Source of the DNA: Selenomonadales bacterium
Lineage (GTDB): Bacteria; Bacillota; Negativicutes; Sporomusales; UBA7701
Assembly: GCA_018434945.1 (NCBI GenBank)
Contig: JAHDOI010000035.1
Coordinates: 124,001 to 188,000 of the forward strand
DNA: 64,000 bases
Direction of reading: 5' to 3'
The translations under genes were made by a program, and so were the position numbers. A model generated the notes under the pieces. It saw only the letters and a program-made list of their open reading frames with translations. It searched no databases and was not told the DNA's origin. Shown one piece after another: positions 1-64,000 of this stretch. Numbering within the stretch: position 1 is the first letter of the stretch; each line of letters starts with the position of its first letter.

Positions 1-876
1 GAGAAGCGCATCGACCATTTGAAAGCGGTGGCCGGGATAGATGAAAATATCCGTCCATCCGCTGCCGGCCTCGATCCGCCCATCCCTGGCGACCGTCTCA
101 AGTGTGCGGACCGCGGTCGTGCCGACGGCGATTATCCGGCCGCCGCGTTCTTTGGCGCTGTTGATGGTTTGGGCCGCCGCCGGCGGGATCGAATAATATT
201 CGCGGTGCATCTTATGGTCGAGGATATTCTCCGCGCTGACCGGCCGGAAGGTGCCCAGGCCGACGTGGAGGGTGAGGAAGGCCAGATTGACAGAGTTATC
301 TGCCAGAGATGACAGTAATTTGTCAGTGAAATGCAAGCCCGCGGTAGGGGCGGCAGCCGACCCGCGAGCCCGCGAATATACTGTCTGGTAGCGCTCTTCG
401 TCTAGCAATTTTTCGTGTATATACGGCGGCAGCGGCGTCTCCCCCAGCCTGTCGAGCACTTCCTCGAAGATGCCTTTAAAACTAAAGCGGACGACACGTC
501 CGCCAAAGTCGGTTACACTCAGTATTTCTCCGCTCAGGTCTTCGCCGAAGCTCACCGTCGTCCCCGGGCGCAGTTTGCGACCCGGCTTGACGAGGGTTTC
601 CCAACGGTCGTCCGTCAGCCGGCTGAGGAGAAAGATCTCAACCTTGGCACCGGTATCCGTTTTGGTGCCGACGAGGCGGGCGGGGATCACCCGCGTGTCG
701 TTGAATACGAGCGTGTCGCCCGGAACCAGGTAGGAAGGCAGGTCGTAGAAGCGGCGGTGGGATACTGCGCCGGTCTCTTTGCCGAGCACAAGGAGCCGTG
801 ACTGATCGCGGACTTCGGCGGGATGCTGGGCGATCAGTTCTTCCGGCAGATGGTAGTCGAAATCGGCTAGCTGCAT
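1..876 (-). CDS. queA: QueA, tRNA ribosyltransferase-isomerase (partial, C-terminus off window)
   Basis: QueA transfers the ribosyl part of S-adenosylmethionine to preQ1-modified tRNA, giving epoxyqueuosine, the penultimate step of queuosine synthesis in the cytoplasm. The reverse strand reads as an uninterrupted frame from ATG at 876 to the window edge. It opens MQLADFDYHLPEELIAQHPA and contains the family blocks VFNDTRVIPARL, AGLHFT and HVGLGTF. A GAGGAG Shine-Dalgarno lies about 8 bases upstream. About 292 residues are visible against a usual length near 340, so the C-terminus lies outside. It is the last visible gene of the ruvCAB-queH operon, and QueH in the same operon performs the next step on its product. 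Confidence 0.95.
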   Translation of the reverse strand, partial: MQLADFDYHLPEELIAQHPAEVRDQSRLLVLGKETGAVSHRRFYDLPSYLVPGDTLVFNDTRVIPARLVGTKTDTGAKVEIFLLSRLTDDRWETLVKPGRKLRPGTTVSFGEDLSGEILSVTDFGGRVVRFSFKGIFEEVLDRLGETPLPPYIHEKLLDEERYQTVYSRARGSAAAPTAGLHFTDKLLSSLADNSVNLAFLTLHVGLGTFRPVSAENILDHKMHREYYSIPPAAAQTINSAKERGGRIIAVGTTAVRTLETVARDGRIEAGSGWTDIFIYPGHRFQMVDALL

Positions 877-886
877 AGCGGGCTCC

Positions 887-2206
887 TCAGTAGAGTTTGC
901 TTATCTCTACACCTGTGTAGTAGTGTTTCAATATCTCCCGGAAATATGCGGTATCACCGGCCGGAGCCTTTTCTGCCATGGCTTTCGCTCCCCATTGGGA
1001 AAGGCCGATGCCATGTCCCCAGCCGTAGCCGGTGAAGACGATGGTTTCGTTGGCCCGGCCGCTTATGCTCCGGATATTGGGTTTGTCGGCCTTGCCGGGC
1101 AGGGGTTTAACATTGATGGGCACGGTTTTCAGGTCGCGGTCGCCGTAGCTGTCGGTGATCTCAAACTGTACCGACTTCTCGGCCGGCAGGGTCACCTTGA
1201 TATCGAAAAGGGTGCTGTTGAGGCCGAGGATGGTGCGCAGTTTCGCGCCGCTGACAACCGTGCTGCCGGAGCTGCCGACAAAACGCAGTTCTTTGATACG
1301 GCCGGAAACTCCCCGGTCGAAAGCTTTGACCGGCGGTTTGGTCAGAGGAGATATTTCGATGGACTGGAGACTGCCGATCCTTATGCCGGCACTTTCCAGA
1401 GCAGCTTCCAATTCTTTCTGGGTCAGCTGCTTCTCCCAGCGGAAATGGGACGAGTTTTGGTCAAAATCGGCGACACCGCGCAAGGCGGGGTGATGCCCTC
1501 CCCAGACGTTTTCGCTGTTTTCGGTGAAGCCGCCGCCGCTGCCGTGGAAGTAGGCCGGGATGGGTTTTCCTTTGTGGGTTACGACCAGCCCCCGGGTTTC
1601 GTCGACCGCCTTTGTGGCGCGGGCGTCTTCGGCGGTTTTGCCGCCGTAAACCTGGCAGTCGGTGGTGGCGCAGACGTCATAGCCGTCGCTGCGGTGTTTG
1701 CCGAGGCTGTGGAGGGCGTAGGTGCGGGCGGCGACAGCCTGGGCCTTGACCGCCTCTGCCGGCCAGGCGGGCGATATTTCGCGGGCGATTATGCCGTAAA
1801 GGTATTCTTCCAGCGGCAGGGTGTTCACGACAGTCAAGCCGTTTTTGCCTGCGGTGCGGTGAATGCTGACCGACCCCCTGTACTGGCGCCTGTTGACTTC
1901 GATTGCGGCGCCGGCCTTCGGCGGCAAAACGGCGACCAGTTTGCGGGCCGTGACCGGTTGACCGTTGACGGCGATACCTGATGACGAGAAGGTGACAGTG
2001 ACCTTCTCCTTGGCCTTGTAACTACCCAGGATGCCGCTGGTTTCGGCGTCGGCCAGGGAAAAACCGTCGGCCGAGGAGAGGACGATGCTGGTCTGGTTGG
2101 ACCACAAGCCGACCATGATGAGCGGGGAAGCTTGTCCGGCCTCGGCCAGGGCGGCGGGCAGCAGGGCAAGCAGCAGCAGGCTCAGAATGAGGATTGCTTT
2201 GCGCAT
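887..2206 (-). CDS. SpoIID/LytB-domain lytic transglycosylase-like protein
   Basis: A 439-residue exported protein of the SpoIID/LytB family. Family knowledge: SpoIID cleaves glycan strands from which stem peptides have been removed, during engulfment. A hydrophobic signal peptide occupies about residues 1-24 (cleavage likely after ALA). The SpoIID domain follows, with NTLPLEEYLYGI, the AREISPAWPAEAVKAQAVAA block carrying the expected catalytic Glu, and the C-terminal GYGWGHGIGLSQWGA block. It lies 10 bases upstream of queA and 17 downstream of the DUF2905 gene, so it is probably co-transcribed with them. In B. subtilis spoIID stands apart under sigma-E. Here it is embedded in a housekeeping operon, so it may be the SpoIID-like paralog with a vegetative wall role rather than the engulfment enzyme. 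Confidence 0.88.
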   Translation of the reverse strand: MRKAILILSLLLLALLPAALAEAGQASPLIMVGLWSNQTSIVLSSADGFSLADAETSGILGSYKAKEKVTVTFSSSGIAVNGQPVTARKLVAVLPPKAGAAIEVNRRQYRGSVSIHRTAGKNGLTVVNTLPLEEYLYGIIAREISPAWPAEAVKAQAVAARTYALHSLGKHRSDGYDVCATTDCQVYGGKTAEDARATKAVDETRGLVVTHKGKPIPAYFHGSGGGFTENSENVWGGHHPALRGVADFDQNSSHFRWEKQLTQKELEAALESAGIRIGSLQSIEISPLTKPPVKAFDRGVSGRIKELRFVGSSGSTVVSGAKLRTILGLNSTLFDIKVTLPAEKSVQFEITDSYGDRDLKTVPINVKPLPGKADKPNIRSISGRANETIVFTGYGWGHGIGLSQWGAKAMAEKAPAGDTAYFREILKHYYTGVEISKLY

Positions 2207-2223
2207 ATATTCTCCTTATTAGC

Positions 2224-2451
2224 CTAACGGCGTGAAAAAAGATTTAGGACGATGGTCAGGAGGACGCTTATGACGATACAGGTGACGACCGGGAAATAGA
2301 AACTGAAGTTTTCCTTTTCGACGTGAATATCTCCAGGCAGTCTTCCCAGCCAGGGTATCTTGGCGCCGAAGTGAAGCACCGCTCCGATGATGAGAAGGAC
2401 ACCGCCGAATATCATCAGGGTTTTGCCGAGTGAGTCGAATCCCGTAGGCAT
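2224..2451 (-). CDS. DUF2905 family small membrane protein
   Basis: A 75-residue protein with two predicted transmembrane helices (about residues 10-30 and 50-72) separated by a short loop containing PWLGRLPGDI, the hallmark of the DUF2905 family. The ATG at 2451 is preferred over an upstream in-frame start at 2511: it has GGAGAA spaced about 6 bases upstream, and the upstream start would overlap queH by 60 bases. Its first base is also the last base of the queH stop codon (TGATG), suggesting translational coupling. The function of the family is unknown. Confidence 0.85.
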   Translation of the reverse strand: MPTGFDSLGKTLMIFGGVLLIIGAVLHFGAKIPWLGRLPGDIHVEKENFSFYFPVVTCIVISVLLTIVLNLFSRR

Positions 2452-2996
2452 CAGCTGTTCTCCTTCCGCGGTTTGTGGTAGCGGTCCCGTTCGCTGAAGA
2501 TGCAGCCACAATAGGGCTGGCGGTAGAGCTCGAGCTCTTTGCTGATCCTGACGCCTTCCGGCCAGCCCGACCGGAAGTCTATGTAGCAGAACGGCACGTT
2601 TTCCGATGCGGCGACGCTTTCGCCGACGGTTTTTATCGTGTCGTGGCGCTGGTACGGGCTTACGAGGAGGGTGGTGGTGAAGCAGTCGAAGCCATGGTCT
2701 CCGGCGTAGCGGGCAGCTTTCGTCAGCCGCAGCTCGTAGCAGGCGCGGCAGCGGTCGCCGCCTGCGGCCAGCGCCTGGGCGAGGTAGTCCTCAAGACTGT
2801 ATTCGGCGTCGACGACCAGGTCCAGGCCGACCTTGGCGGCGAATTCCCTGCTGGTGTCGAGGCGGCGGGTAAATTCCCTGTAAGGGTGGATGTTGGGGTT
2901 GTAGAAGTAGCCGACGATTTCGTGGCCGGCGGCGCGCAGGTGCTGAACGGGGAAGACGGCGCAGGGACCGCAGCAGAGGTGGAGCAGTATCTTCAT
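2451..2996 (-). CDS. queH: QueH, epoxyqueuosine reductase
   Basis: QueH (formerly DUF208) reduces epoxyqueuosine to queuosine in tRNA and is an unrelated alternative to QueG. The 181-residue product starts MKILLHLCCGPCA and carries the family Cys pairs: CC at residues 8-9, C-x2-C near 83-86 (DRCRACYELRL) and the C-terminal PYCGCIF. These fit an Fe-S/metal site. YFYNPNIHP and SPYQRHD are also family blocks. It sits 6 bases after ruvB and overlaps the DUF2905 start by one base. With queA three genes downstream, the operon encodes consecutive queuosine steps. Confidence 0.93.
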   Translation of the reverse strand: MKILLHLCCGPCAVFPVQHLRAAGHEIVGYFYNPNIHPYREFTRRLDTSREFAAKVGLDLVVDAEYSLEDYLAQALAAGGDRCRACYELRLTKAARYAGDHGFDCFTTTLLVSPYQRHDTIKTVGESVAASENVPFCYIDFRSGWPEGVRISKELELYRQPYCGCIFSERDRYHKPRKENS

Positions 2997-3002
2997 CTTT
3001 CG

Positions 3003-4046
3003 TCACCAGAGTTTCTCTTGTTTTTCACCGTTTTGTTTTTCGCCGTTGTCGCTTTTGTAGGGAATGCCGACGTGGTCGTAGGCGGCGGGGGTGACTACGC
3101 GGCCGCGCGGGGTGCGGCTGAGCAGGCCGAGTTGCATGAGGAAGGGTTCATACACGTCCTCGATGGTGGCGGTTTCCTCGCTGATAGCGGCGGCGAGCGT
3201 CTCCACGCCGACCGGTCCGCCGCCGAACATGGCGATGATGGTCGTCAGCAGCCGCCTGTCGGTTTTGTCGAGGCCGCGGTGGTCGACTTCAAGCATGGCC
3301 AGGGCCTTATCGGCGACTTGTTGGGTTATGATGCCGTCAGCGGCCACCTGGGCATAGTCGCGCACCCTTTTCAGGAGGCGGTTGGCTACCCGGGGGGTGC
3401 CGCGGGAACGGCGGGCGATTTCCTGAGAGCCGTGGTCATCCACGGCAATGTTCAGTATTTCCGAGGCCCTTTTTATAATACATTCGAGGTGCTGCTGCTC
3501 ATAGTACTCCAGGCGGCAGACGACGCCGAACCGGTCGCGGAGCGGCGCGCTGAGCGCCCCGGCGCGGGTTGTGGCGCCGACGAGGGTGAAACGGGGCAGG
3601 TCGAGGCGGATGGAGCGGGCGCTGGGGCCTTTGCCGATGATGATGTCGAGGGCGTAGTCTTCCATGGCTGTGTAGAGTATTTCCTCGACGCCGCGGGGCA
3701 ACCGGTGGATCTCGTCGATGAAGAGGACATCCTTGTCGGCGAGGTTTGTGAGCAGGGCCGCCAGGTCGCCGGGGCGTTCGATGGCCGGCCCGGAGGTGAC
3801 GCGGAAGCCGACGCCAAGTTCATTGGCGATTATGCCGGCAAGGGTCGTTTTGCCCAGGCCGGGAGGTCCGTAGAGCAATACGTGGTCGAGGGCTTCGCCG
3901 CGGGAGGCGGCGGCCTGGATGAAGACGGTGAGATTCTGCTTTACCTGATCCTGGCCGATGTATTCGTTCAGCCGCCGCGGGCGCAGGCTGTACTGCCACG
4001 TGTCGGCGTCCTGGACGCCGCCGGCGACGATTCTGTCTTCTTCCAT
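3003..4046 (-). CDS. ruvB: RuvB, Holliday junction branch-migration ATPase
   Basis: RuvB is the hexameric AAA+ motor that drives branch migration at Holliday junctions loaded by RuvA. The 347-residue protein shows the usual N-terminal block [13 protein letters not shown], Walker [10 protein letters not shown] near residue 60, Walker B DEIHRL, the sensor region GATTRAG and a C-terminal winged-helix domain ending in RTPRGRV. Length is typical. It follows ruvA by 6 bases and precedes queH by 6, so it sits mid-operon. Confidence 0.97.
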
Positions 4047-4052
4047 AAGGGG

Positions 4053-4655
4053 CTACCTCCTGGCGAACTCTTTGAGGGCTAGTTTTATCATTTCTTCGGC
4101 GCTCTGGCCGTCGGTCGTGATTTTCTGGAGGACGGAGCCGACCTCACCCTGGCTGTATCCCAGGGATACCAGCGCCTGGATGGCTTCCTGGCGCGCGTTC
4201 TGCGGGGTTTCGGCGGACAGGCCGGCCTTGACGGCGGAAGGGGTAAAGTCGTCCGGCAGGCCGAGTTTGTCTTTCAGCTCGAGGATGAGGCGCTCGGCCG
4301 TTTTTTTGCCGATGCCGGGAATGCGGGTCAACATTGCGGCGTTTTTCTGGCTGATGGCGGCGCGGAATTCGGACGGGCTGATCGCGGACAGCACGCCGAG
4401 GGCTACCTTGGGACCGACGCCGGCGACGGTGATGAGGTGCTGGAAGAGTTCGTACTCGCCGGCGGAGGCAAACCCGAAAAGCAGCATGGCGTCTTCACGG
4501 ACGTTGAGGTGGGTGAACAGGGTGACGGCGGCGCCGGTGGCAAGCTGCTGCCTGGTGGAGGCGGGGATGAAGACGCGGTAGCCGACCCCCTGGACGTCCA
4601 GGAAGCAGTGCTCGTTATAAAGATGGGTGACTGTGCCTTTCAGATAGCCGATCAT
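4053..4655 (-). CDS. ruvA: RuvA, Holliday junction-binding subunit
   Basis: RuvA binds the four-way junction as a tetramer and recruits RuvB. The 200-residue protein begins MIGYLKGTV and contains the helix-hairpin-helix motifs VAGVGPKVALGVLS and IPGIGKKTAERLI, followed by a flexible linker and the C-terminal RuvB-binding domain (ALVSLGYSQGEV). A longer in-frame reading back to 4847 exists. The ATG at 4655 is preferred because it overlaps the ruvC stop in an ATGA arrangement and gives the standard N-terminus. Confidence 0.96.
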   Translation of the reverse strand: MIGYLKGTVTHLYNEHCFLDVQGVGYRVFIPASTRQQLATGAAVTLFTHLNVREDAMLLFGFASAGEYELFQHLITVAGVGPKVALGVLSAISPSEFRAAISQKNAAMLTRIPGIGKKTAERLILELKDKLGLPDDFTPSAVKAGLSAETPQNARQEAIQALVSLGYSQGEVGSVLQKITTDGQSAEEMIKLALKEFARR

Positions 4656-5149
4656 CGCTTGTTTTCCCTCATTTTGCTCAAGGTGCTGGTGTGGGCGGTA
4701 CAGATGGCCACCGCCAGGGCGTCCGCAACGTCGTCGGGATGGGGTTTGGCCGGCAGACAGAGAAGTTTCTGGGTCATGTATATGACCTGTTCCTTGGTGG
4801 CTTTGCCGTAACCGACGACTGCCTGCTTGACCTGCAGGGGCGTGCATTCGGTAACGGCGACGCCGTTGAGGGCGGCCGCCAGCAGGATGACGCCGCGTGC
4901 CTGGCCGACGGTCATGGCGGTGGTGACATTTTTGTTGAAAAAGAGCTGCTCGACGCCGACGATGTCCGGGCGGTGCTCTTTGATGAGTGAATCGATGGCA
5001 CGGAAGACGGCGGCAAGGCGGGCGGCGGTATCGAGGGTGGGGCTAGTCTGTGCGGCTCCGTAAGCGACGGCCTGGATGCGACTGCCTTCCTGACGGACCA
5101 AGCCCCAGCCGCAGATGGCGGTTCCTGGATCGATGCCTAGTACGAGCAT
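4652..5149 (-). CDS. ruvC: RuvC, Holliday junction resolvase
   Basis: RuvC is the dimeric endonuclease that cleaves Holliday junctions symmetrically. The 165-residue product shows the catalytic acidic residues in their expected places: Asp in LGIDPGTAICGWG (residue 7), Glu in GVEQLFF (near 67) and a C-terminal HPDDVADALAVA. It is the first gene of the operon and overlaps ruvA by four bases. RNA-like sequence and a terminator for the neighbouring buk gene occupy the upstream gap. Confidence 0.96.
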   Translation of the reverse strand: MLVLGIDPGTAICGWGLVRQEGSRIQAVAYGAAQTSPTLDTAARLAAVFRAIDSLIKEHRPDIVGVEQLFFNKNVTTAMTVGQARGVILLAAALNGVAVTECTPLQVKQAVVGYGKATKEQVIYMTQKLLCLPAKPHPDDVADALAVAICTAHTSTLSKMRENKR

Positions 5150-5231
5150 TTCTCGCCCTCCTTTGTCAAACGGTAATTCGACGGCAGGAAACCTTATTCC
5201 TCCATGAGGCGGGACGTCGACGGCATCGAAA

Positions 5232-5262
5232 GGCCCACCCGCCGATAATCGGCGGGTGGGCC
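5232..5262 (-). terminator. Rho-independent terminator-like hairpin after buk
   Basis: A perfect 15-bp inverted repeat (GGCCCACCCGCCGAT and its complement) with almost no spacer, 12 bases past the buk stop. The minus-strand tail is only weakly T-rich (CCTTTCG), so it may also work as an mRNA 3' stabiliser. Confidence 0.7.
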
Positions 5263-5274
5263 GTGGTGGTTCGT

Positions 5275-6345
5275 TTACCGGTATTCCCTGGGCTGTTCTT
5301 CGCCGACCAGAACCCTGAGAGCGCCCTCCGCCAGCGCCTGCAGCTCGTTTTCGCCCGGCACGACGGTTACGGGGGCAATGAAGGCGACATATTCCTTGAG
5401 CCTTGCGGTCAGGTATTCGGAGTAAGCGATACCGCCGGTAAGGATGATGTAATCAACCTTGCCCCTCACAGGAACGGCGGCGGCGGCGATGTAGCGGGCT
5501 ATCTGGTAGATCATGGCGTTATATACGGTTTCGGCTGCTTTGTCGCCGGCCGCGATGCGTTTTTCGACTTCCCTGGCGTCGTTAGTGCCCAGGCAGGCAA
5601 CGAGACCGCCTTTGCCGGCGAGCATTTTCGCCACTTCGCCTTTGCCGACGCTGCGGTCGAGCACAAGCTCTACGAACTGTCCCGCCTGGACGGTGCCGGC
5701 CCGCTCGGGGGTGAAAGGACCCTCGCCGTCAAGGGCGTTATTGACTTCGACCACCCGCCCCAGCCTATGGCAGCCGACCGAGATGCCGCCGCCGAGATGG
5801 GCGACGATGAGGTTCAGGTCCTCGTACTTACGGTTGATTCCGTGGGCAAACCGTTTGGCGGTGGCCTTCTGGTTGAGGGCGTGGAAGATGCTTTTCTTTG
5901 TTATCTCTGGCCGGCCTGTTACGCGGGCGATGTCGTCGAGTTCGTCGACGACAACCGGGTCGACTATATAGGCGGGGATGGATGCTTCCATAGCCAGAAG
6001 GTCCGCGAGAATCGCGCCGAGGTTGGAGGCGTGCGCTCCGTAGCGGGCGGTTTTCAGATCGTCAAGCATCGCTGCGTTGACGGTGTATGTGCCGCTCAAC
6101 ATCGGTTTGAGCAGCCCTCCCCGGCCGACGACGGCGGAGAAGTCCCTGATGCTCAGCCCGTTGTGTTTGAGGATGTCGCGTATTTTGTCCAGACGGTAAG
6201 GGATTTGGGCCATGATGTCGGCAAAACAGGCCAGTTCTTCGGCGCTGTGGCTGAGGTTTTCTGTGAGCACTTCGTTGCAGGCGGCGTAAACGGCTATTTT
6301 TGTTGAGGTCGAACCTGGGTTTATCGCCAGGATCTTTTCAGCCAT
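5275..6345 (-). CDS. buk: Butyrate kinase (acetokinase family)
   Basis: Butyrate kinase interconverts butyryl-phosphate plus ADP with butyrate plus ATP, a substrate-level phosphorylation step. The 356-residue length is that of butyrate kinase (acetate kinase is near 400). The N-terminus has the family signature LAINPGSTSTKIAVY, with VVGRGGLLKP, AHLGGGISVG and LTGGIAYSEYL downstream as phosphate- and nucleotide-binding blocks. It lies 59 bases after pduL, so a CoA-to-phosphate transferase and an acyl kinase are encoded together. The real acyl substrate (butyrate, isobutyrate or propionate) cannot be told from sequence. Confidence 0.92.
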   Translation of the reverse strand: MAEKILAINPGSTSTKIAVYAACNEVLTENLSHSAEELACFADIMAQIPYRLDKIRDILKHNGLSIRDFSAVVGRGGLLKPMLSGTYTVNAAMLDDLKTARYGAHASNLGAILADLLAMEASIPAYIVDPVVVDELDDIARVTGRPEITKKSIFHALNQKATAKRFAHGINRKYEDLNLIVAHLGGGISVGCHRLGRVVEVNNALDGEGPFTPERAGTVQAGQFVELVLDRSVGKGEVAKMLAGKGGLVACLGTNDAREVEKRIAAGDKAAETVYNAMIYQIARYIAAAAVPVRGKVDYIILTGGIAYSEYLTARLKEYVAFIAPVTVVPGENELQALAEGALRVLVGEEQPREYR

Positions 6346-6404
6346 GTCTTCTCCACTCTCCTCAGAAATAAAACATTTCCGTGTGCTTATGGCCGTAAAG
6401 CGGG

Positions 6405-6980
6405 TTACAGTATTTCCACGCGGTCGCCGTTATTAAGCATGGCGGCGTTGGCTTCGTCTGTGTCGAGGTGCATTTCGAGCAGCCAGCCTGCCAATACTCT
6501 GGCAAGCACGTTCTCGAAGACGAGCGGACGGGTATCGCCGTGGCACTTGACCCGGACGTAGTCGCGGTCTTTGACGCCGAAAGCGGCTGCGTCCTCGGGA
6601 TCCATGTGGATATGCCGCCAGGCGGCAATGACGCCTTTAGGGAGTGTTACCGACCCGCAGGGACCGACCATGGTGATCGGCGGGGAGCCGTCGAGGTCGC
6701 CTGAGTCGCGCACGGGGACCGTGATCCCCAGTTTGAGGGCGTCGCTGCGCGATATTTCGACCTGGGAGGTCTTCCGTTCCGGCCCGAGGATACGAACCTT
6801 CTTGATCGTGCCGGTCGGCGACACCAGGTCGACGGTCTCCGCGGCCGCATAATAACCGATCTGGTATAGGTCTTTATAAGGCGTCAGTTTGTGGCCGGCA
6901 CCGAAAAGCACGTCCATATGTTCTTGACAAACATGGACGTGCCGGGCCGATATGCCAACAGGGACCAACTTTCCCGGCAT
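6405..6980 (-). CDS. pduL: PduL-type phosphate acyltransferase
   Basis: PduL swaps the CoA of an acyl-CoA for phosphate, forming an acyl-phosphate. It is unrelated to Pta. The 191-residue protein has the family's His-rich zinc-site blocks: PVGISARHVHVCQEH near the N-terminus and AWRHIHMDPEDAA near residue 125, plus VPVRDSGD. An upstream TTG at 6986 is in frame, but the ATG at 6980 has GAGGAG about 9 bases away, whereas the TTG is only 3 away. No encapsulation peptide or shell genes are seen, so it is probably a free enzyme feeding the adjacent butyrate kinase. Confidence 0.92.
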   Translation of the reverse strand: MPGKLVPVGISARHVHVCQEHMDVLFGAGHKLTPYKDLYQIGYYAAAETVDLVSPTGTIKKVRILGPERKTSQVEISRSDALKLGITVPVRDSGDLDGSPPITMVGPCGSVTLPKGVIAAWRHIHMDPEDAAAFGVKDRDYVRVKCHGDTRPLVFENVLARVLAGWLLEMHLDTDEANAAMLNNGDRVEIL

Positions 6981-7012
6981 CAGCAACCACTCCTCGAAGA
7001 TTATGTTTCCAC

Positions 7013-7093
7013 CTGTCGAACAACGTTCTTAACGACAGAACACAATATTATTTCGCTAATATTTGTCTTTTTTCCTGCTACATCAGTGATGTA
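7013..7093 (-). promoter_or_regulatory. Dyad-rich control region upstream of pduL
   Basis: Three inverted repeats lie in the A+T-rich 80 bases upstream of pduL. One has arms CTGTCG/CGACAG (7013-7038). One is AATATTA-N6-TAATATT (7044-7063). One is the palindrome TACATCAGTGATGTA (7079-7093). They are placed like operators for the pduL-buk operon. The cognate regulators are not identified and no clear sigma-A promoter was assigned. Confidence 0.4.
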
Positions 7094-7150
7094 TTATGAA
7101 TACAAGCCGCGCCGACGCGCGGAGGAGAATAGTCAGGAATAATCCCTAAA

Positions 7151-7179
7151 AAAAACGTGAGCCGCTGGCTCACGTTTTT
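7151..7179. terminator. Bidirectional-type terminator between bofC-like gene and pduL region
   Basis: A 13-bp inverted repeat (ACGTGAGCC core flanked by A-run and T-run, 3-base loop). It lies just past the bofC-like stop and would give an 8-T tail on the minus strand. Confidence 0.85.
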
Positions 7180-7186
7180 GTCGTTA

Positions 7187-7762
7187 TCACTGAGACTGCA
7201 TTCCCTCAAGGGTGCGCAAAAGCTCCTCCCGGGATTTGACGACCATGCCCCGCCTGAGTTCTTCGGTGTCTTCGACGGTCAATCGCTGAACGGGGATTTT
7301 GGTGATTTCCCTTACGATGGCCCGGGGGCCCGGCCGGCCGGAGTAGACGGCCACATAACCGTCCTTGACGCCGATGAACATGTTGTTGGCGTGTTCGCGG
7401 CAGTAGCTGTCCACTTTAAGCGATAGGGCGACTTCCTGTGTATCGAACTTATCCATTGTCCAGCCGGCGTATACTTTCTGCAGCTGGGCGGCGGTAAGGC
7501 CGATCAGGTTGTCGGCCGGCTTGGAGTGGAACGTTTCTTCGTCGCCGCATTTCAGATAGGTGATCTTCTGGGTGAAATCGGTCGCAGCGGTGATTTTGAT
7601 TTTAGTATCCTGTTTGGCGACTTCCGTGTCCCGCGCCGGGCTTTCTTTCGCCGGCCAGGGGAGGAGGCCGCTGCTGTAGGCCGCCGCAAGCGCCGCTCCT
7701 ACGGCGAGCAGCCCCGCCGCCAGCAGGATGCGCCGGATGATCTTAGGGGGAAAGGGCAACAT
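7187..7762 (-). CDS. bofC: BofC C-terminal domain protein (forespore signalling)
   Basis: In Bacillus, BofC is an exported forespore protein that restrains the SpoIVB protease and so times sigma-K activation. This 191-residue product has a short basic N-terminus, one hydrophobic anchor or signal (about residues 10-30), a Cys-containing middle part (TYLKCGDEETF) and a C-terminal BofC-like block: IGVKDGYVAVYSGRPGP, IPVQRLTVEDTEEL, VKSREELLRTLE. The ATG at 7762 has GGGAGGG 6 bases upstream. An in-frame start at 7885 would run into the palindromic element, so it is rejected. Upstream, GTATA and CAATAATG spaced 17 bases apart loosely resemble a sigma-G promoter. Confidence 0.78.
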   Translation of the reverse strand: MLPFPPKIIRRILLAAGLLAVGAALAAAYSSGLLPWPAKESPARDTEVAKQDTKIKITAATDFTQKITYLKCGDEETFHSKPADNLIGLTAAQLQKVYAGWTMDKFDTQEVALSLKVDSYCREHANNMFIGVKDGYVAVYSGRPGPRAIVREITKIPVQRLTVEDTEELRRGMVVKSREELLRTLEGMQSQ

Positions 7763-7853
7763 GCAAAACCCTCCCTGGTATGTGATGCCTACATTATTGC
7801 CAGAAGAGGGTAAATTTATACATATTTTGACGAAAGTAGAGTTGCAGCACAGG

Positions 7854-7971
7854 GTTTTCGAGAAGGCTCCAGATGCAAGGCGCACCGGAGGATGACACCG
7901 GAAGCGTACACGGGCGTACGCTGAGGATGGCAGCCGAGGAGCAACGCCGCAGATGGGGCCTTATCGACAAC
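7854..7971. repeat. 118-bp imperfect palindromic intergenic element
   Basis: The two halves are imperfect reverse complements. Outer arms GTTTTCGAGAAGGCTCCA and TGGGGCCTTATCGACAAC pair with few mismatches, and the centre is the near-perfect hairpin GCGTAC-ACGGGC-GTACGC. It holds no credible gene. It resembles the long REP-like hairpin elements found between genes in several anaerobes, but only one copy lies in this window. Confidence 0.65.
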
Positions 7972-8000
7972 CCGAAGGAAAAGCAGGCCGGCGGCCTGCT

Positions 8001-8741
8001 TTAGTCGTCCATCATGTCTTCGGGAATATCGAAGTTTGCGTAGACTTCCTGGACATCGTCGTGTTCTTCGAGGGCGTCCATGAGTTTGAGCAGCTTGACG
8101 GCGTCGTCGCCGGCCAGTCCGACGGTGGTCTGAGGAACCATGGTGATCTGGGCCGAGGCGGTGGCTATTTTGGCGGCTTCGAGAGCGGCGCGGACCTGCT
8201 CCCAGTCGTCCGGGGCGGTGGTTATTTCGAACTGGTCATCCTCGCTCTTGATGTCTTCGGCGCCGGCCTCGAGAGCGATGAGCATGAGGTCTTCCTCGTT
8301 TATGCCGGCTTTGTCGACAAGGAAGAGCCCTTTTTTATCGAACATCCAGGATACGCAGCCCGCTTCGCCGAGGTTGCCGCCGTACTTCGCGAATAGGTGG
8401 CGGATGTCGGCGGCGGTGCGGTTGCGGTTGTCGGTCATGATTTCCAGCAGCACGGCTACGCCGCCTGGGCCGTAGCCCTCGTAGACGATTTCTTCGTAGT
8501 TGCCGCCTTCGAGCGCGCCGACTCCTTTTTGGATGGCCCGTTGGATGTTTTCCTTGGGTACGTTGTTCTCTTTGGCCTTCTGCAGGGCGAGCTTGAGGCG
8601 CATATTTCCGGCCGGGTCGGCGCCTCCCGCCCGGGCGGCGACGGTGATTTCGCGGCTGATTTTAGTGGTTATTTTGCCGCGGATGGCATCCATTTTGCCT
8701 TTGCGGTGTTTTATGTTAGCCCATTTGGAGTGTCCTGACAT
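8001..8741 (-). CDS. yebC: YebC/PmpR family protein (TACO1-like)
   Basis: A 246-residue YebC-family protein. The family has been described both as a DNA-binding regulator and as a translation factor that eases ribosome stalling. Hallmarks are the N-terminus [19 protein letters not shown], then [24 protein letters not shown] and FAKYGGNLG. Length is typical. It is a single gene with its own promoter (8777-8805), upstream of the palindromic element and downstream of the hydrogenase operon. Confidence 0.95.
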
Positions 8742-8776
8742 ACCGTTCCCCTCTCACGTAATTAAAGTCAGGCTAT

Positions 8777-8805
8777 ATTGTAGCATAAGAGGGCCGTTTT
8801 GAGAA
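8777..8805 (-). promoter_or_regulatory. Sigma-A-type promoter of yebC
   Basis: Minus-strand -35 TTCTCA (8805-8800), 17-base spacer, -10 TACAAT (8782-8777), about 36 bases before the yebC start. Confidence 0.6.
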
Positions 8806-8834
8806 GAGCGGCCTGGCATCTTGTTGCGAATCGG

Positions 8835-10322
8835 TTATTTTGTGCGGCGGTGAAGGTCTTTTTCCTCCCTGGCGGCGGGGTTGTCGGGAGCGGTGGCGAC
8901 CGGGGCCTGGGCGGCATAGTGCTCTAAGAGTTTTGCTGACAGGCGCGGGTCGGTCATGGTGCCCGGTCCGCTGACACAGCCGCCCTGACAGGCCATGCCT
9001 TCGAGGAAGTTGGCATCAAGGGAGCCTTGCTGCATTTTGGCGAGGACGGCGTGGCAGTCGGCCAGCCCTTCCGCCCGCTGAGGTTTTACCACCGCGCCGG
9101 GCGACATGTGAGCGAGTGTGTCGAGGACGGCCTGGGTGACGCCACCGGCCCGGGCGAAGCCGATGCCGTCGCGCGAAGCGGCGGTGAGGTGCGCCCCGGC
9201 GTCTGTTTCGGCGACGTTGATGCCCGCGCCGACGAACATGGCGGCCAATTCTTCGAAGGTGAGGACGAAGTCGACGAGGTCCGGGTAGCGGAGGGCTTCG
9301 GCTTTCTTTGCTACACAAGGGCCGACGAATACTACCGCCGCTGACGGGTCTTCCTCCTTTACCGCTTTGGCGGCGGCGATCATCGGCGAAACGGTGGTGG
9401 AAACCCGTTCACTTGCATCCGGCAGATGTTTTTCGACCATGGTAACAAAGGCCGGACAGCAGGAGGTTGTGAGGAAAGGTTGCTCGGCCGGGACGGCGCG
9501 GGTGAATTCGCCGGCTTCGGCAAGCGCTACCGCGTCTGCGCCCAGGGCCACTTCCCTCACTGCGTGAAAACCGAGCCGGCCGATGGCGGCGATGATTTGT
9601 TCGGGTTTGACTTTCGGGCCGAATTGGCCGATAAAGGCCGGGGCAAGCAGGGCGTATACGCGGTGCCCGGCTTTGATCCGCCGGATGAGCTGGACGATCT
9701 CCGAGCGTTCGCTGATTGCCCCGAAAGGGCAGGCGACTTTGCAGGCGCCGCACTGCACGCACTTGTCGTAGTCGATGACCGCCCGGCGGTCGCTGCCGGC
9801 GACGATGGCTTTTAGGTCGCAGGCCCGCTCGCAGGGGCGGCTGATTTCGATTATCGCCCCGTAAGAGCAGGAGCGTTTGCACATGCCGCATTCGATACAG
9901 ATGGTTTTGTCGATGTAGGCGCGGTTTTGCACGACCATGATGGCTTTTTTCGGGCAGCTGGCGATGCAGTTATGCGCCAGGCAGTTGCGGCAGGCGTCGG
10001 TTACGAGGAATTTATCGATGGGACACCGGTCGCAGGCTTCGGGCAGCAGGTTAACCGCCGGCAGGTCGGCCCGTTCGCCGGCCAACGCCCGGCCGGCCGC
10101 CTCGCTGAGCGGGGTGCCGATGGGCTGGCTGAGGGCCATGTTGATGCGGTCTTTGAGGACGGCCCGTTCTTTATGGACACAGCAGCGGTAGCGGGGGCCG
10201 TCTTCGGAGACGACGGTGCCAAGGATGCCGGCGATGTTTTCTTCCAGAGTCCCTTCGAGAGCCAGGCGGCTGACTTCGGCCAGCACTTTCCGGCGGATTT
10301 TCGTTACTTCACTTACGTGCAT
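8835..10322 (-). CDS. [FeFe]-hydrogenase, monomeric group B type
   Basis: A 495-residue iron-hydrogenase catalytic-domain protein. The N-terminal third carries several Fe-S sites: DRCPIDKF, CRNCLAHNCIASCPKKA, CIECGMCKRSCSYGA and CVQCGACKVACPFGA. The H-cluster motifs follow in order: TSCCPAF (about residue 285), VFVGPCVAKK (about 333) and GMACQGGCVSGPG (about 445), so the four expected cluster Cys are present. The motifs differ from classical MPC/MACPGGC versions in the way seen in group B enzymes. It probably oxidises or makes H2 with ferredoxin, but the physiological direction is not known. It is the last gene of the operon. Maturases HydEFG are not in this window. Confidence 0.87.
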   Translation of the reverse strand: MHVSEVTKIRRKVLAEVSRLALEGTLEENIAGILGTVVSEDGPRYRCCVHKERAVLKDRINMALSQPIGTPLSEAAGRALAGERADLPAVNLLPEACDRCPIDKFLVTDACRNCLAHNCIASCPKKAIMVVQNRAYIDKTICIECGMCKRSCSYGAIIEISRPCERACDLKAIVAGSDRRAVIDYDKCVQCGACKVACPFGAISERSEIVQLIRRIKAGHRVYALLAPAFIGQFGPKVKPEQIIAAIGRLGFHAVREVALGADAVALAEAGEFTRAVPAEQPFLTTSCCPAFVTMVEKHLPDASERVSTTVSPMIAAAKAVKEEDPSAAVVFVGPCVAKKAEALRYPDLVDFVLTFEELAAMFVGAGINVAETDAGAHLTAASRDGIGFARAGGVTQAVLDTLAHMSPGAVVKPQRAEGLADCHAVLAKMQQGSLDANFLEGMACQGGCVSGPGTMTDPRLSAKLLEHYAAQAPVATAPDNPAAREEKDLHRRTK

Positions 10323-10337
10323 TTCTTCCTCCTGGTT

Positions 10338-10574
10338 TTATGGCAAGTTGTCTTCAATCACAGCTAAGATGCGGTCAGGGGTGATTTCCGACAGGACGAC
10401 GCCGTTTACCCTGGCGTTGGGGCCTTTGCGGCAGGTTTTGAGGCAGGTTACGCCCCGCAGGTCGATTTTGCCTCTTTTTTCGGGCGGCAGGGTCTCGATG
10501 GCGTCGAGGATGTCCTGGGAGCCCATGAGGTGACACGAGGTTCCCAGGCATATTTCTACGAGCAGCGTGGACAC
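10338..10574 (-). CDS. Thioredoxin-like [2Fe-2S] ferredoxin (NuoE/HoxE C-terminal type)
   Basis: A 78-residue thioredoxin-fold ferredoxin. The Cys pattern C-x4-C (EICLGTSCHL) then C-x3-C (GVTCLKTCRKGP) matches the [2Fe-2S] domain of NuoE-like subunits. The GTG at 10574 is chosen because AAGGAGG lies 9 bases upstream. The ATG at 10601 would overlap the phosphatase gene and has no site. It sits between the phosphatase and the group B hydrogenase (15-base gap), and probably carries electrons for one of the two hydrogenase proteins. A second, divergent copy opens the operon. Confidence 0.85.
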   Translation of the reverse strand: MSTLLVEICLGTSCHLMGSQDILDAIETLPPEKRGKIDLRGVTCLKTCRKGPNARVNGVVLSEITPDRILAVIEDNLP

Positions 10575-10591
10575 GCGGTATTTCCTCCTTG

Positions 10592-11743
10592 TCAGACCCA
10601 TTCCACCGTGACGCGTTTGCCGAGGTCTTCCAGGGCGTTGCGCAGGTTGGTCAGCACCTGGGCTTTGATATTTATCTGGGCGGGAAAATTGGGGTTCTGG
10701 TGGGCCGGGTTGACAGCGGTTCCGGCCAGTATGTCGATTCTGTCGGCCTCGTACAGCAATCTGGCAAGCAGGGTGGCGCCGTCGCGGCGGTTGGAGGAGC
10801 GCAGTTTGCGGATGTCATGGAGACGGCCGATGGCAGCCGTGATGGTGAGCACCCCTTCGGTGACGAGGTCGAGGTTGTCGATTCGGGCGATGGGAGGGAT
10901 CTCCGGGTCCTGGTATTCGAGGTCGACGTTTACGGGCAGCCCGAGGACGCGGCTGACGATGTTGGCGGTGGTGCCGCCGGCGACGATCTTCTTCCCCTCT
11001 CCGCTCATCAGGCGCTTTACGATCTGCTCGTCCATCTCGCGATTGGCGGGTGGGCCGGTCAACAGGGTGAGGTTGCGGGGACGGCGGAGCTTGATGACGA
11101 CGACGGTTGAGTCGTCGCCCGGCTGCCCGAGATAGTAGCCGTTGCAGCAGCCGAGGATGTGCTCGGCAATTTTTTCGGCATCGTCGGCCGGCGAACAGTT
11201 TGCCGCCAGTTCAGCGGATATCCCCGTCCAGTCCCAGCCGAGCTTGAGGAGGCCTCCAATCCCGGCATGGATGACGCCGTCGCTGACGGCGACGATGATG
11301 TCGCCTTCGCCGAGGAGGAGACGGCCTTCGCGTACGGCTTTGCCGCCGATGTTCTTGGCTTCGGTGGGAAAAGGCACGACCTGGCCGCCTCTGAAGAGGA
11401 AGGTGGTCGGGCTGTCGAATTCGACGACGGTTGCCATGCTGTCGGGGAGGAGTTTTATTATCTGGAGGGTGGAGTAGGCGATTTTCCTCTCCCGGCAAAC
11501 CGGCAGCGTTTCGGTTATCGTGGGGACGACTTCGGTGATGGGGACGTTCCTTTTAAGCAGCGATGATGTTATTTTGGTGGTGAGGGTGGCGAGGATGTTG
11601 GCTTTGACCCCGCTGCCAAGGCCGTCGGAGATGACGACGGTTGTGGCGGCTTCGGTGCGGGCGATCTCCACTTTGTCGCCGCACAGTTCCTCGCCGGCTT
11701 TGGAGAGCTGGGCGACGGCGATTTCCGGATATAGCCGGTTCAT
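10592..11743 (-). CDS. SpoIIE-type PPM serine phosphatase, hydrogenase-linked
   Basis: A 383-residue protein whose N-terminal 220 residues form a PP2C-like SpoIIE domain. The metal-binding Asp motifs are present in order: VISDGLGSG (near 40), VAVSDGVIHAG (near 152) and PGDDSTVVV (near 210). The C-terminal 160 residues are a separate domain with no membrane segments. SpoIIE-family phosphatases usually act on anti-anti-sigma factors, but no such partner is encoded nearby. The start overlaps the stop of the PAS-hydrogenase gene by one base, suggesting coupled synthesis. The likely role is output from an H2 or redox sensor; this is inference from context. Confidence 0.85.
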   Translation of the reverse strand: MNRLYPEIAVAQLSKAGEELCGDKVEIARTEAATTVVISDGLGSGVKANILATLTTKITSSLLKRNVPITEVVPTITETLPVCRERKIAYSTLQIIKLLPDSMATVVEFDSPTTFLFRGGQVVPFPTEAKNIGGKAVREGRLLLGEGDIIVAVSDGVIHAGIGGLLKLGWDWTGISAELAANCSPADDAEKIAEHILGCCNGYYLGQPGDDSTVVVIKLRRPRNLTLLTGPPANREMDEQIVKRLMSGEGKKIVAGGTTANIVSRVLGLPVNVDLEYQDPEIPPIARIDNLDLVTEGVLTITAAIGRLHDIRKLRSSNRRDGATLLARLLYEADRIDILAGTAVNPAHQNPNFPAQINIKAQVLTNLRNALEDLGKRVTVEWV

Positions 11744-13428
11744 CAGTTCTTGCCCTTCGCTTTCAGCAGGCTGACGAGTTCGAGCAGGGCCGCCTTGGTC
11801 TCGGCTGTCGTTTCACCCAGCAGGCCGGCGATTTCCTGGGCCACGTGCATCTGCTTATTGATTATTTCCGTGGCTTTCTCGACGGTTTGGAGCTTCATCT
11901 GTTCGAGTTCGCGGGCGTTTTTTTCCTGGACGGTGATATCGGTGAGGACGATTATTGCCAGGTCGTGCTCGGGCACGGGGATGATCGTCTGGTTGGCGAT
12001 GGTGCCGCCGGCAATGGAGACTCGCCGGTCGGTCATTTTTTCCCCTCTGGCGATCGCGGCGCTTATTTCCCGGCTATCGAGCACTTTGCCGAGTTTGCCG
12101 CCTTTGATGATTGCCTGGTGGTTGTTGAGCATCTTTTCGGCAGCGGGGTTGAATTCCTGGACGATCATTTTGCTGTCGACGACGATGATGGCGTTGAGGG
12201 AATGCTGGACGATGAAGTTGGCCAGCGATTCGGCTTTCGAGCGCATGTAAGGAACGCAGGTGTCGATTTCGGTAAGACCCTGACAGACGGCGATGGCCTT
12301 GTCGCGGCAGGAGTTGAAGCCGCAAGCTCCGCAGTTTTTTTCGTCTTCTTTGTTGTATTTGCCTGTCTGTCGCAGCACTTCGCGGATGCGGCTCTCGGGC
12401 GGGAGGTATTCCTGGACCGGCGCCTCGATATGGCGGCGGGAGAAATCGAGACCGGCAGGGCTTTTATGATGTCGGGCGGCGCCGGCGACGGCGAATTCGG
12501 CTACTTTGAGCCTCTTGGCGGGCACGGAGTCGGCGCAGCCGCTGGCCGGACCGTTGATACAGCCTCCGGAGCAGGCGAGGGCTTCGACGAAGCGCGGCGT
12601 GATCTCGCCTTTGCGGAGGGCGGCCAGGACTTCGAGGCAGTTGTCGAGGCCGTCGACGGCTATGATATCGGTGGCGGTGGATTCGCTGCGGACGAAGGAT
12701 TTTAAGATGCCGCCGGCGATGGGATAATAACGCACCGGCCCCGGCGCGGCAACGGCGGCCTCCCGGGGGGAAGTATCGCTGACAGGCTCTTCGGCCAGCC
12801 ATTGGCGAAGCTGACGGAATGTTATGGCGGCGTCGACGCGGCTCCCTGGATTCTGGCTCTCGGCCAGCTTGGCGATGCAGGGGCCGGCGAAGACGACGAA
12901 AGCGTCGGCCCCGAGACGGTTTTTGAGCATTTTGGCGTGGACGAGCATCGGCGAGTCTACGGGCGCAAGGTTGTCTATCAGGTCGGGGTAATATTTTGTC
13001 ACGACGTTGACGACTACCGGGCAGCAGGCGGAGATGACAGGTTTTTCTGCGGTCGTGAGCAGGCGGCTGTAAAACCGCGATACTTCTTCGGCGCCTACGG
13101 CCGTCTCTTCAACAAGATTGATGCCTAGACCGCCCAGTTTTGCCGCCAGTTGCGGCAGGGTATATTCAGGGAATGATGCTATGAAGGAGGGAGCGATGCT
13201 CATGGCGACGAAACGTCCGGCGGCGATGGCGGCTTTGACGTCCGCCACACAGCTGCTGACCTGCTTGGCACCCTGGGGGCATTCGACGACACAGCGGCCG
13301 CATAGTACGCATTTCTCATCAATGAGGCGGGCCTGCCCGTCAACTATCCCTACGGCTTTGAGGGGACACGACCGCATGCAGCGGTGGCAGTCGCGGCAGT
13401 TGGCCTTTTGGGTTGTGATCGTTTTCAT
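11743..13428 (-). CDS. Sensory [FeFe]-hydrogenase with PAS domain (HydS-like)
   Basis: A 561-residue fusion. In order: two 4Fe-4S sites (CRDCHRCMRSCPLKA and CVLCGRCVVECPQGA), an H-cluster domain with SACCPVV (about 134), FAGPCIAK (about 184) and LACSGGCINGPA (about 288), a further Cys-rich Fe-S module (CGACGFNSC, about 370), a PAS domain (about 400-510, NAIIVVDSKMIVQEFNPAAE) and a C-terminal coiled coil. This is the layout of the putative H2-sensing [FeFe] proteins (group C, HydS). The -ACCP- and -GPCIAK- variants are expected for that group. It overlaps the ferredoxin gene upstream by four bases and the phosphatase gene downstream by one. Confidence 0.87.
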   Translation of the reverse strand: MKTITTQKANCRDCHRCMRSCPLKAVGIVDGQARLIDEKCVLCGRCVVECPQGAKQVSSCVADVKAAIAAGRFVAMSIAPSFIASFPEYTLPQLAAKLGGLGINLVEETAVGAEEVSRFYSRLLTTAEKPVISACCPVVVNVVTKYYPDLIDNLAPVDSPMLVHAKMLKNRLGADAFVVFAGPCIAKLAESQNPGSRVDAAITFRQLRQWLAEEPVSDTSPREAAVAAPGPVRYYPIAGGILKSFVRSESTATDIIAVDGLDNCLEVLAALRKGEITPRFVEALACSGGCINGPASGCADSVPAKRLKVAEFAVAGAARHHKSPAGLDFSRRHIEAPVQEYLPPESRIREVLRQTGKYNKEDEKNCGACGFNSCRDKAIAVCQGLTEIDTCVPYMRSKAESLANFIVQHSLNAIIVVDSKMIVQEFNPAAEKMLNNHQAIIKGGKLGKVLDSREISAAIARGEKMTDRRVSIAGGTIANQTIIPVPEHDLAIIVLTDITVQEKNARELEQMKLQTVEKATEIINKQMHVAQEIAGLLGETTAETKAALLELVSLLKAKGKN

Positions 13429-13676
13429 CTTCCCCCACCTTTAAGCACTTTTTCCTGAAAGATTGCGAACACTTTCTCCTGGGAAACGTGGGTGATGATT
13501 TCGTCGTCGATTTTTATTACTACGCCTTCGGTACAGCGTCCCTGGCAAAAGTTCCCCTCAAGATCTATATCTGCTGACAACCGGTATTTTTCCAGGAGCG
13601 CGCTGAACGCGCCCAGAACGCCGTGCGCACCCTTAAGGTGACAGGCGCTGCCAATGCATATTGCGATTTTCATCAT
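13425..13676 (-). CDS. Thioredoxin-like [2Fe-2S] ferredoxin, first gene of hydrogenase operon
   Basis: An 83-residue paralog of the ferredoxin at 10338. It shows C-x4-C (ICIGSACHL) and C-x3-C (NFCQGRCTEG), matching a thioredoxin-like [2Fe-2S] fold. Two adjacent ATGs (13676, 13673) are possible. GGAG lies 5 and 8 bases upstream respectively, so the start is uncertain by one codon. The ATG at 13703 lies inside the Rex-like operator and is rejected. Its stop overlaps the start of the PAS-hydrogenase (ATGA), which makes it the likely electron partner of that sensor. Confidence 0.83.
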   Translation of the reverse strand: MMKIAICIGSACHLKGAHGVLGAFSALLEKYRLSADIDLEGNFCQGRCTEGVVIKIDDEIITHVSQEKVFAIFQEKVLKGGGR

Positions 13677-13687
13677 GGCGTCTCCAA

Positions 13688-13705
13688 TTGTGAAATATTT
13701 CACTT
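13688..13705. promoter_or_regulatory. Rex-like operator of the hydrogenase operon
   Basis: TTGTGAAATATTTCACTT contains the 14-bp palindrome GTGAAATATTTCAC. It matches the Rex consensus TTGTGAA-N4-TTCACAA at 16 of 18 positions. It lies just downstream of the promoter -10 box, where a bound repressor would block transcription. Rex represses fermentative and hydrogenase genes when NADH is low, so this would tie the operon to redox state. No rex gene is present in the window. Confidence 0.65.
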
Positions 13706-13721
13706 TGTTTTTCTACTCCTT

Positions 13722-13750
13722 ATTCTACTCTAAAAGCGCACCGATGACAA
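13722..13750 (-). promoter_or_regulatory. Sigma-A promoter of the hydrogenase operon
   Basis: Minus-strand TTGTCA (13750-13745), 17-base spacer, TAGAAT (13727-13722). Transcription would start about 40 bases before the first ferredoxin gene, with the Rex-like site in between. Confidence 0.75.
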
Positions 13751-13772
13751 TCGTTTTTTCCGGAAAGCAAAG

Positions 13773-13798
13773 AGAGCCGGAAAAGGCTTTCCGGCTCT
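13773..13798 (-). terminator. Terminator of the chemoreceptor gene
   Basis: An 11-bp stem (AGAGCCGGAAA and complement) with a 4-base loop, 16 bases beyond the chemoreceptor stop. The downstream minus-strand tail is only partly T-rich. Confidence 0.65.
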
Positions 13799-13813
13799 GT
13801 CATGGCAGCGTGT

Positions 13814-15805
13814 CTAGATTCGGAATCTTGTGACGAGTGCTTGCAGTTCGCCGGCCATGGTGGCTAGGGAGTTGGCGGCGCCGGCGATCTCCTCCATGGA
13901 GGCGGTGATTTCTTCGGTGGCAGCGGCGGTTGTCTCGGCGTTGGCACTCGATTGGCGGGCGATGACGGCAACCTGCTCGGTGCCCTGTACCATTTCCCGC
14001 ATGCCTTCAGCCTGTTCTTTGGCGGCGGTGCTGATCGCTTCGATCATGTCGACGCTGCCGGTGACCTTGCCGAGGATGTTTTGGAGAGCATCGCCGGCGG
14101 TCTGCACGACCCCCACTCCTTCGTTGACTTTGAGGTTGCCGCTGTTCATGGCGTTGATCGCCTGGTCGGTCTGGGCCTGGATTTCACGCACGATCAAAGA
14201 TATCTGCTGAGCGGCTTCCTGAGATTGTTCGGCCAGTTTGCGCACTTCTTCGGCAACTACGGCGAAGCCGCGCCCCTGTTCACCGGCCCGCGCCGCTTCG
14301 ATTGCCGCATTAAGCGCGAGTAGGTTAGTCTGGCCAGCTATTTCGCTGATTACGTCGAGAATCTGACCGATTTGTTGGCTCTTCTCGCCAAGCCCGGTTA
14401 CGACTTCGCCGGTGGCTGTCGTTACTGCTCTGATTTCGTTCATTTTGTCGACGGCACTCTGTGCGGCGCCACCGCCGGTTTTCGCCGCGTCGGCCATTTC
14501 TGTCGACAGTTCGGTGGCTGTGCGGGCTTTTTCCGCCACCGCCTGGGAGGCTTCCGTGAGTTGGTCCACAGTTTGCAAGGTTTTTTCGATTTCTTCGGTC
14601 TGGCTGTGGGCACCTTGGGCAAAGTCGGTGATCGTGGCCGCTATCTGGTTTATCGCGCGCTCGGCTTCGACCGATGTGGCGGAAAGTTCCTGGGCGGACG
14701 CGGCTACCTGATCGGCGGTGTTCATGACTCCTCTGATCAGGTTCTGGAGGTTGTCCACCATGGCGTTGAAGGCCTGGGCAAGCTGGCCGAGTTCATCACG
14801 GGCGGTCACGTTGACTTTTACGGTGAGGTCGCCGGCGGCGAGCCGGTCGGTGGCTGCGACCATTTCTCTGATCGGTCTGGTCAGGAATCCGGCGGCGAAG
14901 AGGCCGGCTAGCGCGGCCAGGAGGATGCCGCCCACGGTGAAGGCGATGCCGGTGTTGCGGATCTTGACTACGCCGGCCATGGCCTCGTCTAAGGGCTGTT
15001 GGGCGACAACGCCCCATTTAGCCATCGGCACGAAGCTGTAGCCGGCAAGTTTCTTTGCACCTTCGTACTCGTACTCGGTAACGCCGGCTTGTCCGGCGAT
15101 TGCGGCTTTGACCGGCGCCAGCGCGCTCAGGTCGACCATCTCTTTGACGAGTTTTTGGTCAGGATGGGCGACGACGCTGCCATTTTTGTCGACGACGAAG
15201 GCGTAGCCGCTGTTACCGATTTTGGTTTGCATGATATGGTTGCTAAGGTAGTTAAGGTCAACGACGCCTAGTAGTATGCCGATGGGGGTTCGTTGATCCC
15301 CGGTGATGGGGACGGCGAGGATGACGGAGGCTTGTCCCGTGCCTTTGGCGATAAGGACATCGGATACTACCGCGGCTGCCCCGCCCTGCATGACTTCTTT
15401 GAAATAAGCCCGGTCGGCAATGTTGCCGAGCTTCCCTTCGGTGCGCACGGTTTGTACGCCGGTGGGCAGGGCAACGATAAGCCCGGGCATGTCGTGGTAC
15501 TGCTTGGCGATGTTGCGCATTGCAGGCAGTTGCCGCGCGATATCCATCGACTTGATCTCCGGGCTGCTGGCGGCAATGGTGAGTACCTTTATTTTAGCTT
15601 CAAGCATTGCGTCTATTTCGCTTGCAAGCGCATTTGCTGTCATCTGATTGTTGCTATAGACGCCGTTGACAAGGGCCTGGTTACTGAAGTAGGAGGAAAC
15701 CATGGCGGAAAGTACCAGCGGGATGGCAGCAATCAGGACAAACAGCAGCATCAATTTCTTTTTCATGTCCATACCACCAAGAGTAGATTTTCCCATAGTT
15801 GCCAT
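13814..15805 (-). CDS. Methyl-accepting chemotaxis protein, Cache-type
   Basis: A 663-residue chemoreceptor. The order is: TM1 (about residues 15-38), a periplasmic/extracellular double-Cache-like sensing region (about 40-285, with [17 protein letters not shown]), TM2 (about 290-312), HAMP ([20 protein letters not shown]), then a long coiled-coil signalling domain with the conserved hairpin tip [18 protein letters not shown]. The ligand is unknown. The far upstream start at 15805 is kept because the near-perfect Shine-Dalgarno AAGGGGTGATC sits 7 bases before it. An internal ATG gives the more usual MKKK start. No che genes are adjacent. Confidence 0.94.
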
Positions 15806-15947
15806 AAGATCACCCCTTCTATTTTGTATCCCGGTTTTTGCTTATACCTGAACATCGCTCCGGACCAGGTATACACTTATTAACATAAGATAATTCTTGG
15901 AATTTCGTTATAATCCTGCATTTTTTTCCTTTATTTTTAAATAATTG

Positions 15948-15977
15948 TCAAATGCCCGCCGTGTGGCGGGCATTTGA
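15948..15977 (-). terminator. Terminator after yunB
   Basis: A perfect 13-bp stem (TCAAATGCCCGCC and complement) with loop GTGT, ending at the yunB stop. The minus-strand tail is A+T-rich. Confidence 0.75.
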
Positions 15978-15978
15978 T

Positions 15979-16647
15979 TCAAGAGCCTCCGTTGGGTTCT
16001 ACGGGGAGCGGGAAGGGAAATTGAACATAGGTGCTAGGCACTTCGCCGACAACTACATATTCGGCGATCAGTACCTGGGTATTGACGCTGACTGTGGAGC
16101 TGACCAGCGGCACTACGATGCGGACGTTGGTGGTGGCGAACAGATAGATCATGTGTTTTGTCTGGTTAATGCCCGCTTGCTCGAATTTGTCGACGACTTT
16201 GACCTGGACGGTGCCTATGGGGATTACGGTCACGACGATAGGCGGACCCCAGCTGGCGAGCAGTTGGCTGCCCAGCACCTGGCCGACAGGGATGTACACC
16301 TTCTCTTCGGTTATCTGCTTGAGGGCCGCCTGGACTTTGATGGTGGTATCGGCGGCCAGGCGGTTGAATTCGAGGGTGTTGGGCTGGATGAAGACAACCC
16401 GACCGCGGCTGTCAAGCTTGATGTCGACAAGACTCTGCGGGTCGATATACTGGCTGACTTTTTCGTTAACGACGTTGTTGATGGTATGGGTGGCAATCTG
16501 GATGGCCTTTGCTTCGGCAATGGCCATGAGGGTGGGTTTAAGATGAGTTTCAACTGTCCAGAATATGCAAACGGCAAGGACGAGCAGGATAATCATGGTC
16601 GCAGCCATGCTCGGCAGCCGTCGTCGTTTCCGCACGGAGAACCGCAT
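15979..16647 (-). CDS. yunB: YunB family sporulation protein
   Basis: A 222-residue protein with a basic N-terminus (MRFSVRKRRRLPS), one transmembrane helix (about residues 14-34) and an extracytoplasmic domain matching YunB: AEAKAIQIATHTINNVVN, YIDPQSLVDI, VGQVLGSQLLASWGPP and a C-terminal VPLVSSTVSVNTQV. YunB is a mother-cell sporulation protein of unknown biochemical role. Upstream, ACC and CATATATAT spaced 15 bases (16706-16680) resemble a sigma-E/sigma-K promoter, fitting that role. It is divergent from the SASP gene. Confidence 0.87.
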   Translation of the reverse strand: MRFSVRKRRRLPSMAATMIILLVLAVCIFWTVETHLKPTLMAIAEAKAIQIATHTINNVVNEKVSQYIDPQSLVDIKLDSRGRVVFIQPNTLEFNRLAADTTIKVQAALKQITEEKVYIPVGQVLGSQLLASWGPPIVVTVIPIGTVQVKVVDKFEQAGINQTKHMIYLFATTNVRIVVPLVSSTVSVNTQVLIAEYVVVGEVPSTYVQFPFPLPVEPNGGS

Positions 16648-16791
16648 CGTTCTCCCCTCCCGGAATAATGTCGCTTACTATATATATGCCTTCGCGGTCG
16701 GATGGTGCCTGGGGTGTCGAAAATTTGGCAGTTTTTCTTGGCCGGCAGCGGAGATACTAATATCGACAAGCAGGCGGAGGAGGTGGCTTCT

Positions 16792-17160
16792 GTGGCCGGC
16801 AATAAAGGGATTCTCGAGCCGAATGCCAAGCGGGAGCTTGATAAGCTCAAGTTGGAAGTGGCCAACGAAACACTTGGCCGTGATATGAACACGGAGATTT
16901 CTGCGAAAAACTACGAGGCGGCTCTGGACAAGAAAAAGTGGGAAGCGGCTGAGGATCTGGGGCTTAAGGACAAGATCGAGGATGAAGGCTGGGAAAATAT
17001 GACGACCGGTGAGGTAGGCAAGATCGGCGGCAAGGTAGGCGGCCGTATCGGCGGACAGATGGTAAAGGAGCTTGTCGCCATGGCCGAATCGCAGATGGCG
17101 CCGGTAGCCGACGAGGCGGTGGACAAGTCAGCGATTTCCGCGGGTTCGGAAGGCGGTTGA
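16792..17160 (+). CDS. Alpha/beta-type small acid-soluble spore protein (divergent)
   Basis: SASPs coat forespore DNA. The 122-residue product has both family blocks: ELDKLKLEVANETLG near the N-terminus and the C-terminal GGQMVKELVAMAE. Between them is an insert with LGLKDKIEDEGWENMTTGE and a Gly-rich GGKVGGRIGG. The GTG at 16792 is chosen because GGAGGAGGTGG lies 5 bases upstream. The in-frame ATG at 16702 has no ribosome site and would add 30 residues unlike any SASP. The 122-residue length is longer than the classical 60-70 residues. It lies divergent from yunB, with the shared terminator downstream. Confidence 0.82.
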   Translation: MAGNKGILEPNAKRELDKLKLEVANETLGRDMNTEISAKNYEAALDKKKWEAAEDLGLKDKIEDEGWENMTTGEVGKIGGKVGGRIGGQMVKELVAMAESQMAPVADEAVDKSAISAGSEGG

Positions 17161-17195
17161 CCAAAAAGGCTAAAATGAGCCGCGGGTCCGCGGTT

Positions 17196-17232
17196 CCAAA
17201 CAAAAAAGCCGTTTCCGGCTTTTTTTGTTTGG
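17196..17232. terminator. Bidirectional terminator between SASP and pxpA
   Basis: CCAAACAAAAAAGCCG-TTTC-CGGCTTTTTTTGTTTGG forms a long stem with an A-run on one side and a T-run on the other, so it serves converging transcription from both sides. Confidence 0.92.
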
Positions 17233-17234
17233 AG

Positions 17235-17996
17235 CTATTGGCCGAAGGCCTTGACGGTTACCCCGTCCTGATCGAGCTTCTCCCTGATCTTTTTTATCAT
17301 AGCGACCGCGCCGGGAGTATCGCCGTGGACGCAGATGGTTTGGGCGTTTATGGGCACTTCCGTGCCGTCGATAGCGGTGACCGAGCCGCTCTTGACCATG
17401 GAGAGCACGCGCGAGGCGACGAGGTCGACATCGTGGATGACCGCCCCCTCCTGTTTCCGGGACACCAGGTTGCCCTGAGCGGTGTAAGCCCGGTCGGCAA
17501 AGGCTTCTTCGACGTATTTTACGCCGGCGTTCTTGGCGCCGGTGACCATGGACGAGTTGGCGAGACAGAGCATGTAGAGGCCGGGATCGACTGCCTTGAT
17601 GGCTTCGGCGATGGCCGTGGCCACGGCTACGTCTTTTTCGGCGACATTATATAAGGCGCCATGTACTTTGACGTGCTGCATTTTGACGCCCTCGGCGAGG
17701 CAGAACGCCCAGAGCGCGCCGATCTGGTAGGTGACGTCGGCTTTTATCTCTTCGAGGGAGGCGGCCATCACCCGGCGACCGAAGCCGACAAGGTCGGGAA
17801 ACGAGGGGTGGGCGCCCACGGCTACTCCGTATTTCTTGGCCAGTTTAACGGTTTTCATCATGTTGACCGGGTCGGAGGCGTGGAAGCCGCAGGCGACGTT
17901 GATGGAGGTGACGTGCGGCATGGCATCCTGGTCGAAGCCCAGGGTGTAGACGCCGTAACTTTCTCCCATGTCGCAGTTGAGGTCGATCCTTTTCAT
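17235..17996 (-). CDS. pxpA: 5-oxoprolinase subunit PxpA (LamB/YcsF family)
   Basis: PxpA, with PxpB and PxpC, hydrolyses 5-oxoproline (pyroglutamate) to glutamate using ATP. The 253-residue protein shows the family start IDLNCDMGESYG, then NVACGFHASDP, GAHPSFPDLVGFGRR, VKVHGALYN and CVHGDTPGAV. Length is normal. It lies 4 bases after pxpC, as the last gene of pxpB-pxpC-pxpA. Confidence 0.95.
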   Translation of the reverse strand: MKRIDLNCDMGESYGVYTLGFDQDAMPHVTSINVACGFHASDPVNMMKTVKLAKKYGVAVGAHPSFPDLVGFGRRVMAASLEEIKADVTYQIGALWAFCLAEGVKMQHVKVHGALYNVAEKDVAVATAIAEAIKAVDPGLYMLCLANSSMVTGAKNAGVKYVEEAFADRAYTAQGNLVSRKQEGAVIHDVDLVASRVLSMVKSGSVTAIDGTEVPINAQTICVHGDTPGAVAMIKKIREKLDQDGVTVKAFGQ

Positions 17997-18000
17997 CGAG

Positions 18001-19029
18001 TCATTCCTCCCGTATTTCGATGGAATAGTTTTGCCCGTTGACAGTCAGGGTAAACCGTCGGGGGGGATACTGTTCGCGACCGAGGGCCGAGGCGCGCCAT
18101 GCGGCCGCCGCCTCGTATAATGCCCGCTCACGCCCGAAGGCGTCAACCGCCTCCTCGTCGGAGCATTGGCTGAGACGGATGGTGTCGCCGGGTTTGGCCT
18201 GCGCCAGCAGGGCGAGGTCAGGGCCGATGACGGTGCCGATCTTGGTATAGCCGCCGGTTGTCTGGCGGTCTGCCATCATGATGATGGGCATACCGTGCCC
18301 GGGCACCTGGATCGCTCCCTGGGGCAGGGCGTCGGATACAATGTCCGCTTTGCCGCCGTGTTCAATTTTGGGGCCTTCGAGACGGTAGCCCATCCGGTCG
18401 GCTTCGTCGGTGACGGTGTATGTTGAAGCAAACAGGGTCGCAAGTCCAGCGGCGGTGAAATGATCGTCCTGGGGACCGGGAAGGACGCGCAAGGTTATTT
18501 CGTCCCCCGCGCCGGCGGGCCGGTATGCGTCCGGCAGAAGCAGCGGCCGGTTGTCGGCCGTGTCGCTCCGGCCGATGGCGAGGGTGTCACCGATTTTGAG
18601 TTTCCGGCCTTCCAAGCCGCCCACCGCCGCCCTGGTGTAGGTGGATCTGCTGCCCAGAACGACCGGGACGTCGATGCCGCCGCTGACGGCAAGGTAGGTC
18701 CGGCAGCCGCGGACAGCGTAGCCGCAGGCGAGGGTGCTGCCGGCGGCCACCGGGAAGGCCGACCAGGTGTCGACCGGCCTGCCGTCAAGGGTCGGTCGCA
18801 TATCGGCGCCGCAGATGGCGATATAGGTGTCGGTGGCGAATTTGATTGTATCGCCGGTCACGGTCATCTCCAGGCAGGCCGCTCCCGGCGGATTGCCGGC
18901 GAGGATGTTGGCGATGTTGTAGGCATAGCGGTCCATCGCGCCGGCCACCGGCATGCCGTAAGCCTGAAAGCCCCAGCGACCGCCGTCCTGGACGGTGGTG
19001 AACAATCCGGCTGTAACGATGCTGATCAA
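18001..19029 (-). CDS. pxpC: 5-oxoprolinase subunit PxpC (biotin-dependent carboxyltransferase/KipA family)
   Basis: A 342-residue PxpC/KipA-family protein with the start FTTVQDGGRWGFQAYGMPVAG, AGNPPGAACLEMT, GGIDVPVVLGSRSTYTRAAVGG and a C-terminal GHGMPIIMMADRQTTGGY-IG block typical of the family. In older annotation it is called allophanate hydrolase subunit 2 or KipA. It overlaps pxpB by four bases (ATGA) and precedes pxpA by 4. Confidence 0.94.
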   Translation of the reverse strand: MISIVTAGLFTTVQDGGRWGFQAYGMPVAGAMDRYAYNIANILAGNPPGAACLEMTVTGDTIKFATDTYIAICGADMRPTLDGRPVDTWSAFPVAAGSTLACGYAVRGCRTYLAVSGGIDVPVVLGSRSTYTRAAVGGLEGRKLKIGDTLAIGRSDTADNRPLLLPDAYRPAGAGDEITLRVLPGPQDDHFTAAGLATLFASTYTVTDEADRMGYRLEGPKIEHGGKADIVSDALPQGAIQVPGHGMPIIMMADRQTTGGYTKIGTVIGPDLALLAQAKPGDTIRLSQCSDEEAVDAFGRERALYEAAAAWRASALGREQYPPRRFTLTVNGQNYSIEIREE

Positions 19030-19775
19030 TGCTTGTCACCGCCTTTGTCAGGCGCGCTCCGGATTACCGGCTGGTAGCGGCCGGCCGCGACTTGTTCGCC
19101 GATGGCGCCGTAGTCGGCGACGGAGACGGCCGTGAACTGGAGATAGTCGCCGGCGGCAAAGAGGAACGGGTCTGCGGCGCCGGGGTCGAAGAGTCTTACG
19201 GGTGTGCGGCCGATTATCCGCCAGCCGCCGGGGCTGGCGACCGGGTATATTCCCGTCTGGGTGCCGGCAATGCCAACGGAGCCTCCGGGTATGACCGTAC
19301 GCGGCTGCTCGAGGCGCGGAGCGGCGATACGTTCCGACATGCCGCCGAGATAAGGGAATCCCGGGGTGAAGCCGAGCATGTACACCAGGTAGGGCACTGA
19401 GGTGTGGATGGCGACAACTTCATCAGGCGACAGGCCGGTGTGGCCGGCGACAAATTCGAGGTCTGGGCCATATTCGCCGCCGTAGGCTACGGGGATCTCT
19501 ATCACTCTGGCGAATGTGCTCGCCTGTCCGGATTCGGCGCCCGCGACAAGCGACCTGACGTTCTCGATTAGCTGTCTGCGGGAAATCGTCAGCGGATCGA
19601 AATAGATGAGCAGCGAGCGATAGGTCGGCACCACTTCGCGGATACCGGGGATGCCGGCGGCGCGGATGAGCGCCCCGGTACTGTGGACGCGGCGATTGAT
19701 TTCGGGGTCGATGCTGGTGCCGAATTCGGCCACCAAGCCCTGTTCGCCGGCGTTCAGAAATCGCATTCCGTCCAT
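19026..19775 (-). CDS. pxpB: 5-oxoprolinase subunit PxpB (KipI family)
   Basis: A 249-residue PxpB/KipI-family protein: FLNAGEQGLVAEFG, YRSLLIYFDPL, FTPGFPYLGGM and GGSVGIAGTQTGIYPVASPGG are the expected blocks. The ATG at 19775 has CAGGAG 7 bases upstream. A longer reading to 19877 would cross the tyrS terminator and is rejected. KipI of B. subtilis also inhibits the sporulation kinase KinA, so a second role is conceivable but unsupported here. It is the first gene of the pxp operon. Confidence 0.93.
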   Translation of the reverse strand: MDGMRFLNAGEQGLVAEFGTSIDPEINRRVHSTGALIRAAGIPGIREVVPTYRSLLIYFDPLTISRRQLIENVRSLVAGAESGQASTFARVIEIPVAYGGEYGPDLEFVAGHTGLSPDEVVAIHTSVPYLVYMLGFTPGFPYLGGMSERIAAPRLEQPRTVIPGGSVGIAGTQTGIYPVASPGGWRIIGRTPVRLFDPGAADPFLFAAGDYLQFTAVSVADYGAIGEQVAAGRYQPVIRSAPDKGGDKH

Positions 19776-19855
19776 GAATACACTCCTGTTTCCGTATATG
19801 CTGGTAATTATTTTTCCCTGTTTGCGGCGGCAATTCCTGCCCGGATGGGTAAAAG

Positions 19856-19880
19856 AAAAACGGACCTTGCGGTCCATTTT
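19856..19880 (-). terminator. Terminator after tyrS
   Basis: Minus strand AAAATGGACC-GCAA-GGTCCGTTTTTCTTTT: a stem with GNRA-type loop and T-rich tail directly past tyrS. Confidence 0.85.
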
Positions 19881-19884
19881 CCTG

Positions 19885-21105
19885 TCATTCGATTATAATT
19901 CTGTGGTAGGTCTTTTTGCCTTTGCGCAGCAGCAGGCTGTTGTCCTTGAAGGCGGCTAGGTCGAGAATGAGGTTGGGGTCTTCGACTTTATCGTCCCCGA
20001 TATACAGTCCCCCGCCGGCGATCAGTCGCCGCCCTTCGCCGAGCGATGCGGCCAGGCCGGTGGCGGGGAGGATTTCGATCAGGCGCTTGTTGCTGATGTC
20101 GGCGGCGGAAAGAACGGTTGTCGGGACGTTATCCAGCGAACCGCCGCCGGCAAAAAGGGCTTCGGCCGCCTGCCGGGCCTTTTCGGCTTCATCTTCGCCG
20201 TGGATGAGTTTGGTCACTTCGTAGGCGAGGGTCTTTTTGGCGGTGTTGATTTCGCTGTCTTTCAGTGCTCCCAGGCGGCGCACCTCCTCCATCGGCAAAA
20301 AGGTGAGGAGGGCTAGGCATTTGGCGACATCGGCGTCGTCGATGTTGCGCCAGTACTGGTAGAAGTCGTAGGGCGGGGTTTTTTCCGGGTCTAGCCAGAG
20401 AGCGCCTTTTTCGGTTTTACCCATCTTCCGGCCGTCGCTGGTGGTGAGAAGGGTGAAGGTAAGGCCGTAGGCCGGTTTACCCTCTTTGCGGCGGATGAGG
20501 TCGGCACCGGCGATGATGTTGGACCACTGGTCGTCGCCGCCCATCTGCATGATGCAGCCAGTCTGGCGGTTGAGTTCGAGAAAATCGTACGCCTGCATGA
20601 GCATGTAGTTGAATTCAAGGAAGGACAGCCCTTTTTCAAGACGGTTACGGAAGCACTCGGCGGTGAGCATGCGGTTGACCGAGAAGTGGACGCCGATGTC
20701 GCGGAGGAACTCGACGTAGTTTAGTTTGAGCAGCCAGTCGGCGTTGTTGAGCATGAGAGCGCGCCCGTCGGAAAAGTCGAGGAAGCGCTGCATCTGTTTT
20801 TTGAACAGCTCGCCGTTGGCGTCGATTTCTTCCCTGGTCATCATTTTGCGCATATCGGTCTTGCCGCTGGGATCGCCGACCATGGTGGTTCCGCCGCCGA
20901 TGAGGCAGATGGGGCGGTGGCCGGCCCTCTGCATGTGCGCCATAACCATCATGCCGAGGAAATGACCCACATGAAGGCTGTCGGCAGTGGGGTCGAAGCC
21001 GATGTAGAATGTGATTTTTTCTTTGGCCAGCAGTTCACGTACTTCTTCTTCGTGGGTCACTTGTTGGATAAAACCGCGTTCGTTTAGCACTTCGTAAACT
21101 GACAT
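19885..21105 (-). CDS. tyrS: Tyrosyl-tRNA synthetase
   Basis: Class I synthetase charging tRNA-Tyr. The 406-residue protein has the HIGH-like motif HVGH (about residue 46, in [13 protein letters not shown]), the Tyr-pocket region YMLMQAYDF, the KMSKS-like KMGKT (about 236) and a C-terminal S4 RNA-binding domain ([10 protein letters not shown], then [12 protein letters not shown]). The ATG at 21105 gives the standard start [18 protein letters not shown] lies 11 bases upstream, a little far. No T-box consensus (GGTGG-ACCGCG) is seen upstream, unlike thrS and pheS here. It is divergent from the PBP gene. Confidence 0.96.
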
Positions 21106-21303
21106 CTGGTTAACATCCCTCCATCGGTTTAGGTGGAACATGCGTCAGGACGGCGATTATCAATCTTTTCGCCCGCTTTCGCGCAGGATTTCCCCTGCTT
21201 CGCGTGTAATTATAATGAATTGTGCCGATGTCATTTTGCCTTATTTTGGGATTCTTCAAGGCGCATTATAGCATATTAACCGCGAAATTGCAAACGCGCC
21301 GGG

Positions 21304-21333
21304 TCTGGACTCGTTTGACGATTATGGTATAAT
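21304..21333 (+). promoter_or_regulatory. Extended -10 promoter of the class A PBP gene
   Basis: TGGTATAAT (21325-21333) is an extended -10 element. The -35 region near 21304-21310 is weak. It lies about 31 bases before the start codon. Confidence 0.55.
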
Positions 21334-21364
21334 AGTTAGGAAATCGCCGGATAAGGAGGTCGCC

Positions 21365-23494
21365 ATGAGCACCGATTCCAGCAAGAACAACGGGAACGGC
21401 CGCCGCTCTAAAGGCAGGTGGCTGACTGTCGCCGCAATTGCCATTATTGTGTTTATTGTCATGATCACCGGCGCCGGTCTCGGTTTCTTGACAGCCAGCA
21501 TCCACACCATGCCCAGCCTGAAAGGCGAGATCCGTCCGGCCGCCTCTTCGCAGATTTTCGATATCAACGGCAAACTGATAACCACCATCCATTCGGTGGA
21601 AAACCGGTTGCCTGTGGCGCTTAACAAGGTGCCCAAGGATCTGCAGAATGCGTTCGTGGCTACCGAAGACGCCCGCTTTTATAAGCATATCGGTGTCGAC
21701 CCCCGAGCCATCCTCAGGGCTATTTTTGCCAATGTCGCCGGCGGCGGTGTTTCGGAGGGGGCAAGCACAATCACCCAGCAGCTCGCCCGAAACGCGCTCC
21801 TCTCCCAGGAGCAGACGCTGAAGCGCAAGATCCAGGAAGCTGTGCTGGCGATCCAGATTGAACGTCAGTATACAAAGCAGGAGATACTTGAGCTGTACCT
21901 CAATCAGATTTATTTCGGTCAGGGCGCTTATGGCGTTCAGGCGGCGGCCTGGGTTTATTTCGGCAAAAATGTGGAAAACCTCAATTTGGCCGAATGCGCC
22001 TTATTGGCCGGTATCCCCAAAAGCCCCAACTATTTTTCGCCGCTTAACAATCTCAAGGCTGCCAAAGAGCGCCAGGGTGTCGTTCTCGACCAAATGGTCA
22101 AGTACGAGTTTATTTCCCAGGATACAGCCAATAAAGCCAAGTCCGTCGAACTGAAGCTTACGTCCCGTTCGCCGGGGAGCGGCGGCGAAGCCTCGTATTT
22201 TGTCGATTATGTGACTCAGCAGCTTATTGACAAGTATGGCGCGGACGCCGTATACAAGGACGGCCTGAAGGTATATACTTCTCTCGATCTGAACATGCAG
22301 CGCGCGGCAGAAAAAGCGATGGGCAAACTGCCGACATACCGCACCGACGCTAAGGGCATTAAGCAGCCTCAGGGCGCACTGGTATCCATCGATCCGCATA
22401 ACGGCCATATCAAGGCGATGGTCGGCGGCCGCGGCACCGACCAGTTTAACCGCGCGGTGCTTGCTGAAAGGCAACCAGGTTCTGCTTTCAAACCGTTCGT
22501 TTATTTGGCGGCGATTGAAAGCGGTATGACGCCGGCAACCATTGTCGAGGATAAACCCGTTACTTTCGGCAACTATTCTCCTACTAACTACGATCATAAG
22601 TTCCGCGGCCGGGTAACGCTAAGGACAGCACTGGAGCAATCGCTCAACGTCATCGCTGTCAAACTCGCCAAACAGGTCGGCCCCGAAAAGCCGCTCTACT
22701 ACGCTCAGCAGATGGGGATTTCGACGTTGGTTACCCGGGGCTCGGTGAATGATGTCAACCTGGCTATGGCCCTCGGTGGTCTGTCGCGTGGAGTTACGCC
22801 TCTGGAACTCGCCGGCGCTTACGGCGTACTGGCCAACGGCGGCGTAAGGGTTGAGCCGACATCCATTCTCAGGGTCGTGGACAGGGTCGGCAAGGTGCTG
22901 GAGCAGCACCAGCCGCAGGCGAAGGCGGTTATTAACGAACGAAGCGCCTATATTCTGACCGACATGATGCGCGGCGTCATAACCCGCGGCACCGGCGGAG
23001 GCGCCAATATCGGCCGGCCGGCCGCCGGCAAGACCGGGACGACTAGCGATTACAAGGACGCCTGGTTCGTAGGATTCACCCCCGACCTCGTGACAGCCGT
23101 ATGGATGGGTTTCGATACTCCGGAGTATCTTAACGGCATTACCGGCGGCGATATACCGGCAACTATCTGGCATGACTTCATGACAGCGGCTGTCGCCAAG
23201 TTGCCTGCAAAGGATTTTACGCGGCCGAGCGGGATCGTTTCCGCACCGGTTTCGCCCAAGGACGGCAGTTTGGCAGATCCTAAGAGCAAGGATGTCCATA
23301 ACGAGATATTCATCGAGGGCACCCAGCCGAAACCCGGGAAAGCACCCGCCGAGGATAAGAACGGTAATAAGCCCGCTCCGGCGGACGGAGGACGGACGCT
23401 CCCCCCTCCACCGACGGCTACGAAACCCTCCGACCCCTCCCCTCCCGTCCAGCCGGCGGCACCGACGAAGCCCGAACCGCCGAAGAAGAATTAG
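21365..23494 (+). CDS. Class A penicillin-binding protein (bifunctional PBP1a-type)
   Basis: A membrane-anchored peptidoglycan synthase that polymerises glycan and cross-links peptides. The 709-residue protein has a cytoplasmic basic tail, one TM helix (about 19-42), a GT51 glycosyltransferase domain with ATEDARFYKHIGVDP and GASTITQQLARN, then a transpeptidase domain with SAFK (active Ser about 376), SLN (about 424) and KTG (about 555, AGKTGTTSDYKDAWF). The last 90 residues are Pro/Lys-rich and low in complexity. ATG at 21365 follows AAGGAGGTCGCC. It is monocistronic, with its own promoter and terminator. Confidence 0.96.
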   Translation: MSTDSSKNNGNGRRSKGRWLTVAAIAIIVFIVMITGAGLGFLTASIHTMPSLKGEIRPAASSQIFDINGKLITTIHSVENRLPVALNKVPKDLQNAFVATEDARFYKHIGVDPRAILRAIFANVAGGGVSEGASTITQQLARNALLSQEQTLKRKIQEAVLAIQIERQYTKQEILELYLNQIYFGQGAYGVQAAAWVYFGKNVENLNLAECALLAGIPKSPNYFSPLNNLKAAKERQGVVLDQMVKYEFISQDTANKAKSVELKLTSRSPGSGGEASYFVDYVTQQLIDKYGADAVYKDGLKVYTSLDLNMQRAAEKAMGKLPTYRTDAKGIKQPQGALVSIDPHNGHIKAMVGGRGTDQFNRAVLAERQPGSAFKPFVYLAAIESGMTPATIVEDKPVTFGNYSPTNYDHKFRGRVTLRTALEQSLNVIAVKLAKQVGPEKPLYYAQQMGISTLVTRGSVNDVNLAMALGGLSRGVTPLELAGAYGVLANGGVRVEPTSILRVVDRVGKVLEQHQPQAKAVINERSAYILTDMMRGVITRGTGGGANIGRPAAGKTGTTSDYKDAWFVGFTPDLVTAVWMGFDTPEYLNGITGGDIPATIWHDFMTAAVAKLPAKDFTRPSGIVSAPVSPKDGSLADPKSKDVHNEIFIEGTQPKPGKAPAEDKNGNKPAPADGGRTLPPPPTATKPSDPSPPVQPAAPTKPEPPKKN

Positions 23495-23504
23495 CAAGCA
23501 AAAA

Positions 23505-23531
23505 CACGCGCACATCGCGCGTGTTTTTTTT
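23505..23531 (+). terminator. Terminator after the PBP gene
   Basis: CACGCGC-ACATC-GCGCGTG followed by eight T residues, 10 bases past the stop. Confidence 0.93.
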
Positions 23532-23591
23532 GCCGTCGGCCGCATATAGATTATTAAACCCGCCTGTCGGCCTTGGTACGACCCAAACGAT

Positions 23592-23618
23592 AGGAACACG
23601 CACCGGCGGCGTGTTCCT
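23592..23618 (-). terminator. Hairpin after tiny gene 1 (copy 1 of three)
   Basis: AGGAACACGC-N7-GCGTGTTCCT, 15 bases beyond the tiny-gene stop. The same GGAACACGC/GCGTGTTCC arms recur after tiny genes 2 and 3 with different loops. The T-tail is poor, so it may stabilise the mRNA rather than terminate. Confidence 0.65.
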
Positions 23619-23633
23619 GTGGTAAGTACGATG

Positions 23634-23747
23634 TTAGATGGTGTCGGTGAAATCATCCTCTAAGAAGAACAGGAGCAGGATGATGATGATGATGATCACC
23701 ACGACTCCACTGCCACCGCCGCAGCCGCCGAAAAATCCGCGACCCAT
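23634..23747 (-). CDS. Tiny Gly-rich/hydrophobic membrane protein, paralog 1
   Basis: A 37-residue protein. The order is: MGRGFFGGCGGGSG, a 15-residue hydrophobic stretch of three Val, six Ile, three Leu and two Phe plus Leu, then an acidic tail EDDFTDTI. AGGAGGAG lies about 6 bases before the ATG. It is the first of three tandem paralogs (23634, 23894, 24155), all with the same layout and a Cys in the Gly-rich part. Composition resembles the YjcZ-type small spore proteins, but no homology is claimed. An upstream sigma-K-like promoter (23802-23829) suggests mother-cell expression. Single-pass membrane insertion is likely. Confidence 0.8.
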   Translation of the reverse strand: MGRGFFGGCGGGSGVVVIIIIIILLLFFLEDDFTDTI

Positions 23748-23801
23748 TCAAACTCCTCCTTCCTCGTCTACTGTCTGGTTAATATGGAATCTCTTTTAGT
23801 C

Positions 23802-23829
23802 TAATATATGGCGTTTGGCAGACATCGGT
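23802..23829 (-). promoter_or_regulatory. Sigma-K-like promoter of tiny gene 1
   Basis: Minus-strand GGTGACC, with ACC at 23829-23827, exactly 16 bases, then CATATATTA (23810-23802). This fits the AC-N16-CATANNNTA pattern of mother-cell sigma-K promoters. Confidence 0.65.
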
Positions 23830-23849
23830 CACCCTGCCGCGAAAATTTA

Positions 23850-23872
23850 GGAACACGCCGGATGCGTGTTCC
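23850..23872 (-). terminator. Hairpin after tiny gene 2 (copy 2 of three)
   Basis: GGAACACGC-CGGAT-GCGTGTTCC, 9-bp stem and 5-base loop, 21 bases past the stop of tiny gene 2. Same arms as copies at 23592 and 24111. Confidence 0.65.
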
Positions 23873-23893
23873 CGTATGGGGCAACTATTTCGG

Positions 23894-24004
23894 TTAGATG
23901 GTGCCGGTTACGTCATCCTCGAAGAAGAACAGGAGCAGGATGATTATGATGATTATAACCACAATCGATCCGCTGCCGCCGCAGCCGCCAAAGTTACGAC
24001 CCAT
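23894..24004 (-). CDS. Tiny Gly-rich/hydrophobic membrane protein, paralog 2
   Basis: A 36-residue protein: MGRNFGGCGGSGS, then a hydrophobic run of Ile, two Val, six Ile, three Leu and three Phe, then EDDVTGTI. It differs from paralog 1 mainly in the Gly-rich part. The six Ile are encoded by mixed ATC/ATA codons, not a simple repeat, so the run length is probably selected at the protein level. GGAGGGAGG precedes the ATG by about 7 bases. It has its own sigma-K-like promoter (24062-24089) and its own hairpin downstream, so it is a self-contained unit. Confidence 0.8.
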   Translation of the reverse strand: MGRNFGGCGGSGSIVVIIIIIILLLFFFEDDVTGTI

Positions 24005-24061
24005 GTTCAGTCCTCCCTCCTAGTAATCGGGTCAGGTCCATTTATCGTGGTCCCTTCAATT

Positions 24062-24089
24062 TAGTATATGGATTTGACCCAATGGCGGT
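24062..24089 (-). promoter_or_regulatory. Sigma-K-like promoter of tiny gene 2
   Basis: Minus-strand GGTAACC, with ACC at 24089-24087, 16 bases, then CATATACTA (24070-24062). Same spacing as the neighbouring units. Confidence 0.65.
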
Positions 24090-24110
24090 TACCGACGCGG
24101 CAAAATATTA

Positions 24111-24133
24111 GGAACACGCTGGCAGCGTGTTCC
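24111..24133 (-). terminator. Hairpin after tiny gene 3 (copy 3 of three)
   Basis: GGAACACGC-TGGCA-GCGTGTTCC, 9-bp stem, 21 bases past the stop of tiny gene 3. Same arms as the other two copies. Confidence 0.65.
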
Positions 24134-24154
24134 TTGAGCGGTAAGTATGGTGTT

Positions 24155-24259
24155 TTAGATGCTGACGCTTTCGTCCTCGAAGAAGAACAGAAGCAGGATG
24201 ATGATAATGATGATCACTACAAATGATCCGTTCCCGCCGCCGCAAAAACCTCTAGCCAT
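24155..24259 (-). CDS. Tiny Gly-rich/hydrophobic membrane protein, paralog 3
   Basis: A 34-residue protein: MARGFCGGGNGSF, then two Val, six Ile, three Leu and three Phe, then EDESVSI. The Cys has moved to residue 6, but the six-Ile/three-Leu/Phe core and the following Glu-Asp are kept. A GGGGGAAAG ribosome site lies about 5 bases before the ATG. Its sigma-K-like promoter is at 24349-24376. The three genes look like recent tandem duplications that have since diverged in their ends. Confidence 0.78.
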   Translation of the reverse strand: MARGFCGGGNGSFVVIIIIIILLLFFFEDESVSI

Positions 24260-24348
24260 TCGTTCTTTCCCCCTTAGTATGTCGTTATTAAGGGCGGTGC
24301 CAAGGAGTGTATGGTCAGCACCTTCAGGTACCGCCCGCCCTTCTACTT

Positions 24349-24376
24349 CAATATATGGCTGTGTATTCTAAAGTGT
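24349..24376 (-). promoter_or_regulatory. Sigma-K-like promoter of tiny gene 3
   Basis: Minus-strand GGTAACA, with ACA at 24376-24374, 16 bases, then CATATATTG (24357-24349). It lies about 90 bases upstream of the start codon. Confidence 0.6.
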
Positions 24377-24392
24377 TACCCGCGTTATGAAT

Positions 24393-24731
24393 TTAACTGC
24401 CGCCAGGCTTGACCAGCCGCCTTATTTGCCGGGGGGCTTCCGCCGCCGTTTTGAGGGATTGGGTGGCGCTGGTGAGTACTCCGGTTATGTTCCGAAGGGT
24501 ATCGATCGACGAGGTCATCGTGTCGATCCTCCGGTCCATCGAAACGTTGTTCTGGGTCAGTGCCAGCAGCACGACCATGCATTGATAGCCGAAGTCAGGG
24601 TTGCTGACTATCCTCTTGAACATTCTAAGAGGGCTGTTCTTCGTGACGGGTTTTGCCAGTTTCACGTCACCGTCCCCGCCACCGTGCGAAGGCTGCTCCG
24701 CTCTTCGTTTATCTTTTCGCTGGTTGCGCAT
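24393..24731 (-). CDS. Hypothetical 112-aa protein, sporulation-type promoter
   Basis: Not recognised. The 112-residue product has a basic, Gly-containing N-terminus (residues 1-35), a moderately hydrophobic segment (FGYQCMVVLLALTQ, about 47-60), then a predicted amphipathic helix rich in Ser/Thr/Asn and a basic C-terminus. GGGAGGAG lies 8 bases before the ATG. The promoter at 24766-24793 has the same ACC-N16-CATATATTA form as the three tiny genes, so it is probably expressed with them in the mother cell. It may be a spore-coat or cortex-associated protein; this rests on the promoter only. Confidence 0.65.
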   Translation of the reverse strand: MRNQRKDKRRAEQPSHGGGDGDVKLAKPVTKNSPLRMFKRIVSNPDFGYQCMVVLLALTQNNVSMDRRIDTMTSSIDTLRNITGVLTSATQSLKTAAEAPRQIRRLVKPGGS

Positions 24732-24765
24732 TTATCGACTCCTCCCGCAGCGTTTTATTCTAGTT

Positions 24766-24793
24766 TAATATATGACGGTCACCTATGAACGGT
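24766..24793 (-). promoter_or_regulatory. Sigma-K-like promoter of the 112-aa gene
   Basis: Minus-strand GGGACC, with ACC at 24793-24791, 16 bases, then CATATATTA (24774-24766). Fourth member of the set. A possible divergent relative (ACG-N17-CATATAG, 24824-24850) precedes the YbaB-like gene. Confidence 0.65.
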
Positions 24794-24869
24794 CCCGCAA
24801 ATTTTATGGACACACACATGACGACGGACAACGCATAAGCTAGCATATAGTTTAGTGGAGGTGAAAGAT

Positions 24870-25190
24870 GTGTGGGAGCAGTTTGGCAACGTGATGGAAA
24901 TGGTGAAGAAGGTTCAGCAAAATGTCAGCCAGGCGGAGGAGCAGCTAAAGTCCGAACGGATTGAGGTTTCAAGCGGCGATGTGGTAAAGGTGATTGTGAA
25001 CGGTCAGCAGACGGTGGTAGCCATCGAGCTGAACGGAAAGTATCTCGAGGCTGGCAACGCAGTTTTGCTGCAGGATCTGCTCGTGGCCACGGTCAACAGC
25101 GCACTGGCCAAATCCCGGGAGATGCATCAGGCGGCAATGGGCAAGCTCGCCGGTGACCTGAACCTGCCGAACATTCCTGGGTTGTTTTAA
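24870..25190 (+). CDS. YbaB/EbfC-family protein (paralog outside dnaX-recR)
   Basis: A 106-residue YbaB-like protein: an N-terminal helix (FGNVMEMVKKVQQNVSQAEEQL), a beta-sheet part (IEVSSGDVVKVIVNGQQTVVAIEL) and a C-terminal helix with Met-rich end. The usual YbaB is a nucleoid-associated protein encoded next to dnaX and recR. Those genes are absent here, so this is probably a second paralog. The GTG at 24870 follows GGAGG by 8 bases; an earlier in-frame GTG (24855) overlaps the Shine-Dalgarno. The possible mother-cell-type promoter upstream hints at a sporulation role. Confidence 0.75.
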   Translation: MWEQFGNVMEMVKKVQQNVSQAEEQLKSERIEVSSGDVVKVIVNGQQTVVAIELNGKYLEAGNAVLLQDLLVATVNSALAKSREMHQAAMGKLAGDLNLPNIPGLF

Positions 25191-25202
25191 GGAGGAGTAA
25201 TA

Positions 25203-25769
25203 ATGGCCAACGAACCGGTAGAACGGTCCGGCTCACTGCTGCAATCGGTGGCGCGAATGATTGATGCCGCCGTTAACGACGGCACGGGCTATGAATCGCT
25301 TGTCCCTGTTCTGTCGCTGATCTGTCTGGTGTCGATTCTCAGCCACGGCCAGCCGCGGGCTGCGCAGACTGCGCCGGCAGCCGGCGCCAATACGCTGCAG
25401 AAGCTGCTCGGCGATCTTTCGAAAGGAGAGGGGGGCGGGTTGGGTCCGGAAGCACTTGTCTCCCTCCTGCCGCTTCTCAACAACCCTCAGATAAAATCCA
25501 AGCTTAATCCTGCTACCATCGGCGCGGTGATGGGGTTACTGAACAATCTGGGCGACAAGGGCGATAAGAGCGAGACAGGAAAACAGGAAGCGGCCAAGCA
25601 GGATAAGGGCGGTGACAAGGGTGATAAGAACGAAGAGAAGCGCGTCGTCACCCCCACCGCCGCTACGATGACGTCACCCGATTTGCCGGAGCGCCAGAAC
25701 CCCCACGAAGAGGCCGAGGGGGATAAGAAGGGACCGGGAAGATATCTAAACTGGAAGAGCACTTTTTGA
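25203..25769 (+). CDS. Hypothetical 188-aa protein with Gly-Asp-Lys-rich tail
   Basis: Not recognised. Residues 1-75 are helical with a hydrophobic stretch (LVPVLSLICLVSILS, about 34-48). Residues 75-115 include LVSLLPLLNNPQIKSKLNP and AVMGLLNNLG. The tail (about 117-150) is made of repeated GDKGDK units and is highly charged. AGGAG precedes the ATG by about 6 bases, and it lies 12 bases after the YbaB-like gene, so the two are probably co-transcribed. The LLNNP...LLNNLG pair is an internal repeat. A spore or DNA-associated role is a guess from the neighbour. Confidence 0.7.
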   Translation: MANEPVERSGSLLQSVARMIDAAVNDGTGYESLVPVLSLICLVSILSHGQPRAAQTAPAAGANTLQKLLGDLSKGEGGGLGPEALVSLLPLLNNPQIKSKLNPATIGAVMGLLNNLGDKGDKSETGKQEAAKQDKGGDKGDKNEEKRVVTPTAATMTSPDLPERQNPHEEAEGDKKGPGRYLNWKSTF

Positions 25770-25836
25770 TATGGTTCAGGAAGGTGTGGGCTAGTTCCAC
25801 ATCTTTTTTCCGTATTAGTGGACTCTTGCCCAAAAC

Positions 25837-25909
25837 ATTGGATATTGCCAATATGTCTATTTTTAATAATAATATCCAATATTTAGCTATTATTGAATAA
25901 TTGGATATT
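25837..25909. promoter_or_regulatory. Operator-like cluster: three ATTGGATATT boxes
   Basis: The 10-mer ATTGGATATT occurs three times in 73 bases: forward at 25837-25846, inverted at 25871-25880 and forward at 25900-25909. The last two form a perfect inverted repeat with a 19-base spacer. The third box touches the -35 of the aminotransferase promoter. Confidence 0.6.
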
Positions 25910-25937
25910 TACCACGTTGTTCGCCGGCGTGTATCAT
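25909..25937 (+). promoter_or_regulatory. Promoter of the aminotransferase gene
   Basis: TTACCA (25909-25914), 17-base spacer, TATCAT (25932-25937), 37 bases before the start codon. Its -35 abuts the last ATTGGATATT box. Confidence 0.6.
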
Positions 25938-25974
25938 AGGGAATAATATAAGCTGGCGAGAGGATGATGATTCT

Positions 25975-27159
25975 GTGGGTGTGTCTTTTGCCAAAAGAGT
26001 GGAGCTTCTGAAAGCGTCCGAAATACGGGAGATATTGAAGATAACGACGCGTCCGGAGGTTATCTCCTTTGCTGGTGGTTTACCCGCTCCGGAACTGTTC
26101 CCGGTCGAGGAACTGAAACATGCGGCTATTCAGGTGCTCGAAGAGGCGGGAAGCCAGGCGCTGCAATATTCAACTACGGAAGGTTATGAACCGCTGCGAA
26201 AGCAGATATCGCAAAGGATCGACGCGAAATTCGCCGTCAAGGTCGGCGCTGAGAATATTCTCGTCACGAGCGGTTCTCAGCAGGCGCTGGACTTCGCCGG
26301 CAAACTATTCCTGGACGCCGGCGACGTAGTGCTGTGCGAAAGCCCCACCTATCTCGCCGCCATCAGCGCTTTCCGCGCCTACGAGCCGCGATTTGTGGAG
26401 GTGCCGACCGACGACGGCGGGATGGTTATTGAGGAATTGGCGAAGATTTTGCGCTCGACGGAGCGGGTGAAGCTGATTTATGTTGTCCCCGATTTTCAGA
26501 ATCCCACCGGGCGGACCTGGCCGGAGGAGCGGAGGCGTCAATTCGCCGCGCTGATTCAGGAGTTCAAGATTCCGGTCATCGAGGATAATCCTTACGGCGA
26601 ACTGCGCTTCGAGGGACGGATACCGCCCTCCATTAAATCTTTCGATACCACGGGTCTAGTTATTTATGTGAGTACCTTCTCAAAGATTTTCTGCCCTGGC
26701 ATGAGGGTCGGCTGGATCGCTGCGGCGGCGAATTTCTTTGAGAAATTCGTCCTCATCAAGCAGGGGGCCGATCTGCACACGTCCTCAAAAAGCCAGCGGG
26801 AGATAGCTAAGTATTTGGAGCTTTATGATGTTGACGCCCATGTGCGGAAGATCGTCGAAGCGTACCGCCGCCGCCGCGACGCGATGTTGGCGTCGATGGA
26901 CGAACTCTTTCCTCCGGAGGCAAGGCATACTTATCCTCAGGGAGGGTTGTTCACCTGGGTGGAGCTGCCGGCAGGCTATAACACGGTAGAGCTGTTGAGG
27001 AAATGCATCGAACGCAATGTGGCTTTCGTGCCCGGCGGATCGTTCTTCCCTAACGGCGGGGTGGCAAACACGTTGAGACTTAATTTTTCCAACATGCCGG
27101 AGGAGCGGATCCGCGAGGGTATCGGGCGCCTGGCGCAAGTAATCAAAGAATACAAATAA
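25975..27159 (+). CDS. PLP-dependent aminotransferase (LysN/MocR-like fold I)
   Basis: A 394-residue fold-type I aminotransferase without the N-terminal GntR DNA-binding domain of MocR proteins. Hallmarks: ISFAGGLPAPELFP at the start, LQYSTTEGYEPLR, VTSGSQQALDF, VVPDFQNPTGRTW, EDNPYGELRFEG and STFSKIFCPGMRVGWI with the PLP-binding Lys. This is the family of 2-aminoadipate, aromatic and valine-type transaminases; the substrate is not predictable. GTG at 25975 is used, with GAGAGG about 11 bases upstream; a second GTG two codons later is an alternative. The operator-like boxes upstream suggest substrate-linked regulation. Confidence 0.92.
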   Translation: MGVSFAKRVELLKASEIREILKITTRPEVISFAGGLPAPELFPVEELKHAAIQVLEEAGSQALQYSTTEGYEPLRKQISQRIDAKFAVKVGAENILVTSGSQQALDFAGKLFLDAGDVVLCESPTYLAAISAFRAYEPRFVEVPTDDGGMVIEELAKILRSTERVKLIYVVPDFQNPTGRTWPEERRRQFAALIQEFKIPVIEDNPYGELRFEGRIPPSIKSFDTTGLVIYVSTFSKIFCPGMRVGWIAAAANFFEKFVLIKQGADLHTSSKSQREIAKYLELYDVDAHVRKIVEAYRRRRDAMLASMDELFPPEARHTYPQGGLFTWVELPAGYNTVELLRKCIERNVAFVPGGSFFPNGGVANTLRLNFSNMPEERIREGIGRLAQVIKEYK

Positions 27160-27187
27160 AAGAGAGGTGGAGAAATCCACCTCTCTT
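27160..27187. terminator. Bidirectional terminator, aminotransferase / DUF2148 gene
   Basis: AAGAGAGGTGGA-GAAA-TCCACCTCTCTT, a 12-bp perfect stem between two converging genes. Confidence 0.8.
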
Positions 27188-27204
27188 ACTGTTTATAGCG
27201 TTTT

Positions 27205-27732
27205 TTATCGGTCGAAGAAGGGGCTTTTGCCCGATATGCTGAGCGGAATGCCATAGGCGATCTTTACGTCGTCCGGGAACAGGCCGACGTTGAGAGCGGC
27301 TTTGCCGGCCGAAAACATAACCCTATTGTCGATATGATGGAGGGCGGCGACGGAGACCGCCGAGCCGACCGCAATGCCGAGATCGCCGATGCTTATGGCG
27401 CACAGGCCGTCTTTCTGCGCGCAGACGGCGCAGCTGCCGTGGCCGCAGTAGCCGCAGGGGGCCACCTGCAACGGTTTTAATTTCTGGCCAAGAAGGATAA
27501 CGGCTACCGCTTTATCGAGGCAGGCTGCATCCCGCTCGAAGAATTGCGCCCCGCTTTCTTTGGCGATTTTCCTCATCTCCTCGGCGAGTTGGTCCTTTTC
27601 CCGCGCTTTGACGACCATGACGACGAGGTTGTCGACGCCCCTCGCTTTCGGGGCGGTGCGGGCTGCCACGCACATGAGGTCGGCGATCCGCTCCCCGGCG
27701 CGCTCCTCGATTTCATGGCTTTTGATAATCAT
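27205..27732 (-). CDS. DUF2148 ferredoxin-domain protein
   Basis: A 175-residue protein with an uncharacterised fold and a Cys-rich centre: APCGYCGHGSCAVCAQ, then GLCAIS, about residues 92-113. The Cys pattern suggests an Fe-S site. The family is common in anaerobes and its role is unknown. ATG at 27732 is preceded by GGGGGAG. It follows mutS2 by 18 bases, so it is likely the last gene of the U32-mutS2 transcript, and it converges on the aminotransferase gene. Confidence 0.85.
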   Translation of the reverse strand: MIIKSHEIEERAGERIADLMCVAARTAPKARGVDNLVVMVVKAREKDQLAEEMRKIAKESGAQFFERDAACLDKAVAVILLGQKLKPLQVAPCGYCGHGSCAVCAQKDGLCAISIGDLGIAVGSAVSVAALHHIDNRVMFSAGKAALNVGLFPDDVKIAYGIPLSISGKSPFFDR

Positions 27733-27750
27733 CTCACTCCCCCATTCCGA

Positions 27751-30117
27751 TTACTTCAGTTTGGCGACCGTGACGCCGTCGCCGCCCTCGCCGACTTCAC
27801 CGATGCGGATCTCACGCACGGCCTTGTGGGTTTTGAGGTAGACTCTGACCCCTTTTTTGAGCGCCCCGGTGCCTTTGCCGTGGATGACGATTATTTCGCC
27901 AAGTCCGGCAAGGATGGCGTCGTCGATAAATTTGTCCAGAGCCGCTTCCGCTTCTTCAACCGTCTGACCGCGGATATCGACTTCCCGGGACGCCTGCTGG
28001 GTCTTCGTCAGGTCAACTCCGGCCCGCCTCCGGATCTCCTGCCGGTCGGGAGCGGCTTCGGCCAGTCGACAGCTGGACAACGGCACGTTGATTTTCATTA
28101 TACCCATCTGAACGGTGACCTCGTCACCGGCAACAGCGAGAACGGTGCCTTTTTGGCCGAGGGTGGCGACGAACACTTTCGCACCAGGCACGAGGGTATC
28201 TGCGGTGGCGGGCATCCCAGGCGCCTGTTCGTCAGTTTCTTCTCCGAGGGCGCGCGCGGCGCCGAGTCCGGCGGCAATCCTTCGGCGGGCGCCGTCGATA
28301 GCCTGTTGCCGTTCCCGCATTGTTTCGGAGGCGAATTGGGCTTTAAGGTCGGCGATGACGGCTTCCGCCTCTGCTCTGGCCTGCCGCAGAACACGCTCCG
28401 CTTCGGTCTGGGCCTTTTCGATCAGCTGTTTCTTTTTATCGGCCAACGCTTCTTTCTCTGCGGCGAGGCTTCGCCTTAGTTCTTCGCTTTCGCGCTGCAG
28501 GCGGCGCAGCTCTTCCTGGCGGTCGGCGAGCAGCCTTTTCTGTTCTTCGAGGGCGGTGAGCACTTTATCGAATTCGGCGTAGTCTTCGTCGATGAGTTCC
28601 TGGGCCCTGGCGACGATGGCGGCGTCGAGGCCCAGCCTCCGGGAGATGAGAAATGCCTTGCTGCTGCCGGGCATGCCTATCTGCAGACGATAGGTGGGCC
28701 TCAAGGTCTGTATGTCAAATTCTACGCTGGCGTTTTCGATTCCATGTCTGGAGTAAGCGAAGGTTTTCAGTTCGCTGTAGTGGGTGGTGGCGATGACGCG
28801 GGTGCCCTGCCGGTAAAGATGCTCGAGAATTGACATGGCCAGGGCCGCCCCTTCATCAGGGTCGGTGCCGGCGCCAATCTCGTCGATGAGTACGAGGTCG
28901 TCCGCGCCCACGCGGCCAAGGATGCGAACGAGGTTGGTCATGTGGGCGGAGAAGGTGCTGAGGCTCTGTTCGATGCTCTGTTCATCGCCGATATCGGCGA
29001 ATACATTGGCGAACACCGGCATCTCCGACTGGGAGGCTGCCGGGATGAAGAGGCCTGCCTGGGTCATCAGGGCAAACAGGCCGACTGTCTTTAGGCTTAC
29101 GGTTTTGCCGCCGGTATTGGGGCCGGTGATTACGAGCAACCGGAATTCCTGGCCGACGCGCACGTCGATGGGAACGACGACTTCTGCGGGGATGAGGGGA
29201 TGGCGGGCGCGGCGGAGGCTGACGCAGCCGGCGGTGTTGAGCAGGGGCCGGACGGCGTTCATGTTTAGGGCGAGACGGGCCTTGGCGAACGCGAAGTCGA
29301 GCTGGCCGAGGGCCCGGCAGGTTTCAAGAAGCGGTTGGGCCGCACCGGCGACCTGGGCGGTGAGGTGCCGCAGGATGCGCTCGATTTCGTTGATTTCGGC
29401 TGCCATGAGCTGCTTGAGGTCGTTGTTGAGGTTGACGACGCTCATCGGCTCGATGAATACGGTGGCGCCGCTGGCAGACTGGTCATGCACTATGCCCGGG
29501 AAGGCGTGGCGGTATTCCTGCTTGACCGGGATTACGTAACGGTCGCCGCGGATGGTTACGATGGCGTCCTGGAGCAGTTTCTGGTATTCTCCGGAATGGA
29601 TGATGTGATCGAGTTTTTCTTTTACGCGGCTCTGGCTGACGCGGATCTCCCGGCGGATGCGGGCCAGCTCGTGACTGGCGCTGTCGAGGACGGCGCCCTG
29701 GTCGCTGATGGTGTCTTCGATGGCGTTTTCCAGGTTGCGGAAAACGGAAATGGCCGCCGCCGACTCCTGAAGGCGAGGCGCGGGGTTAGTCAGTTCAGCG
29801 AAGAATTGCTTCATCCGGCGGGCGGCGTAAAGGGTGCTGGCGATGGCTACGAAGTCGGGGGGTTCGAGGCTGGAACCCCGTTCGGCCCTGTACAGCAGTT
29901 CACGGATGTCGCGGATGCCGCCAAGGGGCACGATAGCGGCGGCGGCCAGCAGGTCGAATGCCTCCTGGGTCTCTTCTAACCGCCACTGTACGTCGTCGGC
30001 GTCGCTTACGGGCGCCAGGGCTTCGGCGATTTCCCGCCCCAGCACGGAGCCGGTGGCTCCGGCCAACATGGCGCGGATTTTATGGAATTCCAGTGTGTTA
30101 AGAACGGATGAGTCCAT
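27751..30117 (-). CDS. mutS2: MutS2 (DNA/ribosome-associated ATPase with Smr nuclease domain)
   Basis: A 788-residue MutS2. The core has Walker A GPNTGGKT (about residue 335), Walker B VLIDEIGAGTDPDEG (about 413) and the ABC-type EHLYRQG-RVIATTHYSEL region. A long coiled coil follows (about 515-630, EEQKRLLADRQEEL). The C-terminal Smr domain (about 710-788) has VDIRGQ and VIHGKGTGALK. MutS2 suppresses recombination and, in Bacillus, resolves collided ribosomes. It lies 46 bases after the U32 gene in a same-strand run. Confidence 0.95.
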   Translation of the reverse strand: MDSSVLNTLEFHKIRAMLAGATGSVLGREIAEALAPVSDADDVQWRLEETQEAFDLLAAAAIVPLGGIRDIRELLYRAERGSSLEPPDFVAIASTLYAARRMKQFFAELTNPAPRLQESAAAISVFRNLENAIEDTISDQGAVLDSASHELARIRREIRVSQSRVKEKLDHIIHSGEYQKLLQDAIVTIRGDRYVIPVKQEYRHAFPGIVHDQSASGATVFIEPMSVVNLNNDLKQLMAAEINEIERILRHLTAQVAGAAQPLLETCRALGQLDFAFAKARLALNMNAVRPLLNTAGCVSLRRARHPLIPAEVVVPIDVRVGQEFRLLVITGPNTGGKTVSLKTVGLFALMTQAGLFIPAASQSEMPVFANVFADIGDEQSIEQSLSTFSAHMTNLVRILGRVGADDLVLIDEIGAGTDPDEGAALAMSILEHLYRQGTRVIATTHYSELKTFAYSRHGIENASVEFDIQTLRPTYRLQIGMPGSSKAFLISRRLGLDAAIVARAQELIDEDYAEFDKVLTALEEQKRLLADRQEELRRLQRESEELRRSLAAEKEALADKKKQLIEKAQTEAERVLRQARAEAEAVIADLKAQFASETMRERQQAIDGARRRIAAGLGAARALGEETDEQAPGMPATADTLVPGAKVFVATLGQKGTVLAVAGDEVTVQMGIMKINVPLSSCRLAEAAPDRQEIRRRAGVDLTKTQQASREVDIRGQTVEEAEAALDKFIDDAILAGLGEIIVIHGKGTGALKKGVRVYLKTHKAVREIRIGEVGEGGDGVTVAKLK

Positions 30118-30163
30118 CTGTGATGTTCTCCTCTATTTGTCCTAAGTACTTGGAGTTTGCTGG

Positions 30164-32662
30164 TTATAATACGCCTCTGAAGTAGTGGCCGCGGGTGATG
30201 TCCTGGTGTTCCAGCGCCTTTATGCCGTCGCCGGCCAGGAGGGGATGGCGCTCGCCTTTGTCGAGCAGTTCGCGGTAGAGGCGGGTCGTCGCGGCAAGTT
30301 CGCCAGCGGTGGCAGCCTTGCCTTCGATGCGGATGCGGGCCGCGCCGGAACGGGCCAGGCGGGGCACATGGGGCAGCATGCTAAGCTCCTTGGCGTTGAG
30401 GATGTGCATGCGGCAGAATTGGTCGCCGGCGACGGGGAAGGTTTCGCCCATCCTGTCTTTAAGCAGGTAGCGGCCTTTCAGGCATGGCTTTGTGCATGTG
30501 CCGGCGTGAAGGCCGCCGAGGAAGCTGCCCATAACGCAGTATTCCGATATCATGAGGGTCAGGTAGCCGTGAACGATGCATTCAATCGCGATGTTCGGTT
30601 CGAAGCAAAGTTCCTCGACCTGTCCGAAGGTGAGCTCGGGGGAAAGGGTGAGGCTGGCGAGCCCCTGTCCGCTATAGAAACGGATAGCGGCGCTGTTGTA
30701 TATGTTGAGGGGCCAGTCGCCGTGGATGGCGAGACCAGGTACCTTGCCCGCGCGCTGGAGGGTGCCGAGGTTGCTCACGGCGACGGCGTCGGGGGCAAGG
30801 TCGCGAAAAAGCTCGAGGTCGGCTTCCAGGGCAGGCCACTGCCAATCCTGGACAATACGCGGCGTGCTGAGGATGACGGCGATGCCCCGGTCGCGGGCCA
30901 TGGCCACTACCCGCCGGTAGTCGTCGGCGGTGGGCGGGCGGCCGGAGAGGCTGTCGCCGCCGAACATGACGATGTCGGCGCCGTTGGCGGCGGCTGCTGC
31001 CGCCTTGTCGAACGTGTCGGTGTTGACGACCAGGGCGGGGTTGTGGGAGATGTCGCGCCGCGGCACGGGCAGAAAGGCGGCCAGGTCGGGGCTGGCCGCC
31101 GCCAGAGGCGGGCGTGAATAGCGGGCCAGGCGGGCTGCCTCCAGGTCTTCGACGGCCTGACGCCGGGCTTCGTTGAGTTCGCTGAGCGGGACCATGACTT
31201 CGCCTTCAATACTGCTTTCGAGGCCGCGGAGGGCGAAAACGGTCGTCCCCAGACGGCCGATCTGGGCGGCGAGGGTCTCTTCGTTGATGGGGCGCTTGAT
31301 GGCTTTTTCCGCCAGAAAAGACGTCTGGCCCCGACCGCTGTTGCCGGACTCGTCTGTCAGGGTTACTGCCAGCGGACGCCCCTCCCCCACCGTCACAACA
31401 GCGTCGACCGGCACGCGGCGCAGCAGGCCGGCGCCGCTGAAACTGGCCCGCGCCTTTTCCATGAGGGCGGCGTCGAAGGTTTTGAAGACGCGGTCGCCGG
31501 CGCGGACCGGTCCTTCAACCGGAATGGTGGCCGCAGCGAGGGCGGGAGCGGCAGCGACGGGGCGGCCGTCGACGGTGAGACTTGTTACGGTGGCGCTCGA
31601 CCGGCCGCCGACTTTTACCCAAAACTCGACAATATCGCCAACGGCGAGCGGTTCGTCGAGCTTGATCTGCGCCGTCTTTTTTCGCGGGTCGTAGCCGATG
31701 ACGCGGCCGATGCGAACCCCGCGGTTATTGGGGCGGCGGTCGCTCATCATTTCGCGCCCCTGTTTGCCGAACAGGTAGGCGGAGGTGAAACCGCGGTTGA
31801 ATATCTGAGCCATGTCTTTCTGATCCTGGGCGGGGACAATGAAGCCGCTCCGGTCGGCGAGACAGGCGTCGATGGCCCGGCGGTAGCTGTCGACGACGAC
31901 GGCTACGTATTCGGCCCGCTTCATGCGGCCTTCGATTTTGAATGAGACCACTCCGGCGTCGATGAGATCGGGGATATGTTCGATGGTGTTGAAGTCTTTG
32001 GGGCTCAACAGGTATTCCCCGGCGTCCTGCCCTGCGAGTACGTCCCGACCGGTTTCGTCTACAAGGGTGTAGGGCAGGCGGCAGGGTTGGGCGCAGCGCC
32101 CGCGGTTGCCGCTACGGCCGCCGATCATGCTGGACATCAGGCATTGACCGGAATAGGAGATGCAGAGGGCGCCGTGGATGAATGTTTCGATTTCGACCGG
32201 GGAATGCTCGCATATCCGGCGGATGGCATCAAGTGAAAGTTCCCGCGCCAGCACGACGCGGCTGATACCCTGCCCGGCCAGAAACTCCACTCCGGCCAGG
32301 TTGTGGACTGTCATCTGGGTACTGGCGTGCAGGGGCAAATCAGGCACGACGCGACGGGCCACGGCGACCACGCCGATATCCTGGACGATGACGGCGTCCA
32401 CGCCGATTTCGTACAGATGGCGCAGATAGTCGGCCAGGGCGGGAATCTCGCTGTTATCGACGAGGGTATTGACAGTAACGTAGACCGCCGCCCCCAGGAG
32501 ATGGGCGTTGCGCACCGCAGCGGCCAGTTCTTCGTCGCTGAAGTTGGCGGCGTAAGCGCGGGCGCCAAACTGCCTCCCCCCGAGGTAGACGGCGTCGGCG
32601 CCACTGTTCAGGGCTGCGGCGAAAGCTTCGGCGTTGCCGGCGGGTGCCAGGAGTTCAATCAT
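30164..32662 (-). CDS. U32 family peptidase with DUF3656 domain (RlhA-like)
   Basis: An 832-residue protein. The N-terminal U32 domain has LAPAGNAEAFAAALNSGADAVYLG, CISYSGQCLMSS and RGRCAQPCRLPY with its Cys cluster; the middle is DUF3656-like; the C-terminal part repeats Cys motifs (GTCTKPCLKGRYLLKDRMG). U32 proteins of this type act in rRNA hydroxylation (RlhA) or related radical-free modifications, rather than proven proteolysis. ATG at 32662 has AAGAAGG 8 bases upstream; the in-frame GTG at 32671 is less well placed. It overlaps the previous gene by 8 bases. Confidence 0.9.
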   Translation of the reverse strand: MIELLAPAGNAEAFAAALNSGADAVYLGGRQFGARAYAANFSDEELAAAVRNAHLLGAAVYVTVNTLVDNSEIPALADYLRHLYEIGVDAVIVQDIGVVAVARRVVPDLPLHASTQMTVHNLAGVEFLAGQGISRVVLARELSLDAIRRICEHSPVEIETFIHGALCISYSGQCLMSSMIGGRSGNRGRCAQPCRLPYTLVDETGRDVLAGQDAGEYLLSPKDFNTIEHIPDLIDAGVVSFKIEGRMKRAEYVAVVVDSYRRAIDACLADRSGFIVPAQDQKDMAQIFNRGFTSAYLFGKQGREMMSDRRPNNRGVRIGRVIGYDPRKKTAQIKLDEPLAVGDIVEFWVKVGGRSSATVTSLTVDGRPVAAAPALAAATIPVEGPVRAGDRVFKTFDAALMEKARASFSGAGLLRRVPVDAVVTVGEGRPLAVTLTDESGNSGRGQTSFLAEKAIKRPINEETLAAQIGRLGTTVFALRGLESSIEGEVMVPLSELNEARRQAVEDLEAARLARYSRPPLAAASPDLAAFLPVPRRDISHNPALVVNTDTFDKAAAAAANGADIVMFGGDSLSGRPPTADDYRRVVAMARDRGIAVILSTPRIVQDWQWPALEADLELFRDLAPDAVAVSNLGTLQRAGKVPGLAIHGDWPLNIYNSAAIRFYSGQGLASLTLSPELTFGQVEELCFEPNIAIECIVHGYLTLMISEYCVMGSFLGGLHAGTCTKPCLKGRYLLKDRMGETFPVAGDQFCRMHILNAKELSMLPHVPRLARSGAARIRIEGKAATAGELAATTRLYRELLDKGERHPLLAGDGIKALEHQDITRGHYFRGVL

Positions 32663-33572
32663 TTTCTGCACCTTCTTTTAGATAGGCGATGATGGCGGGC
32701 TTGATATCGGTTAGGCAGCTGATTGTTGAGGCCACATGCCGACACCCCGGGCCGAACAGGATGGTCGGCACGGGGTTGAGGGTGTGGGTTTTGGTGGAGA
32801 AGTCCTCGAAGTTGCCGTGGTCGCTGGTGATTATCACAAGGGTTTCTGCGGCCGACCGATGGACGGCGGCGAGAAAGCCGTCGAGGTTGGCGACGATTTT
32901 CGCCGCTTCCGCCCAGTTATGCTTATGACCCTGGCGGTCAGTCTGGAAGTATTCGAACATGGTGAAGCTGTGCCTACCGGCAAGAGCAGTGAGCCTTCTC
33001 CCGGCATCGTCCGGGCTGACGGTCGGCACGCCCTCCACACCGAACCGCGGCAGCATCTCGTTGGTGATGTCCTGGTAGACCGCTTCGCCGGCAGCCATGT
33101 GGGCCAGGGAGCGCAATGGCTGACCCGCGCCGAGGATGGATAGGGTTGTGACAGAATGGCGTCGCTTGCGGCTCGCCACAAGTTCCATATAGTCGGCAGC
33201 GTACATATTGGCCGAGGTGACGCTGAAGCAGGCGGCGGACAGCTCGCCTAAAAGCCCGTGCGCGGCGATTATCTCGGCAAGAGCCGGACCGGGGAAGCCG
33301 AGGATGTGGCAACCCATCCGCCGCGGCGCGTTGACGCCGGTAAAGATGGCGGTCTGCCCGGTCGCGCTCTGCGGCAGGCCGGGAACGCCCAACGCCGCAT
33401 CTGTCGCCACGAGGCAAACTTCGTCACTCATAACGGTGCCAAGCTCCCTTACGAGCGGTCGGCCGAAAAGAGTACGGAAAAAAGGCGGGTCGAAACGGAC
33501 GAGGGGGTTGAGGGACGGGTCGTTTTCCCCCATGCCCAGGCCGTCGATGAATATGAGCAGGACTCTTCGCAT
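32655..33572 (-). CDS. Alkaline-phosphatase/phosphoglycerate-mutase-like metalloenzyme
   Basis: A 305-residue member of the metalloenzyme superfamily. The N-terminal metal motif LIFIDGLGMGENDP is followed by SATGQTAIFTGVNAPR, where the catalytic Ser/Thr is expected, and the C-terminal metal cluster TSDHGNFEDFS-K-HT. ATG at 33572 gives the metal motif at residues 4-17; the longer reading to 33617 runs into the hairpin and is rejected. GGAG is about 12 bases away, so the site is weak. It probably hydrolyses or transfers phosphate; the substrate is unknown. Confidence 0.8.
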   Translation of the reverse strand: MRRVLLIFIDGLGMGENDPSLNPLVRFDPPFFRTLFGRPLVRELGTVMSDEVCLVATDAALGVPGLPQSATGQTAIFTGVNAPRRMGCHILGFPGPALAEIIAAHGLLGELSAACFSVTSANMYAADYMELVASRKRRHSVTTLSILGAGQPLRSLAHMAAGEAVYQDITNEMLPRFGVEGVPTVSPDDAGRRLTALAGRHSFTMFEYFQTDRQGHKHNWAEAAKIVANLDGFLAAVHRSAAETLVIITSDHGNFEDFSTKTHTLNPVPTILFGPGCRHVASTISCLTDIKPAIIAYLKEGAEND

Positions 33573-33606
33573 CAGGGTTCGATTCTCCAATCGTCGGCAA
33601 TAAAAG

Positions 33607-33626
33607 AAGAAGGGCATGCCCTTCTT
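33607..33626 (-). terminator. Palindromic hairpin after the YetF gene
   Basis: Perfect palindrome AAGAAGGG-CATG-CCCTTCTT at the YetF stop codon, with a short T-containing minus-strand tail (CTTTTA). Confidence 0.6.
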
Positions 33627-34289
33627 TCAGTGCAACTCTTGCTCCGCGGGAGCATCTTCCCGTGGCGGAGCGGCCGGTGGCCGGCTTTTGACATATTCGG
33701 CGAGAGTGCGCACGTCGGCTGCCAGCTGTTCTATTTTGGCCCATCCGGTCCCTGCCGGGCTGAGCGGGTTTTCGGAAAGGCTACGGATAAAGTTTTCCAG
33801 GTCGCGGCGGGTAAGTGGCTCCATGTCGGGGGATTTTATCAGTGTCAACGTGCCGCAGCTTTCGAGGCGGGCTAGCTTGATATCCCTGAGGTTCGAGAAA
33901 TCCATGCCCTGTTTGTGCAGCTCCTGACGGAGATCGTCGTAGTTGAACTGGGTCTTGGTCATGTTCTGGCGGAGGATGCGGCCGTCCTCGATGAGTTCCA
34001 CGGGCGTGCCTTCGAACAGCTTGCGCAGAAACTTGTTCTTAAGCGCCAGGCGAGATAGCAGCTGCTGAAGTATGAGCAGGCCTATAAGCCCCTCGGCGCC
34101 GATGAGGAGGCTTTCATTGCGCGCCAAGGCCACGTTGGCGACTATGTCGCCGATACCGACCATGAGGACGAAATCGAAGGGGGAAAGCTGGCCTACGGCG
34201 CGGTTGCCCATGAATCGCACGACGATGAGGGCAACTGCGAAGATAGCCGCCATCCTGATAAGCACCTGGCCGGGTGTTCCGTAATCCAT
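33627..34289 (-). CDS. YetF/DUF421 family membrane protein
   Basis: A 220-residue protein. Three TM helices lie in the N-terminal third (IRMAAIFAVALIVVRFMGNRAVGQLS, VGIGDIVANVAL, LLIGAEGLIGLLILQQLL), followed by the soluble DUF421 domain with GTPVELIEDGRILRQNM and YDDLRQELHKQGM. A Pro/Ala-rich C-terminal tail ends in acidic residues. In Bacillus, YetF-like proteins help spore germination; the role here is unproved. ATG at 34289 follows AAGGAG by 8 bases. It lies 61 bases downstream of zapA. Confidence 0.88.
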   Translation of the reverse strand: MDYGTPGQVLIRMAAIFAVALIVVRFMGNRAVGQLSPFDFVLMVGIGDIVANVALARNESLLIGAEGLIGLLILQQLLSRLALKNKFLRKLFEGTPVELIEDGRILRQNMTKTQFNYDDLRQELHKQGMDFSNLRDIKLARLESCGTLTLIKSPDMEPLTRRDLENFIRSLSENPLSPAGTGWAKIEQLAADVRTLAEYVKSRPPAAPPREDAPAEQELH

Positions 34290-34350
34290 CGCTGTCACTC
34301 CTTCCGCTGGTGTTATTATTGACAGCGGCATGGAGCGGTATACCGGAGCC

Positions 34351-34602
34351 CTATTCGTCGTTGAGCATCTTTAGCAGTTGCTGGTAGTCGCTTTGCAGGC
34401 GCAGGTATTCGTCGGCGATGTTGAGCGCCGTTAGGACGGCTACCATGGTTGTCGACACCCGGGGATTGCTGAAGGCGGTTTCGCGCATCCGCTCGTCGAG
34501 GAGGGCGGCCACCTTCATTATGCGTTCCGGCTCGGCGTCGCCCTTGAGCGGGTAGTTGTCGCCGAATATTTGCACTACGACTTTATGCTTCTTCGTGCCC
34601 AT
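34351..34602 (-). CDS. zapA: ZapA, cell-division FtsZ-bundling protein
   Basis: An 83-residue ZapA-family protein. HKVVVQIFGDNYPLKGDAEPE is followed by a helix with VAALLDERMRETA, then VAVLTALNIADEYLRLQSDYQQLL, a coiled coil. ZapA bundles FtsZ filaments at the Z-ring. The ATG at 34602 has AGGTG 5 bases upstream; an earlier ATG (34620) has no site. In many Firmicutes zapA directly follows pheT; here the disrupted permease gene separates them. Confidence 0.9.
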   Translation of the reverse strand: MGTKKHKVVVQIFGDNYPLKGDAEPERIMKVAALLDERMRETAFSNPRVSTTMVAVLTALNIADEYLRLQSDYQQLLKMLNDE

Positions 34603-34675
34603 GTAATCACCTTGCTTCACGCTGCGTCTGTAGAGTATAGTTCGCCCCCCACCCTATTTTTTCCTGCCGAAAAAA

Positions 34676-34695
34676 AGGCAGCCTTACGGCCGCCT
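34676..34695 (-). terminator. Terminator after the permease gene
   Basis: Minus strand AGGCGGCC-GTAA-GGCTGCCT followed by a run of T. One G-U pair in an 8-bp stem, 12 bases past the permease stop. Confidence 0.8.
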
Positions 34696-34707
34696 GATGC
34701 GCCCCCC

Positions 34708-36107
34708 TTATTCTTTGGGAAGTTGGTCGCCGTATTTGCCCAGCACGCTGTTGCGGTGGCCGTAAACGAAGTAGACGGCAAAACCGATGGCTGTCCAGAT
34801 TACGAACCTGACCCAGGTATCATAGGGAAGACTGTACATCAGATAACCGCAGGAGATCACGGCCAGGGGGGTGACGAGGCCGACTGCCGGACAGCGGAAG
34901 GGCCGCGGAACTTCCGGCTTTGTGTAACGCAGCACGAGCACACCGATGGCCGAAACGACGAAGGCGAACAGAGTGCCGATGTTGGTCAATTCGGCGATGA
35001 TGCCGATGGGGGTAAACCCGGCGATGAGGGCGACGGCGATACCGGCGGCGATGGTGATGATATGGGGGTGCCGTAGGTCGGATGCACGGCGCAGATGCCT
35101 CCGGGGATGAGCCCGTCGCGACTCATGGCGAAGAAGATGCGGGTCTGGCCGTACATCAGGACGAGCAGCACCGTGGTTATGCCGGCGATGGCGCCTGTGC
35201 CTACGAGAGCGGAGCCGAAGTTATAGCCGATAGCTCTTAATGCATACGCCACCGGCTCCGCGTTGTTTAGCTGCGTGTAGGGAACGACGCCAGTGAGCAC
35301 GGCGGAGACGATGATATAGAGGATGGTGCAGATGACCAGCGAACCGATGATGCCGACAGGCAGGTCGCGGTTGGGGTTTTTGCATTCCTCGGCGGTGGTG
35401 GCGACGGCGTCGAAGCCGATATAGGCGAAAAAGATAAGAGCCGCTCCCGCGGCTACGCCGCTAAAGCCGAAGGGCATCAGCGGCGACCAGTTGGCCGGGT
35501 TGACTTTCGGCCCGGCCAGGGCGATAAAGATGAATACGGCGGTCAGTTTTACTATGACCAGGATCCTGTTGAGGGACGCGCTTTCCTTGGTGCCGCGCAC
35601 CAGCAGGAAGCTGAGGAAGATGGCGATGAATATGGCCGGCAGGTTCACGATGCCGCCGTCGGCGGGAACGGCGGTGAGCGCTTTGGGCAGTTCGACACCC
35701 GCCGCCTTGAGAAGCCCGGTCATGTATCCCGACCAACCTGCCGCGACCGCACTTGAGCCGACCGAGTATTCGAGGATGAGATTCCAGCCGACGATCCAGG
35801 CGACGATTTCGCCGAGGGCGGCGTAGGAGTATGTGTAGGCGCTGCCGGATATGGGGACGATGGCGGCGAGTTCGGCGTACGCCAGGGCGGCAAAGGCGCA
35901 AGCCAGGCCGGAGAGAACGAAGGAAAGCATGATACCGGGACCGGCATGCTGGGCGGCAGCCACCCCGGTCAGCACGAAGATGCCGGTGCCTATTATGCAG
36001 CCGATGCCGAGGAGGATGAGATCGGTCGCGCCGAGAGTCTTTTTGAGTTTTTGCCTGGCGGCTCCTTCTTTGAGGGTTTCGATGTTTTTTGTGCGGAATA
36101 CGTCCAG
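34708..36107 (-). pseudogene. APC-family amino-acid permease, frameshifted and lacking a canonical start
   Basis: About 466 residues of an amino-acid/polyamine permease (12 TM helices expected). The N-terminal frame carries KKTLGATDLILLGIGCIIGTG and continues to HPTYGTP near 35070. There it shifts: the next family block AAGIAVALIAGFTPIG is in another frame, needing one missing base near 35054-35068, next to a run of five G. The rest (LTNIGTLFAFV to KYGDQLPKE) finishes normally. At the 5' end the in-frame stop at 36113-36111 is followed directly by ATC CTG GAC. No ATG/GTG/TTG lies before the conserved helix, so only a CTG at 36107 (with AGGGGG 7 bases away) could serve. It could be a decaying gene or a sequencing error. 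Confidence 0.8.
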
Positions 36108-36140
36108 GATTTATCCCCCTTTTCAGCAGAGAATACGGCA

Positions 36141-36227
36141 GAAAGATGTCCCTGACAGTATTATTGCTCCGACGGCGCCAATCATACGGGCCGCGGCAAT
36201 ATTTCCCTGCTGCCGGGGACATCTTTC
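36141..36227 (-). ncRNA. Structured leader upstream of the permease gene
   Basis: Arms GAAAGATGTCCC (36141-36152) and GGGACATCTTTC (36216-36227) pair perfectly over 12 bp and close an 87-nt element with further internal pairing (AATATTGC with GCAATAATA). It ends about 34 bases before the permease start. It resembles no riboswitch I can name. Confidence 0.45.
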
Positions 36228-36272
36228 AAATACGCCTCTTATACTTCAGGGGGATAGAAGCAAAGCGCCGGA

Positions 36273-38702
36273 CTATACCCGCAGTTTCGCTGACAAGGTA
36301 TTTTCCAGATGGGCCACGATGGCGTTGTAGTAGCCGTCGACTTCGTCGTCGGTGAGCGTGCGGTCGGTGGCCTGGAAGGTGAGGGAGAAAGCGAGGCTTT
36401 TCGCGCCGGCTGGCACCTGTTCGCCGGTGTACATGTCAAAGAGGCGGGTGTCGGTGAGCAATTCACCGCCGCTGGCGGCGATGGCCGCCGATACTTGGGC
36501 GGCGGTAACGTTTTGTGGGAGGACGACAGCCAGGTCGCGGGCAATGGCTGGGAAACGCGGCAGTGGCCGATAGGCACCGATGAGGTGGGAGTGATTTACG
36601 AGGCTGGCGACCTTGAGTTCGAATACATACACTCCGCGCCCAAGTCCGAAGGCGTCGATAACCTGAGGGTGCACTTCGCCCACCGCGCCCAAGAGTTCGC
36701 CAGCTTTTGTGAACAGGGCTGTTTTGCCGGGATGCATGGCATAGTATTCGCCCGCCTGTACTTCGTAGCCCGTAATGCCGAGCTTCTCCAGCAGCACCTC
36801 GACAGCCCCTTTGGCATCATAGAAATCGACTGACTCCCGGGGCTGATTCCAGGCAAGGTCGACCCTCTTGCCGCACAGCGCGCCGCACAGCATCGGCGGT
36901 TCGTCCGGCAGTTCCGTAAGCGGGAGACTGCCGGGCCGGTAAACGGCCCCTAGTTCGTAAATTTTCAAGTCGTCGTTCTTGCGGGACAGGTTGTTGGCCA
37001 CCGTTTGCAGAACGCCGCCCATGAGGGTGGTTTTCATGGCGGGGAAGTCGTCGGTTATGGGGTTAAGGATGGGGATGGCCCTGCGCAGCTCGCTGTCGTC
37101 CGGCAGGCCGAGCTTGTCGAATACCGCTGGGTGGGTGAAGCTGAAGGTGATGATTTCGCTGAAGCCGAGACCGGTGAGGATTTCTTTGCTGCGGTCGGCG
37201 ATCGTCTGGGTGTAGCTCTGGCTGCCAGCCTTGGCGTTGCCGAAGGGGGTGGTAGCCGGGATGTTGTCGTACCCCCAGATGCGGGCGATCTCTTCACTGA
37301 TGTCGGCAGGCCTGCTGACGTCGCCCCGCCAGGTGGGGACGGTTACGAGGAACTTGTCTGGCTGGACATCGACGTCAAATTCCAGGCTGCGAAGGATATC
37401 GACCATCTTGGCCGCCGGCAGGTCTACGCCGAGGTGGGCGTTTATCTGGCCGGGGGAGACGGATATCTGCCGTGGCAGCTGGACATCGGGGTAGGTGTCG
37501 ATGACGCCCGGGCATACGGTGCAGGCGCCCATTTCTTCCAGCAGTTGAGCAGCCCGGTCGAGGGCGCGGATGATGTCGGCGGTGTTGATGCCGCGCTCGA
37601 ACCGGCTCGACGCTTCCGAGCGAAGGCCGAGAGCTTTGGAGGTGCGTCTGATGCTGGTGCCGTTGAAGGAGGCGGCTTCCAGGAGAACGGTGCGGGTGGT
37701 GTCGGTGACTTCAGTGGCCAGCCCGCCCATCACGCCGGCGATGCCGACAGCCTGCACGGCGTCGGCGATGACCAGCATGTCGGGGGTTAGTTCGCGTTTG
37801 ACGCCATCCAGCGTCGTCAGCCGCTCTCCCGGGTTGGCCCGCCGGACGATGATGCGGTGTTTGGCGAGCAGGTTGTAGTCGTAGGCGTGCATGGGCTGCC
37901 CAAGCTCCATCATGACGAAGTTGGTAACGTCTACGACGTTGCTGATCGGTCTCATGCCGGCCGCCTGCACCCGACGCTGCAGCCAGGCGGGCGAGGGACC
38001 GATCTTTACGTTCTGGAGCACTCGGCCGGCGAAACGGGCGCACAGCGACGGCTCGTCGATGGTGATGGTTACAAGGTCGTTGGCCTTGTCGGCGCTTTCT
38101 TCCTTGAGCATGAGCATGGGTTTTTTGAGGGTACCGCCGGTAAGGGCGGCCACCTCGCGGGCCAGCCCGAGGGTGTGGAAACAGTCGGCCCTGTTGGGGG
38201 TCAGTTCGAATTCCAGCACGACATCGTCGAGACCAAGTACGGCGAGAGCGTCTTCACCGGGTTTTGTGTCGGCTGGCAGTATATAGATGCCGTCGCGCAA
38301 TTCGGGAGGGACGATTTTGGCGTCCATGCCGAGCTCATCGCCCGAGCAGAGCATCCCCTGAGATTCGATGCCGCGGAAGTTGGCGGCGCCGATTTCCTGC
38401 CCACCGGCCAGTTTCGCGCCGGGGATCGCCACCGGGACGATATCGCCGGTTTTGAGGTTTGTGGCGCCTGTTACGACGGTCACTGCGGAGCCGCCGATGT
38501 CCACCTTGCAGACGAGGAGTTTGTCGGCGTTGGGATGGGCAGTTATTCCGTCAATCCGCCCGGCGATTACTTTTGACAGGCCTTCGCCGCGATATTCCAT
38601 ATTTTCCACCGGCACACCGGCCATGGTCATCATGTCGGCGAGTTTTTCCGGGGTTTCGGAAAATTCCACATAGTCTTTCAGCCAGTTGATCGAGGTGCGC
38701 AT
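36273..38702 (-). CDS. pheT: Phenylalanyl-tRNA synthetase beta subunit
   Basis: An 809-residue PheT. In order: an N-terminal tRNA-binding OB domain (VVTGATNLKTGDIVPVAIPGAKL), the B3/B4 editing domain (about 200-370, RRANPGERLTTLDG), B5 (about 405-480), the catalytic-like core, and the C-terminal ferredoxin-like anticodon-binding domain (YRPLPRFPAIARDLAVVL). Length is typical. It follows pheS by 12 bases and is probably regulated by the same T-box. Confidence 0.96.
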   Translation of the reverse strand: MRTSINWLKDYVEFSETPEKLADMMTMAGVPVENMEYRGEGLSKVIAGRIDGITAHPNADKLLVCKVDIGGSAVTVVTGATNLKTGDIVPVAIPGAKLAGGQEIGAANFRGIESQGMLCSGDELGMDAKIVPPELRDGIYILPADTKPGEDALAVLGLDDVVLEFELTPNRADCFHTLGLAREVAALTGGTLKKPMLMLKEESADKANDLVTITIDEPSLCARFAGRVLQNVKIGPSPAWLQRRVQAAGMRPISNVVDVTNFVMMELGQPMHAYDYNLLAKHRIIVRRANPGERLTTLDGVKRELTPDMLVIADAVQAVGIAGVMGGLATEVTDTTRTVLLEAASFNGTSIRRTSKALGLRSEASSRFERGINTADIIRALDRAAQLLEEMGACTVCPGVIDTYPDVQLPRQISVSPGQINAHLGVDLPAAKMVDILRSLEFDVDVQPDKFLVTVPTWRGDVSRPADISEEIARIWGYDNIPATTPFGNAKAGSQSYTQTIADRSKEILTGLGFSEIITFSFTHPAVFDKLGLPDDSELRRAIPILNPITDDFPAMKTTLMGGVLQTVANNLSRKNDDLKIYELGAVYRPGSLPLTELPDEPPMLCGALCGKRVDLAWNQPRESVDFYDAKGAVEVLLEKLGITGYEVQAGEYYAMHPGKTALFTKAGELLGAVGEVHPQVIDAFGLGRGVYVFELKVASLVNHSHLIGAYRPLPRFPAIARDLAVVLPQNVTAAQVSAAIAASGGELLTDTRLFDMYTGEQVPAGAKSLAFSLTFQATDRTLTDDEVDGYYNAIVAHLENTLSAKLRV

Positions 38703-38714
38703 GGAGTATCCCCC

Positions 38715-39737
38715 TTAAAACTGCGCCAGGAAGCGCATGTCGTTGTCGTAGAAAAGCCTGAGGTCGTCGATGCCATATACCAGCATGGCGATACGCTCCA
38801 CACCCATCCCGAAGGCAAAGCCGCTGACCTGCTCAGGGTCAAAATTGCTCATTTCCAGTACGCGGGGATGGGTCATGCCTGAGCCCAGGATCTCCAGCCA
38901 GCCGGTGCCTTTACAGGTGCGGCAGCCGCGTCCGGCGCACATGACGCAGGAGATGTCGACCTCGGCGCTCGGTTCGGTAAAGGGGAAGAAGCTGGGACGG
39001 AAGCGCAGTTTGACGCTGCTGCCGAAGATCTCTTTGGCGAATTGGTCCAAGGTGCCTTTGAGATCGGCGAAGCTGATCCCTTTGTCGATAACGAGGCCTT
39101 CGACCTGATGGAAGACGGGCGAATGGGTGGCGTCGTAGTCTACCCTGTAAACTTTGCCGGGGGAGATTATCCGCACAGGCGAATTCGGCGGGACGCTTTG
39201 CATGGTGCGGGCCTCGACCGGCGATGTGTGTGTACGGAGCAGAATGTCCGGGGTGATGTAAAATGTGTCCTGCATGTCGCGGGCAGGGTGATCGGGGGGC
39301 AGGTTGAGGGCTTCGAAGTTAAAGTAGTCGGTTTCCACTTCCGGTCCTTCCACAATATCGAAACCCATGCGCATGAAAACGGATTTTATCCTTTCAAGGG
39401 TCAGAGTCAGCGGGTGCTTGTGCCCGGTAGCCGGCCGGCGGCCGGGAAGGGTGACGTCAAGCCTGGCGGCGGCTATTTTACTGGCGAGCTCCATTTTCTT
39501 CAGTTCTTCGGCTTTGCTCTGGATAAGTGTTTCGAGTTCTGCCCTGAGCTCGTTGACGATTTGCCCGACCCGCGGCCTTTCGTCGGGCCCGAGGCTGCCG
39601 ACGCCGCGAAGGATGGCTGTGAGACTGCCTTTTTTCCCAAGGTACTTGACGCGGAGGTCATTGAGGGCATCGACGCTGTCGGCTTGGGGTATTTCGGCAA
39701 CGGCCGCCTGGCGGAGTTCACTGAGTTGTTGTTCCAT
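38715..39737 (-). CDS. pheS: Phenylalanyl-tRNA synthetase alpha subunit
   Basis: A 340-residue class II synthetase subunit. An N-terminal coiled coil is followed by the catalytic core with [58 protein letters not shown], the Cys/Gly-rich [17 protein letters not shown] and [21 protein letters not shown] at 39737 is preceded by GGAGG. It is the first gene after the T-box leader. Confidence 0.97.
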
Positions 39738-39761
39738 ACATACCTCCGATGTTCATGATTA

Positions 39762-40138
39762 CAAATAAAAAAGCTCTCGCCCCAAGGGGCGAAAGCCTTG
39801 CTTCCGCGGTACCACCCTACTAGTGTCCTCGCTTTTCCTCTAACGGGGAAAAACCGTCCGGCCTACGCAAGAAATCTCTTCAGCGCGGATGCTCGGGAGT
39901 GAACTTCAGCCGTCCGTTTGCGGCGCCGCTCTCAGTCTCTGGCGGCATCCTCCCTGTGGAAACGAATACGGCGTACTCTCTCCGTCATGGCAGTCAATCC
40001 TATTGGATCATCAGTCTCTTATAGAGCAGATACGCAGCAATGGAACCGGTGGCTTCGAACATTCTCCAGAAGAAATCGGCGGTCACCAGCACGAGACCAC
40101 ACCCTCTCTGACGTCATGGAAATTACAGGTCATTGCTA
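39762..40138 (-). ncRNA. T-box leader of pheST
   Basis: About 375-nt minus-strand leader. The T-box sequence AGGGTGGTACCGCGG is at 39818-39804. It is followed by the terminator hairpin GCTTTCGCCCC-TT-GGGGCGAGAGC (39796-39773) and TTTTTTATTTG. Uncharged tRNA-Phe should favour the antiterminator and readthrough into pheST. The Phe specifier codon was not placed with confidence. Confidence 0.92.
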
Positions 40139-40144
40139 AAACGT

Positions 40145-40173
40145 ATTATAGCATATCGGCCGGGAAATTACAA
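40145..40173 (-). promoter_or_regulatory. Promoter of pheST overlapping the upstream stop codon
   Basis: Minus-strand TTGTAA (40173-40168), 17-base spacer, TATAAT (40150-40145). The -35 hexamer is the last Leu codon and stop codon of the RNA methyltransferase gene. Confidence 0.75.
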
Positions 40174-40980
40174 GGTTGACAGGCGCTGGCGGGCCGCTTC
40201 GTAAAGGATGACCGCCGCCGCCGTAGCGACGTTAAGAGATTCGGCTTTGCCGTAGATGGGAACGACGACCCGTTCGGCGGCCGCTGCCAGCAGTTCGGCG
40301 CCGACGCCCGCGCCTTCGTTGCCGAAGACTATGGCCGCCGGCCCGGACAGGCGGGCGGCGGAGTAGACCGTCGCTCCCGCCAGGTCGGCAGCGATCAGGG
40401 GGATCGCGGTCGAAGCAAGGTGACGGAGAAAATCGTCGCTGGTCATGCCGGCCACGACCGGCAAGTGAAAGAGCGAGCCCATGGTAGCCCGCACGGTTTT
40501 CCCGGCGTACAGATCCACACAGCCCTTGAGCATCACCACGCCATTGCAGCCGGCGGCGTCGGCGGTGCGGATGATCGTCCCGGCGTTCCCGGGATCCTGG
40601 ATGCCGTCCAGAACGGCGATAAGGGGTTTTGCCGACCGGGAGAGAATGTCGGCAAAGGAGACGGGGCGTTGGGGAGCGACGAGCATAACGCCCTGCGGTT
40701 CCTGTGTGTCGGATATCTTGGCGTAGATCTGGTCCGAAACCTGAACAAGCCGGCACTCTTTTGGCATTAAGACGCCGAGTAGTTTGGCTGCGCGGGGATC
40801 GGCCTCCGCGGCGGCGGTAAAGATACAGCTTTCGAGCGGCCAGCCGGCGGCGACGATCTCCTCCGCCAACCTTACGCCTTCAACGGTGAAAAGGCCGAGT
40901 TCGTCGCGGTATTTTTTCTGCCGCAGGGAAGCGACTGTTTTCACCAGTTGGTTGTGGGGGCTGGCGATTATCTCGGTCAT
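40168..40980 (-). CDS. SpoU/TrmH-family RNA 2'-O-methyltransferase
   Basis: A 270-residue SPOUT methyltransferase. It has an N-terminal RNA-binding substrate domain (SPHNQLVKTVASLRQKKYRDE, FTVEGVRLAEE), then the knotted domain with ILDGIQDPGNAGTIIRTADAAG, MGSLFHLPV, IVFGNEGAGVGAELLAAA and VPIYGKAESLNVATAAAVILYEA. This layout is typical of 23S rRNA or tRNA ribose methylases; the target nucleotide is unknown. The start overlaps the ktrA stop (ATGA), so it is the last gene of ktrB-ktrA-trmH. Confidence 0.92.
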   Translation of the reverse strand: MTEIIASPHNQLVKTVASLRQKKYRDELGLFTVEGVRLAEEIVAAGWPLESCIFTAAAEADPRAAKLLGVLMPKECRLVQVSDQIYAKISDTQEPQGVMLVAPQRPVSFADILSRSAKPLIAVLDGIQDPGNAGTIIRTADAAGCNGVVMLKGCVDLYAGKTVRATMGSLFHLPVVAGMTSDDFLRHLASTAIPLIAADLAGATVYSAARLSGPAAIVFGNEGAGVGAELLAAAAERVVVPIYGKAESLNVATAAAVILYEAARQRLSTL

Positions 40981-41639
40981 TCCATTTCCTCCAGCTTCTG
41001 CACGCCGTCGTTGGTACCGACGACGATCAGAATATCCTGTTCGCTGATCTTTTCGCCGGGCTGGGGAGGCACGATGATCTGGTCGCCGCGCTTGATGGCG
41101 ACGACGTTGACGCCGTAAAGCGCTCTGAGGTTGGCCTCGGCGAGGCTGCGTCCCTGGAGGAGCCCAGGGGCCGCCACCTCGACAAGGCTGAGGTTGGGGG
41201 ACAGTTCGATATAATCGAGGACGTTTGCGGAAACGAGGCTGTGGGCGACCCTCATCCCCATGTCTCTTTCCGGATAGATGACTCTGTCGGCGCCGATCTT
41301 CTCGAGCATCTTGCCATGCAGCTCGTTGCGGGCTTTGGCTACGATATGGGGCACGCCGATCTCTTTGAGGAGCAACGTGGTGAGTACATTGGCCTGGATG
41401 TCTTCACCGATGGCGACGACGACGGTGTCAAAGTTGCGGATGCCGATGGCTTTCAAGGATGCTTCGTCGGTGGTATTCGCCTGGACGACGTGGGTGACTT
41501 CGTCGCTGAATTTCTGGACCCGTTCTTCGTTGGCGTCGATTGCGAGCACTTCGTAGCCAGCCCTGGCCAGCGTACGGGCGACGCTCGTCCCGAAACGGCC
41601 CAGACCGATGATCGCGAACTGTTTACTCTTCTTGCCCAT
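40977..41639 (-). CDS. ktrA: KtrA/TrkA-type K+ channel regulatory subunit (RCK)
   Basis: A 220-residue cytoplasmic RCK protein. An N-terminal Rossmann domain (FAIIGLGRFGTSVARTLARAG, VLAIDANEERVQ) binds ATP/ADP/NAD. A C-terminal RCK_C domain follows (LSLVEVAAPGLLQGRSLAE, VVAIKRGDQIIVPPQPGEKI), the subunit-contact and c-di-AMP-binding part in relatives. It lies 12 bases after the KtrB-like gene. Together they form a K+ uptake system. GAGGTG precedes the ATG. Confidence 0.94.
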   Translation of the reverse strand: MGKKSKQFAIIGLGRFGTSVARTLARAGYEVLAIDANEERVQKFSDEVTHVVQANTTDEASLKAIGIRNFDTVVVAIGEDIQANVLTTLLLKEIGVPHIVAKARNELHGKMLEKIGADRVIYPERDMGMRVAHSLVSANVLDYIELSPNLSLVEVAAPGLLQGRSLAEANLRALYGVNVVAIKRGDQIIVPPQPGEKISEQDILIVVGTNDGVQKLEEME

Positions 41640-41651
41640 TACTCGTCACCT

Positions 41652-43013
41652 CTAGCCAATTATTACTTTTCCTTCGGGATACCTTATCATCGCTTTTTGC
41701 TGGCGGAGGGCCAGCGCCAGGGCGACGGTTATCGGGCCGACCCTGCCGGCGAACATCGTGAGTATAATCCACAGTTTGCCGGTGACGGTCAGATCCGGGG
41801 TAATGCCGGTGCTGAGCCCCACAGTTCCGAAGGCGGATATGACTTCGAACAGGATGTTTAGGAAGGGGGCAGACGCGCTGACGCATAGTATCATGGTGAC
41901 CACGATCACCAGCAGCGCCGCGATGAACACCAGGGCAAAAGCTTTGTAAATTGTCGTTTTGGATATGCTGCGTTCAAATATTTCCACATCTTCCCGGCCA
42001 CGGATAAGCGCCCAGATAGCGGCGGCCAGCAATCCGGCCGTGGTTGTTTTTACCCCGCCGCCGGTGGAGCCGGGCGAGGCGCCGATAAACATGAGTATGC
42101 CGAGGAAGAGAAGGGCGGCGCTTCCCATTCCGCCTATAGGGATGGTATTGTAGCCGGCGGTGCGGGCCGATACCGACTGGAAGTAGCTGGCGAGGATTTT
42201 CCCGTCCCAGGAGAGCGGGCCGAGTGTGGCCGGGTTGTCCTGCTCGAAAACAAAAATGACGACGGTGCCGGATATGATCAGAAAGGCTGTAACGGTTAGA
42301 ACGAGTTTGCTATGAAGGGAGTAATCGCGGAAACGGCGGTTTTCCCAGACGTCGGCCATGACGGAGAAACCGATGCCGCCTAGGATGATGAGAGTGGGGA
42401 TAACGAGGTTTACGACCAGGTCGTCGACATAGCCGGTGAGACTGCGGAAATCGCCGAAAAGATCGAAGCCGGCGTTGCAGAAGGACGATACTGCATGCCA
42501 GTAACCGAAATATATGCCCTTCGCGCCGTAGTCCTGGTAAAAGCGGACAGCCAGGATGGTGCCGGCGATAAATTCTATCAACAGGGTAACCTTTATAATG
42601 TAGCGGGTGAGACGCACTACGCCGGCTACAGTCAGTTGGTTCATGGCTTCCTGGATAATAAGCCGTTCGCGCAGGTTGATTTTTTTGCCCATAAGCAGGG
42701 CCATGAGGGTGGCCATGGTCATTATGCCGAGCCCCCCTGCCTGAATAAGGAGAATGATGACCATTTGCCCGAACAACGAGAACCGCGTGCCGGTATCCAC
42801 GACAACCAGGCCAGTGACACATACGGCCGAGGTGGCGGTGAAAAGGGCGTCGATAAACGGCAGCGCCTCGCCGGTCGCGGACGCCGGCGGGGTGGCGAGG
42901 AGCGCCGCTCCCACGAGTATAAGGCCGGCAAAGCCGGCCGCCAGAATCTGATAGGGGGTGAGCTTCCATTGGGATATGTCGAGGAGGTCGGTGACGTTAT
43001 AGTGTGCAGCCAT
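41652..43013 (-). CDS. ktrB: KtrB/TrkH-type K+ uptake channel subunit
   Basis: A 453-residue membrane protein with about ten predicted TM/re-entrant segments. It has the TrkH-family pore loops: the first with FTATSAVCVTGLVV, then SSFCNAGFD, FQSVSARTAGYNTI and EVISAFGTVGLSTG. Repeated Gly/Thr residues in these loops form the K+ filter. It pairs with KtrA downstream. The Shine-Dalgarno is weak. It is the first gene of the operon, with its own promoter (43066-43094). Confidence 0.94.
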   Translation of the reverse strand: MAAHYNVTDLLDISQWKLTPYQILAAGFAGLILVGAALLATPPASATGEALPFIDALFTATSAVCVTGLVVVDTGTRFSLFGQMVIILLIQAGGLGIMTMATLMALLMGKKINLRERLIIQEAMNQLTVAGVVRLTRYIIKVTLLIEFIAGTILAVRFYQDYGAKGIYFGYWHAVSSFCNAGFDLFGDFRSLTGYVDDLVVNLVIPTLIILGGIGFSVMADVWENRRFRDYSLHSKLVLTVTAFLIISGTVVIFVFEQDNPATLGPLSWDGKILASYFQSVSARTAGYNTIPIGGMGSAALLFLGILMFIGASPGSTGGGVKTTTAGLLAAAIWALIRGREDVEIFERSISKTTIYKAFALVFIAALLVIVVTMILCVSASAPFLNILFEVISAFGTVGLSTGITPDLTVTGKLWIILTMFAGRVGPITVALALALRQQKAMIRYPEGKVIIG

Positions 43014-43065
43014 GCTTTGGGTCCATCTCTTTCCGGGAATATATGGAATTCGCTGTAATGGAATT

Positions 43066-43094
43066 ATTATATACTCACAGTTTACCGCTGTCCA
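43066..43094 (-). promoter_or_regulatory. Sigma-A promoter of ktrB
   Basis: Minus-strand TGGACA (43094-43089), 17-base spacer, TATAAT (43071-43066), about 52 bases before the start. Confidence 0.7.
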
Positions 43095-43143
43095 CCGCGA
43101 TTTATCAGCGATTTCACCTTCTTGCGACTCCTTCGGAAAAGGT

Positions 43144-43167
43144 ACACCCGCCGTTACCGGCGGGTGT
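43144..43167 (-). terminator. Terminator after the aldolase gene
   Basis: ACACCCGCCG-TTAC-CGGCGGGTGT with CCTTTTCC tail on the minus strand, 15 bases past the aldolase stop. Confidence 0.78.
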
Positions 43168-43181
43168 CTTGTTTCGCGTGT

Positions 43182-44030
43182 TTACACCGCTTTGGAGATG
43201 CAGTCGAAAGCGAGCATGTATTTACGGACCGAGTCCTTGACGCCTTTTTTCACCACCGACATGAGGTGGATATAATTGGCGTTCGGGCTCTTGAGCAATT
43301 CCGCTTTAAGCGTTTCCGCCGCCGCCTGCGACATGTCGGTGGCGACATTGATCTTCGATATGCCTGACACGATGGAGTTGCGGTAATCGTCCCGGCTGAG
43401 CCGCGATCCACCATGCATAACCAATGGCACGTTAACAGCCTGGTTCAGTTCGCTCATCCGCGAGAAGTTTAGCTTGGGGCTGCCGCGGTAGGCGCCGTGG
43501 TTGTTGCCCACCGCCACCGCCAGGGCGTCGATTTTCGTTTTTTCAACGAAGTCGGCGGCGATGTCGGGTGTGACGATGTTGTCGTCTTTTATATCCGCTT
43601 TACTATCGTTAAAACCAACATAGCCCAGTTCACCCTCGACGGAAATTCCGAGAGTATGGGCTATGCGAGTGATATCTTTAGTTCGTTTGAGGTTTTCGGC
43701 CAAAGGCAGCGCCGATCCGTCGAACATCACGGAAGTGAAGCCCCAGCGGATGGCTTTCAGTACCCCTTCGTAAGTATGGCCGTGGTCCAGGTGCAACGCG
43801 ACGGGCACCGATGTTTTCTGAGCGGCCCGGACCATGGCGGCGCTCAGGGTGTCCACATCGACAAATTTGAAGAGGCGTTCGGGAATACCGAGGACCAGGG
43901 GAGTTTTGAGTTCTTCAGCTACCTCCATTACAGCGCTTAGTGTTTCGAAGTTGAATACGTTGAATCCGCCGACGGCATACTTCCTTTTCCTGGCATCCTG
44001 CAGTAGTTCCCGCATAGTTACCAAGCTCAA
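43182..44030 (-). CDS. Class II ketose-bisphosphate aldolase (FBA/GatY type)
   Basis: A 282-residue Zn-dependent aldolase. It has the start MSLVTMRELLQDARKR, then GGFNVFNFETLSAVMEVAEE, the metal/substrate block ALHLDHGHTYEGVLKAI, FDGSALPLAENL, GISVEGELGYVG, AVAVGNNHGAYRG and VMHGGSRLSRDD. Zn-binding His and catalytic Asp are present. The TTG at 44030 is chosen: it has AGGAG 6 bases upstream, while the ATG at 44015 has no site. Substrate could be fructose-1,6- or tagatose-1,6-bisphosphate. Own promoter at 44074-44101. Confidence 0.9.
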   Translation of the reverse strand: MSLVTMRELLQDARKRKYAVGGFNVFNFETLSAVMEVAEELKTPLVLGIPERLFKFVDVDTLSAAMVRAAQKTSVPVALHLDHGHTYEGVLKAIRWGFTSVMFDGSALPLAENLKRTKDITRIAHTLGISVEGELGYVGFNDSKADIKDDNIVTPDIAADFVEKTKIDALAVAVGNNHGAYRGSPKLNFSRMSELNQAVNVPLVMHGGSRLSRDDYRNSIVSGISKINVATDMSQAAAETLKAELLKSPNANYIHLMSVVKKGVKDSVRKYMLAFDCISKAV

Positions 44031-44073
44031 GTTAAACTCCTCCCTTACAAATTGCTGTATACAGGCTGATTGT

Positions 44074-44101
44074 GTTATATGATATTCGCGCTTGCCGACA
44101 A
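44074..44101 (-). promoter_or_regulatory. Promoter of the aldolase gene
   Basis: Minus-strand TTGTCG (44101-44096), 16-base spacer, TATAAC (44079-44074), about 44 bases before the TTG start. Confidence 0.55.
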
Positions 44102-44221
44102 AAAAACCTTCGGAATGTTCTAAAAAATTTGGATTTGTTTTGCCCCCATTGTGTCCAGTTCGGCATGCAGTTATGCAGCCTTTGGGAGCCGAATCCGTTA
44201 TTTTTCCGGCGGAATAGAGAA

Positions 44222-44244
44222 AACCCCGGACAGTGTCCGGGGTT
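44222..44244 (-). terminator. Terminator of the infC-rpmI-rplT operon
   Basis: AACCCCGGAC-AGT-GTCCGGGGTT, 10-bp stem, followed on the minus strand by TTTTCTCT. It lies right after rplT. Confidence 0.88.
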
Positions 44245-44250
44245 GGCTTA

Positions 44251-44607
44251 TCATTGCTTGGCAGCCTTGGCGGTATCGACCAGTTTGGTGAAAGCGCCGC
44301 TGTCGTGGATGGCGAGGTCGGCGAGGATTTTGCGGTTGACCTGGACACCCGCTATTTTGAGGCCGTTCATCAGTTGGCTGTAGGAGATGCCGTTGAGACG
44401 GGCGGCGGCGTTGATCCGGGCGATCCAGAGGCGGCGGAATTCGCCTTTCTTGGCCCGGCGGTCGCGACGAGCGTAGTAGAGAGCCTTCATTACCGTTTCG
44501 TTGGCTTTTTTGAAAAGCTTGCTCTTGGAGCCGCGATAGCCCTTGGCAAGTTTGAGAATCTTCTTGTGTCTTCTATGTGCAGTCACGCCTTTTTTAACCC
44601 TTGGCAT
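44251..44607 (-). CDS. rplT: Ribosomal protein L20
   Basis: A 118-residue L20, with the start [20 protein letters not shown], then [35 protein letters not shown] and [16 protein letters not shown]. It binds 23S rRNA early in assembly and, in Firmicutes, represses its own operon through the leader. GGGGG precedes the ATG by 8 bases. Last gene of infC-rpmI-rplT. Confidence 0.98.
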
Positions 44608-44645
44608 GTTTTAAACCCCCATTCAAAATCGATATAGTTATGTTA

Positions 44646-44843
44646 TTAGGCGTAAGGAAGCATCTTGGTAACACGGTCGTGATCGGCTTTGCTGATAAGA
44701 CCGGCTTTGCGCAGATTGCGTTTGCGGGCCGGCGATTTCTTCTCCAGGATGTGGCTTTTGTAAGCTTTTGCGCGCTTGAATTCGCCGCTGCCGGTGATTT
44801 TAAACCGTTTGGCGGCGCTTCTGCGAGTTTTGATTTTCGGCAT
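44646..44843 (-). CDS. rpmI: Ribosomal protein L35
   Basis: A 65-residue L35: [20 protein letters not shown], then [31 protein letters not shown]. Strongly basic, typical length. It lies between infC (13-base gap) and rplT (38-base gap). GGGGGAG precedes the ATG. Confidence 0.98.
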
Positions 44844-44856
44844 GTAAGTCTCCCCC

Positions 44857-45378
44857 TTAGTGTTGTTGCTGTTTGGCCGAGAGTATCATTATCATATTCT
44901 TGCCTTCCAGTTTGGCGTCGCGTTCGATATTGGCGATATCCTTTAGTTCGCCCGCCAGACGAACAAGTACTTGACGGCCAAGTTCGGGGTGGGAAAGTTC
45001 GCGGCCCCGGAACATTACGGTCGCCTTGACTTTATCGCCGTCCTGGAGGAAGCGCTGGGCGTTTTTAAGTTTGACTTGAAAATCGTGATCCTCGATGTTG
45101 GGACGAACCTTGACTTCTTTCAGGGTGACAATCTTCTGCTTCTTCCTGGCTTCTTTCTCACGTTTCTGCTGCTCGTACTTGTATTTGCCGTAATCCATGA
45201 TCCGACAAACCGGCGGCTTGGCGAGAGGAGCGACTTCCACCAGGTCAAGCTGGGATTCGGCGGCAAGACGCAAGGCTTCCCTGAGTACCATGACCCCTAA
45301 CTGCTCGTTGTTGGCGGTAACGACTCTGACATCTCTGGCGCGGATTTCTTCGTTGATCCGAAGGTTATCCTTACTAAT
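44857..45378 (-). CDS. infC: Translation initiation factor IF-3 with ATT start codon
   Basis: IF-3 binds the 30S subunit and checks start-codon pairing. The 173-residue protein contains [56 protein letters not shown] and [11 protein letters not shown]. The start is read as ATT at 45378 ([11 protein letters not shown]), with AGGAGG 9 bases upstream. The in-frame start at 45483 would lie inside the L20-type leader. ATT starts are a known autoregulatory feature of infC, since IF-3 itself discriminates against them. First gene of the operon. Confidence 0.96.
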
Positions 45379-45544
45379 CGCGGCACACCTCCTAATTGTT
45401 CGTAACAAAATAAAATGCGAGTGGCATGTACCACCCGCATAAAAAGCAAAACTAGTTTGGCTGCCTGACCTTACGAACAGCATCGCGTTGTAAGGTGAGA
45501 AGCGGATGGCTTCTACTTTAGAATAGTATTTTGTTTACTTAGTA
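45379..45544 (-). ncRNA. L20-type leader/attenuator of infC-rpmI-rplT
   Basis: About 165-nt leader. It ends in the attenuator hairpin ATGCGGGTGG-TACATG-CCACTCGCAT (45440-45415) followed by TTTATTTTG. Upstream there are further paired segments (CTTACAACGC with GTTCGTAAGG). This matches the place and form of the L20-binding leader of Firmicutes; the identity is inferred from position. Confidence 0.7.
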
Positions 45545-45573
45545 ATATTAGCATCACTGATCGGCAAAGTCAA
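45545..45573 (-). promoter_or_regulatory. Promoter of infC operon
   Basis: Minus-strand TTGACT (45573-45568), 17-base spacer, TAATAT (45550-45545), upstream of the leader. Confidence 0.7.
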
Positions 45574-45592
45574 GTGTGTTCCAGGGCAATTA

Positions 45593-47503
45593 TTACGATT
45601 TGGCGACGATTTCGTCCAACACGCCGGCGATGAAGTCTGACGCCGGTACGGAGCCTATGTCGCCCTTGCCCCTCTGGCGAACGGCCACGCTGCCGGTCTC
45701 CTTCTCCTTATCGCCGATGATCAGCATGTAAGGGACTTTCTCCATCTGACCTTCGCGAATTTTATAGCCGATTTTTTCGTTACGGTCATCGATCTCGACG
45801 CGGATATCCTTAGCCTTCATCTGAGCCGCCAGCGTTTGGGCGTATTCAAGCTGGCGGTCGGTTATCGGCAGGACTTTGACCTGGACGGGAGCGAGCCAAA
45901 CGGGGAATGCGCCGACATAGTGCTCGATGAGGATGCCGATGAAGCGCTCGATGCTGCCGTAGCATGTGCGGTGTATCATTACCGGCCGGTGTTTCAGACC
46001 GTCTTCGCCGACAAAGGTCAGATCGAATTTTTCCGGCATCTGCATGTCGAGCTGAATGGTGCCGCACTGCCAGGTGCGGCCGATGGAATCGCGGAGATGG
46101 AAGTCGATTTTGGGGCCGTAGAAAGCGCCGTCCCCGGGGTTAATCTTATAAACCATGCCGTATTCTTCAAGTGCTTCCTGGAGAGCGGCCGTGGCTTCTT
46201 CCCAGACTTCATCCGAGCCCATGGCTTTTTCGGGCTTGGTGCTGAGTTCGGCGTGGTAACTCATGCCGAAGGTACCATAGATGGTGTTGAATAGATCGAT
46301 TACTCCCTTGATTTCGGCCTTGATCTGGGACGGCAGGCAGAAGATATGGGCGTCGTCCTGGGTAAAGCTGCGGACCCGCATGAGGCCGTGGAGCGCGCCG
46401 CTGAGTTCGTGACGATGGACAAGGCCTAGTTCGCAGGTGCGCAGGGGAAATTCGCGGTAGCTATGGTGCTGGGAACGGTAGATGAGAATGCCGCCCGGGC
46501 AGTTCATGGGTTTGACGGCATAGCCTTCGTCGTCTATGGTGGTGAAGTACATGTTGTTTTTGTAGTGATCCCAGTGGCCCGACTGCTGCCAAAGCTTCTG
46601 ATGGAGTATTATCGGCGTCTTGATCTCCTGATAGCCGTATTTTACGTGCAAGCGTCGCCAGAAGTTCTCGAGCTCGTTGCGGACTATCATGCCCTTGGGG
46701 TGGAAAAAGGGGAAGCCGGGGCCCTCGTCCTGGATGCTGAACAGGTCCAGTTCACGGCCGAGCTTGCGGTGGTCTCGCTTGGCGGCTTCTTCGAGCATTG
46801 TCAGGTAGTCGTCAAGGTCGCTCTTCTTCTCGAAAGCAGTGCCGTAGATACGCTGGAGCATTTTATTATGCTGATCGCCCCGCCAGTAGGCTCCGGCCAG
46901 GCTTTGCAGCTTGAGAGCTTTAACGCGTCCGGTGGAGGGAACATGGGGGCCGGCACACAGGTCGACGAATTCCCCCTGCTTGTAAAGAGAAATGGTTACG
47001 TCTTCAGGCAAGTCGCGGATCAGTTCCTGCTTGTAAGTCTCGCCCATTTCGCCGAATAGCTTGAGTGCCTCTTCCCTGCTTGTTTCCATTCGCTCAATCG
47101 GCAGATCGGCTTTTACGATCTTCTCCATCTCGGCCTGGATTTTCTCAAGGTCTTCAGGAACGAAAGTGTGGGGGGTTTCGATGTCGTAATAAAAACCGTT
47201 GGCAATCGCCGGACCAATGCCGAGTTTGACGTTTCCGTACAGCCTTTTTACCGCCTGGGCAAGAATGTGTGAACCGCTGTGCCGGAGCGCCTCCTTGCCC
47301 TCGGCATCCTCGAAGGTGAGGAATTCTACCTGAGCGTCTTGCTCTATCTTTCGCCGGAGGTCGACGGTCTGGCCGTTCACTTTGGCGGCGAGGGCGCTTT
47401 TACCGAGGTTGCGGCTTATCGATTCCGCCACTTCCTGCAGCGATGCCCCTGCGTCCACTTCTCTCACTGCTCCGTCCTTCAGGGTAATTTTTACTTTATC
47501 CAC
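45593..47503 (-). CDS. thrS: Threonyl-tRNA synthetase
   Basis: A 636-residue ThrRS. In order: a TGS domain (1-65, KVKITLKDGAVREVDAGASL), the editing domain with HSGSHILAQAVKRL and the Cys/His zinc-like site, the class II core (SGHWDHYKNNMYFT, MNCPGGILIYRS, RHELSGALHGLMRVRSFTQDD) and a C-terminal anticodon domain. The GTG at 47503 is chosen, with AAGGGG 7 bases upstream, giving the standard VDKVKITLKDG start; the long reading to 47632 is inside the T-box. Regulated by the T-box leader. Confidence 0.97.
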   Translation of the reverse strand: MDKVKITLKDGAVREVDAGASLQEVAESISRNLGKSALAAKVNGQTVDLRRKIEQDAQVEFLTFEDAEGKEALRHSGSHILAQAVKRLYGNVKLGIGPAIANGFYYDIETPHTFVPEDLEKIQAEMEKIVKADLPIERMETSREEALKLFGEMGETYKQELIRDLPEDVTISLYKQGEFVDLCAGPHVPSTGRVKALKLQSLAGAYWRGDQHNKMLQRIYGTAFEKKSDLDDYLTMLEEAAKRDHRKLGRELDLFSIQDEGPGFPFFHPKGMIVRNELENFWRRLHVKYGYQEIKTPIILHQKLWQQSGHWDHYKNNMYFTTIDDEGYAVKPMNCPGGILIYRSQHHSYREFPLRTCELGLVHRHELSGALHGLMRVRSFTQDDAHIFCLPSQIKAEIKGVIDLFNTIYGTFGMSYHAELSTKPEKAMGSDEVWEEATAALQEALEEYGMVYKINPGDGAFYGPKIDFHLRDSIGRTWQCGTIQLDMQMPEKFDLTFVGEDGLKHRPVMIHRTCYGSIERFIGILIEHYVGAFPVWLAPVQVKVLPITDRQLEYAQTLAAQMKAKDIRVEIDDRNEKIGYKIREGQMEKVPYMLIIGDKEKETGSVAVRQRGKGDIGSVPASDFIAGVLDEIVAKS

Positions 47504-47529
47504 GTGTATTCCCCTTTCAACGATAAATA

Positions 47530-47777
47530 ATAAAACCCCGTCCTCATAGGGACGGGGTTGTTGCCCGCGGTTCCACCCTGGTTGGCATTGAAAAGCCCAG
47601 CTTGTAATGATATAACGGCATCGACCCGGCAAGGCTTACTTTGTTCGGCCTGCAGTTTGGAGGGGGTAACGGCAGGTGTCCGTAAAGGTGCTCTCAGCCA
47701 CGGCACTTTTTCTCTGCAACGTCCGTTCGCTGCTGTGTTGTCCTCCGCATTACTGTTGACAGTATTTAGTTAAGGTT
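47530..47777 (-). ncRNA. T-box leader of thrS
   Basis: About 248-nt leader. T-box sequence AGGGTGGAACCGCGG at 47579-47565, then the terminator hairpin AACCCCGTCC-N6-GGACGGGGTT (47559-47534) with TTATTATT tail. Expected to respond to uncharged tRNA-Thr. Confidence 0.92.
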
Positions 47778-47806
47778 ATTATAGCCAGTTTGCCGCCTAC
47801 TGTCAA
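47778..47806 (-). promoter_or_regulatory. Promoter of thrS overlapping the ytxC stop codon
   Basis: Minus-strand TTGACA (47806-47801), 17-base spacer, TATAAT (47783-47778): both hexamers match consensus. The -35 contains the TGA stop of ytxC. Confidence 0.85.
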
Positions 47807-48705
47807 TTCCTCTCCGTTTCCGGTATACCGATATTGTCGATACATAAGCTGCATCCCCGGCATACGCTCACCCGTCCCGCGAATACTTTCTGGATGGTAT
47901 CCACGGCGGAATGGGTTTTGCCATGCTCCGAGCAGAAGTGCAGCATGACGGTCCTGGGGGCAATCGTAATCAGGGCGCTGATCAACAAGTCCTCGTAGTT
48001 GATTTCCTCGTTCCCGAGCATCACTGATTCCAGGTATTGATTGTGAATGTTCCGTCCGCGCTCATCACTGATTCTAAAGGCGTCCCCATCGCCCAAGACG
48101 ATGTGGACTTCTTCAATCTGGGTTTCCTGGACGTCCACGAAGTACCGGAGTACCCGGATGAACTCTTTATATTCCATGTCAAGCATGTACTCGTCGACAG
48201 CCTTATCCACGATTTCGGTCAGCCGATCGCGGTAATCCTTGAGGCGGAAAGAAAGGAAGCCATCCAGCACAAGTTCGTGGTGGATGTCGAAGTAGTCCTT
48301 GAGCTTGGTAAGTATCCGATTGGTGCGGTCAGTATACCCGAAATCGCCACTGGCGTCGTCGAGCAGTTTCAGCACGTTGTCGCAGATGGCTGCGCGTTCG
48401 TTCTCGCTAAAGTAGTAATAGTTGTGGTTGACGATTTTGCGGATAAGGTTTTTTTCCTCGTGGGCGACAATATAGTCTGCCAGCATCTGGGCCACATAGA
48501 CTTTGAGCGTGTTTTTGACGTGTTCGTAGTTGCGAAAGGAAAGTTCCCCTTCGGCGATGTTGCAGCCAAGAAAAGTATAATTACCTTTGCTGCTCTCGTC
48601 GACCGCCACCCGAAACCCTTCCTGTACCAATGCACGGCAGTAACGCTGAAGCCTGGCCCGTATTTCATCAGGTGCGCTACTTAAGCCAAGAGAGAGTATC
48701 TTCAC
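47803..48705 (-). CDS. ytxC: YtxC family sporulation-associated protein
   Basis: A 300-residue protein of the YtxC family (function unknown, linked to sporulation in Firmicutes). Recognisable blocks: IVNHNYYYFSENERAAICDNV, DYFDIHHELVLDGFLSFRLK, EYMLDMEYKEFIRVLRYFVD and TVMLHFCSEHGKTHS, with two C-terminal Cys (CRGCSLC). The B. subtilis order ytxC-thrS-infC is conserved here, which supports the call. The GTG at 48705 has GGGGAG 8 bases upstream; the in-frame GTG at 48714 lies on the Shine-Dalgarno itself. Confidence 0.88.
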   Translation of the reverse strand: MKILSLGLSSAPDEIRARLQRYCRALVQEGFRVAVDESSKGNYTFLGCNIAEGELSFRNYEHVKNTLKVYVAQMLADYIVAHEEKNLIRKIVNHNYYYFSENERAAICDNVLKLLDDASGDFGYTDRTNRILTKLKDYFDIHHELVLDGFLSFRLKDYRDRLTEIVDKAVDEYMLDMEYKEFIRVLRYFVDVQETQIEEVHIVLGDGDAFRISDERGRNIHNQYLESVMLGNEEINYEDLLISALITIAPRTVMLHFCSEHGKTHSAVDTIQKVFAGRVSVCRGCSLCIDNIGIPETERN

Positions 48706-48787
48706 GTTTCTCACTCCCCTTCGCTGTTATTATATGTGCCTGAGATTAAAGGCATACGACAGCGAGGGCGTCGTCGGCAATAAAAAA

Positions 48788-48805
48788 GCAATCCCTGAGG
48801 ATTGC
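48788..48805 (-). terminator. Terminator after the GRAM-like gene pair
   Basis: GCAATCC-TCAG-GGATTGC followed by TTTTTTATT on the minus strand, 22 bases past the second GRAM-like gene. Confidence 0.9.
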
Positions 48806-48827
48806 CGGATGAGTCGCCGTGACTAAG

Positions 48828-49157
48828 TCATATCACTTTGAGCTGCTCGTCGATGGCCTTGAGCCATGCGTTGCGGTCGCCCGGGTCGACGATAACCTTC
48901 AATGTTTTTCCTGTGATGGTGGTAATGGCCAAGCCATTCGGGATGATGAGGAAGGTTTTTTCGCCGCGTACTTCCCTTATATGGGTGAGAGGCACTTCCT
49001 CTATGTATTTCCTGGTGATGTTCATAACATATCCGACGAAAACCAGTCGATCGCTGGTAAGATAGAAGGCCCCGGTAAATGCGCTGTCTTCAAGATGCAG
49101 GCTGGCGTGGCCCTTTTTTATTATCTCTTCCGTATCACCTAAAGGAAAACTGTACAT
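48828..49157 (-). CDS. GRAM/PH-like domain protein, second of pair
   Basis: A 109-residue protein that is almost entirely one GRAM/PH-like beta-fold: GHASLHLEDSAFTGAFYLTSDRLVF, VPLTHIREVRGEKTF, then a C-terminal helix (NAWLKAIDEQLKVI). Such domains bind lipids or peptides; no other domain is present. It is paralogous to the upstream gene with the same plan (LTSDRLVFVGY / LTTERLVFIGY). AGGTG precedes the ATG by 6 bases. It lies 28 bases after its paralog, and a strong terminator follows. Confidence 0.75.
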   Translation of the reverse strand: MYSFPLGDTEEIIKKGHASLHLEDSAFTGAFYLTSDRLVFVGYVMNITRKYIEEVPLTHIREVRGEKTFLIIPNGLAITTITGKTLKVIVDPGDRNAWLKAIDEQLKVI

Positions 49158-49185
49158 GTTATCACCTCATACATAGAGTAGCCGC

Positions 49186-49512
49186 TTATATTTTGTCCAT
49201 CTGTTCCTTGATTGCCACTATCCAGGTATCGCGGTCGTCAATATTAAAACGTAACCGTCGTCCGCGGATCGTGTTTATGTGGATCACGTTTTTCAGCAGG
49301 CAGAAAGTCTTGCCAGCTATTATTTCCCCGATGTGTTCGAGGGGAATTTCTTCTTCGACGGTACTGGTTATCGATGTACGCTCGTAGCCGATAAACACGA
49401 GACGTTCGGTGGTCAGGTACAGCGCCCCAAGCCCTCCTCTTTCGCCTATTTGGGCAAAGGCGACGCCTTTCCTCACAATGCTTTCGTTGTCGTTGAATTT
49501 AAATACGTACAT
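49186..49512 (-). CDS. GRAM/PH-like domain protein, first of pair
   Basis: A 108-residue paralog of the next gene: ARGVAF-type start, GALYLTTERLVFIGYE, IPLEHIGEIIAGKTFCLLKN, then WIVAIKEQMDKI. The ATG at 49512 has GGAG 8 bases upstream; an earlier GTG (49521) is too close to the site. It lies 36 bases after the GGDEF/HD-GYP sensor gene with no terminator between, so sensor and both GRAM-like proteins are probably one transcript. The partner could be membrane-proximal signalling; this is inference. Confidence 0.75.
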   Translation of the reverse strand: MYVFKFNDNESIVRKGVAFAQIGERGGLGALYLTTERLVFIGYERTSITSTVEEEIPLEHIGEIIAGKTFCLLKNVIHINTIRGRRLRFNIDDRDTWIVAIKEQMDKI

Positions 49513-49548
49513 TAAACTCACTCCGAAAAGGCGAGCCTTGTCGTCAGT

Positions 49549-52035
49549 CTACCCGCCCGACATCGCGGCTATGAAAATTTTTGCCAGGTGGGGGTCGAAC
49601 TGAATACCTGCATAGCGTTCGATCTCGGCGAGAGCCTGCGCTTCCGTCATCGCTTCACGATAGGGCCTGTCGCTTATCATCGCGTCATAGGCGTCAACAA
49701 TGGCGAATATCCGGCACTCGAGGGGGATTTTGTCTTCCTTGATCTGCATGGGATAGCCTTCGCCATTCCACCATTCGTGATGCTTGAGGATTAGTTCGGC
49801 GACGGGCGCTAGATTGGGGGTGGAAATGGCTATTCGGTAACCAATCTCCGCGTGTCGTTGAACGATAACGCGCTCTCTCGCTGTCAAGGGACCGGGCTTG
49901 AAGAGGATGTTGTCGGCTATTGCTACTTTGCCAACATCATGAAACCGGGCCAAAAGTTGCAGGTCGTTCAGAGATTTTTCGCTCAACCCGCATTTTTCGC
50001 CGAACAAGGCAATCAGCTTTTCCATCCGCTCGGCGTTTTCTCCCGTAAACGAGTCGCGGGCTTCCATAGCCTTCGTGAGGGCGGCGAGAGTCGTACTGCG
50101 GGCGCTAAGGTTGTGGTTGAGCTTCTCGCGGTACATGTTGTCGTCCGCTTCTTTAAACAGTGTAGCCATGTCGACGTTGCCAGTCCCGGTTGCGTAACCG
50201 ATCGACACGCTAATAGGTATATCGTTTTGTTCGTTGTGGCTGACGATAGCGCTCCGGAGACAGTTACACAGCGTTTCTACGGTTTCCCTGCCGGTGACCG
50301 GCAGGATGGCGATAAACTCATCGCCGCCAAAACGGTAGATAGCCGCGTCGGCTGAAAAGTGCGTTTTCAGGATGCCGGCCACCTTGATCAACAGCTCGTC
50401 ACCGGCGTTGTGCCCCAGAGTATCGTTTACGAATTTCAAGCCGTCGACGTCGCATACTACCAGGCTTACCGGCAGGCAGCCGGACTTGGCGAATGATTCG
50501 AGATCCTGTTCGAAACTGGCACGGTTTCTAAAGCCGGTCAGGGAATCGTGGAGGCTCACGAAATGCAGTTGTTCTTCGGCACGCTTACGGTCGGTTATGT
50601 CTTGGTAACTGCCGCGAGAGCCGCAGAAATCACCTTGGTCGTTCAGTACCGGACGGGTTACGCAGCTTATCCAGCGGACATTGCCATCCTTTGTCACGAT
50701 ACGGAACTCGAGGCCCCCGGAAATTTTGTCGTCAAGTCTGCCGGTATATGCCTGCCATTTGGTCATATCGCCAAAATATACGATGTCGTCGAGCAAACGC
50801 GGGTGGGCGTAGAAATCGCAATCCCGATACCCGGTGACGCGTTCGCAGTTGGGAGAAATATAGAACATTTCGCCGCCAGGACCGCGCCAGAATACCATGT
50901 CTGATGCAAATTCGGTAATGGTGCGGTATAATTCTTCGTTTTTTTCCAGCGACGCGGTTTTACCGTCAAGCTCGCCGAGCATTTTGTTGAATGCTGCGGA
51001 CAGGGCGCCGATCTCGTCATTGGGGAATATCGCGCTGAAGCGCCGTTCGCCTTGTTTGCCGCCGACTTTCTCGACATGCCGGGTGAAGGCTACGAGTGGA
51101 GCAGTAAAGTAGCCGACTATGTACCAGATACCTATGACGAGGAGGATAATCCCTACTAAGATCGCGATGACGAAATACTGCCTGGCCAATATAACCGGCT
51201 TGTATACTTCGTTTATGGGATGATGGGCCGCAAGAATCCAGTTCGTCTTGGAGAGCCGCTTGAATGTTGCCAGGTGATGGACGCCACGGGAACTAATGCT
51301 CTCTTCCGACCCTTCGAAGCCCTCGATCGCCAGATCGAACAATTTATTTACACCGGGGGGGACGTCCCTTTTAAGGGTCCGCCCGGGATCCGGGTGGATA
51401 ATCATCGTCCGGTTGGTGTCGTACATATACAGAAAACCCGTCTGACCGAGCTGAGTCCTGGCTAAAGAGCCGAGAAAGTTGTCTTCCAGCAAGTCTAACC
51501 CGCCCGCTATTATGCCGACAATTTTACCCTCGGCATCGTATATAGGCGCGGTCAGCATTATCGCGGGATGACCGTGGAACTGGCTGGAGATATAAGGCTC
51601 GCCGATGTACGGCCTGCCGAGTTCCAACGTTTTCTTTATGTATTCGCGGTGCGCGAAGCTGAGCCCGCGCCGCCCTGGCTCAAAAGGTGATTCGGCGATT
51701 ATATTGCCGGCGGGAGAGAAGAAAAAAATGTGGTTGTCGAACAGTGAATTTAAGGCTACCTTGGAGTCGAGGTATGCCTGTGCCTTGTCCGGGTCGGCCA
51801 GCAACGCCGGGTCGATCGATTTGCTGACCGCGATGAGGGCCCCATGTACAGTTTCCAGCTTATTATCGATTTCCTGCGCCATGCCGGAAATCATCGTAAA
51901 CTCTTGCTCGGCTATCGTTTCTTTGAAGGTTGTTTCGAAATAGGAAAGGATGTAAGAAGAAGTAATAATCGCGAGCATAACTACCAGCAACGAAACGGAT
52001 ACAGCTATTTTAGTCTTCAGGCTATTTATTCGCAT
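49549..52035 (-). CDS. Cache-HAMP-PAS-GGDEF-HD-GYP sensor (c-di-GMP turnover)
   Basis: An 828-residue membrane sensor. TM1 (about 10-30), extracytoplasmic double-Cache region (about 35-280, with GIIAGGLDLLEDNFLG), TM2 (about 288-312), HAMP (about 313-370), PAS (about 375-485), GGDEF (motif GGDEF intact in YRFGGDEFIAIL, about 566), HD-GYP (HDVGKVAI about 688, HHEWWNGEGYP about 742). The RxxD inhibitory site five residues before GGDEF is not present. Both making and breaking c-di-GMP are possible; which dominates is unknown. GAGG precedes the ATG by 8 bases. Confidence 0.93.
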   Translation of the reverse strand: MRINSLKTKIAVSVSLLVVMLAIITSSYILSYFETTFKETIAEQEFTMISGMAQEIDNKLETVHGALIAVSKSIDPALLADPDKAQAYLDSKVALNSLFDNHIFFFSPAGNIIAESPFEPGRRGLSFAHREYIKKTLELGRPYIGEPYISSQFHGHPAIMLTAPIYDAEGKIVGIIAGGLDLLEDNFLGSLARTQLGQTGFLYMYDTNRTMIIHPDPGRTLKRDVPPGVNKLFDLAIEGFEGSEESISSRGVHHLATFKRLSKTNWILAAHHPINEVYKPVILARQYFVIAILVGIILLVIGIWYIVGYFTAPLVAFTRHVEKVGGKQGERRFSAIFPNDEIGALSAAFNKMLGELDGKTASLEKNEELYRTITEFASDMVFWRGPGGEMFYISPNCERVTGYRDCDFYAHPRLLDDIVYFGDMTKWQAYTGRLDDKISGGLEFRIVTKDGNVRWISCVTRPVLNDQGDFCGSRGSYQDITDRKRAEEQLHFVSLHDSLTGFRNRASFEQDLESFAKSGCLPVSLVVCDVDGLKFVNDTLGHNAGDELLIKVAGILKTHFSADAAIYRFGGDEFIAILPVTGRETVETLCNCLRSAIVSHNEQNDIPISVSIGYATGTGNVDMATLFKEADDNMYREKLNHNLSARSTTLAALTKAMEARDSFTGENAERMEKLIALFGEKCGLSEKSLNDLQLLARFHDVGKVAIADNILFKPGPLTARERVIVQRHAEIGYRIAISTPNLAPVAELILKHHEWWNGEGYPMQIKEDKIPLECRIFAIVDAYDAMISDRPYREAMTEAQALAEIERYAGIQFDPHLAKIFIAAMSGG

Positions 52036-52254
52036 GTATCAATCCTCGATAATGGTCATTTCTTTAAGCTTCATTGCGTAACATTCTAATTCGAGCCAAG
52101 TCGCGCCTTTCCTTCCTCGTATGATTTTTCCCGATTTATAAAGCTAAATGACGGCAGGCGTTGACGGCCGGCATTCTGCTTGGAAGAGATATCACTTCAT
52201 ATGCCCCCGATACCGTCAACAGCTAAAAAGGGCAACCGTTTCCGCCGTCTTTCG

Positions 52255-52485
52255 CTATTCACCGGCGCCCGTAGTCATTCGCATATATTGGTTGATAAGC
52301 TGTTCGAGTTTTCTTATCCTGTGGATAGTGTCCGGACTGTTGAGCTCGGCAAAGGTAATTTGGCCAATTTTACGTCGCTCCTCCTCGACGGAAAGGGCCA
52401 AAGCTTTGGCGTTTTCGACTGCTCCGCATGGGCGACGCAGCGACACGCGACCTCTTAAAGGAGCAGCTTTACCGTTTCCATTCAT
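52255..52485 (-). CDS. Spo0E-like aspartyl-phosphate phosphatase
   Basis: A 76-residue protein with a basic N-terminus and a C-terminal Spo0E-type helix pair: VEEERRKIGQITFAELNSPD, then IRKLEQLINQYM. The LNSPDTI and LEQLINQY parts match the Spo0E-family signature (SQELDxLIxxY), though Ser-Gln is replaced by Ile-Arg. Spo0E-like proteins dephosphorylate Spo0A~P and hold back sporulation. The ATG at 52485 has GGGAAGTG 5-6 bases upstream; the longer reading to 52596 lacks a site. Isolated gene. Confidence 0.6.
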   Translation of the reverse strand: MNGNGKAAPLRGRVSLRRPCGAVENAKALALSVEEERRKIGQITFAELNSPDTIHRIRKLEQLINQYMRMTTGAGE

Positions 52486-52675
52486 CGTATCACTTCCCGG
52501 AATACAATTGGCCGGATTAATATACCCGGCGTTCCTCAACCTAATGATTAAAGAGCAATAACCGTGCCATATAGGTTCGCTCGGGCTATTACGCAATCGT
52601 CAATCTGCTGGGCAGAACCAATTCGAACCTTTCCGTACACTTATCGGTACGTTTGTCCCTTCCGGATCATCAGGG

Positions 52676-52891
52676 CTATTGGATGGGTTTTATACTGGCA
52701 TTAAGATTTGCGATGCTGTTGGCGACGGCGATGATATTATTGAAGTTTGTCAGCGGGTTCACGGTGAGTTGGATGAGAATGTCCTGAAGAATGAGCATGG
52801 TGAAAACCGCTACATAGTTACCCGTTTTTATAGCTGCGACGGGAGCGTCCAGAGTTTGGCCGGCTTTCTGATCCAGGTCCTGCCTGTTCAT
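52676..52891 (-). CDS. Hypothetical 71-aa protein
   Basis: Not recognised. Basic/acidic start (MNRQDLDQKAGQTLDAP), then a long helical hydrophobic stretch (NYVAVFTMLILQDILIQLTV, about residues 25-44) and an Asn-rich amphipathic end. AAGGGGGC lies about 7 bases before the ATG, so it is probably translated. It sits between the Spo0E-like gene and tRNA-Val. One membrane-associated helix is likely. Confidence 0.55.
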   Translation of the reverse strand: MNRQDLDQKAGQTLDAPVAAIKTGNYVAVFTMLILQDILIQLTVNPLTNFNNIIAVANSIANLNASIKPIQ

Positions 52892-52954
52892 TTTTTTGCC
52901 CCCTTTCTTTAATCATATTCGTTATTTTCCCCGGTAAGGATAATAGACGAAAAA

Positions 52955-52980
52955 AAACCTCCGGCTAATGCCGGAAGTTT
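52955..52980 (-). terminator. Terminator after tRNA-Val
   Basis: Minus strand AAACTTCCGGC-ATTA-GCCGGAGGTTT followed by TTTTT, just after the tRNA CCA end. One G-U pair. Confidence 0.9.
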
Positions 52981-52984
52981 TTCA

Positions 52985-53061
52985 TGGTGGGGTTAAACGG
53001 ACTCGAACCGCTGGCCTCCTCGATGTCAACGAGGCGCTCTAACCAACTGAGCTATAACCCC
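52985..53061 (-). tRNA. tRNA-Val (GAC)
   Basis: Cloverleaf with acceptor GGGGTTA/TAACCCC, D-arm GCTCAGTTGGTTAGAGC, anticodon stem CCTCG/CGAGG around loop TTGACAT (anticodon GAC, reading GTC), T-loop TTCGAGT and an encoded CCA end. A 9-bp hairpin (53068-53094) separates it from its promoter. Confidence 0.95.
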
Positions 53062-53099
53062 ATATTTTTGCGGCAGCCATATCAACTGCCGCAAGAATG

Positions 53100-53128
53100 A
53101 TTATATTACTGTAAACAAGGATTGTCAA
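53100..53128 (-). promoter_or_regulatory. Consensus sigma-A promoter of tRNA-Val
   Basis: Minus-strand TTGACA (53128-53123), exactly 17 bases, TATAAT (53105-53100): a perfect consensus match. Confidence 0.92.
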
Positions 53129-53137
53129 GGGGGTCGT

Positions 53138-54274
53138 TTAGTACAAAATCTGGTTGGCGATTACGAGACGCTGGATCTGGTTGGTGCCCTCGTAAATCTG
53201 CATGATCTTGGCATCGCGCATGTACTTCTCTGTGGGATATTCCTTGATGTAGCCGTAACCGCCGAGGACCTGCACGGCGTCGGTGGTTACTTTCATGGCG
53301 ACGTCGGCCGCATAGCACTTAGCCATAGCCGCCTCTTTGGCAAACGGCAGGTTCTCGTCTTTGAGCCAACAGGCTTTGTAGACCATGAGCCGGGCTGTTT
53401 CGATGGCGATAGCCATGTCGGCGAGCATAGCCTGTACAAGTTGGAAGGAAGCGATGGGCTTACCGAACTGCTCGCGCTCTTTGGAGTATTTGACGGCGGC
53501 GTCGAAAGCCGCCTGGGCGATGCCGACCGACACTGCCCCAACCAACGGGCGGGCTGCATCGAGGGTTTTCATGGCTATTTTGAAGCCTTCCCCTTCCCTG
53601 CCGAGCCGGTTGGCGGTTGGTATACGGACGTTGTCGAGGATGAGCTCGCAGGTGTTGGAGGCACGGATGCCCATCTTGTCTTCTTCTTTGCCGACCGAAA
53701 AACCCGGTGTGTTGCGGTCGACGATGAAGGCGGTGAGCCCCCGGATGCCGGCCGATTTACGGGCGTTGGCGAAGATGATGAAGACGTCGGCGATCCCGCC
53801 GTTGGTGATGAAGCACTTGGTGCCGTTGAGGATGTAGTGATCTTCACCGTCTTTTACGGCGGTGGTGGCAACCGCACCGGCGTCGGATCCGGCGCCCGGC
53901 TCGGTAAGGGCAAAAGCCGCAAGTTTGCCGCTGTTTATGATATCGAAGTAGTGTTTCTTCTGTTCGTCGGTACCCATTAGTATGACAGGATATGAGGCCA
54001 GGGCATTGGCGGCGACACTGGTGGCTACACCGGCGCAGCCTTTGCCGAGTTCTTCGTAGATAAGGGCGATGGTGATGGCGTCGAGCCCCGGTCCGTCGAA
54101 TTCTTCCGGCACGACCAGGCTAACGAGACCGGCTTCATCAAGCTTCTGCAGCAGACCAGGCCGCATTTCCCCGTTGTGGTCCATCTCGAGGGCGTAGGGA
54201 GTAATCTCTTTGGCAACTACTTCCTGAGCCATCTTCTTGAGGGCAAGCTGGTCGGGAGTAAAGTTAAAATCCAT
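53138..54274 (-). CDS. Acyl-CoA dehydrogenase (short-chain/butyryl type)
   Basis: A 378-residue flavoprotein. Blocks: FALTEPGAGSDAGAVATTAV, YILNGTKCFITNGGIAD, FKIAMKTLDAARPLVGAVSVGIAQAA, REQFGKPIASFQLVQ, VQVLGGYGYIKEYPTEKYMRD and the C-terminal IYEGTNQIQRLVI, which holds the catalytic Glu at the position used by short-chain enzymes. It introduces the 2,3 double bond, or reduces crotonyl-CoA, using ETF or a bifurcating complex; etfAB are not nearby. GGAGG lies 8 bases before the ATG. Single gene. Confidence 0.93.
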   Translation of the reverse strand: MDFNFTPDQLALKKMAQEVVAKEITPYALEMDHNGEMRPGLLQKLDEAGLVSLVVPEEFDGPGLDAITIALIYEELGKGCAGVATSVAANALASYPVILMGTDEQKKHYFDIINSGKLAAFALTEPGAGSDAGAVATTAVKDGEDHYILNGTKCFITNGGIADVFIIFANARKSAGIRGLTAFIVDRNTPGFSVGKEEDKMGIRASNTCELILDNVRIPTANRLGREGEGFKIAMKTLDAARPLVGAVSVGIAQAAFDAAVKYSKEREQFGKPIASFQLVQAMLADMAIAIETARLMVYKACWLKDENLPFAKEAAMAKCYAADVAMKVTTDAVQVLGGYGYIKEYPTEKYMRDAKIMQIYEGTNQIQRLVIANQILY

Positions 54275-54383
54275 TACTTATCCTCCTTGTAAAGATTCGG
54301 CGTGGCATAAAATACCTAAAAGGGCATTGGAAAAAACCCTAAAAATAAGTATACATTATAATAATTTTTTTGGGAAGAAAAAT

Positions 54384-54836
54384 CTATTTGAGCAGCAACC
54401 TTGCGCCGATCGCCAAAAGCGCCAGACCGGCCACCTGGTTCCAGCCGCACGCTACTTTCTGGAGACCGAAGCCGCCTACGTGATCGATTACTACGGCGGT
54501 CATCACCTGGCCGACTATGATGGCGGTAGTGGCGTTGGCCACCCCGACGCGGGGGATGCTGGCGGCCACCAAATAGATGATGAATACGCTTATAACGCCC
54601 CCGAGATAGGAATACCAAGGGGCCTGGGGCAAACCACCCAAATCGCCGCGCCCCATTTTAAGAAGAAATAAAACAGCGAGCAAGACTAGCGTCCCGACGG
54701 CGTGAACGACGAATGTCGCTTCCCACAGGCCGACTACCTTGCTCAGCGCGGTATTGACCGAACCCTGTACAGCCATCAGCACGCCGGACACAAGCGCCAA
54801 GAGGAGCGGCAGCAAATGGGCGGGTACCAAGTCCAA
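54384..54836 (-). CDS. DMT-family transporter (YdcZ/DUF606)
   Basis: A 150-residue membrane protein with five predicted TM helices, ending in a Lys. Blocks LVSGVLMAVQGSVNTALSK, FVVHAVGTLVLL, YLGGVISVFIIYLVAASIPR-G and AIIVGQVMTAVVIDH match the small YdcZ-type drug/metabolite transporters, which work as dimers. Substrate unknown. The TTG at 54836 has GGGAGG 9 bases upstream. Confidence 0.87.
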   Translation of the reverse strand: MDLVPAHLLPLLLALVSGVLMAVQGSVNTALSKVVGLWEATFVVHAVGTLVLLAVLFLLKMGRGDLGGLPQAPWYSYLGGVISVFIIYLVAASIPRVGVANATTAIIVGQVMTAVVIDHVGGFGLQKVACGWNQVAGLALLAIGARLLLK

Positions 54837-54903
54837 TGGGCTAAGCCTCCCTTATGGAGCATACTGCTTTCCTGGGTAGTATAAGCCCAATTCGCGATTA
54901 TAT

Positions 54904-55656
54904 TCAGGTGGACTTTCCCGGAAGCTTCGCCGGAAAGTCGGCCGCCAGCCAGGTGAGCAACGCCTCGGACGCATGTTCGTGCCCGCTGAGAAAGCGGTGA
55001 TCGGCCCCGGGAACGACAGCCATTTTTTTCGGTTCGCCAGCCTGGGCGAAAATTTCCGCCGCCTGGCGGAGGGGAACTACTTCATCTTTTTCACCATGGA
55101 CGACCAGTAACGGCCGGCCAACTACCAGCCTGGCACATGCCAGCAGGTCGAAGCGGTCAAAGTCATGGAGAAAGTCGGGCGTTAGGCGAACACGGCCGAA
55201 TTCGTCGGCTATGTTGACCGTTTCACCGGCTAACAGGCATTTGTAACCACCACCAAGGGAGAGGCGGAAGGTCTCGTGGAGGTCGTAGGGGGCGGACCAC
55301 AGGCAAAGTCCGTCAATAAGCCTGTCGTCTGCGGTGACGGCGAGCGCGGCGCTGCCCCCCATGCTTCGCCCGAAAAGAACGACCCGACTGCTGATCTCTC
55401 GCCGGCAGTAATCCACTACCGTTTTCAGCTCATCGACCTGGGCGGAAAGCAGACTGAAAGGCGTGAAGTCAAACAGCAGGGCGGCAAAACCGCTCGCGGC
55501 CACCCGGCCGGCCAGCGCCGAAGCTCTCCCGCCACCTTCTTTGGAGCCCCGGAACCCGTGGCAGAATATGACAGAATAATCAAAGCCGCTTTTTGTCGGG
55601 AGATAGAGGATGGCGCTGAGTTCGCCCGCCGCCTTTGGTATCTTTTCTGCCCGCAT
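54904..55656 (-). CDS. Alpha/beta hydrolase (dienelactone-hydrolase/YqiA type)
   Basis: A 250-residue alpha/beta hydrolase. The nucleophile elbow is GRSMGGSAA (Ser about 104), the acid Asp is in VHGEKDEVVP and the His in PGADHRFLSGHEH. The oxyanion region is CHGFRGSKEGG. The ATG at 55656 lies one base after the thioesterase stop (TAAAATG), so translation is probably coupled; a TTG at 55686 would overlap that gene. Substrate unknown. Last gene of the VOC-thioesterase-hydrolase run. Confidence 0.85.
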   Translation of the reverse strand: MRAEKIPKAAGELSAILYLPTKSGFDYSVIFCHGFRGSKEGGGRASALAGRVAASGFAALLFDFTPFSLLSAQVDELKTVVDYCRREISSRVVLFGRSMGGSAALAVTADDRLIDGLCLWSAPYDLHETFRLSLGGGYKCLLAGETVNIADEFGRVRLTPDFLHDFDRFDLLACARLVVGRPLLVVHGEKDEVVPLRQAAEIFAQAGEPKKMAVVPGADHRFLSGHEHASEALLTWLAADFPAKLPGKST

Positions 55657-55657
55657 T

Positions 55658-56086
55658 TTAATCGAGATCGAGGTTGCCGACGACAAAGAATGTTCCCCTC
55701 GCTTTTGCCAAAAGTCTGCCGGCCGTGTCGTGATGTTCAGCTTCCACTACGACGGTGTGCTGGCCGTTGTGCAAGACCTTCGCCACCGCGATCATCGTCT
55801 CGCCGTCGGCAGCACCGTAGATGTAGTTTATGTTGAGATCCAAGGTCACGACCTTTTTGCCAAGGGATACGCAGACAAGACCCATAGCGGTATCGGCAAG
55901 GGATGCGGTGGCTCCGCCGTGGGCCATCCCGTATAGGTTGCCGTGGATAGACTGGATAATCGGCATGGAAAGCTTCGCTTCACCTTCCTTGACATCCTCC
56001 ACTTTCATCTGCAGGAGACCGACGAAGGGGTTGCGCTTGTAAAGATTATGAAGCTTCTCTTTTAGCCTAGCGATTTTGTCCGTCAT
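55658..56086 (-). CDS. PaaI-type hotdog thioesterase
   Basis: A 142-residue hotdog-fold acyl-CoA thioesterase. IHGNLYGMAHGGATASLADTA holds the Gly-His-Gly/Ala catalytic loop region; TLDLNINYIYGAADGE and HDTAGRLLAKARGTFFVV follow. PaaI-type enzymes clear dead-end acyl-CoAs. Start overlaps the VOC-gene stop by four bases. With an acyl-CoA dehydrogenase nearby it may handle short-chain acyl-CoAs. Confidence 0.88.
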   Translation of the reverse strand: MTDKIARLKEKLHNLYKRNPFVGLLQMKVEDVKEGEAKLSMPIIQSIHGNLYGMAHGGATASLADTAMGLVCVSLGKKVVTLDLNINYIYGAADGETMIAVAKVLHNGQHTVVVEAEHHDTAGRLLAKARGTFFVVGNLDLD

Positions 56087-56460
56087 TGCGCCGCCTCCTG
56101 GATGAATTCCAGCCGCTCTCCGTCAGGGCCGGCGAAGAAGAATATCTTTTTGTCGCTCAGAGCGGGGCGGGGCGCTTCAAATAGCAGCGTTGCCCCTTTT
56201 TCCCGCAGTCTGGCAACAGCGGCATCGATATCGTTCACTTTGAAGGCGATGTGATCCACCACCCCGGCCCGCCGCTGCTCTTTTTCACCCTCCCGGTACT
56301 GGACCAGCTCGATCGTCTGTGTACCTGCCTTCAAGAAGGCGATCTTGATCCTGTCATCCTCGTATATGTCCGACGGCTGACAGCCTAGAACATCGCTGTA
56401 AAACCGGGCGGAGCGGTCGGCATCTTTTACGACAAGGCCGATGTGGGCCACTTCGTACAT
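56083..56460 (-). CDS. VOC/glyoxalase-superfamily protein
   Basis: A 125-residue VOC protein: YEVAHIGLVVKDADRSARFYSD, TIELVQYREGE, VVDHIAFKVNDIDAAVARLREKG and GPDGERLEFIQE. Metal ligands His, Gln/Glu and Glu are at family positions; methylmalonyl-CoA epimerase-like, but that specific call is not supported. The ATG at 56460 is preferred: GGGAAG is 6 bases upstream, whereas the ATG at 56466 is too close to it. First gene of the run. Confidence 0.82.
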   Translation of the reverse strand: MYEVAHIGLVVKDADRSARFYSDVLGCQPSDIYEDDRIKIAFLKAGTQTIELVQYREGEKEQRRAGVVDHIAFKVNDIDAAVARLREKGATLLFEAPRPALSDKKIFFFAGPDGERLEFIQEAAQ

Positions 56461-56533
56461 GCGCATCTTCCCTTTCTGTGTAGATTCATATGGTATACGC
56501 CGAAGGCGTCCGCCATTCCTTTTTAGGAAAAAA

Positions 56534-56554
56534 AGAGCAGGTTTAACCTGCTCT
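56534..56554 (-). terminator. Terminator after the 3D-domain gene
   Basis: AGAGCAGGTT-A-AACCTGCTCT followed by TTTTTTTCC on the minus strand, immediately after the stop codon. Confidence 0.9.
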
Positions 56555-57148
56555 TCAATCAAGAATATAGACTGTGACCTTCTGGACGCCAAACTGGAGA
56601 GCCTCGGCCCGATTTTCGAACGCAAGGTCGATTTTGTTGCCTTTGATGGCGCCGCCGATATCGTCGGCGATTGCAAAACCGTAACCTTTGATGAATAGAC
56701 GTGTGCCGAGCGGGATAACCCGTGGATCGACCGCTGCCAGGCCTCGCCTGAGTACGTGGCCGCGGTAGGTGTGGCTGCCGTTGCCGTCGTCCTGGGAGGT
56801 GTAGGCAGTGGCAGTCATCGTCAGTTCGCGGCTGTAACGGTTGGGCGCCGTGCTGGACCGTTCGCGCTGGAGAAAGGCGATCGTTTCTTTGCCGGCCACA
56901 CCGTCTGGTTTGAGGCCGTTATAGGACTGAAACCTTTGGACGGCTTCCAGGGTAGCCCCGCCGAAAATGCCGTCGACCTGTCCTGCGTAATAGCCGGTAT
57001 CGGCAAGCAGCTTCTGGAGCATTTTGACGTCCTCGCCCCGCGCCCCGTGTTTGAGGAGCTTGTCCTGCGCAGGCGCGACCGCAGCCAGCGCGACGGCGTT
57101 GGTAAGCAGCAGCACCGCCAGTACGGCCGCAATATAAACTTTTCTCAT
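56555..57148 (-). CDS. Peptidoglycan-binding plus 3D-domain cell-wall lytic protein
   Basis: A 197-residue exported protein. A signal peptide (about 1-22), a PG-binding domain (about 30-92, KHGARGEDVKMLQKLLADTGY and GATLEAVQRFQ) and a 3D domain (about 108-197, TMTATAYTSQD, GLAAVDPRVIPLGTRLFI, ADDIGGAIKGNKIDLAF) with the three conserved Asp. 3D domains are lytic transglycosylase-like, and many are controlled by c-di-AMP riboswitches, as here. AGAGGGGTG lies 5 bases before the ATG. Confidence 0.9.
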   Translation of the reverse strand: MRKVYIAAVLAVLLLTNAVALAAVAPAQDKLLKHGARGEDVKMLQKLLADTGYYAGQVDGIFGGATLEAVQRFQSYNGLKPDGVAGKETIAFLQRERSSTAPNRYSRELTMTATAYTSQDDGNGSHTYRGHVLRRGLAAVDPRVIPLGTRLFIKGYGFAIADDIGGAIKGNKIDLAFENRAEALQFGVQKVTVYILD

Positions 57149-57164
57149 TCATTCACCCCTCTTG

Positions 57165-57325
57165 TTCGTGGCCTAAGCGGTCGCGATCCGCGTATAACGG
57201 ACCGCCCGGCCTGATGCCTCGGGGATTAGCTGTCGGGTTCGGGCGAAGAGGATTAGACGCCCTTCCGCTGACGCGGATTCACCCCTATGTATCTAGTGGT
57301 TTTCCCCTACCGTAAGGATTCGGCA
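57165..57325 (-). ncRNA. c-di-AMP riboswitch (ydaO/yuaA type)
   Basis: The minus strand carries the ydaO hallmarks in order: AGGGGAAAACCA, GGGGTGAATCCGCG (57284-57271), AGCGGAAGGG, then TTCGCCCGAACCCGACAGC and TAATCCCCGAGGC. It sits directly upstream of a cell-wall lytic gene, the usual target. High c-di-AMP normally turns these genes off. Confidence 0.88.
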
Positions 57326-57426
57326 TTATGATGTATTCGACAAAAGGCGGCAAAATCATTTATTTTCGCCTACAAATAACGAACCGGTGCCGCCAGGCCG
57401 GCACCTCGGCACTGTCGCCATAACTG

Positions 57427-58137
57427 TTAAAGCCCGAGCTTTTCGAGTGTTTTCCGGTCAGCAGCCCCGGTCGGCTTGAATCCCTTGTCGTGCTGGAATC
57501 TTTTCAGCGCCTCTTCGACGTCCCGGTTGAACAGGCCGTCAGCCCGTCCTTCGTAATAGCCGTTTTTACGCAGTCTCATCTGTAGCAGGACAACATCAGG
57601 CCCAGACGAGGTGTAGCGCAAGGTCCGCTCGACACGTACCCTTCCCCCTTCGATGCGCACCGGAGTGCCGACAGGCACCCATTCGAACAGTTCCTCTATG
57701 TCCCGGTTCCGCATGCGTATGCATCCCTTGCTGGCGAACTGGCCTATCGACCATGGCCTGTTGGTGCCGTGGATTCCGTAGCCGCCCCACGGGACGTTGA
57801 GGCCGAGGAATCTGGTGCCGAAGATATCGCCGGAATGATAAGCTTTCCAGGTGATGAGCCACTCCCCATACGGCGATGGTGTTTCCGAACGGCCTACGGC
57901 TATGCGGTATTGCTTGTACGGCTTGCCGTCGCTCAGTACCTGGAGACGGCGGGCCTGCACATTCACAACCAGGGTTATTGTGCCTTCTGGCCGTTTCGTC
58001 GGCTGATCGGGAGCGGAGGCTAGTTCCTGTTCGTCCCAGTATTCGAAACCGACCAGGCCGGTAAGCAGGCCGACGACGGCCAGCAGGGCTACACCAAAAA
58101 TTACTTCGTTCCTCCTAACCTTAAGAACGGTCAGCAA
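57427..58137 (-). CDS. L,D-transpeptidase (YkuD) with C-terminal PG-binding domain
   Basis: A 236-residue membrane-anchored protein. One TM helix (about 10-30), YkuD domain (about 50-160) with [11 protein letters not shown] and the catalytic SKGCIRM-N-D (Cys, His present), then a PG-binding domain (about 170-236, [18 protein letters not shown]). It forms 3-3 peptidoglycan cross-links. TTG at 58137 follows AGGGGGAG by 6 bases; the ATG-like reading to 58272 lacks a site. Divergent from alaX, whose promoter lies in the same gap. Confidence 0.9.
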
Positions 58138-58210
58138 TCCCCTCTCCCCCTCCCGGCATTTCCTGGTCAAATATATGTTGCGATTGCGGACGATATCCCT
58201 GCAGGCGTCT

Positions 58211-58238
58211 TTGCCGCTTGGCCGGGTTCGGGTATAAT
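58211..58238 (+). promoter_or_regulatory. Promoter of the alanyl-tRNA editing gene
   Basis: TTGCCG (58211-58216), 16-base spacer, TATAAT (58233-58238), 37 bases before the GTG start. Confidence 0.65.
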
Positions 58239-58274
58239 GGGTTTGAATATACATAATGGGAGGTAATAACAACT

Positions 58275-59477
58275 GTGACTGAAAAGTTGTACTATATTGA
58301 TTGTTATCAAAAAGAATTCACCGCGAAAATAAAGGATTTGCGAGCTCTGGAGGACGGCAGATGCGGCGTCGTCCTCGACAGGACAGCATTTTATCCAGAG
58401 GGCGGCGGCCAGCCCTGCGACAAGGGGTGGCTGGACGATATCCCGGTGGTGGAGGTCTACGATGATAACGGCTCGGTAGTACACATCACTGCTGCCAGAC
58501 CAACCACCGAAACGGTCCATGGCCGGCTGGACTGGGAAAGGCGATTCGACCACATGCAGCAGCACAGCGGCGAACATGTCCTGTCGGCGGTGTTCTCGGA
58601 CCTCTTCGGCGGGGAAAATATCGGCTTTCATCTCGGCAGCGAAGCGGTGTATATCGATGTAACCATGGAAACGCTGAGCGCCCACCAGGCGGCGGCCGCA
58701 GAGAAGGCAGCAAACGATGTCGTGTTTGCCAACCTGCCGGTTGAAAGCGCGTTTGTCGCCGGCGGCGGCCTTGCCGGGTACAAGCTGCGGAAACAACCGG
58801 CAAAAGGCTTCGCCAACATCCGTCTCGTCAGCATGGCGGGGGTGGACTGCTGCCCGTGCGGCGGTACGCATGTCGCGGCCAGCGGTGAAATCGGTCTGAT
58901 CAAGATTCGTTCCTGGGAGCGCAAAGCCGGAGCGATCCGGGTGGACTTCGTGTGCGGCGGCCGGGCCCTTGAGGATTACCGGCAGAACAGCGCGGTGGCC
59001 CGTGATCTTTCCGTACAATGGTCCGTGCCTGTCGCGGAAGTGCCGGCGGCGGCCGAACGACAGCAGAGCAAACTGGAAACGCTCACCGGACAATTGCTGG
59101 CCGCAAAACGGGAACTTGCGGTCTATCGGGCTGAAGCATTGTACGAAAAGGCTGACAGCATTTCTGATATGAAACTGGCAGTCTCTTTCATTCCCGAAGC
59201 CTCGGCAGCCGAACTGTCAGACCTGTCCAGAGCAGTTCTGGCCCGCGGCCGCGCCGTCGTCTTGCTGGCGGCCGGAAGCGCCGAGCTAGACAAGTCGCAC
59301 TTTGTCTTCGCCTGCACACCGGGCGTCCCGGCCGATATGGGCAGACTACTCAAAAAATCGCTCGCGCTTACGGGTGGCAAAGGCGGCGGCAGCGCCCACT
59401 GGGCTCAAGGTGGCGGCAGTTGGAGCGACAAACTGGAAAACGCCCTGCGGGAAGCCCGCTCGGACGTTTTTAATTAA
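58275..59477 (+). CDS. alaX: Alanyl-tRNA editing protein (AlaX-L, with DHHA1 domain)
   Basis: A 400-residue stand-alone editing factor that hydrolyses Ser-tRNA-Ala. It has a second-OB-like start ([11 protein letters not shown]), the AlaX core with the zinc motif HMQQHSGEH (about 93-101) and its Cys/His partner CPCGGTHV (about 193-200), then a linker helix and the DHHA1 C-terminal domain ([15 protein letters not shown]). GTG at 58275 follows GGAGG by 11 bases. Own promoter; it converges on yibE/F. Confidence 0.93.
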
Positions 59478-59493
59478 CTGCTTCTGTTTTATA

Positions 59494-60594
59494 TTACCGC
59501 CGCCCGTGCATAAGGAAGGCAGATATCAAGGCGGTTAACGGGATGGCGCAGATAAGTCCGATGCTGCCGGTTAGTGCGCGGGCGATTTCGGTTACGATCA
59601 TATTGAGGTTCATGATCTTGAGCGCCGAAGCCTGCGGCTGGGAGGCGATCAGCAGCATTAGCGGCAGGGATGTGCCGGCATAAGCCAGGATGAGGGTGTT
59701 GGACATCGTCCCCATTATATCGCGGCCGACATTCATCCCGGTCAGGAAAAGGGTCTTCCTGTCCATATCCGGCTGGAGGGCTTTTACCTCATATAGGGCA
59801 GATGCGATCGAGATTGCGACGTCCATAACCGCGCCGAGAGCTCCGAATACCATGCCCGAGAACAGGACCCCCTGGAAATCTACGTCAACCATCTTCGTAG
59901 CCTTGAGCATCATCGCTTCCTCGCTATCGAGTCCCGTCAGGTGCATCAGTTTGATGGCGAGCAGCGAAAGCAGGCCTGCTATGACTACACCGCCCACCGT
60001 ACCAAGTACGGCAGCCAAAGATTTCCTGTTCCAGCCGCTGATGGCGACCTGGGTCACGATGGCGATTACGGCGCAGACAAGCAGGGTAAGGAGTGTAAGG
60101 TCGATTTGCCTGGCCAGCACCTGACCGACATAGACCTGAAAAATCAGAGCGGTGGAAAAACCGATCACGAATACCGTCTTTACGCCGACGACACCGGCGA
60201 ATATCACCAATGTACCGATAAACATGGCCAGCAAAACATAAACGTAATCGAAGCGGTCGAAATCGCTGACATGGTAGGAAGTGCGGCCGAGGTCGTAGGC
60301 AACGGCGATAATAACTTTATCGCCTGGCGCGACTTTGATGGCGTAAGGCGAACGCTCGGAAACAAAATTCATGGTGTCGACGACCTTGCCGGCTTCGGGG
60401 CCGGATGTTACCCGAAGTGTGACTAATTCGCCGCGGTCGAGAAGGTACTGCTTCCGCGTATCCTCGTCAAGCGGAGCGACCGACAGCACCAGGCCCTTTT
60501 CGTAGTGGACGGGGGGTGGGGTTGCGGGGGCTGCGGCGACAAGGCCGAGCCCGGTGCAGAAAAGTATTATCACGATGACGAGTGTCTTTTTCAA
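59494..60594 (-). CDS. YibE/F family membrane protein
   Basis: A 366-residue membrane protein. Signal/TM (about 1-22), an extracytoplasmic OB-like part (about 30-110, GDKVIIAVAYD), then seven TM helices with FAGVVGVKTVFVIGFSTALI, SGMVFGALGAVMDVAISIASAL and MGTMSNTLILAYAGTSLPLML. The family is of unknown function, probably a transporter. The stop lies 16 bases from the converging alaX stop. Confidence 0.9.
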   Translation of the reverse strand: MKKTLVIVIILFCTGLGLVAAAPATPPPVHYEKGLVLSVAPLDEDTRKQYLLDRGELVTLRVTSGPEAGKVVDTMNFVSERSPYAIKVAPGDKVIIAVAYDLGRTSYHVSDFDRFDYVYVLLAMFIGTLVIFAGVVGVKTVFVIGFSTALIFQVYVGQVLARQIDLTLLTLLVCAVIAIVTQVAISGWNRKSLAAVLGTVGGVVIAGLLSLLAIKLMHLTGLDSEEAMMLKATKMVDVDFQGVLFSGMVFGALGAVMDVAISIASALYEVKALQPDMDRKTLFLTGMNVGRDIMGTMSNTLILAYAGTSLPLMLLIASQPQASALKIMNLNMIVTEIARALTGSIGLICAIPLTALISAFLMHGRR

Positions 60595-60661
60595 GCCTAT
60601 TCCCCTTGTGGTTATTATTTTACTATTTTATTCGGCGTGGAACTTATATCTTCCTCGCAAA

Positions 60662-60721
60662 AAAACCGGCCAAGCCGGTTTTATGTTTATGTAAGACGGC
60701 AAGCGGCTCTTGCCGTCTTAC
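60662..60721 (-). terminator. Double hairpin terminator after the 152-aa exported protein
   Basis: On the minus strand, GTAAGACGGCAAG-N5-CTTGCCGTCTTAC (60721-60691, 13-bp stem) is followed after 8 bases by AAAACCGGC-TTG-GCCGGTTTT (60682-60662) with a T-run. Two hairpins in series. Confidence 0.85.
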
Positions 60722-60758
60722 CGTTTTCAATTATCTCAGCCTGTGTTGCAAAGTCCGG

Positions 60759-61217
60759 TCACTGGAGGATCTGCACCGCCCCTGCCAAACTGTCGCTGTC
60801 ACGGACGGTTTGGGGTATAAGCCCGGCGTTCTGTAATATGGTGGCAAGCAGGTTGAGGCTCTCTTCGTACGGACCGAGTTTCGATGCCAATTGGGCTGTG
60901 ACTTCCTGCCGTACGACTGTTTCCACCGTGGTCCGGATATCACCGCCATATGCTGCGCTGGTTACCAATCCGGCAAATTCACCCTGGCCGGCCCGTTCAA
61001 GGGCAGCTTGGGTCACGCGGCTGACGATCGCTCCCCGGTCGCCTTGCTCAAGCTCCTGTTTGAGGGACAGCAGTTCCTGCACTTGGGCTGCTTCCGGGTT
61101 CTGGGCCACTATCTGCGCGAGGATATCGTCGGCTGTTGCAGCGTGAGCCGAGGGCAGCAGGGGCGCAAAGGAGGAGATAGCCATAGCGAGAACGGCCATG
61201 ATAACGATTTTTTTCAT
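60759..61217 (-). CDS. Hypothetical exported 152-aa protein
   Basis: Not recognised. Signal peptide (about 1-26, ending SAHAATADD), then an all-helical, Gln/Glu/Leu-rich body with QELLSLKQELEQGDRGAIVSR and VETVVRQEVTAQLASKL. The ATG at 61217 has GGGG 6 bases upstream; the earlier ATG (61223) is too close to it. The double hairpin lies downstream. Probably a small secreted or envelope protein. Confidence 0.7.
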   Translation of the reverse strand: MKKIVIMAVLAMAISSFAPLLPSAHAATADDILAQIVAQNPEAAQVQELLSLKQELEQGDRGAIVSRVTQAALERAGQGEFAGLVTSAAYGGDIRTTVETVVRQEVTAQLASKLGPYEESLNLLATILQNAGLIPQTVRDSDSLAGAVQILQ

Positions 61218-61296
61218 AGACATCCCCTTTCCACGTTGCTCAGCCTTCATTTTACCACGCATGTTACGTAAACTAAAGGCGAAATATTTACCTGAA

Positions 61297-61336
61297 ATTA
61301 TCGACCCGGCTGCTAGACGTCAGCCGGGTCGATAAT
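61297..61336 (-). terminator. Hairpin overlapping the comB stop codon
   Basis: ATTATCGACCCGGCTG and CAGCCGGGTCGATAAT form a 16-bp stem. The last codons of comB lie in one arm and its TAG stop in the 8-base loop. The tail after it is T-poor. Confidence 0.75.
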
Positions 61337-62029
61337 TTCGCCATTGCGAAATTCGGGGATATAGTCATACAGATCGTGCTGCAGGCAATAGGCGATATCG
61401 TCGCCATAACCGATGGCGGCGAGATTCCTGGCATGCTCGCCCCGAGACGTCCGTCGCACAAGGTCGGCACGGTAATCGTTGTATATTGCCCTGGCGGCGA
61501 GGGCTGCATCACTGGGCTCGCTATGGCCGGCAAGCCTGTCGGCCAGCAGCCCGGCGCACAGCGCGTCTTCAATGGTCAGGTGACCGCGGGTCCCGGCGCA
61601 GAGAATAACGATGTCCATCGCTATGGAGGAAAGCCTCCGACAAAGGGCGGCGGCGTTGACGAACGCGCCGACGTACACTTTTGCCGCCTTCTCAGCGGTT
61701 TTCAAGGCAACGGTGCCGTTGGTCGTCGTCATGATGATCGTCTTGCCGGCCACCGTCACACGGTCGTACTCACCGGGCGAGTTGCCCAAGTCAAAACCCG
61801 GTATTGGGCGGGCCTGGCGTTCTCCGGCCAGCAGCGCACCGGCTAGGCGCTCTTTCAAGGCGAAAGCTTCTTCAACGGTGCTGACAGGTACAATACGGCG
61901 GCATCCGTTGGCAAAGGCGGTGGTCATCGACGTCGTCGCCCGGAAGATATCGAGGACGGCAACGGCATGTTCGCCCACGGGTGGCCTGACTATGTATTCC
62001 TGGGGGGTGAAGTATACGTCGACCGTCAT
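61313..62029 (-). CDS. ComB-type 2-phosphosulfolactate phosphatase-like protein
   Basis: A 238-residue ComB-family protein: AVAVLDIFRATTSMTTAFANG, PIPGFDLGNSPGEY, IIMTTTNGTVAL, LCAGTRGHLTIEDALCAGLLA and a C-terminal VPLVR-type region. ComB removes phosphate from 2-phosphosulfolactate in coenzyme M synthesis, but homologues occur in many non-methanogens, so the substrate here is unsure. It follows the amidohydrolase gene by 8 bases. Confidence 0.85.
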   Translation of the reverse strand: MTVDVYFTPQEYIVRPPVGEHAVAVLDIFRATTSMTTAFANGCRRIVPVSTVEEAFALKERLAGALLAGERQARPIPGFDLGNSPGEYDRVTVAGKTIIMTTTNGTVALKTAEKAAKVYVGAFVNAAALCRRLSSIAMDIVILCAGTRGHLTIEDALCAGLLADRLAGHSEPSDAALAARAIYNDYRADLVRRTSRGEHARNLAAIGYGDDIAYCLQHDLYDYIPEFRNGEIIDPADV

Positions 62030-62037
62030 GTAAACTC

Positions 62038-63258
62038 CTACTTGGCGAGCTGTTTGATGGTGGCGGCCAGGACGTCGATACCCTTCATGATGTCGTCGGC
62101 GTCGGCTTCTTCCTCGGGATTATGGCTGATACCGCCCCGGCAGGGGATGAAGATCATCCCTGCGGGAGCTATGGCGGCTATGTTCATGGCGTCGTGGCCG
62201 GCTCCGCTGTTCATCAGCCTGTAAGGCGTGTTGAGCTGGCGGCAGACGGTTTCGATCGTCTGGATGATTTCAGCGTTCATGGGTACAGGTTTGTCGGCGG
62301 TGACCACTTCGATGGCCACAGGTGTTTCCTGTCCGTCGGCGATGGTGCTGACAGCGTCTTTGATGTCTTGGATGGTTTCGATTATGCTGTCGTGGTCCAC
62401 GCCACGGATATCGACGCCCAGCTCCACCCGTCCGGGGATGACGTTCATCACGTTGGGATGGTTGCGGATTATGCCTACCGTTCCGACTGTGCCGCGATGG
62501 TGCTGCTCCATGGCGATCTCCTGCACCGCGAGAATGATCATTGCCGCGCTCACGAGGGCGTCCTGACGGTCGTCCATGGGCGTCGTCCCCGAGTGGCCGG
62601 CCATACCTTCAACAACGATCTTAAGGCGGGTGGGGGCGGCGATGGCTTCGACGATACCGATCGTGTTTTTGGTCCTCTCAAGCACCGGTCCTTGCTCGAT
62701 ATGCAGTTCGATGAATGCTTTGATTTCATCTCTGCTGCGGCCGGCGGCCTTAGCGTTAGCCAGGTCGAGGCCGTGGCGGCCGAGGGTGTCGGCAAAGGTT
62801 TCGCCGGCCTGATCTTTTGCTTTTGACCACGCAGGGTTAACAGAGCCTGCCATCGCTTTGCTGCCCATGGTGGCAAAGCCGAAGCGGCTAGATTCTTCCG
62901 CCATGAATACGATGAGCTCCACGGGATGGGCAAGCGGCCCTTGTTCTGCCAGGCGGCGAATTGCCGCCAACCCGCCGACAACGCCCAGGATGCCGTCGAA
63001 GCGTCCGCCCTCGGGAACGGTGTCAAGGTGTGAGCCTGTGGCTACTGCAGGGGCGCCCGCCATAGTGCCTTCCTGCCGCCCGATTATATTGCCGAACGCG
63101 TCACGGCGCACCGTCAGACCTGACTGGCGCATCAATTCCTGGATATATTCTCCGGCCCGGCGGTCCTCTTCGCTGAAGGCAAGGCGAGTGATTCCCGGGC
63201 CGCCCGCACTGAAACCAGCTAATTCTTCAATTGTGGCCATTACCCATTCTCTGTCCAC
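62038..63258 (-). CDS. M20-family N-carbamoyl/ureidoglycolate-type amidohydrolase (AmaB/AllC-like)
   Basis: A 406-residue Zn/Mn-dependent amidohydrolase. Motifs: TGSHLDTVPEGGRFDG, MAEESSRFG, FIELHIEQGPVLE, VEGMAGHSGTTPMDDRQDAL and NSGAGHDAMNIA, with metal His, Asp and Glu in place. This is the L-carbamoylase/allantoate-amidohydrolase group; which substrate is used is not clear. GTG at 63258 follows AAGGAGG by 7 bases. First gene of a two-gene unit with comB. Confidence 0.9.
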   Translation of the reverse strand: MDREWVMATIEELAGFSAGGPGITRLAFSEEDRRAGEYIQELMRQSGLTVRRDAFGNIIGRQEGTMAGAPAVATGSHLDTVPEGGRFDGILGVVGGLAAIRRLAEQGPLAHPVELIVFMAEESSRFGFATMGSKAMAGSVNPAWSKAKDQAGETFADTLGRHGLDLANAKAAGRSRDEIKAFIELHIEQGPVLERTKNTIGIVEAIAAPTRLKIVVEGMAGHSGTTPMDDRQDALVSAAMIILAVQEIAMEQHHRGTVGTVGIIRNHPNVMNVIPGRVELGVDIRGVDHDSIIETIQDIKDAVSTIADGQETPVAIEVVTADKPVPMNAEIIQTIETVCRQLNTPYRLMNSGAGHDAMNIAAIAPAGMIFIPCRGGISHNPEEEADADDIMKGIDVLAATIKQLAK

Positions 63259-63579
63259 GGCAATGCCTCCTTAATAATTCGCTACCTACTGATCCCGGTC
63301 AAAGGTTACCCATTAAGGTGTGGAAAAAGCCCGTCGCGCTGCACCTGATAAGCCGTTTCCTTGATGCTCTTCGCCTGATAGTATGCCCACTGGTCCTAGG
63401 CCTGGCTTTGCGCCAGCACCATTTTGTTGCCGTACCTGCGGCCTTGAATGAGGCAAGAGTTGCGCAATTTCCGTCGTCCTCGGCTATCATGGTCGGCAGT
63501 TTATCAGCCCAAAATGAACGGGTGGTTGAATTAGTCTTATCGACGGCATCAATTATCCTACCGGTATCTTTCAAAAAAT
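63259..63579. other. Intergenic stretch without a supported gene
   Basis: About 320 bases between the amidohydrolase start and the next terminator. A 91-codon minus-strand frame exists (63299-63574), but it has no ribosome site and no recognisable pattern. It may hold a promoter or leader for the amidohydrolase gene; none was recognised. Confidence 0.5.
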
Positions 63580-63597
63580 AAGCGCCGTGAGGCGCTT
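63580..63597 (-). terminator. Terminator after the 43-aa membrane protein
   Basis: AAGCGCC-TCAC-GGCGCTT then ATTTTTTG on the minus strand, 12 bases past the stop. Confidence 0.85.
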
Positions 63598-63609
63598 GGG
63601 CTGAAACAA

Positions 63610-63741
63610 TTACCTGATGAAGGAGACTACCATCACCAACAAAAGCACAGCTGCGGTAACACCGCCGACAACGAGGGCGGTGCGGTTCATCTTCTGCATG
63701 TCCTGTTTATGGTAGCCGCGCTTGCTGGGCCCTCTAGGCAT
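63610..63741 (-). CDS. Small membrane protein, 43 aa
   Basis: Not recognised. Basic N-terminus (MPRGPSKRGYHKQDMQKMNR) and one TM helix (ALVVGGVTAAVLLLVMVVSF), ending in Arg. GGGGG lies 7 bases before the ATG, and a terminator follows at once. Single-pass inner-membrane protein, probably N-in by the positive-inside rule. Confidence 0.7.
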   Translation of the reverse strand: MPRGPSKRGYHKQDMQKMNRTALVVGGVTAAVLLLVMVVSFIR

Positions 63742-63811
63742 TGCCCATCCCCCTATTCAAAGTTCGTCTATAAATCAATTTTACATTATTTGGCGAATAA
63801 TTCAAGTTGTC

Positions 63812-63973
63812 TTAAGCCTCAAAGACAAAATCCCGCTGGCATTTCGAACAAAATATTTGCTCGCCGTTGACGGCTTTGCACATAGGAACGACGATGATGG
63901 CGCCGCAGTAGGGGCAGATGATCTTCACCCCTTTCTCGATGGGACATTTGCGCCGCCTATGCCTCCAAAACAT
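63812..63973 (-). CDS. Small zinc-ribbon protein, 53 aa
   Basis: A 53-residue protein with two CxxC knuckles: ICPYCGAI (residues about 19-26) and IFCSKCQRDF (about 41-50), flanked by a basic start (MFWRHRRRKCPIEKG). This fits a one-zinc ribbon. GGGAGG lies about 8 bases before the ATG. Target unknown; it may bind nucleic acid or another protein. Confidence 0.75.
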   Translation of the reverse strand: MFWRHRRRKCPIEKGVKIICPYCGAIIVVPMCKAVNGEQIFCSKCQRDFVFEA

Positions 63974-64000
63974 GATACATCCCTCCCGCTATCATGATAT

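Follow-up and report, generated by a model that had tools for sequence, protein, structure and literature searches.

Known sensory hydrogenase systems

The coupling of a sensory [FeFe]-hydrogenase to a protein phosphatase is not a new idea. HydDB lists group C3 [FeFe]-hydrogenases as phosphatase-linked (putative), a sensory group C hydrogenase being encoded with a serine/threonine phosphatase (available text of PMC5037454). In the accessible parts of their descriptions, the hfsABCD operons of Thermoanaerobacterium (PMC5707799, PMC11837493) encode, in order, a small protein, a PAS-hydrogenase, a serine phosphatase and a ferredoxin-linked hydrogenase that is likened to R. albus HydA2 (taken as group A). 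The Ruminococcus albus HydS cluster, as excerpted from PMC6776011, likewise holds a putative sensory group C hydrogenase with a PAS domain and a putative Ser/Thr phosphatase, and the excerpts of PMC6163223 place peg.96 (C3) and peg.98 (group B) of Vallitalea guaymasensis two loci apart. A comparable output is found in B. subtilis RsbP and RsbU, where a PAS or other head, a helical linker and a PPM phosphatase share one chain and the heads are interchangeable; linker-driven PPM activation and the exchange of PAS, HAMP and receiver heads are described in the available sections of PMC12143880.

The signal output of putative sensory [FeFe]-hydrogenases is stated to be unknown in the accessible part of PMC11376134, and identification of the interaction partner is described as critical to a group D case in that of PMC13104023. 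The near-obligate pairing reported below points to the phosphatase as the partner for the phosphatase-linked type, and narrows the signalling joint to a short tail. Because deletion of hfsB alters ethanol yield (PMC5707799, in its available text), this joint bears on biofuel strains too.

The locus that we analysed lies in a window of 64,000 nucleotides from a Selenomonadales bacterium (contig JAHDOI010000035.1, positions 124,001 to 188,000), and coordinates below refer to this window. It is a member of the hydrogen-sensing operon type already described; what is added is the coupling, a testable signalling joint. The traits of HydDB group C3 (M2f) found here are the H-cluster ligands, the Cx2Cx4Cx16C motif, a PAS domain (by homology) and a neighbouring phosphatase, whereas the tail motif, the C-terminal domain of the phosphatase and a mechanism are absent from the available portion of the PMC5037454 account. 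The gene order is that of hfsABCD except that, by description, the last gene is of group B and is preceded by a second ferredoxin. The R. albus cluster differs in comprising eight genes, with a group A1 hydrogenase and an alcohol/aldehyde dehydrogenase, while the C3 and group B hydrogenases are the likeness to V. guaymasensis. We found no description of the tail motif, of PAS-only partners or of a sigma-54-fused sensory hydrogenase in the open-licence papers searched, and nothing on the operon in the available part of PMC4342158.

A five-gene operon with a constant sensory core

The operon consists of five open reading frames on the minus strand. In transcription order these encode fdx1, a thioredoxin-like [2Fe-2S] ferredoxin in the hfsA position (13425..13703); HydS, a sensory [FeFe]-hydrogenase of 561 aa (11743..13428; PF02906, PF04060 and alignment); a PPM/SpoIIE-type serine/threonine phosphatase of 383 aa in the hfsC position (10592..11743; PF07228 and structure model); fdx2, a second thioredoxin-like [2Fe-2S] ferredoxin (10338..10601); and a group B (B1) monomeric [FeFe]-hydrogenase (8835..10322). 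A first-pass annotation of the bare sequence had proposed this order, and it is borne out by the coordinates and by profile searches with all five products, in which both hydrogenases match PF02906 and both small proteins match PF01257. The four-base and one-base overlaps that it reported are present at the fdx1/HydS and HydS/phosphatase junctions. Further downstream, the overlap between the phosphatase and fdx2 genes is 10 bases long when fdx2 is started at its listed ATG, and 15 bases separate fdx2 from the group B hydrogenase gene. The operon looks separate from the chemoreceptor gene upstream, because a promoter-like site (TTGTCA-17-TAGAAT, 10/12; 13722..13750, minus strand) and, between the two, a terminator-like hairpin of 11 pairs (13773..13798, minus strand) lie just 5' of fdx1. 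Both sites are consensus matches only, and terminator-like sites show no excess across the whole stretch (8 found versus 8.4 in shuffles).

The five-gene operon is real, and its first three genes are its constant part. The fdx1-HydS-phosphatase arrangement is retained in 18 of 18 orthologous loci within the order and is therefore not due to chance; among the 80 named loci, 72 have fdx1 5' of HydS at a cut-off of E<=1e-5. The variable part is formed by fdx2, detected in 9 of the 18 orthologous loci, and the group B hydrogenase, whose product scores 576.1 bits with TIGR04105 (group B1; cut-off 450) and 156.4 bits with TIGR02512 (group A), below the cut-off of 405.95. The first-pass annotation had suggested that the upstream proteins might control this enzyme. 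A pair that exists for this purpose would fit the shared operon here, the presence of the group B gene in 12/18 orthologous loci and its position directly downstream in 33/80 named loci. However, the three-gene core is kept where the group B gene is absent (6/18), which makes this enzyme unlikely as the sole target; a NuoEF/HydA-type cluster follows in some other loci instead, and PAS-only versions of the sensor adjoin CO dehydrogenase genes. We thus regard control of the group B hydrogenase as a very improbable reason for the pair. This enzyme and fdx2 would rather be exchangeable, co-transcribed metabolic cargo.

Architecture of the sensory hydrogenase

HydS is composed of a ferredoxin part, an H-domain, a C-terminal FeS domain, a PAS region and a tail. 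The H-domain (aa 74-294; 12547..13209, minus strand) was delimited by its match to PF02906 and by alignment to CpI and HydA1. Its four H-cluster cysteines (C136, C184, C286 and C290) are intact, and are kept in all 74 HydS aligned (the window protein and 73 relatives). Since these ligands are present and HydG is encoded in the genome, H2 sensing by HydS is plausible. The C-terminal [4Fe-4S] motif Cx2Cx4Cx16C (C366, C369, C374 and C391; aa 364-393; 12250..12339, minus strand; PF04060) also occurs in 74/74 HydS, and identical spacing is stated for group C/D enzymes (PMC8163306). The position equivalent to C299 is Cys in 39/74 HydS and Ser or Ala in 27/74, and properties therefore vary within the phosphatase-linked family. 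The window protein retains this Cys as C135; its lack of conservation in the M2e/M2f subclasses (PMC8163306) is a group property, and not a change required of each member.

The PAS region (about aa 404-505; 11914..12219, minus strand) was not called as a PAS domain when the window HydS was searched against Pfam. It is probably such a domain, because it is homologous to PAS-only partners that Pfam does call and has a partial NtrB-type match. The C-terminal [4Fe-4S] cluster of a relative from group D stayed unreduced under 1 atm H2 (PMC13104023, in its accessible part), which argues against a simple electron relay to the PAS domain. Elsewhere, the place of the tail behind the same head of H-domain, FeS domain and PAS is taken by a fused histidine kinase or by a fused sigma-54 activator.

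It is also possible, as a tentative alternative, that HydS reads redox state rather than H2, with reduced ferredoxin acting via fdx1 and the H-domain serving as a modified electron sink. This would agree with the nearly constant presence of fdx1, with the existence of PAS-only heads that lack an H-cluster, and with the like behavior of hfsA and hfsB deletions in T. saccharolyticum (available text of PMC5707799). Conversely, the invariance of the four H-cluster cysteines and the presence of HydG speak against this alternative.

A conserved tail and its phosphatase partner

The best conserved part of HydS is a tail of 32 residues (aa 520-551; 11776..11871, minus strand) with the pattern ..QMxVAQEIAxLLGETTAETKxxLxxL... 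Its mean consensus in the alignment of 74 HydS reaches 0.85, whereas the H-domain has 0.51 and the poorly conserved PAS region 0.42. We surveyed 398 related genomes for this motif at a cut-off of E <= 0.001. The 140 matches fall in 119 genomes, all of them among the 121 genomes that have the phosphatase, and 138 of the 140 directly precede a phosphatase of this type. From the other side, a HydS C-terminus lies directly upstream on the same strand of 139 of the 142 phosphatases that carry this C-terminal domain, at a median distance of 17 bases. Two of the three unpaired phosphatases are pieces on fragmented contigs; one phosphatase (G032) is without any tail protein. No chain that fuses tail and phosphatase was found among the phosphatase and tail motif matches.

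The pairing persists in four loci that have no hydrogenase domain, where a protein with PAS and tail still precedes the phosphatase. Three of these proteins consist of PAS and tail and fall together in one clade (100/97), next to one that bears HydS; the fourth is an sCache-HAMP-receiver-PAS-tail protein. Near-obligate adjacency, the exclusive tail, and retention of tail and phosphatase without the H-domain together give strong support to a dedicated link between HydS and the phosphatase. We propose that the tail is a putative phosphatase-docking element.

The tail threonines allow another interpretation, in which the tail is a substrate or pseudo-substrate: a kinase would phosphorylate a Thr of GETTAETK, and the phosphatase would reset the sensor. 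Among the 74 HydS, the conserved fraction is 0.99 for T540 and T544 and 0.93 for T541, and the one-to-one pairing with the phosphatase would be explained as well. Nonetheless, ORF clustering in 80 named loci revealed no recurrent kinase or STAS gene beside the operon, the Thr pattern also fits a helix cap, and the invariant residues other than Thr (QM, IA, LLGE) point to an interface. Such a role is therefore distinctly unlikely, and we favor docking.

Candidate interchangeable heads are the hydrogenase with its H-cluster, a lone PAS domain encoded next to CO dehydrogenase genes, and a membrane-bound sCache-HAMP-receiver-PAS module.

The odds appear about even that these proteins belong to a split modular family, in which one tail connects exchangeable sensor heads to a single dedicated PPM phosphatase whose Rossmann domain binds a ligand. 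If so, sensors and outputs would be paired one to one in a general system with HydS as one of its inputs, and H2 would be signalled through control of a phosphatase in trans by the tail.

The phosphatase and its possible substrates

The phosphatase matches PF07228 (SpoIIE) with 58 bits against a cut-off of 25. All three metal motifs had already been recognized in the first-pass annotation; D23, D40-G41, D155-G156 and D210-D211, which include the metal-binding acidic residues D40, D155, D210 and D211, are invariant in 52 of 52 aligned sequences. The structure model (pLDDT 90.7) superimposes on SpoIIE (5ucg) with Z 25.5 and an rmsd of 2.8 over 215 residues. Further invariant residues cluster within the switch helices and next to them (G43, S44, G45, K47, A48, I50, L51 and T55; T79, L80, P81, C83 and R86). 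In RsbU and RsbP an N-terminal sensor and a helical linker belong to the same chain, whereas here the first strand begins at residue 5, the SpoIIE model is matched from residue 4, and the head is the upstream protein. The phosphatase may work like RsbU and RsbP despite this separation.

A second difference from RsbP and RsbU, as described in the available sections of PMC12143880, is an extra C-terminal domain (aa 222-383; 10595..11080, minus strand; model pLDDT 91.8), Rossmann-like and with invariant GPP, GG, E75-G76, T79 and N124 in the 52 sequences. This domain is likely to bind a ligand. It has no Pfam match at E<=10 and no Foldseek match at E<=0.001, and the best match in a sequence-profile search of the PDB has an E of only 0.23. 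VIA-align gave weak fold matches, with Z up to 9.2 and an rmsd of 3.1 over 115 residues (6s6y_F); the top rows come mostly from the formylmethanofuran dehydrogenase/NuoG/formate dehydrogenase group, and the model-based matches are read only as indicating a Rossmann-like arrangement. Split phosphatase genes in three genomes were considered as separately encoded domains. The position of the break varies among them, and in at least two cases it is within the C-terminal domain; decay or sequence error is therefore the likelier explanation.

SpoIIE and RsbU act on STAS proteins, and the catalytic domain described here is closest to SpoIIE-type phosphatases. Dephosphorylation of an RsbV/SpoIIAA-like protein, and hence control of a sigma factor, would be in keeping with this resemblance and with the three STAS proteins of the genome, which the first-pass annotation had suggested looking for. 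However, each STAS gene is near its own HATPase_c_2 kinase, two are near their own SpoIIE-type phosphatases, and none is near the operon, so that the earlier remark that no anti-sigma partner is visible is right locally. We consider a STAS substrate unlikely.

A proposed split sensor-phosphatase pair

We favor a reading, with a probability of roughly 0.6, in which HydS and the phosphatase are a split sensor-phosphatase pair, the tail being a linker that acts in trans by docking on and setting the phosphatase. Of the products of the first three genes, HydS and the phosphatase would then form a signalling pair of the phosphatase-linked type (group C3, hfs-type), with fdx1 as the likely electron partner of HydS. 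The H-cluster of HydS, as the sensor, would meet H2 or be reduced via the ferredoxin-type clusters, and the resulting change would reach the conserved tail by way of PAS and, before it, the C-terminal [4Fe-4S] domain. The tail would supply the linker that the phosphatase is missing, dock near switch helices alpha1 and alpha2, and set phosphatase activity toward a serine/threonine phosphoprotein. A small ligand on the Rossmann-like domain probably tunes this activity. In effect, the pair would resemble RsbP of B. subtilis with its PAS-linker-PPM chain divided between linker and PPM. Gene content, the exclusive partnership, conservation of the tail, the exchange of heads and the intact ligands are observed, whereas docking, the role of H2 as signal, the direction in which control runs, the substrate and the ligand are inferred.

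The first-pass annotation had proposed that H2 or redox status is passed from HydS to the phosphatase. The link between the two proteins stands, on adjacency, tail exclusivity and the retention of tail and phosphatase; the group B enzyme is disfavored as the sole target. Genetic data from T. thermosaccharolyticum count against the proposed mechanism: according to the available text of PMC11837493, the high-ethanol phenotype was obtained in an hfsABCD deletion with hfsD alone, and hfsC is therefore not needed for that phenotype. These data do not prove a signal route through the phosphatase. The variable C299-equivalent position of the HydS family, although Cys in the window protein, and the G032 phosphatase that has no tail partner also weigh against the proposed mechanism.

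Recurrent neighbours

The ORF clustering of the 80 named loci returned fdx1, HydS, the phosphatase and hydrogenase subunits as recurrent genes. Two truncated loci (L050 and L051) were considered as functional fusions and rejected; they do not share a breakpoint, one of the two breakpoints lies out of frame, and we read them as decay. Two other recurrent neighbours, which from their sequence starts we take to be a Rex-like protein and an AdhE-like protein, occur in 10 and 6 loci, respectively.

Gene content of the operon

The first-pass annotation had described five genes in this region, and their location and order were confirmed on the minus strand, with profile matches bearing out the identities: fdx1 (13425-13703), the PAS-containing sensory [FeFe]-hydrogenase HydS (11743-13428), a phosphatase (10592-11743; SpoIIE profile, 58 bits, cut-off 25), fdx2 (10338-10601) and a group B1 hydrogenase (8835-10322; 576 bits, cut-off 450). 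Both small proteins (87-92 residues) match thioredoxin-like [2Fe-2S] ferredoxin profiles. Profiles also delimit a ferredoxin part, an H-domain and a C-terminal FeS domain in HydS; its PAS region has no Pfam match in the window protein and is labeled by homology to short relatives with Pfam-called PAS domains. The overlaps of 4 and 1 bases noted earlier hold for the first two junctions; at the third the genes share 10 bases, and a 15-base gap separates the last two genes. One promoter-like and one terminator-like site lie 5′ of the first gene. The adjoining upstream gene (13814-15805, minus strand) encodes a chemoreceptor that may not be a chance neighbor; relatives (cluster 14) occur in 7 of 21 loci examined.

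This kind of operon is already in print. The phosphatase-linked C3 class of sensory hydrogenases has been published (PMC5037454), as have the Thermoanaerobacterium hfs operon, HydS of R. albus along with a putative phosphatase (PMC6776011) and Vallitalea C3 and group B genes two loci apart (PMC6163223).

HydS and the phosphatase are paired across the phylum

The neighborhood survey proposed in the first-pass annotation reveals near-constant pairing. Among 398 evenly sampled genomes of the phylum, 121 match the phosphatase profile and 130 the HydS C-terminal profile (E ≤ 1e-20). A HydS C-terminus is encoded directly 5′ on the same strand for 139 of 142 phosphatase matches (median gap 17 bases), and the phosphatase lies 3′ of HydS in 139 of the 141 HydS matches counted. 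Two of the three phosphatase exceptions (genomes G234 and G380) are phosphatase pieces on contigs without a HydS gene, the latter beginning at a contig end. The third, in G032, is an orphan phosphatase (L167:5590-6726, minus strand) with no tail protein, a DUF3810 protein as its upstream neighbor, and an altered active-site start (ELSRD versus ELCGD in the family). A 42-position profile of the conserved HydS tail alone yields 140 matches spread over 119 genomes; 138 lie directly 5′ of the phosphatase, and none of the 398 genomes has a tail without a phosphatase. One genome (G354; L173, contig C124) carries two tail-bearing HydS genes with a ferredoxin gene between them and a single phosphatase after.

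Within the order, the phosphatase query matches 20 of 28 genomes, 18 with full-length proteins at ≥60% identity, and ferredoxin, HydS and phosphatase genes are adjacent in all 18. Twelve of these loci continue with a group B gene, and a second ferredoxin was detected in nine. Most of the 18 share a nearby gene (cluster 3), presumably yebC, a pattern suggestive of vertical descent in which the last genes were lost. Operon remnants with internal deletions occur in G015 and G010. At L050:2182-2652 and L051:8001-8664, remnants from two genomes of one genus, the HydS start is joined to the phosphatase end; the breakpoints differ, one junction being in frame and the other out of frame. G026 has an additional diverged copy (L049:4569-9137, plus strand; 35-40% identity) in the order hydrogenase, ferredoxin, HydS, phosphatase.

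Exchangeable heads and a constant tail

A tail-bearing protein lies 5′ of the phosphatase in every one of the 80 named loci. These are the best 80 among at least 576 relatives that were confirmed, which biases the set to close ones. Contig ends truncate three of them; of the rest, 73 encode full HydS and four have no H-domain. Three of the last group, L136 (Spirochaetes) and L137 and L163 (Planctomycetota), encode PAS-plus-tail proteins of ∼170 residues; CO dehydrogenase-type and NuoE/NuoG-like genes lie nearby at L136 and L163. At L149 (Desulfomonilaceae), the partner architecture is sCache-HAMP-receiver-PAS-tail. A tree of the phosphatases groups the PAS-only loci as a single clade (100/97) beside a HydS-bearing Planctomycetota locus and places L149 separately with weak support, positions that fit at least two changes of head.

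The same H-domain, FeS and PAS head is fused elsewhere to HisKA and HATPase_c, giving a histidine-kinase version (L174:3960-6353, minus strand); at L172:2902-5523 (minus strand, adjoining NuoE/NuoF-like genes) its fusion partner is a sigma-54 activator with an HTH domain. The tail thus occupies the place of an output domain. The sigma-54 fusion is not among the HydDB group C classes consulted (PMC5037454). A protein at L179:2711-5278 (minus strand) resembles it, as judged from its ends.

Across 74 HydS proteins (that of the window and 73 relatives), mean consensus is highest in the tail (residues 520-551; 0.85), followed by the FeS part (0.66), H-domain (0.51) and PAS (0.42). All 74 keep the four H-cluster cysteines and a Cx2Cx4Cx16C motif. 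The position of CpI Met353 is Gly in 73, as likewise reported for TmHydS (PMC8163306), and at the C299 equivalent 39 proteins carry Cys, 14 Ser, 13 Ala and eight some other residue. The genome that holds the window encodes HydG (652.6 bits) and nine H-domain proteins.

Phosphatase anatomy

In a structure model built with 52 sequences (pLDDT 90.7), the first strand already begins at residue 5, so the phosphatase is predicted to have no linker helix. Residues 1-224 of the model superpose on SpoIIE 5ucg (Z 25.5, rmsd 2.8, 215 aligned). Invariant residues concentrate around helices 46-64 and 69-79, which we take to be the position of the RsbU switch element. A study of RsbU describes such an element in a PPM phosphatase (PMC12143880). 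A separate Rossmann-like domain spans residues 222-383 (pLDDT 91.8), and its loops carry invariant GPP, GG, EG and N, a putative ligand site; Pfam, PDB sequence-profile, Foldseek and VIA-align comparisons found no clear relative. A literature search largely of open-licence papers found no description of this domain, the tail motif or the PAS-only partners. A second SpoIIE-type phosphatase (L052:9115-9744, minus strand; G000:C72:121115-121744), 27% identical, lies ∼13 kb away on the same contig.

Mechanism and target

The simplest reading is that an RsbP-like PAS-linker-PPM system has been divided between two proteins, with the tail working in trans. Beyond the pairing and head exchange observed, docking, sign, signal and substrate of the HydS-phosphatase pair are what we infer. 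In a group D relative, the C-terminal cluster remained oxidized under H2 (PMC13104023), so the signal in the window HydS would be conformational, provided that it behaves alike.

The group B enzyme, proposed earlier as a possible target, cannot be the only one, as 6 of the 18 loci in the order lack its gene. Deletions of hfsA/hfsB raise adhE transcript and ethanol (PMC5707799), which is consistent with regulation by these genes; hfsD alone in an hfs deletion gives the ethanol phenotype too (PMC11837493), and the phosphatase is therefore dispensable for that effect. The suggested search for STAS substrates elsewhere in the genome did find three such proteins, but all have kinases of their own nearby, which leaves no obvious orphan STAS protein as the substrate.

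A second cluster in this genome (L208; G000:C31:46000-62000) combines NuoE/NuoF/HydA-like genes with an fdx1-like ferredoxin near a STAS, HATPase_c_2 and SpoIIE trio. A HATPase_c_2 kinase without a STAS partner (L210:5217-5648, plus strand; G000:C26) is a candidate orphan kinase for the phosphatase; we take its flanking genes to encode a DRTGG-like protein and a small, group D-like H-domain hydrogenase.

Follow-up and report, generated by a model that had tools for sequence, protein, structure and literature searches.

The 64,000 nucleotide stretch of DNA analysed (the window) carries on its minus strand (23592-24379) three tandem genes of 37, 36 and 34 codons, spaced at ~260 bp (Table 1), whose products, on sequence evidence, are members of an undescribed multicopy family without a model in the databases searched and probably form a small component of the outer envelope of the spore. 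Both the link of this family with sporulation and its regulation by sigma K are well supported by sequence, and can be considered highly probable. Sporulation has barely been studied in the Negativicutes, because its spore-formers cannot yet be manipulated genetically (PMC7985256). Two families of proteins, neither of which has a database model, encoded side by side at the locus described below, track the sporulation protein SpoIVA across the whole class, one of them being multicopy and falling below the usual gene-size cut-offs. Both can serve as sequence markers of sporulation in Negativicutes genomes and as targets for spore proteomics.

Table 1. Features of the small-gene cluster and its surroundings, with positions in the window
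Feature	Position	Strand	Description
Class A penicillin-binding protein (PBP) gene	21365-23494	plus	transglycosylase + transpeptidase; conserved neighbour by synteny
Palindromic two-way terminator, type A	23500-23528	both ways	AAAAACACGCGC/GCGCGTGTTTTT; between cluster and convergent PBP gene
Hairpin after unit 1, type B	23592-23618	minus	terminator-like
Unit 1 gene	23634-23747	minus	37 aa, MGRGFFGGCGGGSGVVVIIIIIILLLFFLEDDFTDTI; orthologues in relatives G001, G003, G004
Unit 1 promoter	23802-23832	minus	sigma-K-type, GTGACCGATGTCTGCCAAACGCCATATATTA
Hairpin after unit 2, type B	23849-23873	minus	terminator-like
Unit 2 gene	23894-24004	minus	36 aa, MGRNFGGCGGSGSIVVIIIIIILLLFFFEDDVTGTI; G004 protein identical, G003 94% identity
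Unit 2 promoter	24062-24092	minus	sigma-K-type, GTAACCGCCATTGGGTCAAATCCATATACTA
Hairpin after unit 3, type B	24110-24134	minus	terminator-like, AGGAACACGC/GCGTGTTCCT, tail AATATTTT
Unit 3 gene	24155-24259	minus	34 aa, MARGFCGGGNGSFVVIIIIIILLLFFFEDESVSI; orthologues in relatives G001, G003, G004
Unit 3 promoter	24349-24379	minus	sigma-K-type, GTAACACTTTAGAATACACAGCCATATATTG
MDRRID gene	24393-24731	minus	second sporulation-linked family, 112 aa, MDRRIDTMT...EAPRQIRRL; directly upstream of units
YbaB/EbfC-like gene	24855-25190	plus	conserved neighbour by synteny

Organisation of the locus

The three proteins all consist of a Gly/Cys-rich start, followed by a 15-residue hydrophobic run in which the residues are ordered V-I-L-F, and an acidic cap. 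Each gene is preceded by a GT[AG]AC-N17-CATA element and by a ribosome site, which is of the GGAGG type ahead of units 1 and 2 and weaker ahead of unit 3, and is followed by a hairpin 3' of the stop codon. Each unit is a monocistronic cassette, and the three units are tandem paralogues. The first-pass annotation of this DNA, in which three tandem self-contained units encoding proteins of 34-37 aa were described, every one of them having a promoter, a ribosome site and a hairpin, is borne out by the three verified minus-strand ORFs and by the presence of all of these parts. The span assigned to the units (23592-24376) was too short, with the promoter of unit 3 extending beyond it and the palindromic hairpin adjacent to the PBP gene lying outside it. 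A fourth family copy is located outside the cluster in the same genome (G000:C51).

Two forms of hairpin can be distinguished, A-tract/T-tract palindromes at the cluster end and AGGAACACGC/GCGTGTTCCT hairpins between the units. The three unit hairpins fold at -17.7, -17.0 and -17.6 kcal/mol, respectively, with 0/200 shuffles of each being as good, and only that of unit 3 passes a strict terminator scan, the tails of the other two being poorer in T. The palindrome, with an A tract on one side and a T tract on the other, closes the cluster and is common to it and the convergent class A PBP gene. Four AACACGC-N-GCGTGTT sites occur in the window, against an expectation of zero, and all of these are located at this cluster. 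Among 60 relatives, AACACGC-N3-14-GCGTGTT is found in 36 of the 44 genomes that have SpoIVA or the family and in 1 of the 16 that have neither, mostly at 1-5 sites per genome, while the reversed control gave seven sites in all 60 genomes together. A family gene adjoins the hairpin in 25/30 fetched loci, and base pairs of the inner stem show compensatory changes (e.g. G-C to A-T and T-A to C-G). Only sub-threshold matches, none near the gathering score, were obtained in an Rfam scan. The palindrome in the window and those in loci L137-L164 are close to AAAAAACACGCGTAAAATTACGCGTGTTTTTT, and are nearly letter-for-letter the same at this locus across the class. A tie of the hairpin to the small genes alone is ruled out by two genomes (G044 and G057) in which the small genes are missing but the palindrome is retained, flanked by the PBP and MDRRID genes, and it is better regarded as a terminator of the locus than of the small genes.

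The order of the locus recurs in many families of the class, and comprises a class A PBP gene, the palindromic hairpin, one to three small genes, the MDRRID gene, a divergent YbaB-like gene and a LLPLLNNPQIKSKL gene. The proteins of the MDRRID family (110-140 aa; signature MDRRIDTMT..EAPKQIRRLL) are single-copy and have no significant match in Pfam or NCBIfam. They are encoded in 50/300 class genomes, all of which are positive for the small-protein family or SpoIVA, and in at least 42 of these 50 the gene is found within 1.2 kb of a small-protein family member. A CATATATTA box with C at -18 precedes the MDRRID gene in the window (~24766-24774), as is usual in that family. The LLPLLNNPQIKSKL gene of the window (25203-25769, plus strand; 188 aa), which has no Pfam match, is likewise retained next to the YbaB-like gene in further genomes of the class.

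Composition, distribution and conservation of the family

Using a profile built from 28 relatives, family members could be identified in 53 out of 300 class genomes, with up to 14 copies per genome. The class is taken to be the Negativicutes, as spore genes are found in it beside many non-sporulating families. No significant match for the family was obtained in Pfam or NCBIfam, and none of the solved structures matches it at significance. Matches to TatA, ODV-E18, SNARE and phage proteins at E ~0.01-1 were taken as chance similarities between hydrophobic stretches. The family was likewise not found described in a literature search, which is weak evidence given that short peptides are not findable by sequence there.

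The fetched loci yielded 69 distinct members, with lengths of 33-44 aa (median 36). All 69 contain Cys and carry an acidic pair behind the hydrophobic run, while Lys or Arg occurs before the run in 68/69 and after residue 25 in 0/69. The run itself comprises 13-16 residues in 67/69 members (mode 15), and its residues are sorted along its length, with mean relative positions of 0.12 for Trp, 0.20 for Val, 0.35 for Ile, 0.73 for Leu and 0.85 for Phe. The core of exactly six Ile, three Leu and two or three Phe, followed by (Leu)Glu-Asp, that had been annotated initially is accurate for the three proteins of the window; across the family, the Ile run varies from 4 to 9 residues (mode 6). Such sorting of the core (V, I, L, F, then acid) is uncommon, whether the core serves as a membrane span or as a self-assembling peptide, and is a design that can be tested. 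AlphaFold2, run on a single sequence, predicts one helix over residues 10-34 (mean pLDDT 79; pTM 0.43).

Codon-aligned orthologues within genus gave a pooled pS of 0.262 and pN of 0.045 (pN/pS ~0.17), with values in the hydrophobic core of 0.223 and 0.024, respectively; the genome pairs are non-independent and these values are descriptive, with no statistical test attached. By these values the orthologues are under purifying selection, and the few amino acid changes in the core accord with the initial suggestion that its conservation reflects a specific role. Together with the clustering of the AACACGC-N-GCGTGTT sites and the distribution of the family in the class, this selection argues that the units did not arise by chance. 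Given the six consecutive ATC codons in unit 1, the ORFs could be viewed as spurious products of an ATC/GAT trinucleotide repeat. However, two or three kinds of Ile codon are mixed in 65/68 Ile runs, synonymous changes dominate, and the frame, promoter and hairpins recur across many families, leaving this explanation with practically no probability. A microsatellite origin of the Ile run itself is ruled out on the basis of the mixed codons and mostly synonymous changes.

A sigma-K-type promoter upstream of the family genes

The upstream regions of the family genes were thinned to 55 dissimilar ones and scored over the interval 28-110 nt before the start codon. The motif CATANNNT occurs in 48/55 of these (shuffle mean 6.4) and CATANNNTA in 32/55 (shuffle mean 1.9). 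When 49 boxes were aligned on CATA alone, a -35 element was revealed at -22 to -18, consisting of G (92%), T (96%), A/G, A/G and C (96%), while the -10 element ends in A or G. The upstream regions of many genera thus yield one promoter, GT[AG][AG]C-N17-CATATATT[AG]. According to Eichenberger et al. (PMC517825), the -10 element is common to the sigma-E and sigma-K promoters of Bacillus subtilis, and a single -35 base, T in the former and C in the latter, tells them apart; for sigma K, spacing is optimal at 15 bp. Set against the sigma-K pattern (-10 element CATANNNTA, C at the discriminating -35 base and a 15 bp gap), the family promoters have a -10 element ending in A or G, C at the discriminating base in 96% of the 49 boxes, and the same gap as in B. 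subtilis, i.e. 15 when TAACA is counted as the five-base and NCATANNNTA as the ten-base element. The sigma-K-like promoter noted in the first-pass annotation is thus backed by independent evidence, since 49 of the 55 dissimilar regions yield it, and a sigma-K promoter motif for the class is now ready to use.

A stricter form of the pattern has 18 matches in the source genome, against 8 for the reversed control, and these include all four family copies. Other matches in this genome (L117, L120, L121, L124 and L132) precede Cys-rich, repeat-rich or coat-like ORFs, which look like coat proteins and may be candidates for the spore coat, although this is an impression and not a family assignment. 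A full-length sigK is present in the source genome. In the relative G001, sigK is apparently split into two pieces on the same strand, ~51 kb apart (C1:2173284-2173742 and 2121548-2121814), which cover profile positions 4-157 and 138-226, as with a skin-like element. Similarly, the relative G002 has a separate C-terminal sigK piece (C80:52418-52684), beside which a family gene is located (C80:53023).

Co-occurrence with SpoIVA

SpoIVA (TIGR02836) was used as sporulation marker over the same 300 class genomes and is matched in 52 of them. The presence of the family and of SpoIVA agrees in 295/300 genomes, with both found in 50 and neither in 245; 50/53 family-positive genomes thus have SpoIVA and 245/247 family-negative genomes are without it (Fisher's exact p ~1e-50, phylogeny ignored). 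The family is found without a SpoIVA match in three genomes (G017, 65% complete; G085, 83%; G061, 93%) and SpoIVA without the family in two (G020, 72%; G045, 87%), and among these five only G061 exceeds 90% completeness. This near-perfect match, along with the sigma-K-type promoter, upholds the connection with the spore that had first been proposed from the three units. It also bears on the type I toxin modules, in which small hydrophobic toxins are encoded by tandem units, each equipped with a promoter and a terminator. The search for an antisense RNA antitoxin covered Rfam, with no match near a gathering score. While the tandem, self-contained arrangement of small genes with hydrophobic products would fit such modules, the sigma-K-type promoters, the restriction of the family to sporulating genomes, its fixed chromosomal locus and the absence of a match in the libraries searched render them highly improbable here.

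Proposed role at the outer forespore membrane

In the explanation that we favour, to which we assign about an even chance, the family comprises sigma-K-dependent, late mother-cell, single-span proteins which would serve at the outer forespore membrane as anchors or building material of the coat. Expression would take place late in the mother cell, under sigma K, in spore-forming Negativicutes. We infer membrane insertion, topology, location, multimerisation and a coat role as follows. The protein would insert into the membrane without a cleaved signal and with its N-terminus in, an orientation favoured by the positive-inside rule, since Lys/Arg occurs before the core and not after residue 25. 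The basic Gly/Cys-rich head would then remain in the mother cell, on the coat side of the outer forespore membrane, while the V-I-L-F-graded core would span the bilayer and the Glu/Asp cap would lie on the cortex side. Late mother-cell expression, taken together with the basic head, span and acidic cap, suggests this location and a head directed towards the coat, while the presence of several similar copies, all with transcription of their own, points to a structural component that is needed in bulk. Many copies placed side by side, with cysteines able to cross-link, may thus anchor or build the innermost coat.

A hydrophobic run with a mode of 15 residues is short for a bilayer, and this argues against a span. 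It is also a point in favour of the main rival explanation, self-assembly without membrane insertion, where the proteins would be surfactant-like peptides with a hydrophobic tail and an acidic head that form fibrils or sheets within the coat. Designed peptides with a hydrophobic tail and a charged head self-assemble, the 15-residue run is rich in beta-branched residues, an acidic head is present in every member, and a genome may hold up to 14 copies. Against such assemblies stand the predicted helix and the placement of a basic residue ahead of the core, with no such residue beyond it, a pattern resembling topology control. Self-assembly is considered unlikely.

A holin-like or membrane-loosening role late in the mother cell, by which the spore would be freed from the two-membrane cell, can also be envisaged. 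Diderm sporulators have been argued in a review to need extra players for degradation of the outer membrane (PMC7985256), and the late mother-cell promoter, as well as the limitation of strong family matches to this diderm class, would be in keeping with such a role. However, small Gly-rich proteins of a similar kind are also present elsewhere in the Bacillota and the phage lysis families yielded no significant match (best E 0.018), and we regard a function in envelope release as improbable.

In a more novel reading, the locus as a whole may represent a class-wide, undescribed module of two-membrane sporulation. The locus (PBP, V-I-L-F micro-proteins, MDRRID family and YbaB-like protein) would be fixed in spore-forming Negativicutes, and the sigma-K-controlled micro-proteins would give the outer forespore membrane its shape or a coat, in a manner special to spores in which this membrane becomes the outer membrane on germination. 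This reading is considered unlikely.

Comparison with known small proteins

SpoVM is a tiny mother-cell protein that anchors SpoIVA and works at the outer forespore membrane, as the present family would, but it is an amphipathic surface-binding helix of a different sequence and is single-copy. In the genome of another member of the Bacillota, three tandem small genes (L087:1280-1600) with differing Gly-rich starts each end in NEWLVFIILLLL(I/V)CCND, and thus share the overall design of the present family but differ in the core. A set of small Gly-rich proteins from other Bacillota (alignment A3, e.g. MAQAQSGFFFGSWALILFLILILLFFGDN), for which there is no Pfam model, has in common with the family a head rich in Gly, an aliphatic core, FF and an acidic terminus, but lacks both the R..C..G pattern and the six-Ile block. 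Profile-profile comparison of the family with A3 gave a probability of 97.5% over 25 columns, although low complexity can inflate such scores. As A3 aligns better by profile than YjcZ, the wider kind may be old, with uncertainty again arising from low complexity.

The yjcZ gene of B. subtilis belongs to the sigma-K regulon (PMC517825). YjcZ proteins (PF09680, YjcZ_2) are, like those of the present family, tiny, with a Gly-rich start, one hydrophobic span and several copies per genome (up to eight for YjcZ), and sigma-K control is likewise shared, for the present family by promoter sequence only. The YjcZ core is FALIVVLFILLIIVGA, in which VLFILL is invariant and no acidic cap follows, whereas the present family has an I-L-F block (IIIIIILLLFF) and an acidic cap, and does not contain VLFILL-I followed by G-A/S. 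None of the 28 family members was listed by PF09680 at E values up to 10, while all 12 YjcZ proteins from other Bacillota used as positive control matched it at E ~1e-14, which rules out membership of the YjcZ family. The curated cut-off of PF09680 (21 bits) was reached in 0/60 relatives, and hhalign aligned the family with YjcZ over 15 columns only (probability 78%), in agreement with the first-pass annotation, where the resemblance was attributed to composition only. By analogy, the family may work like YjcZ, as far as YjcZ is known, without being a member of it.
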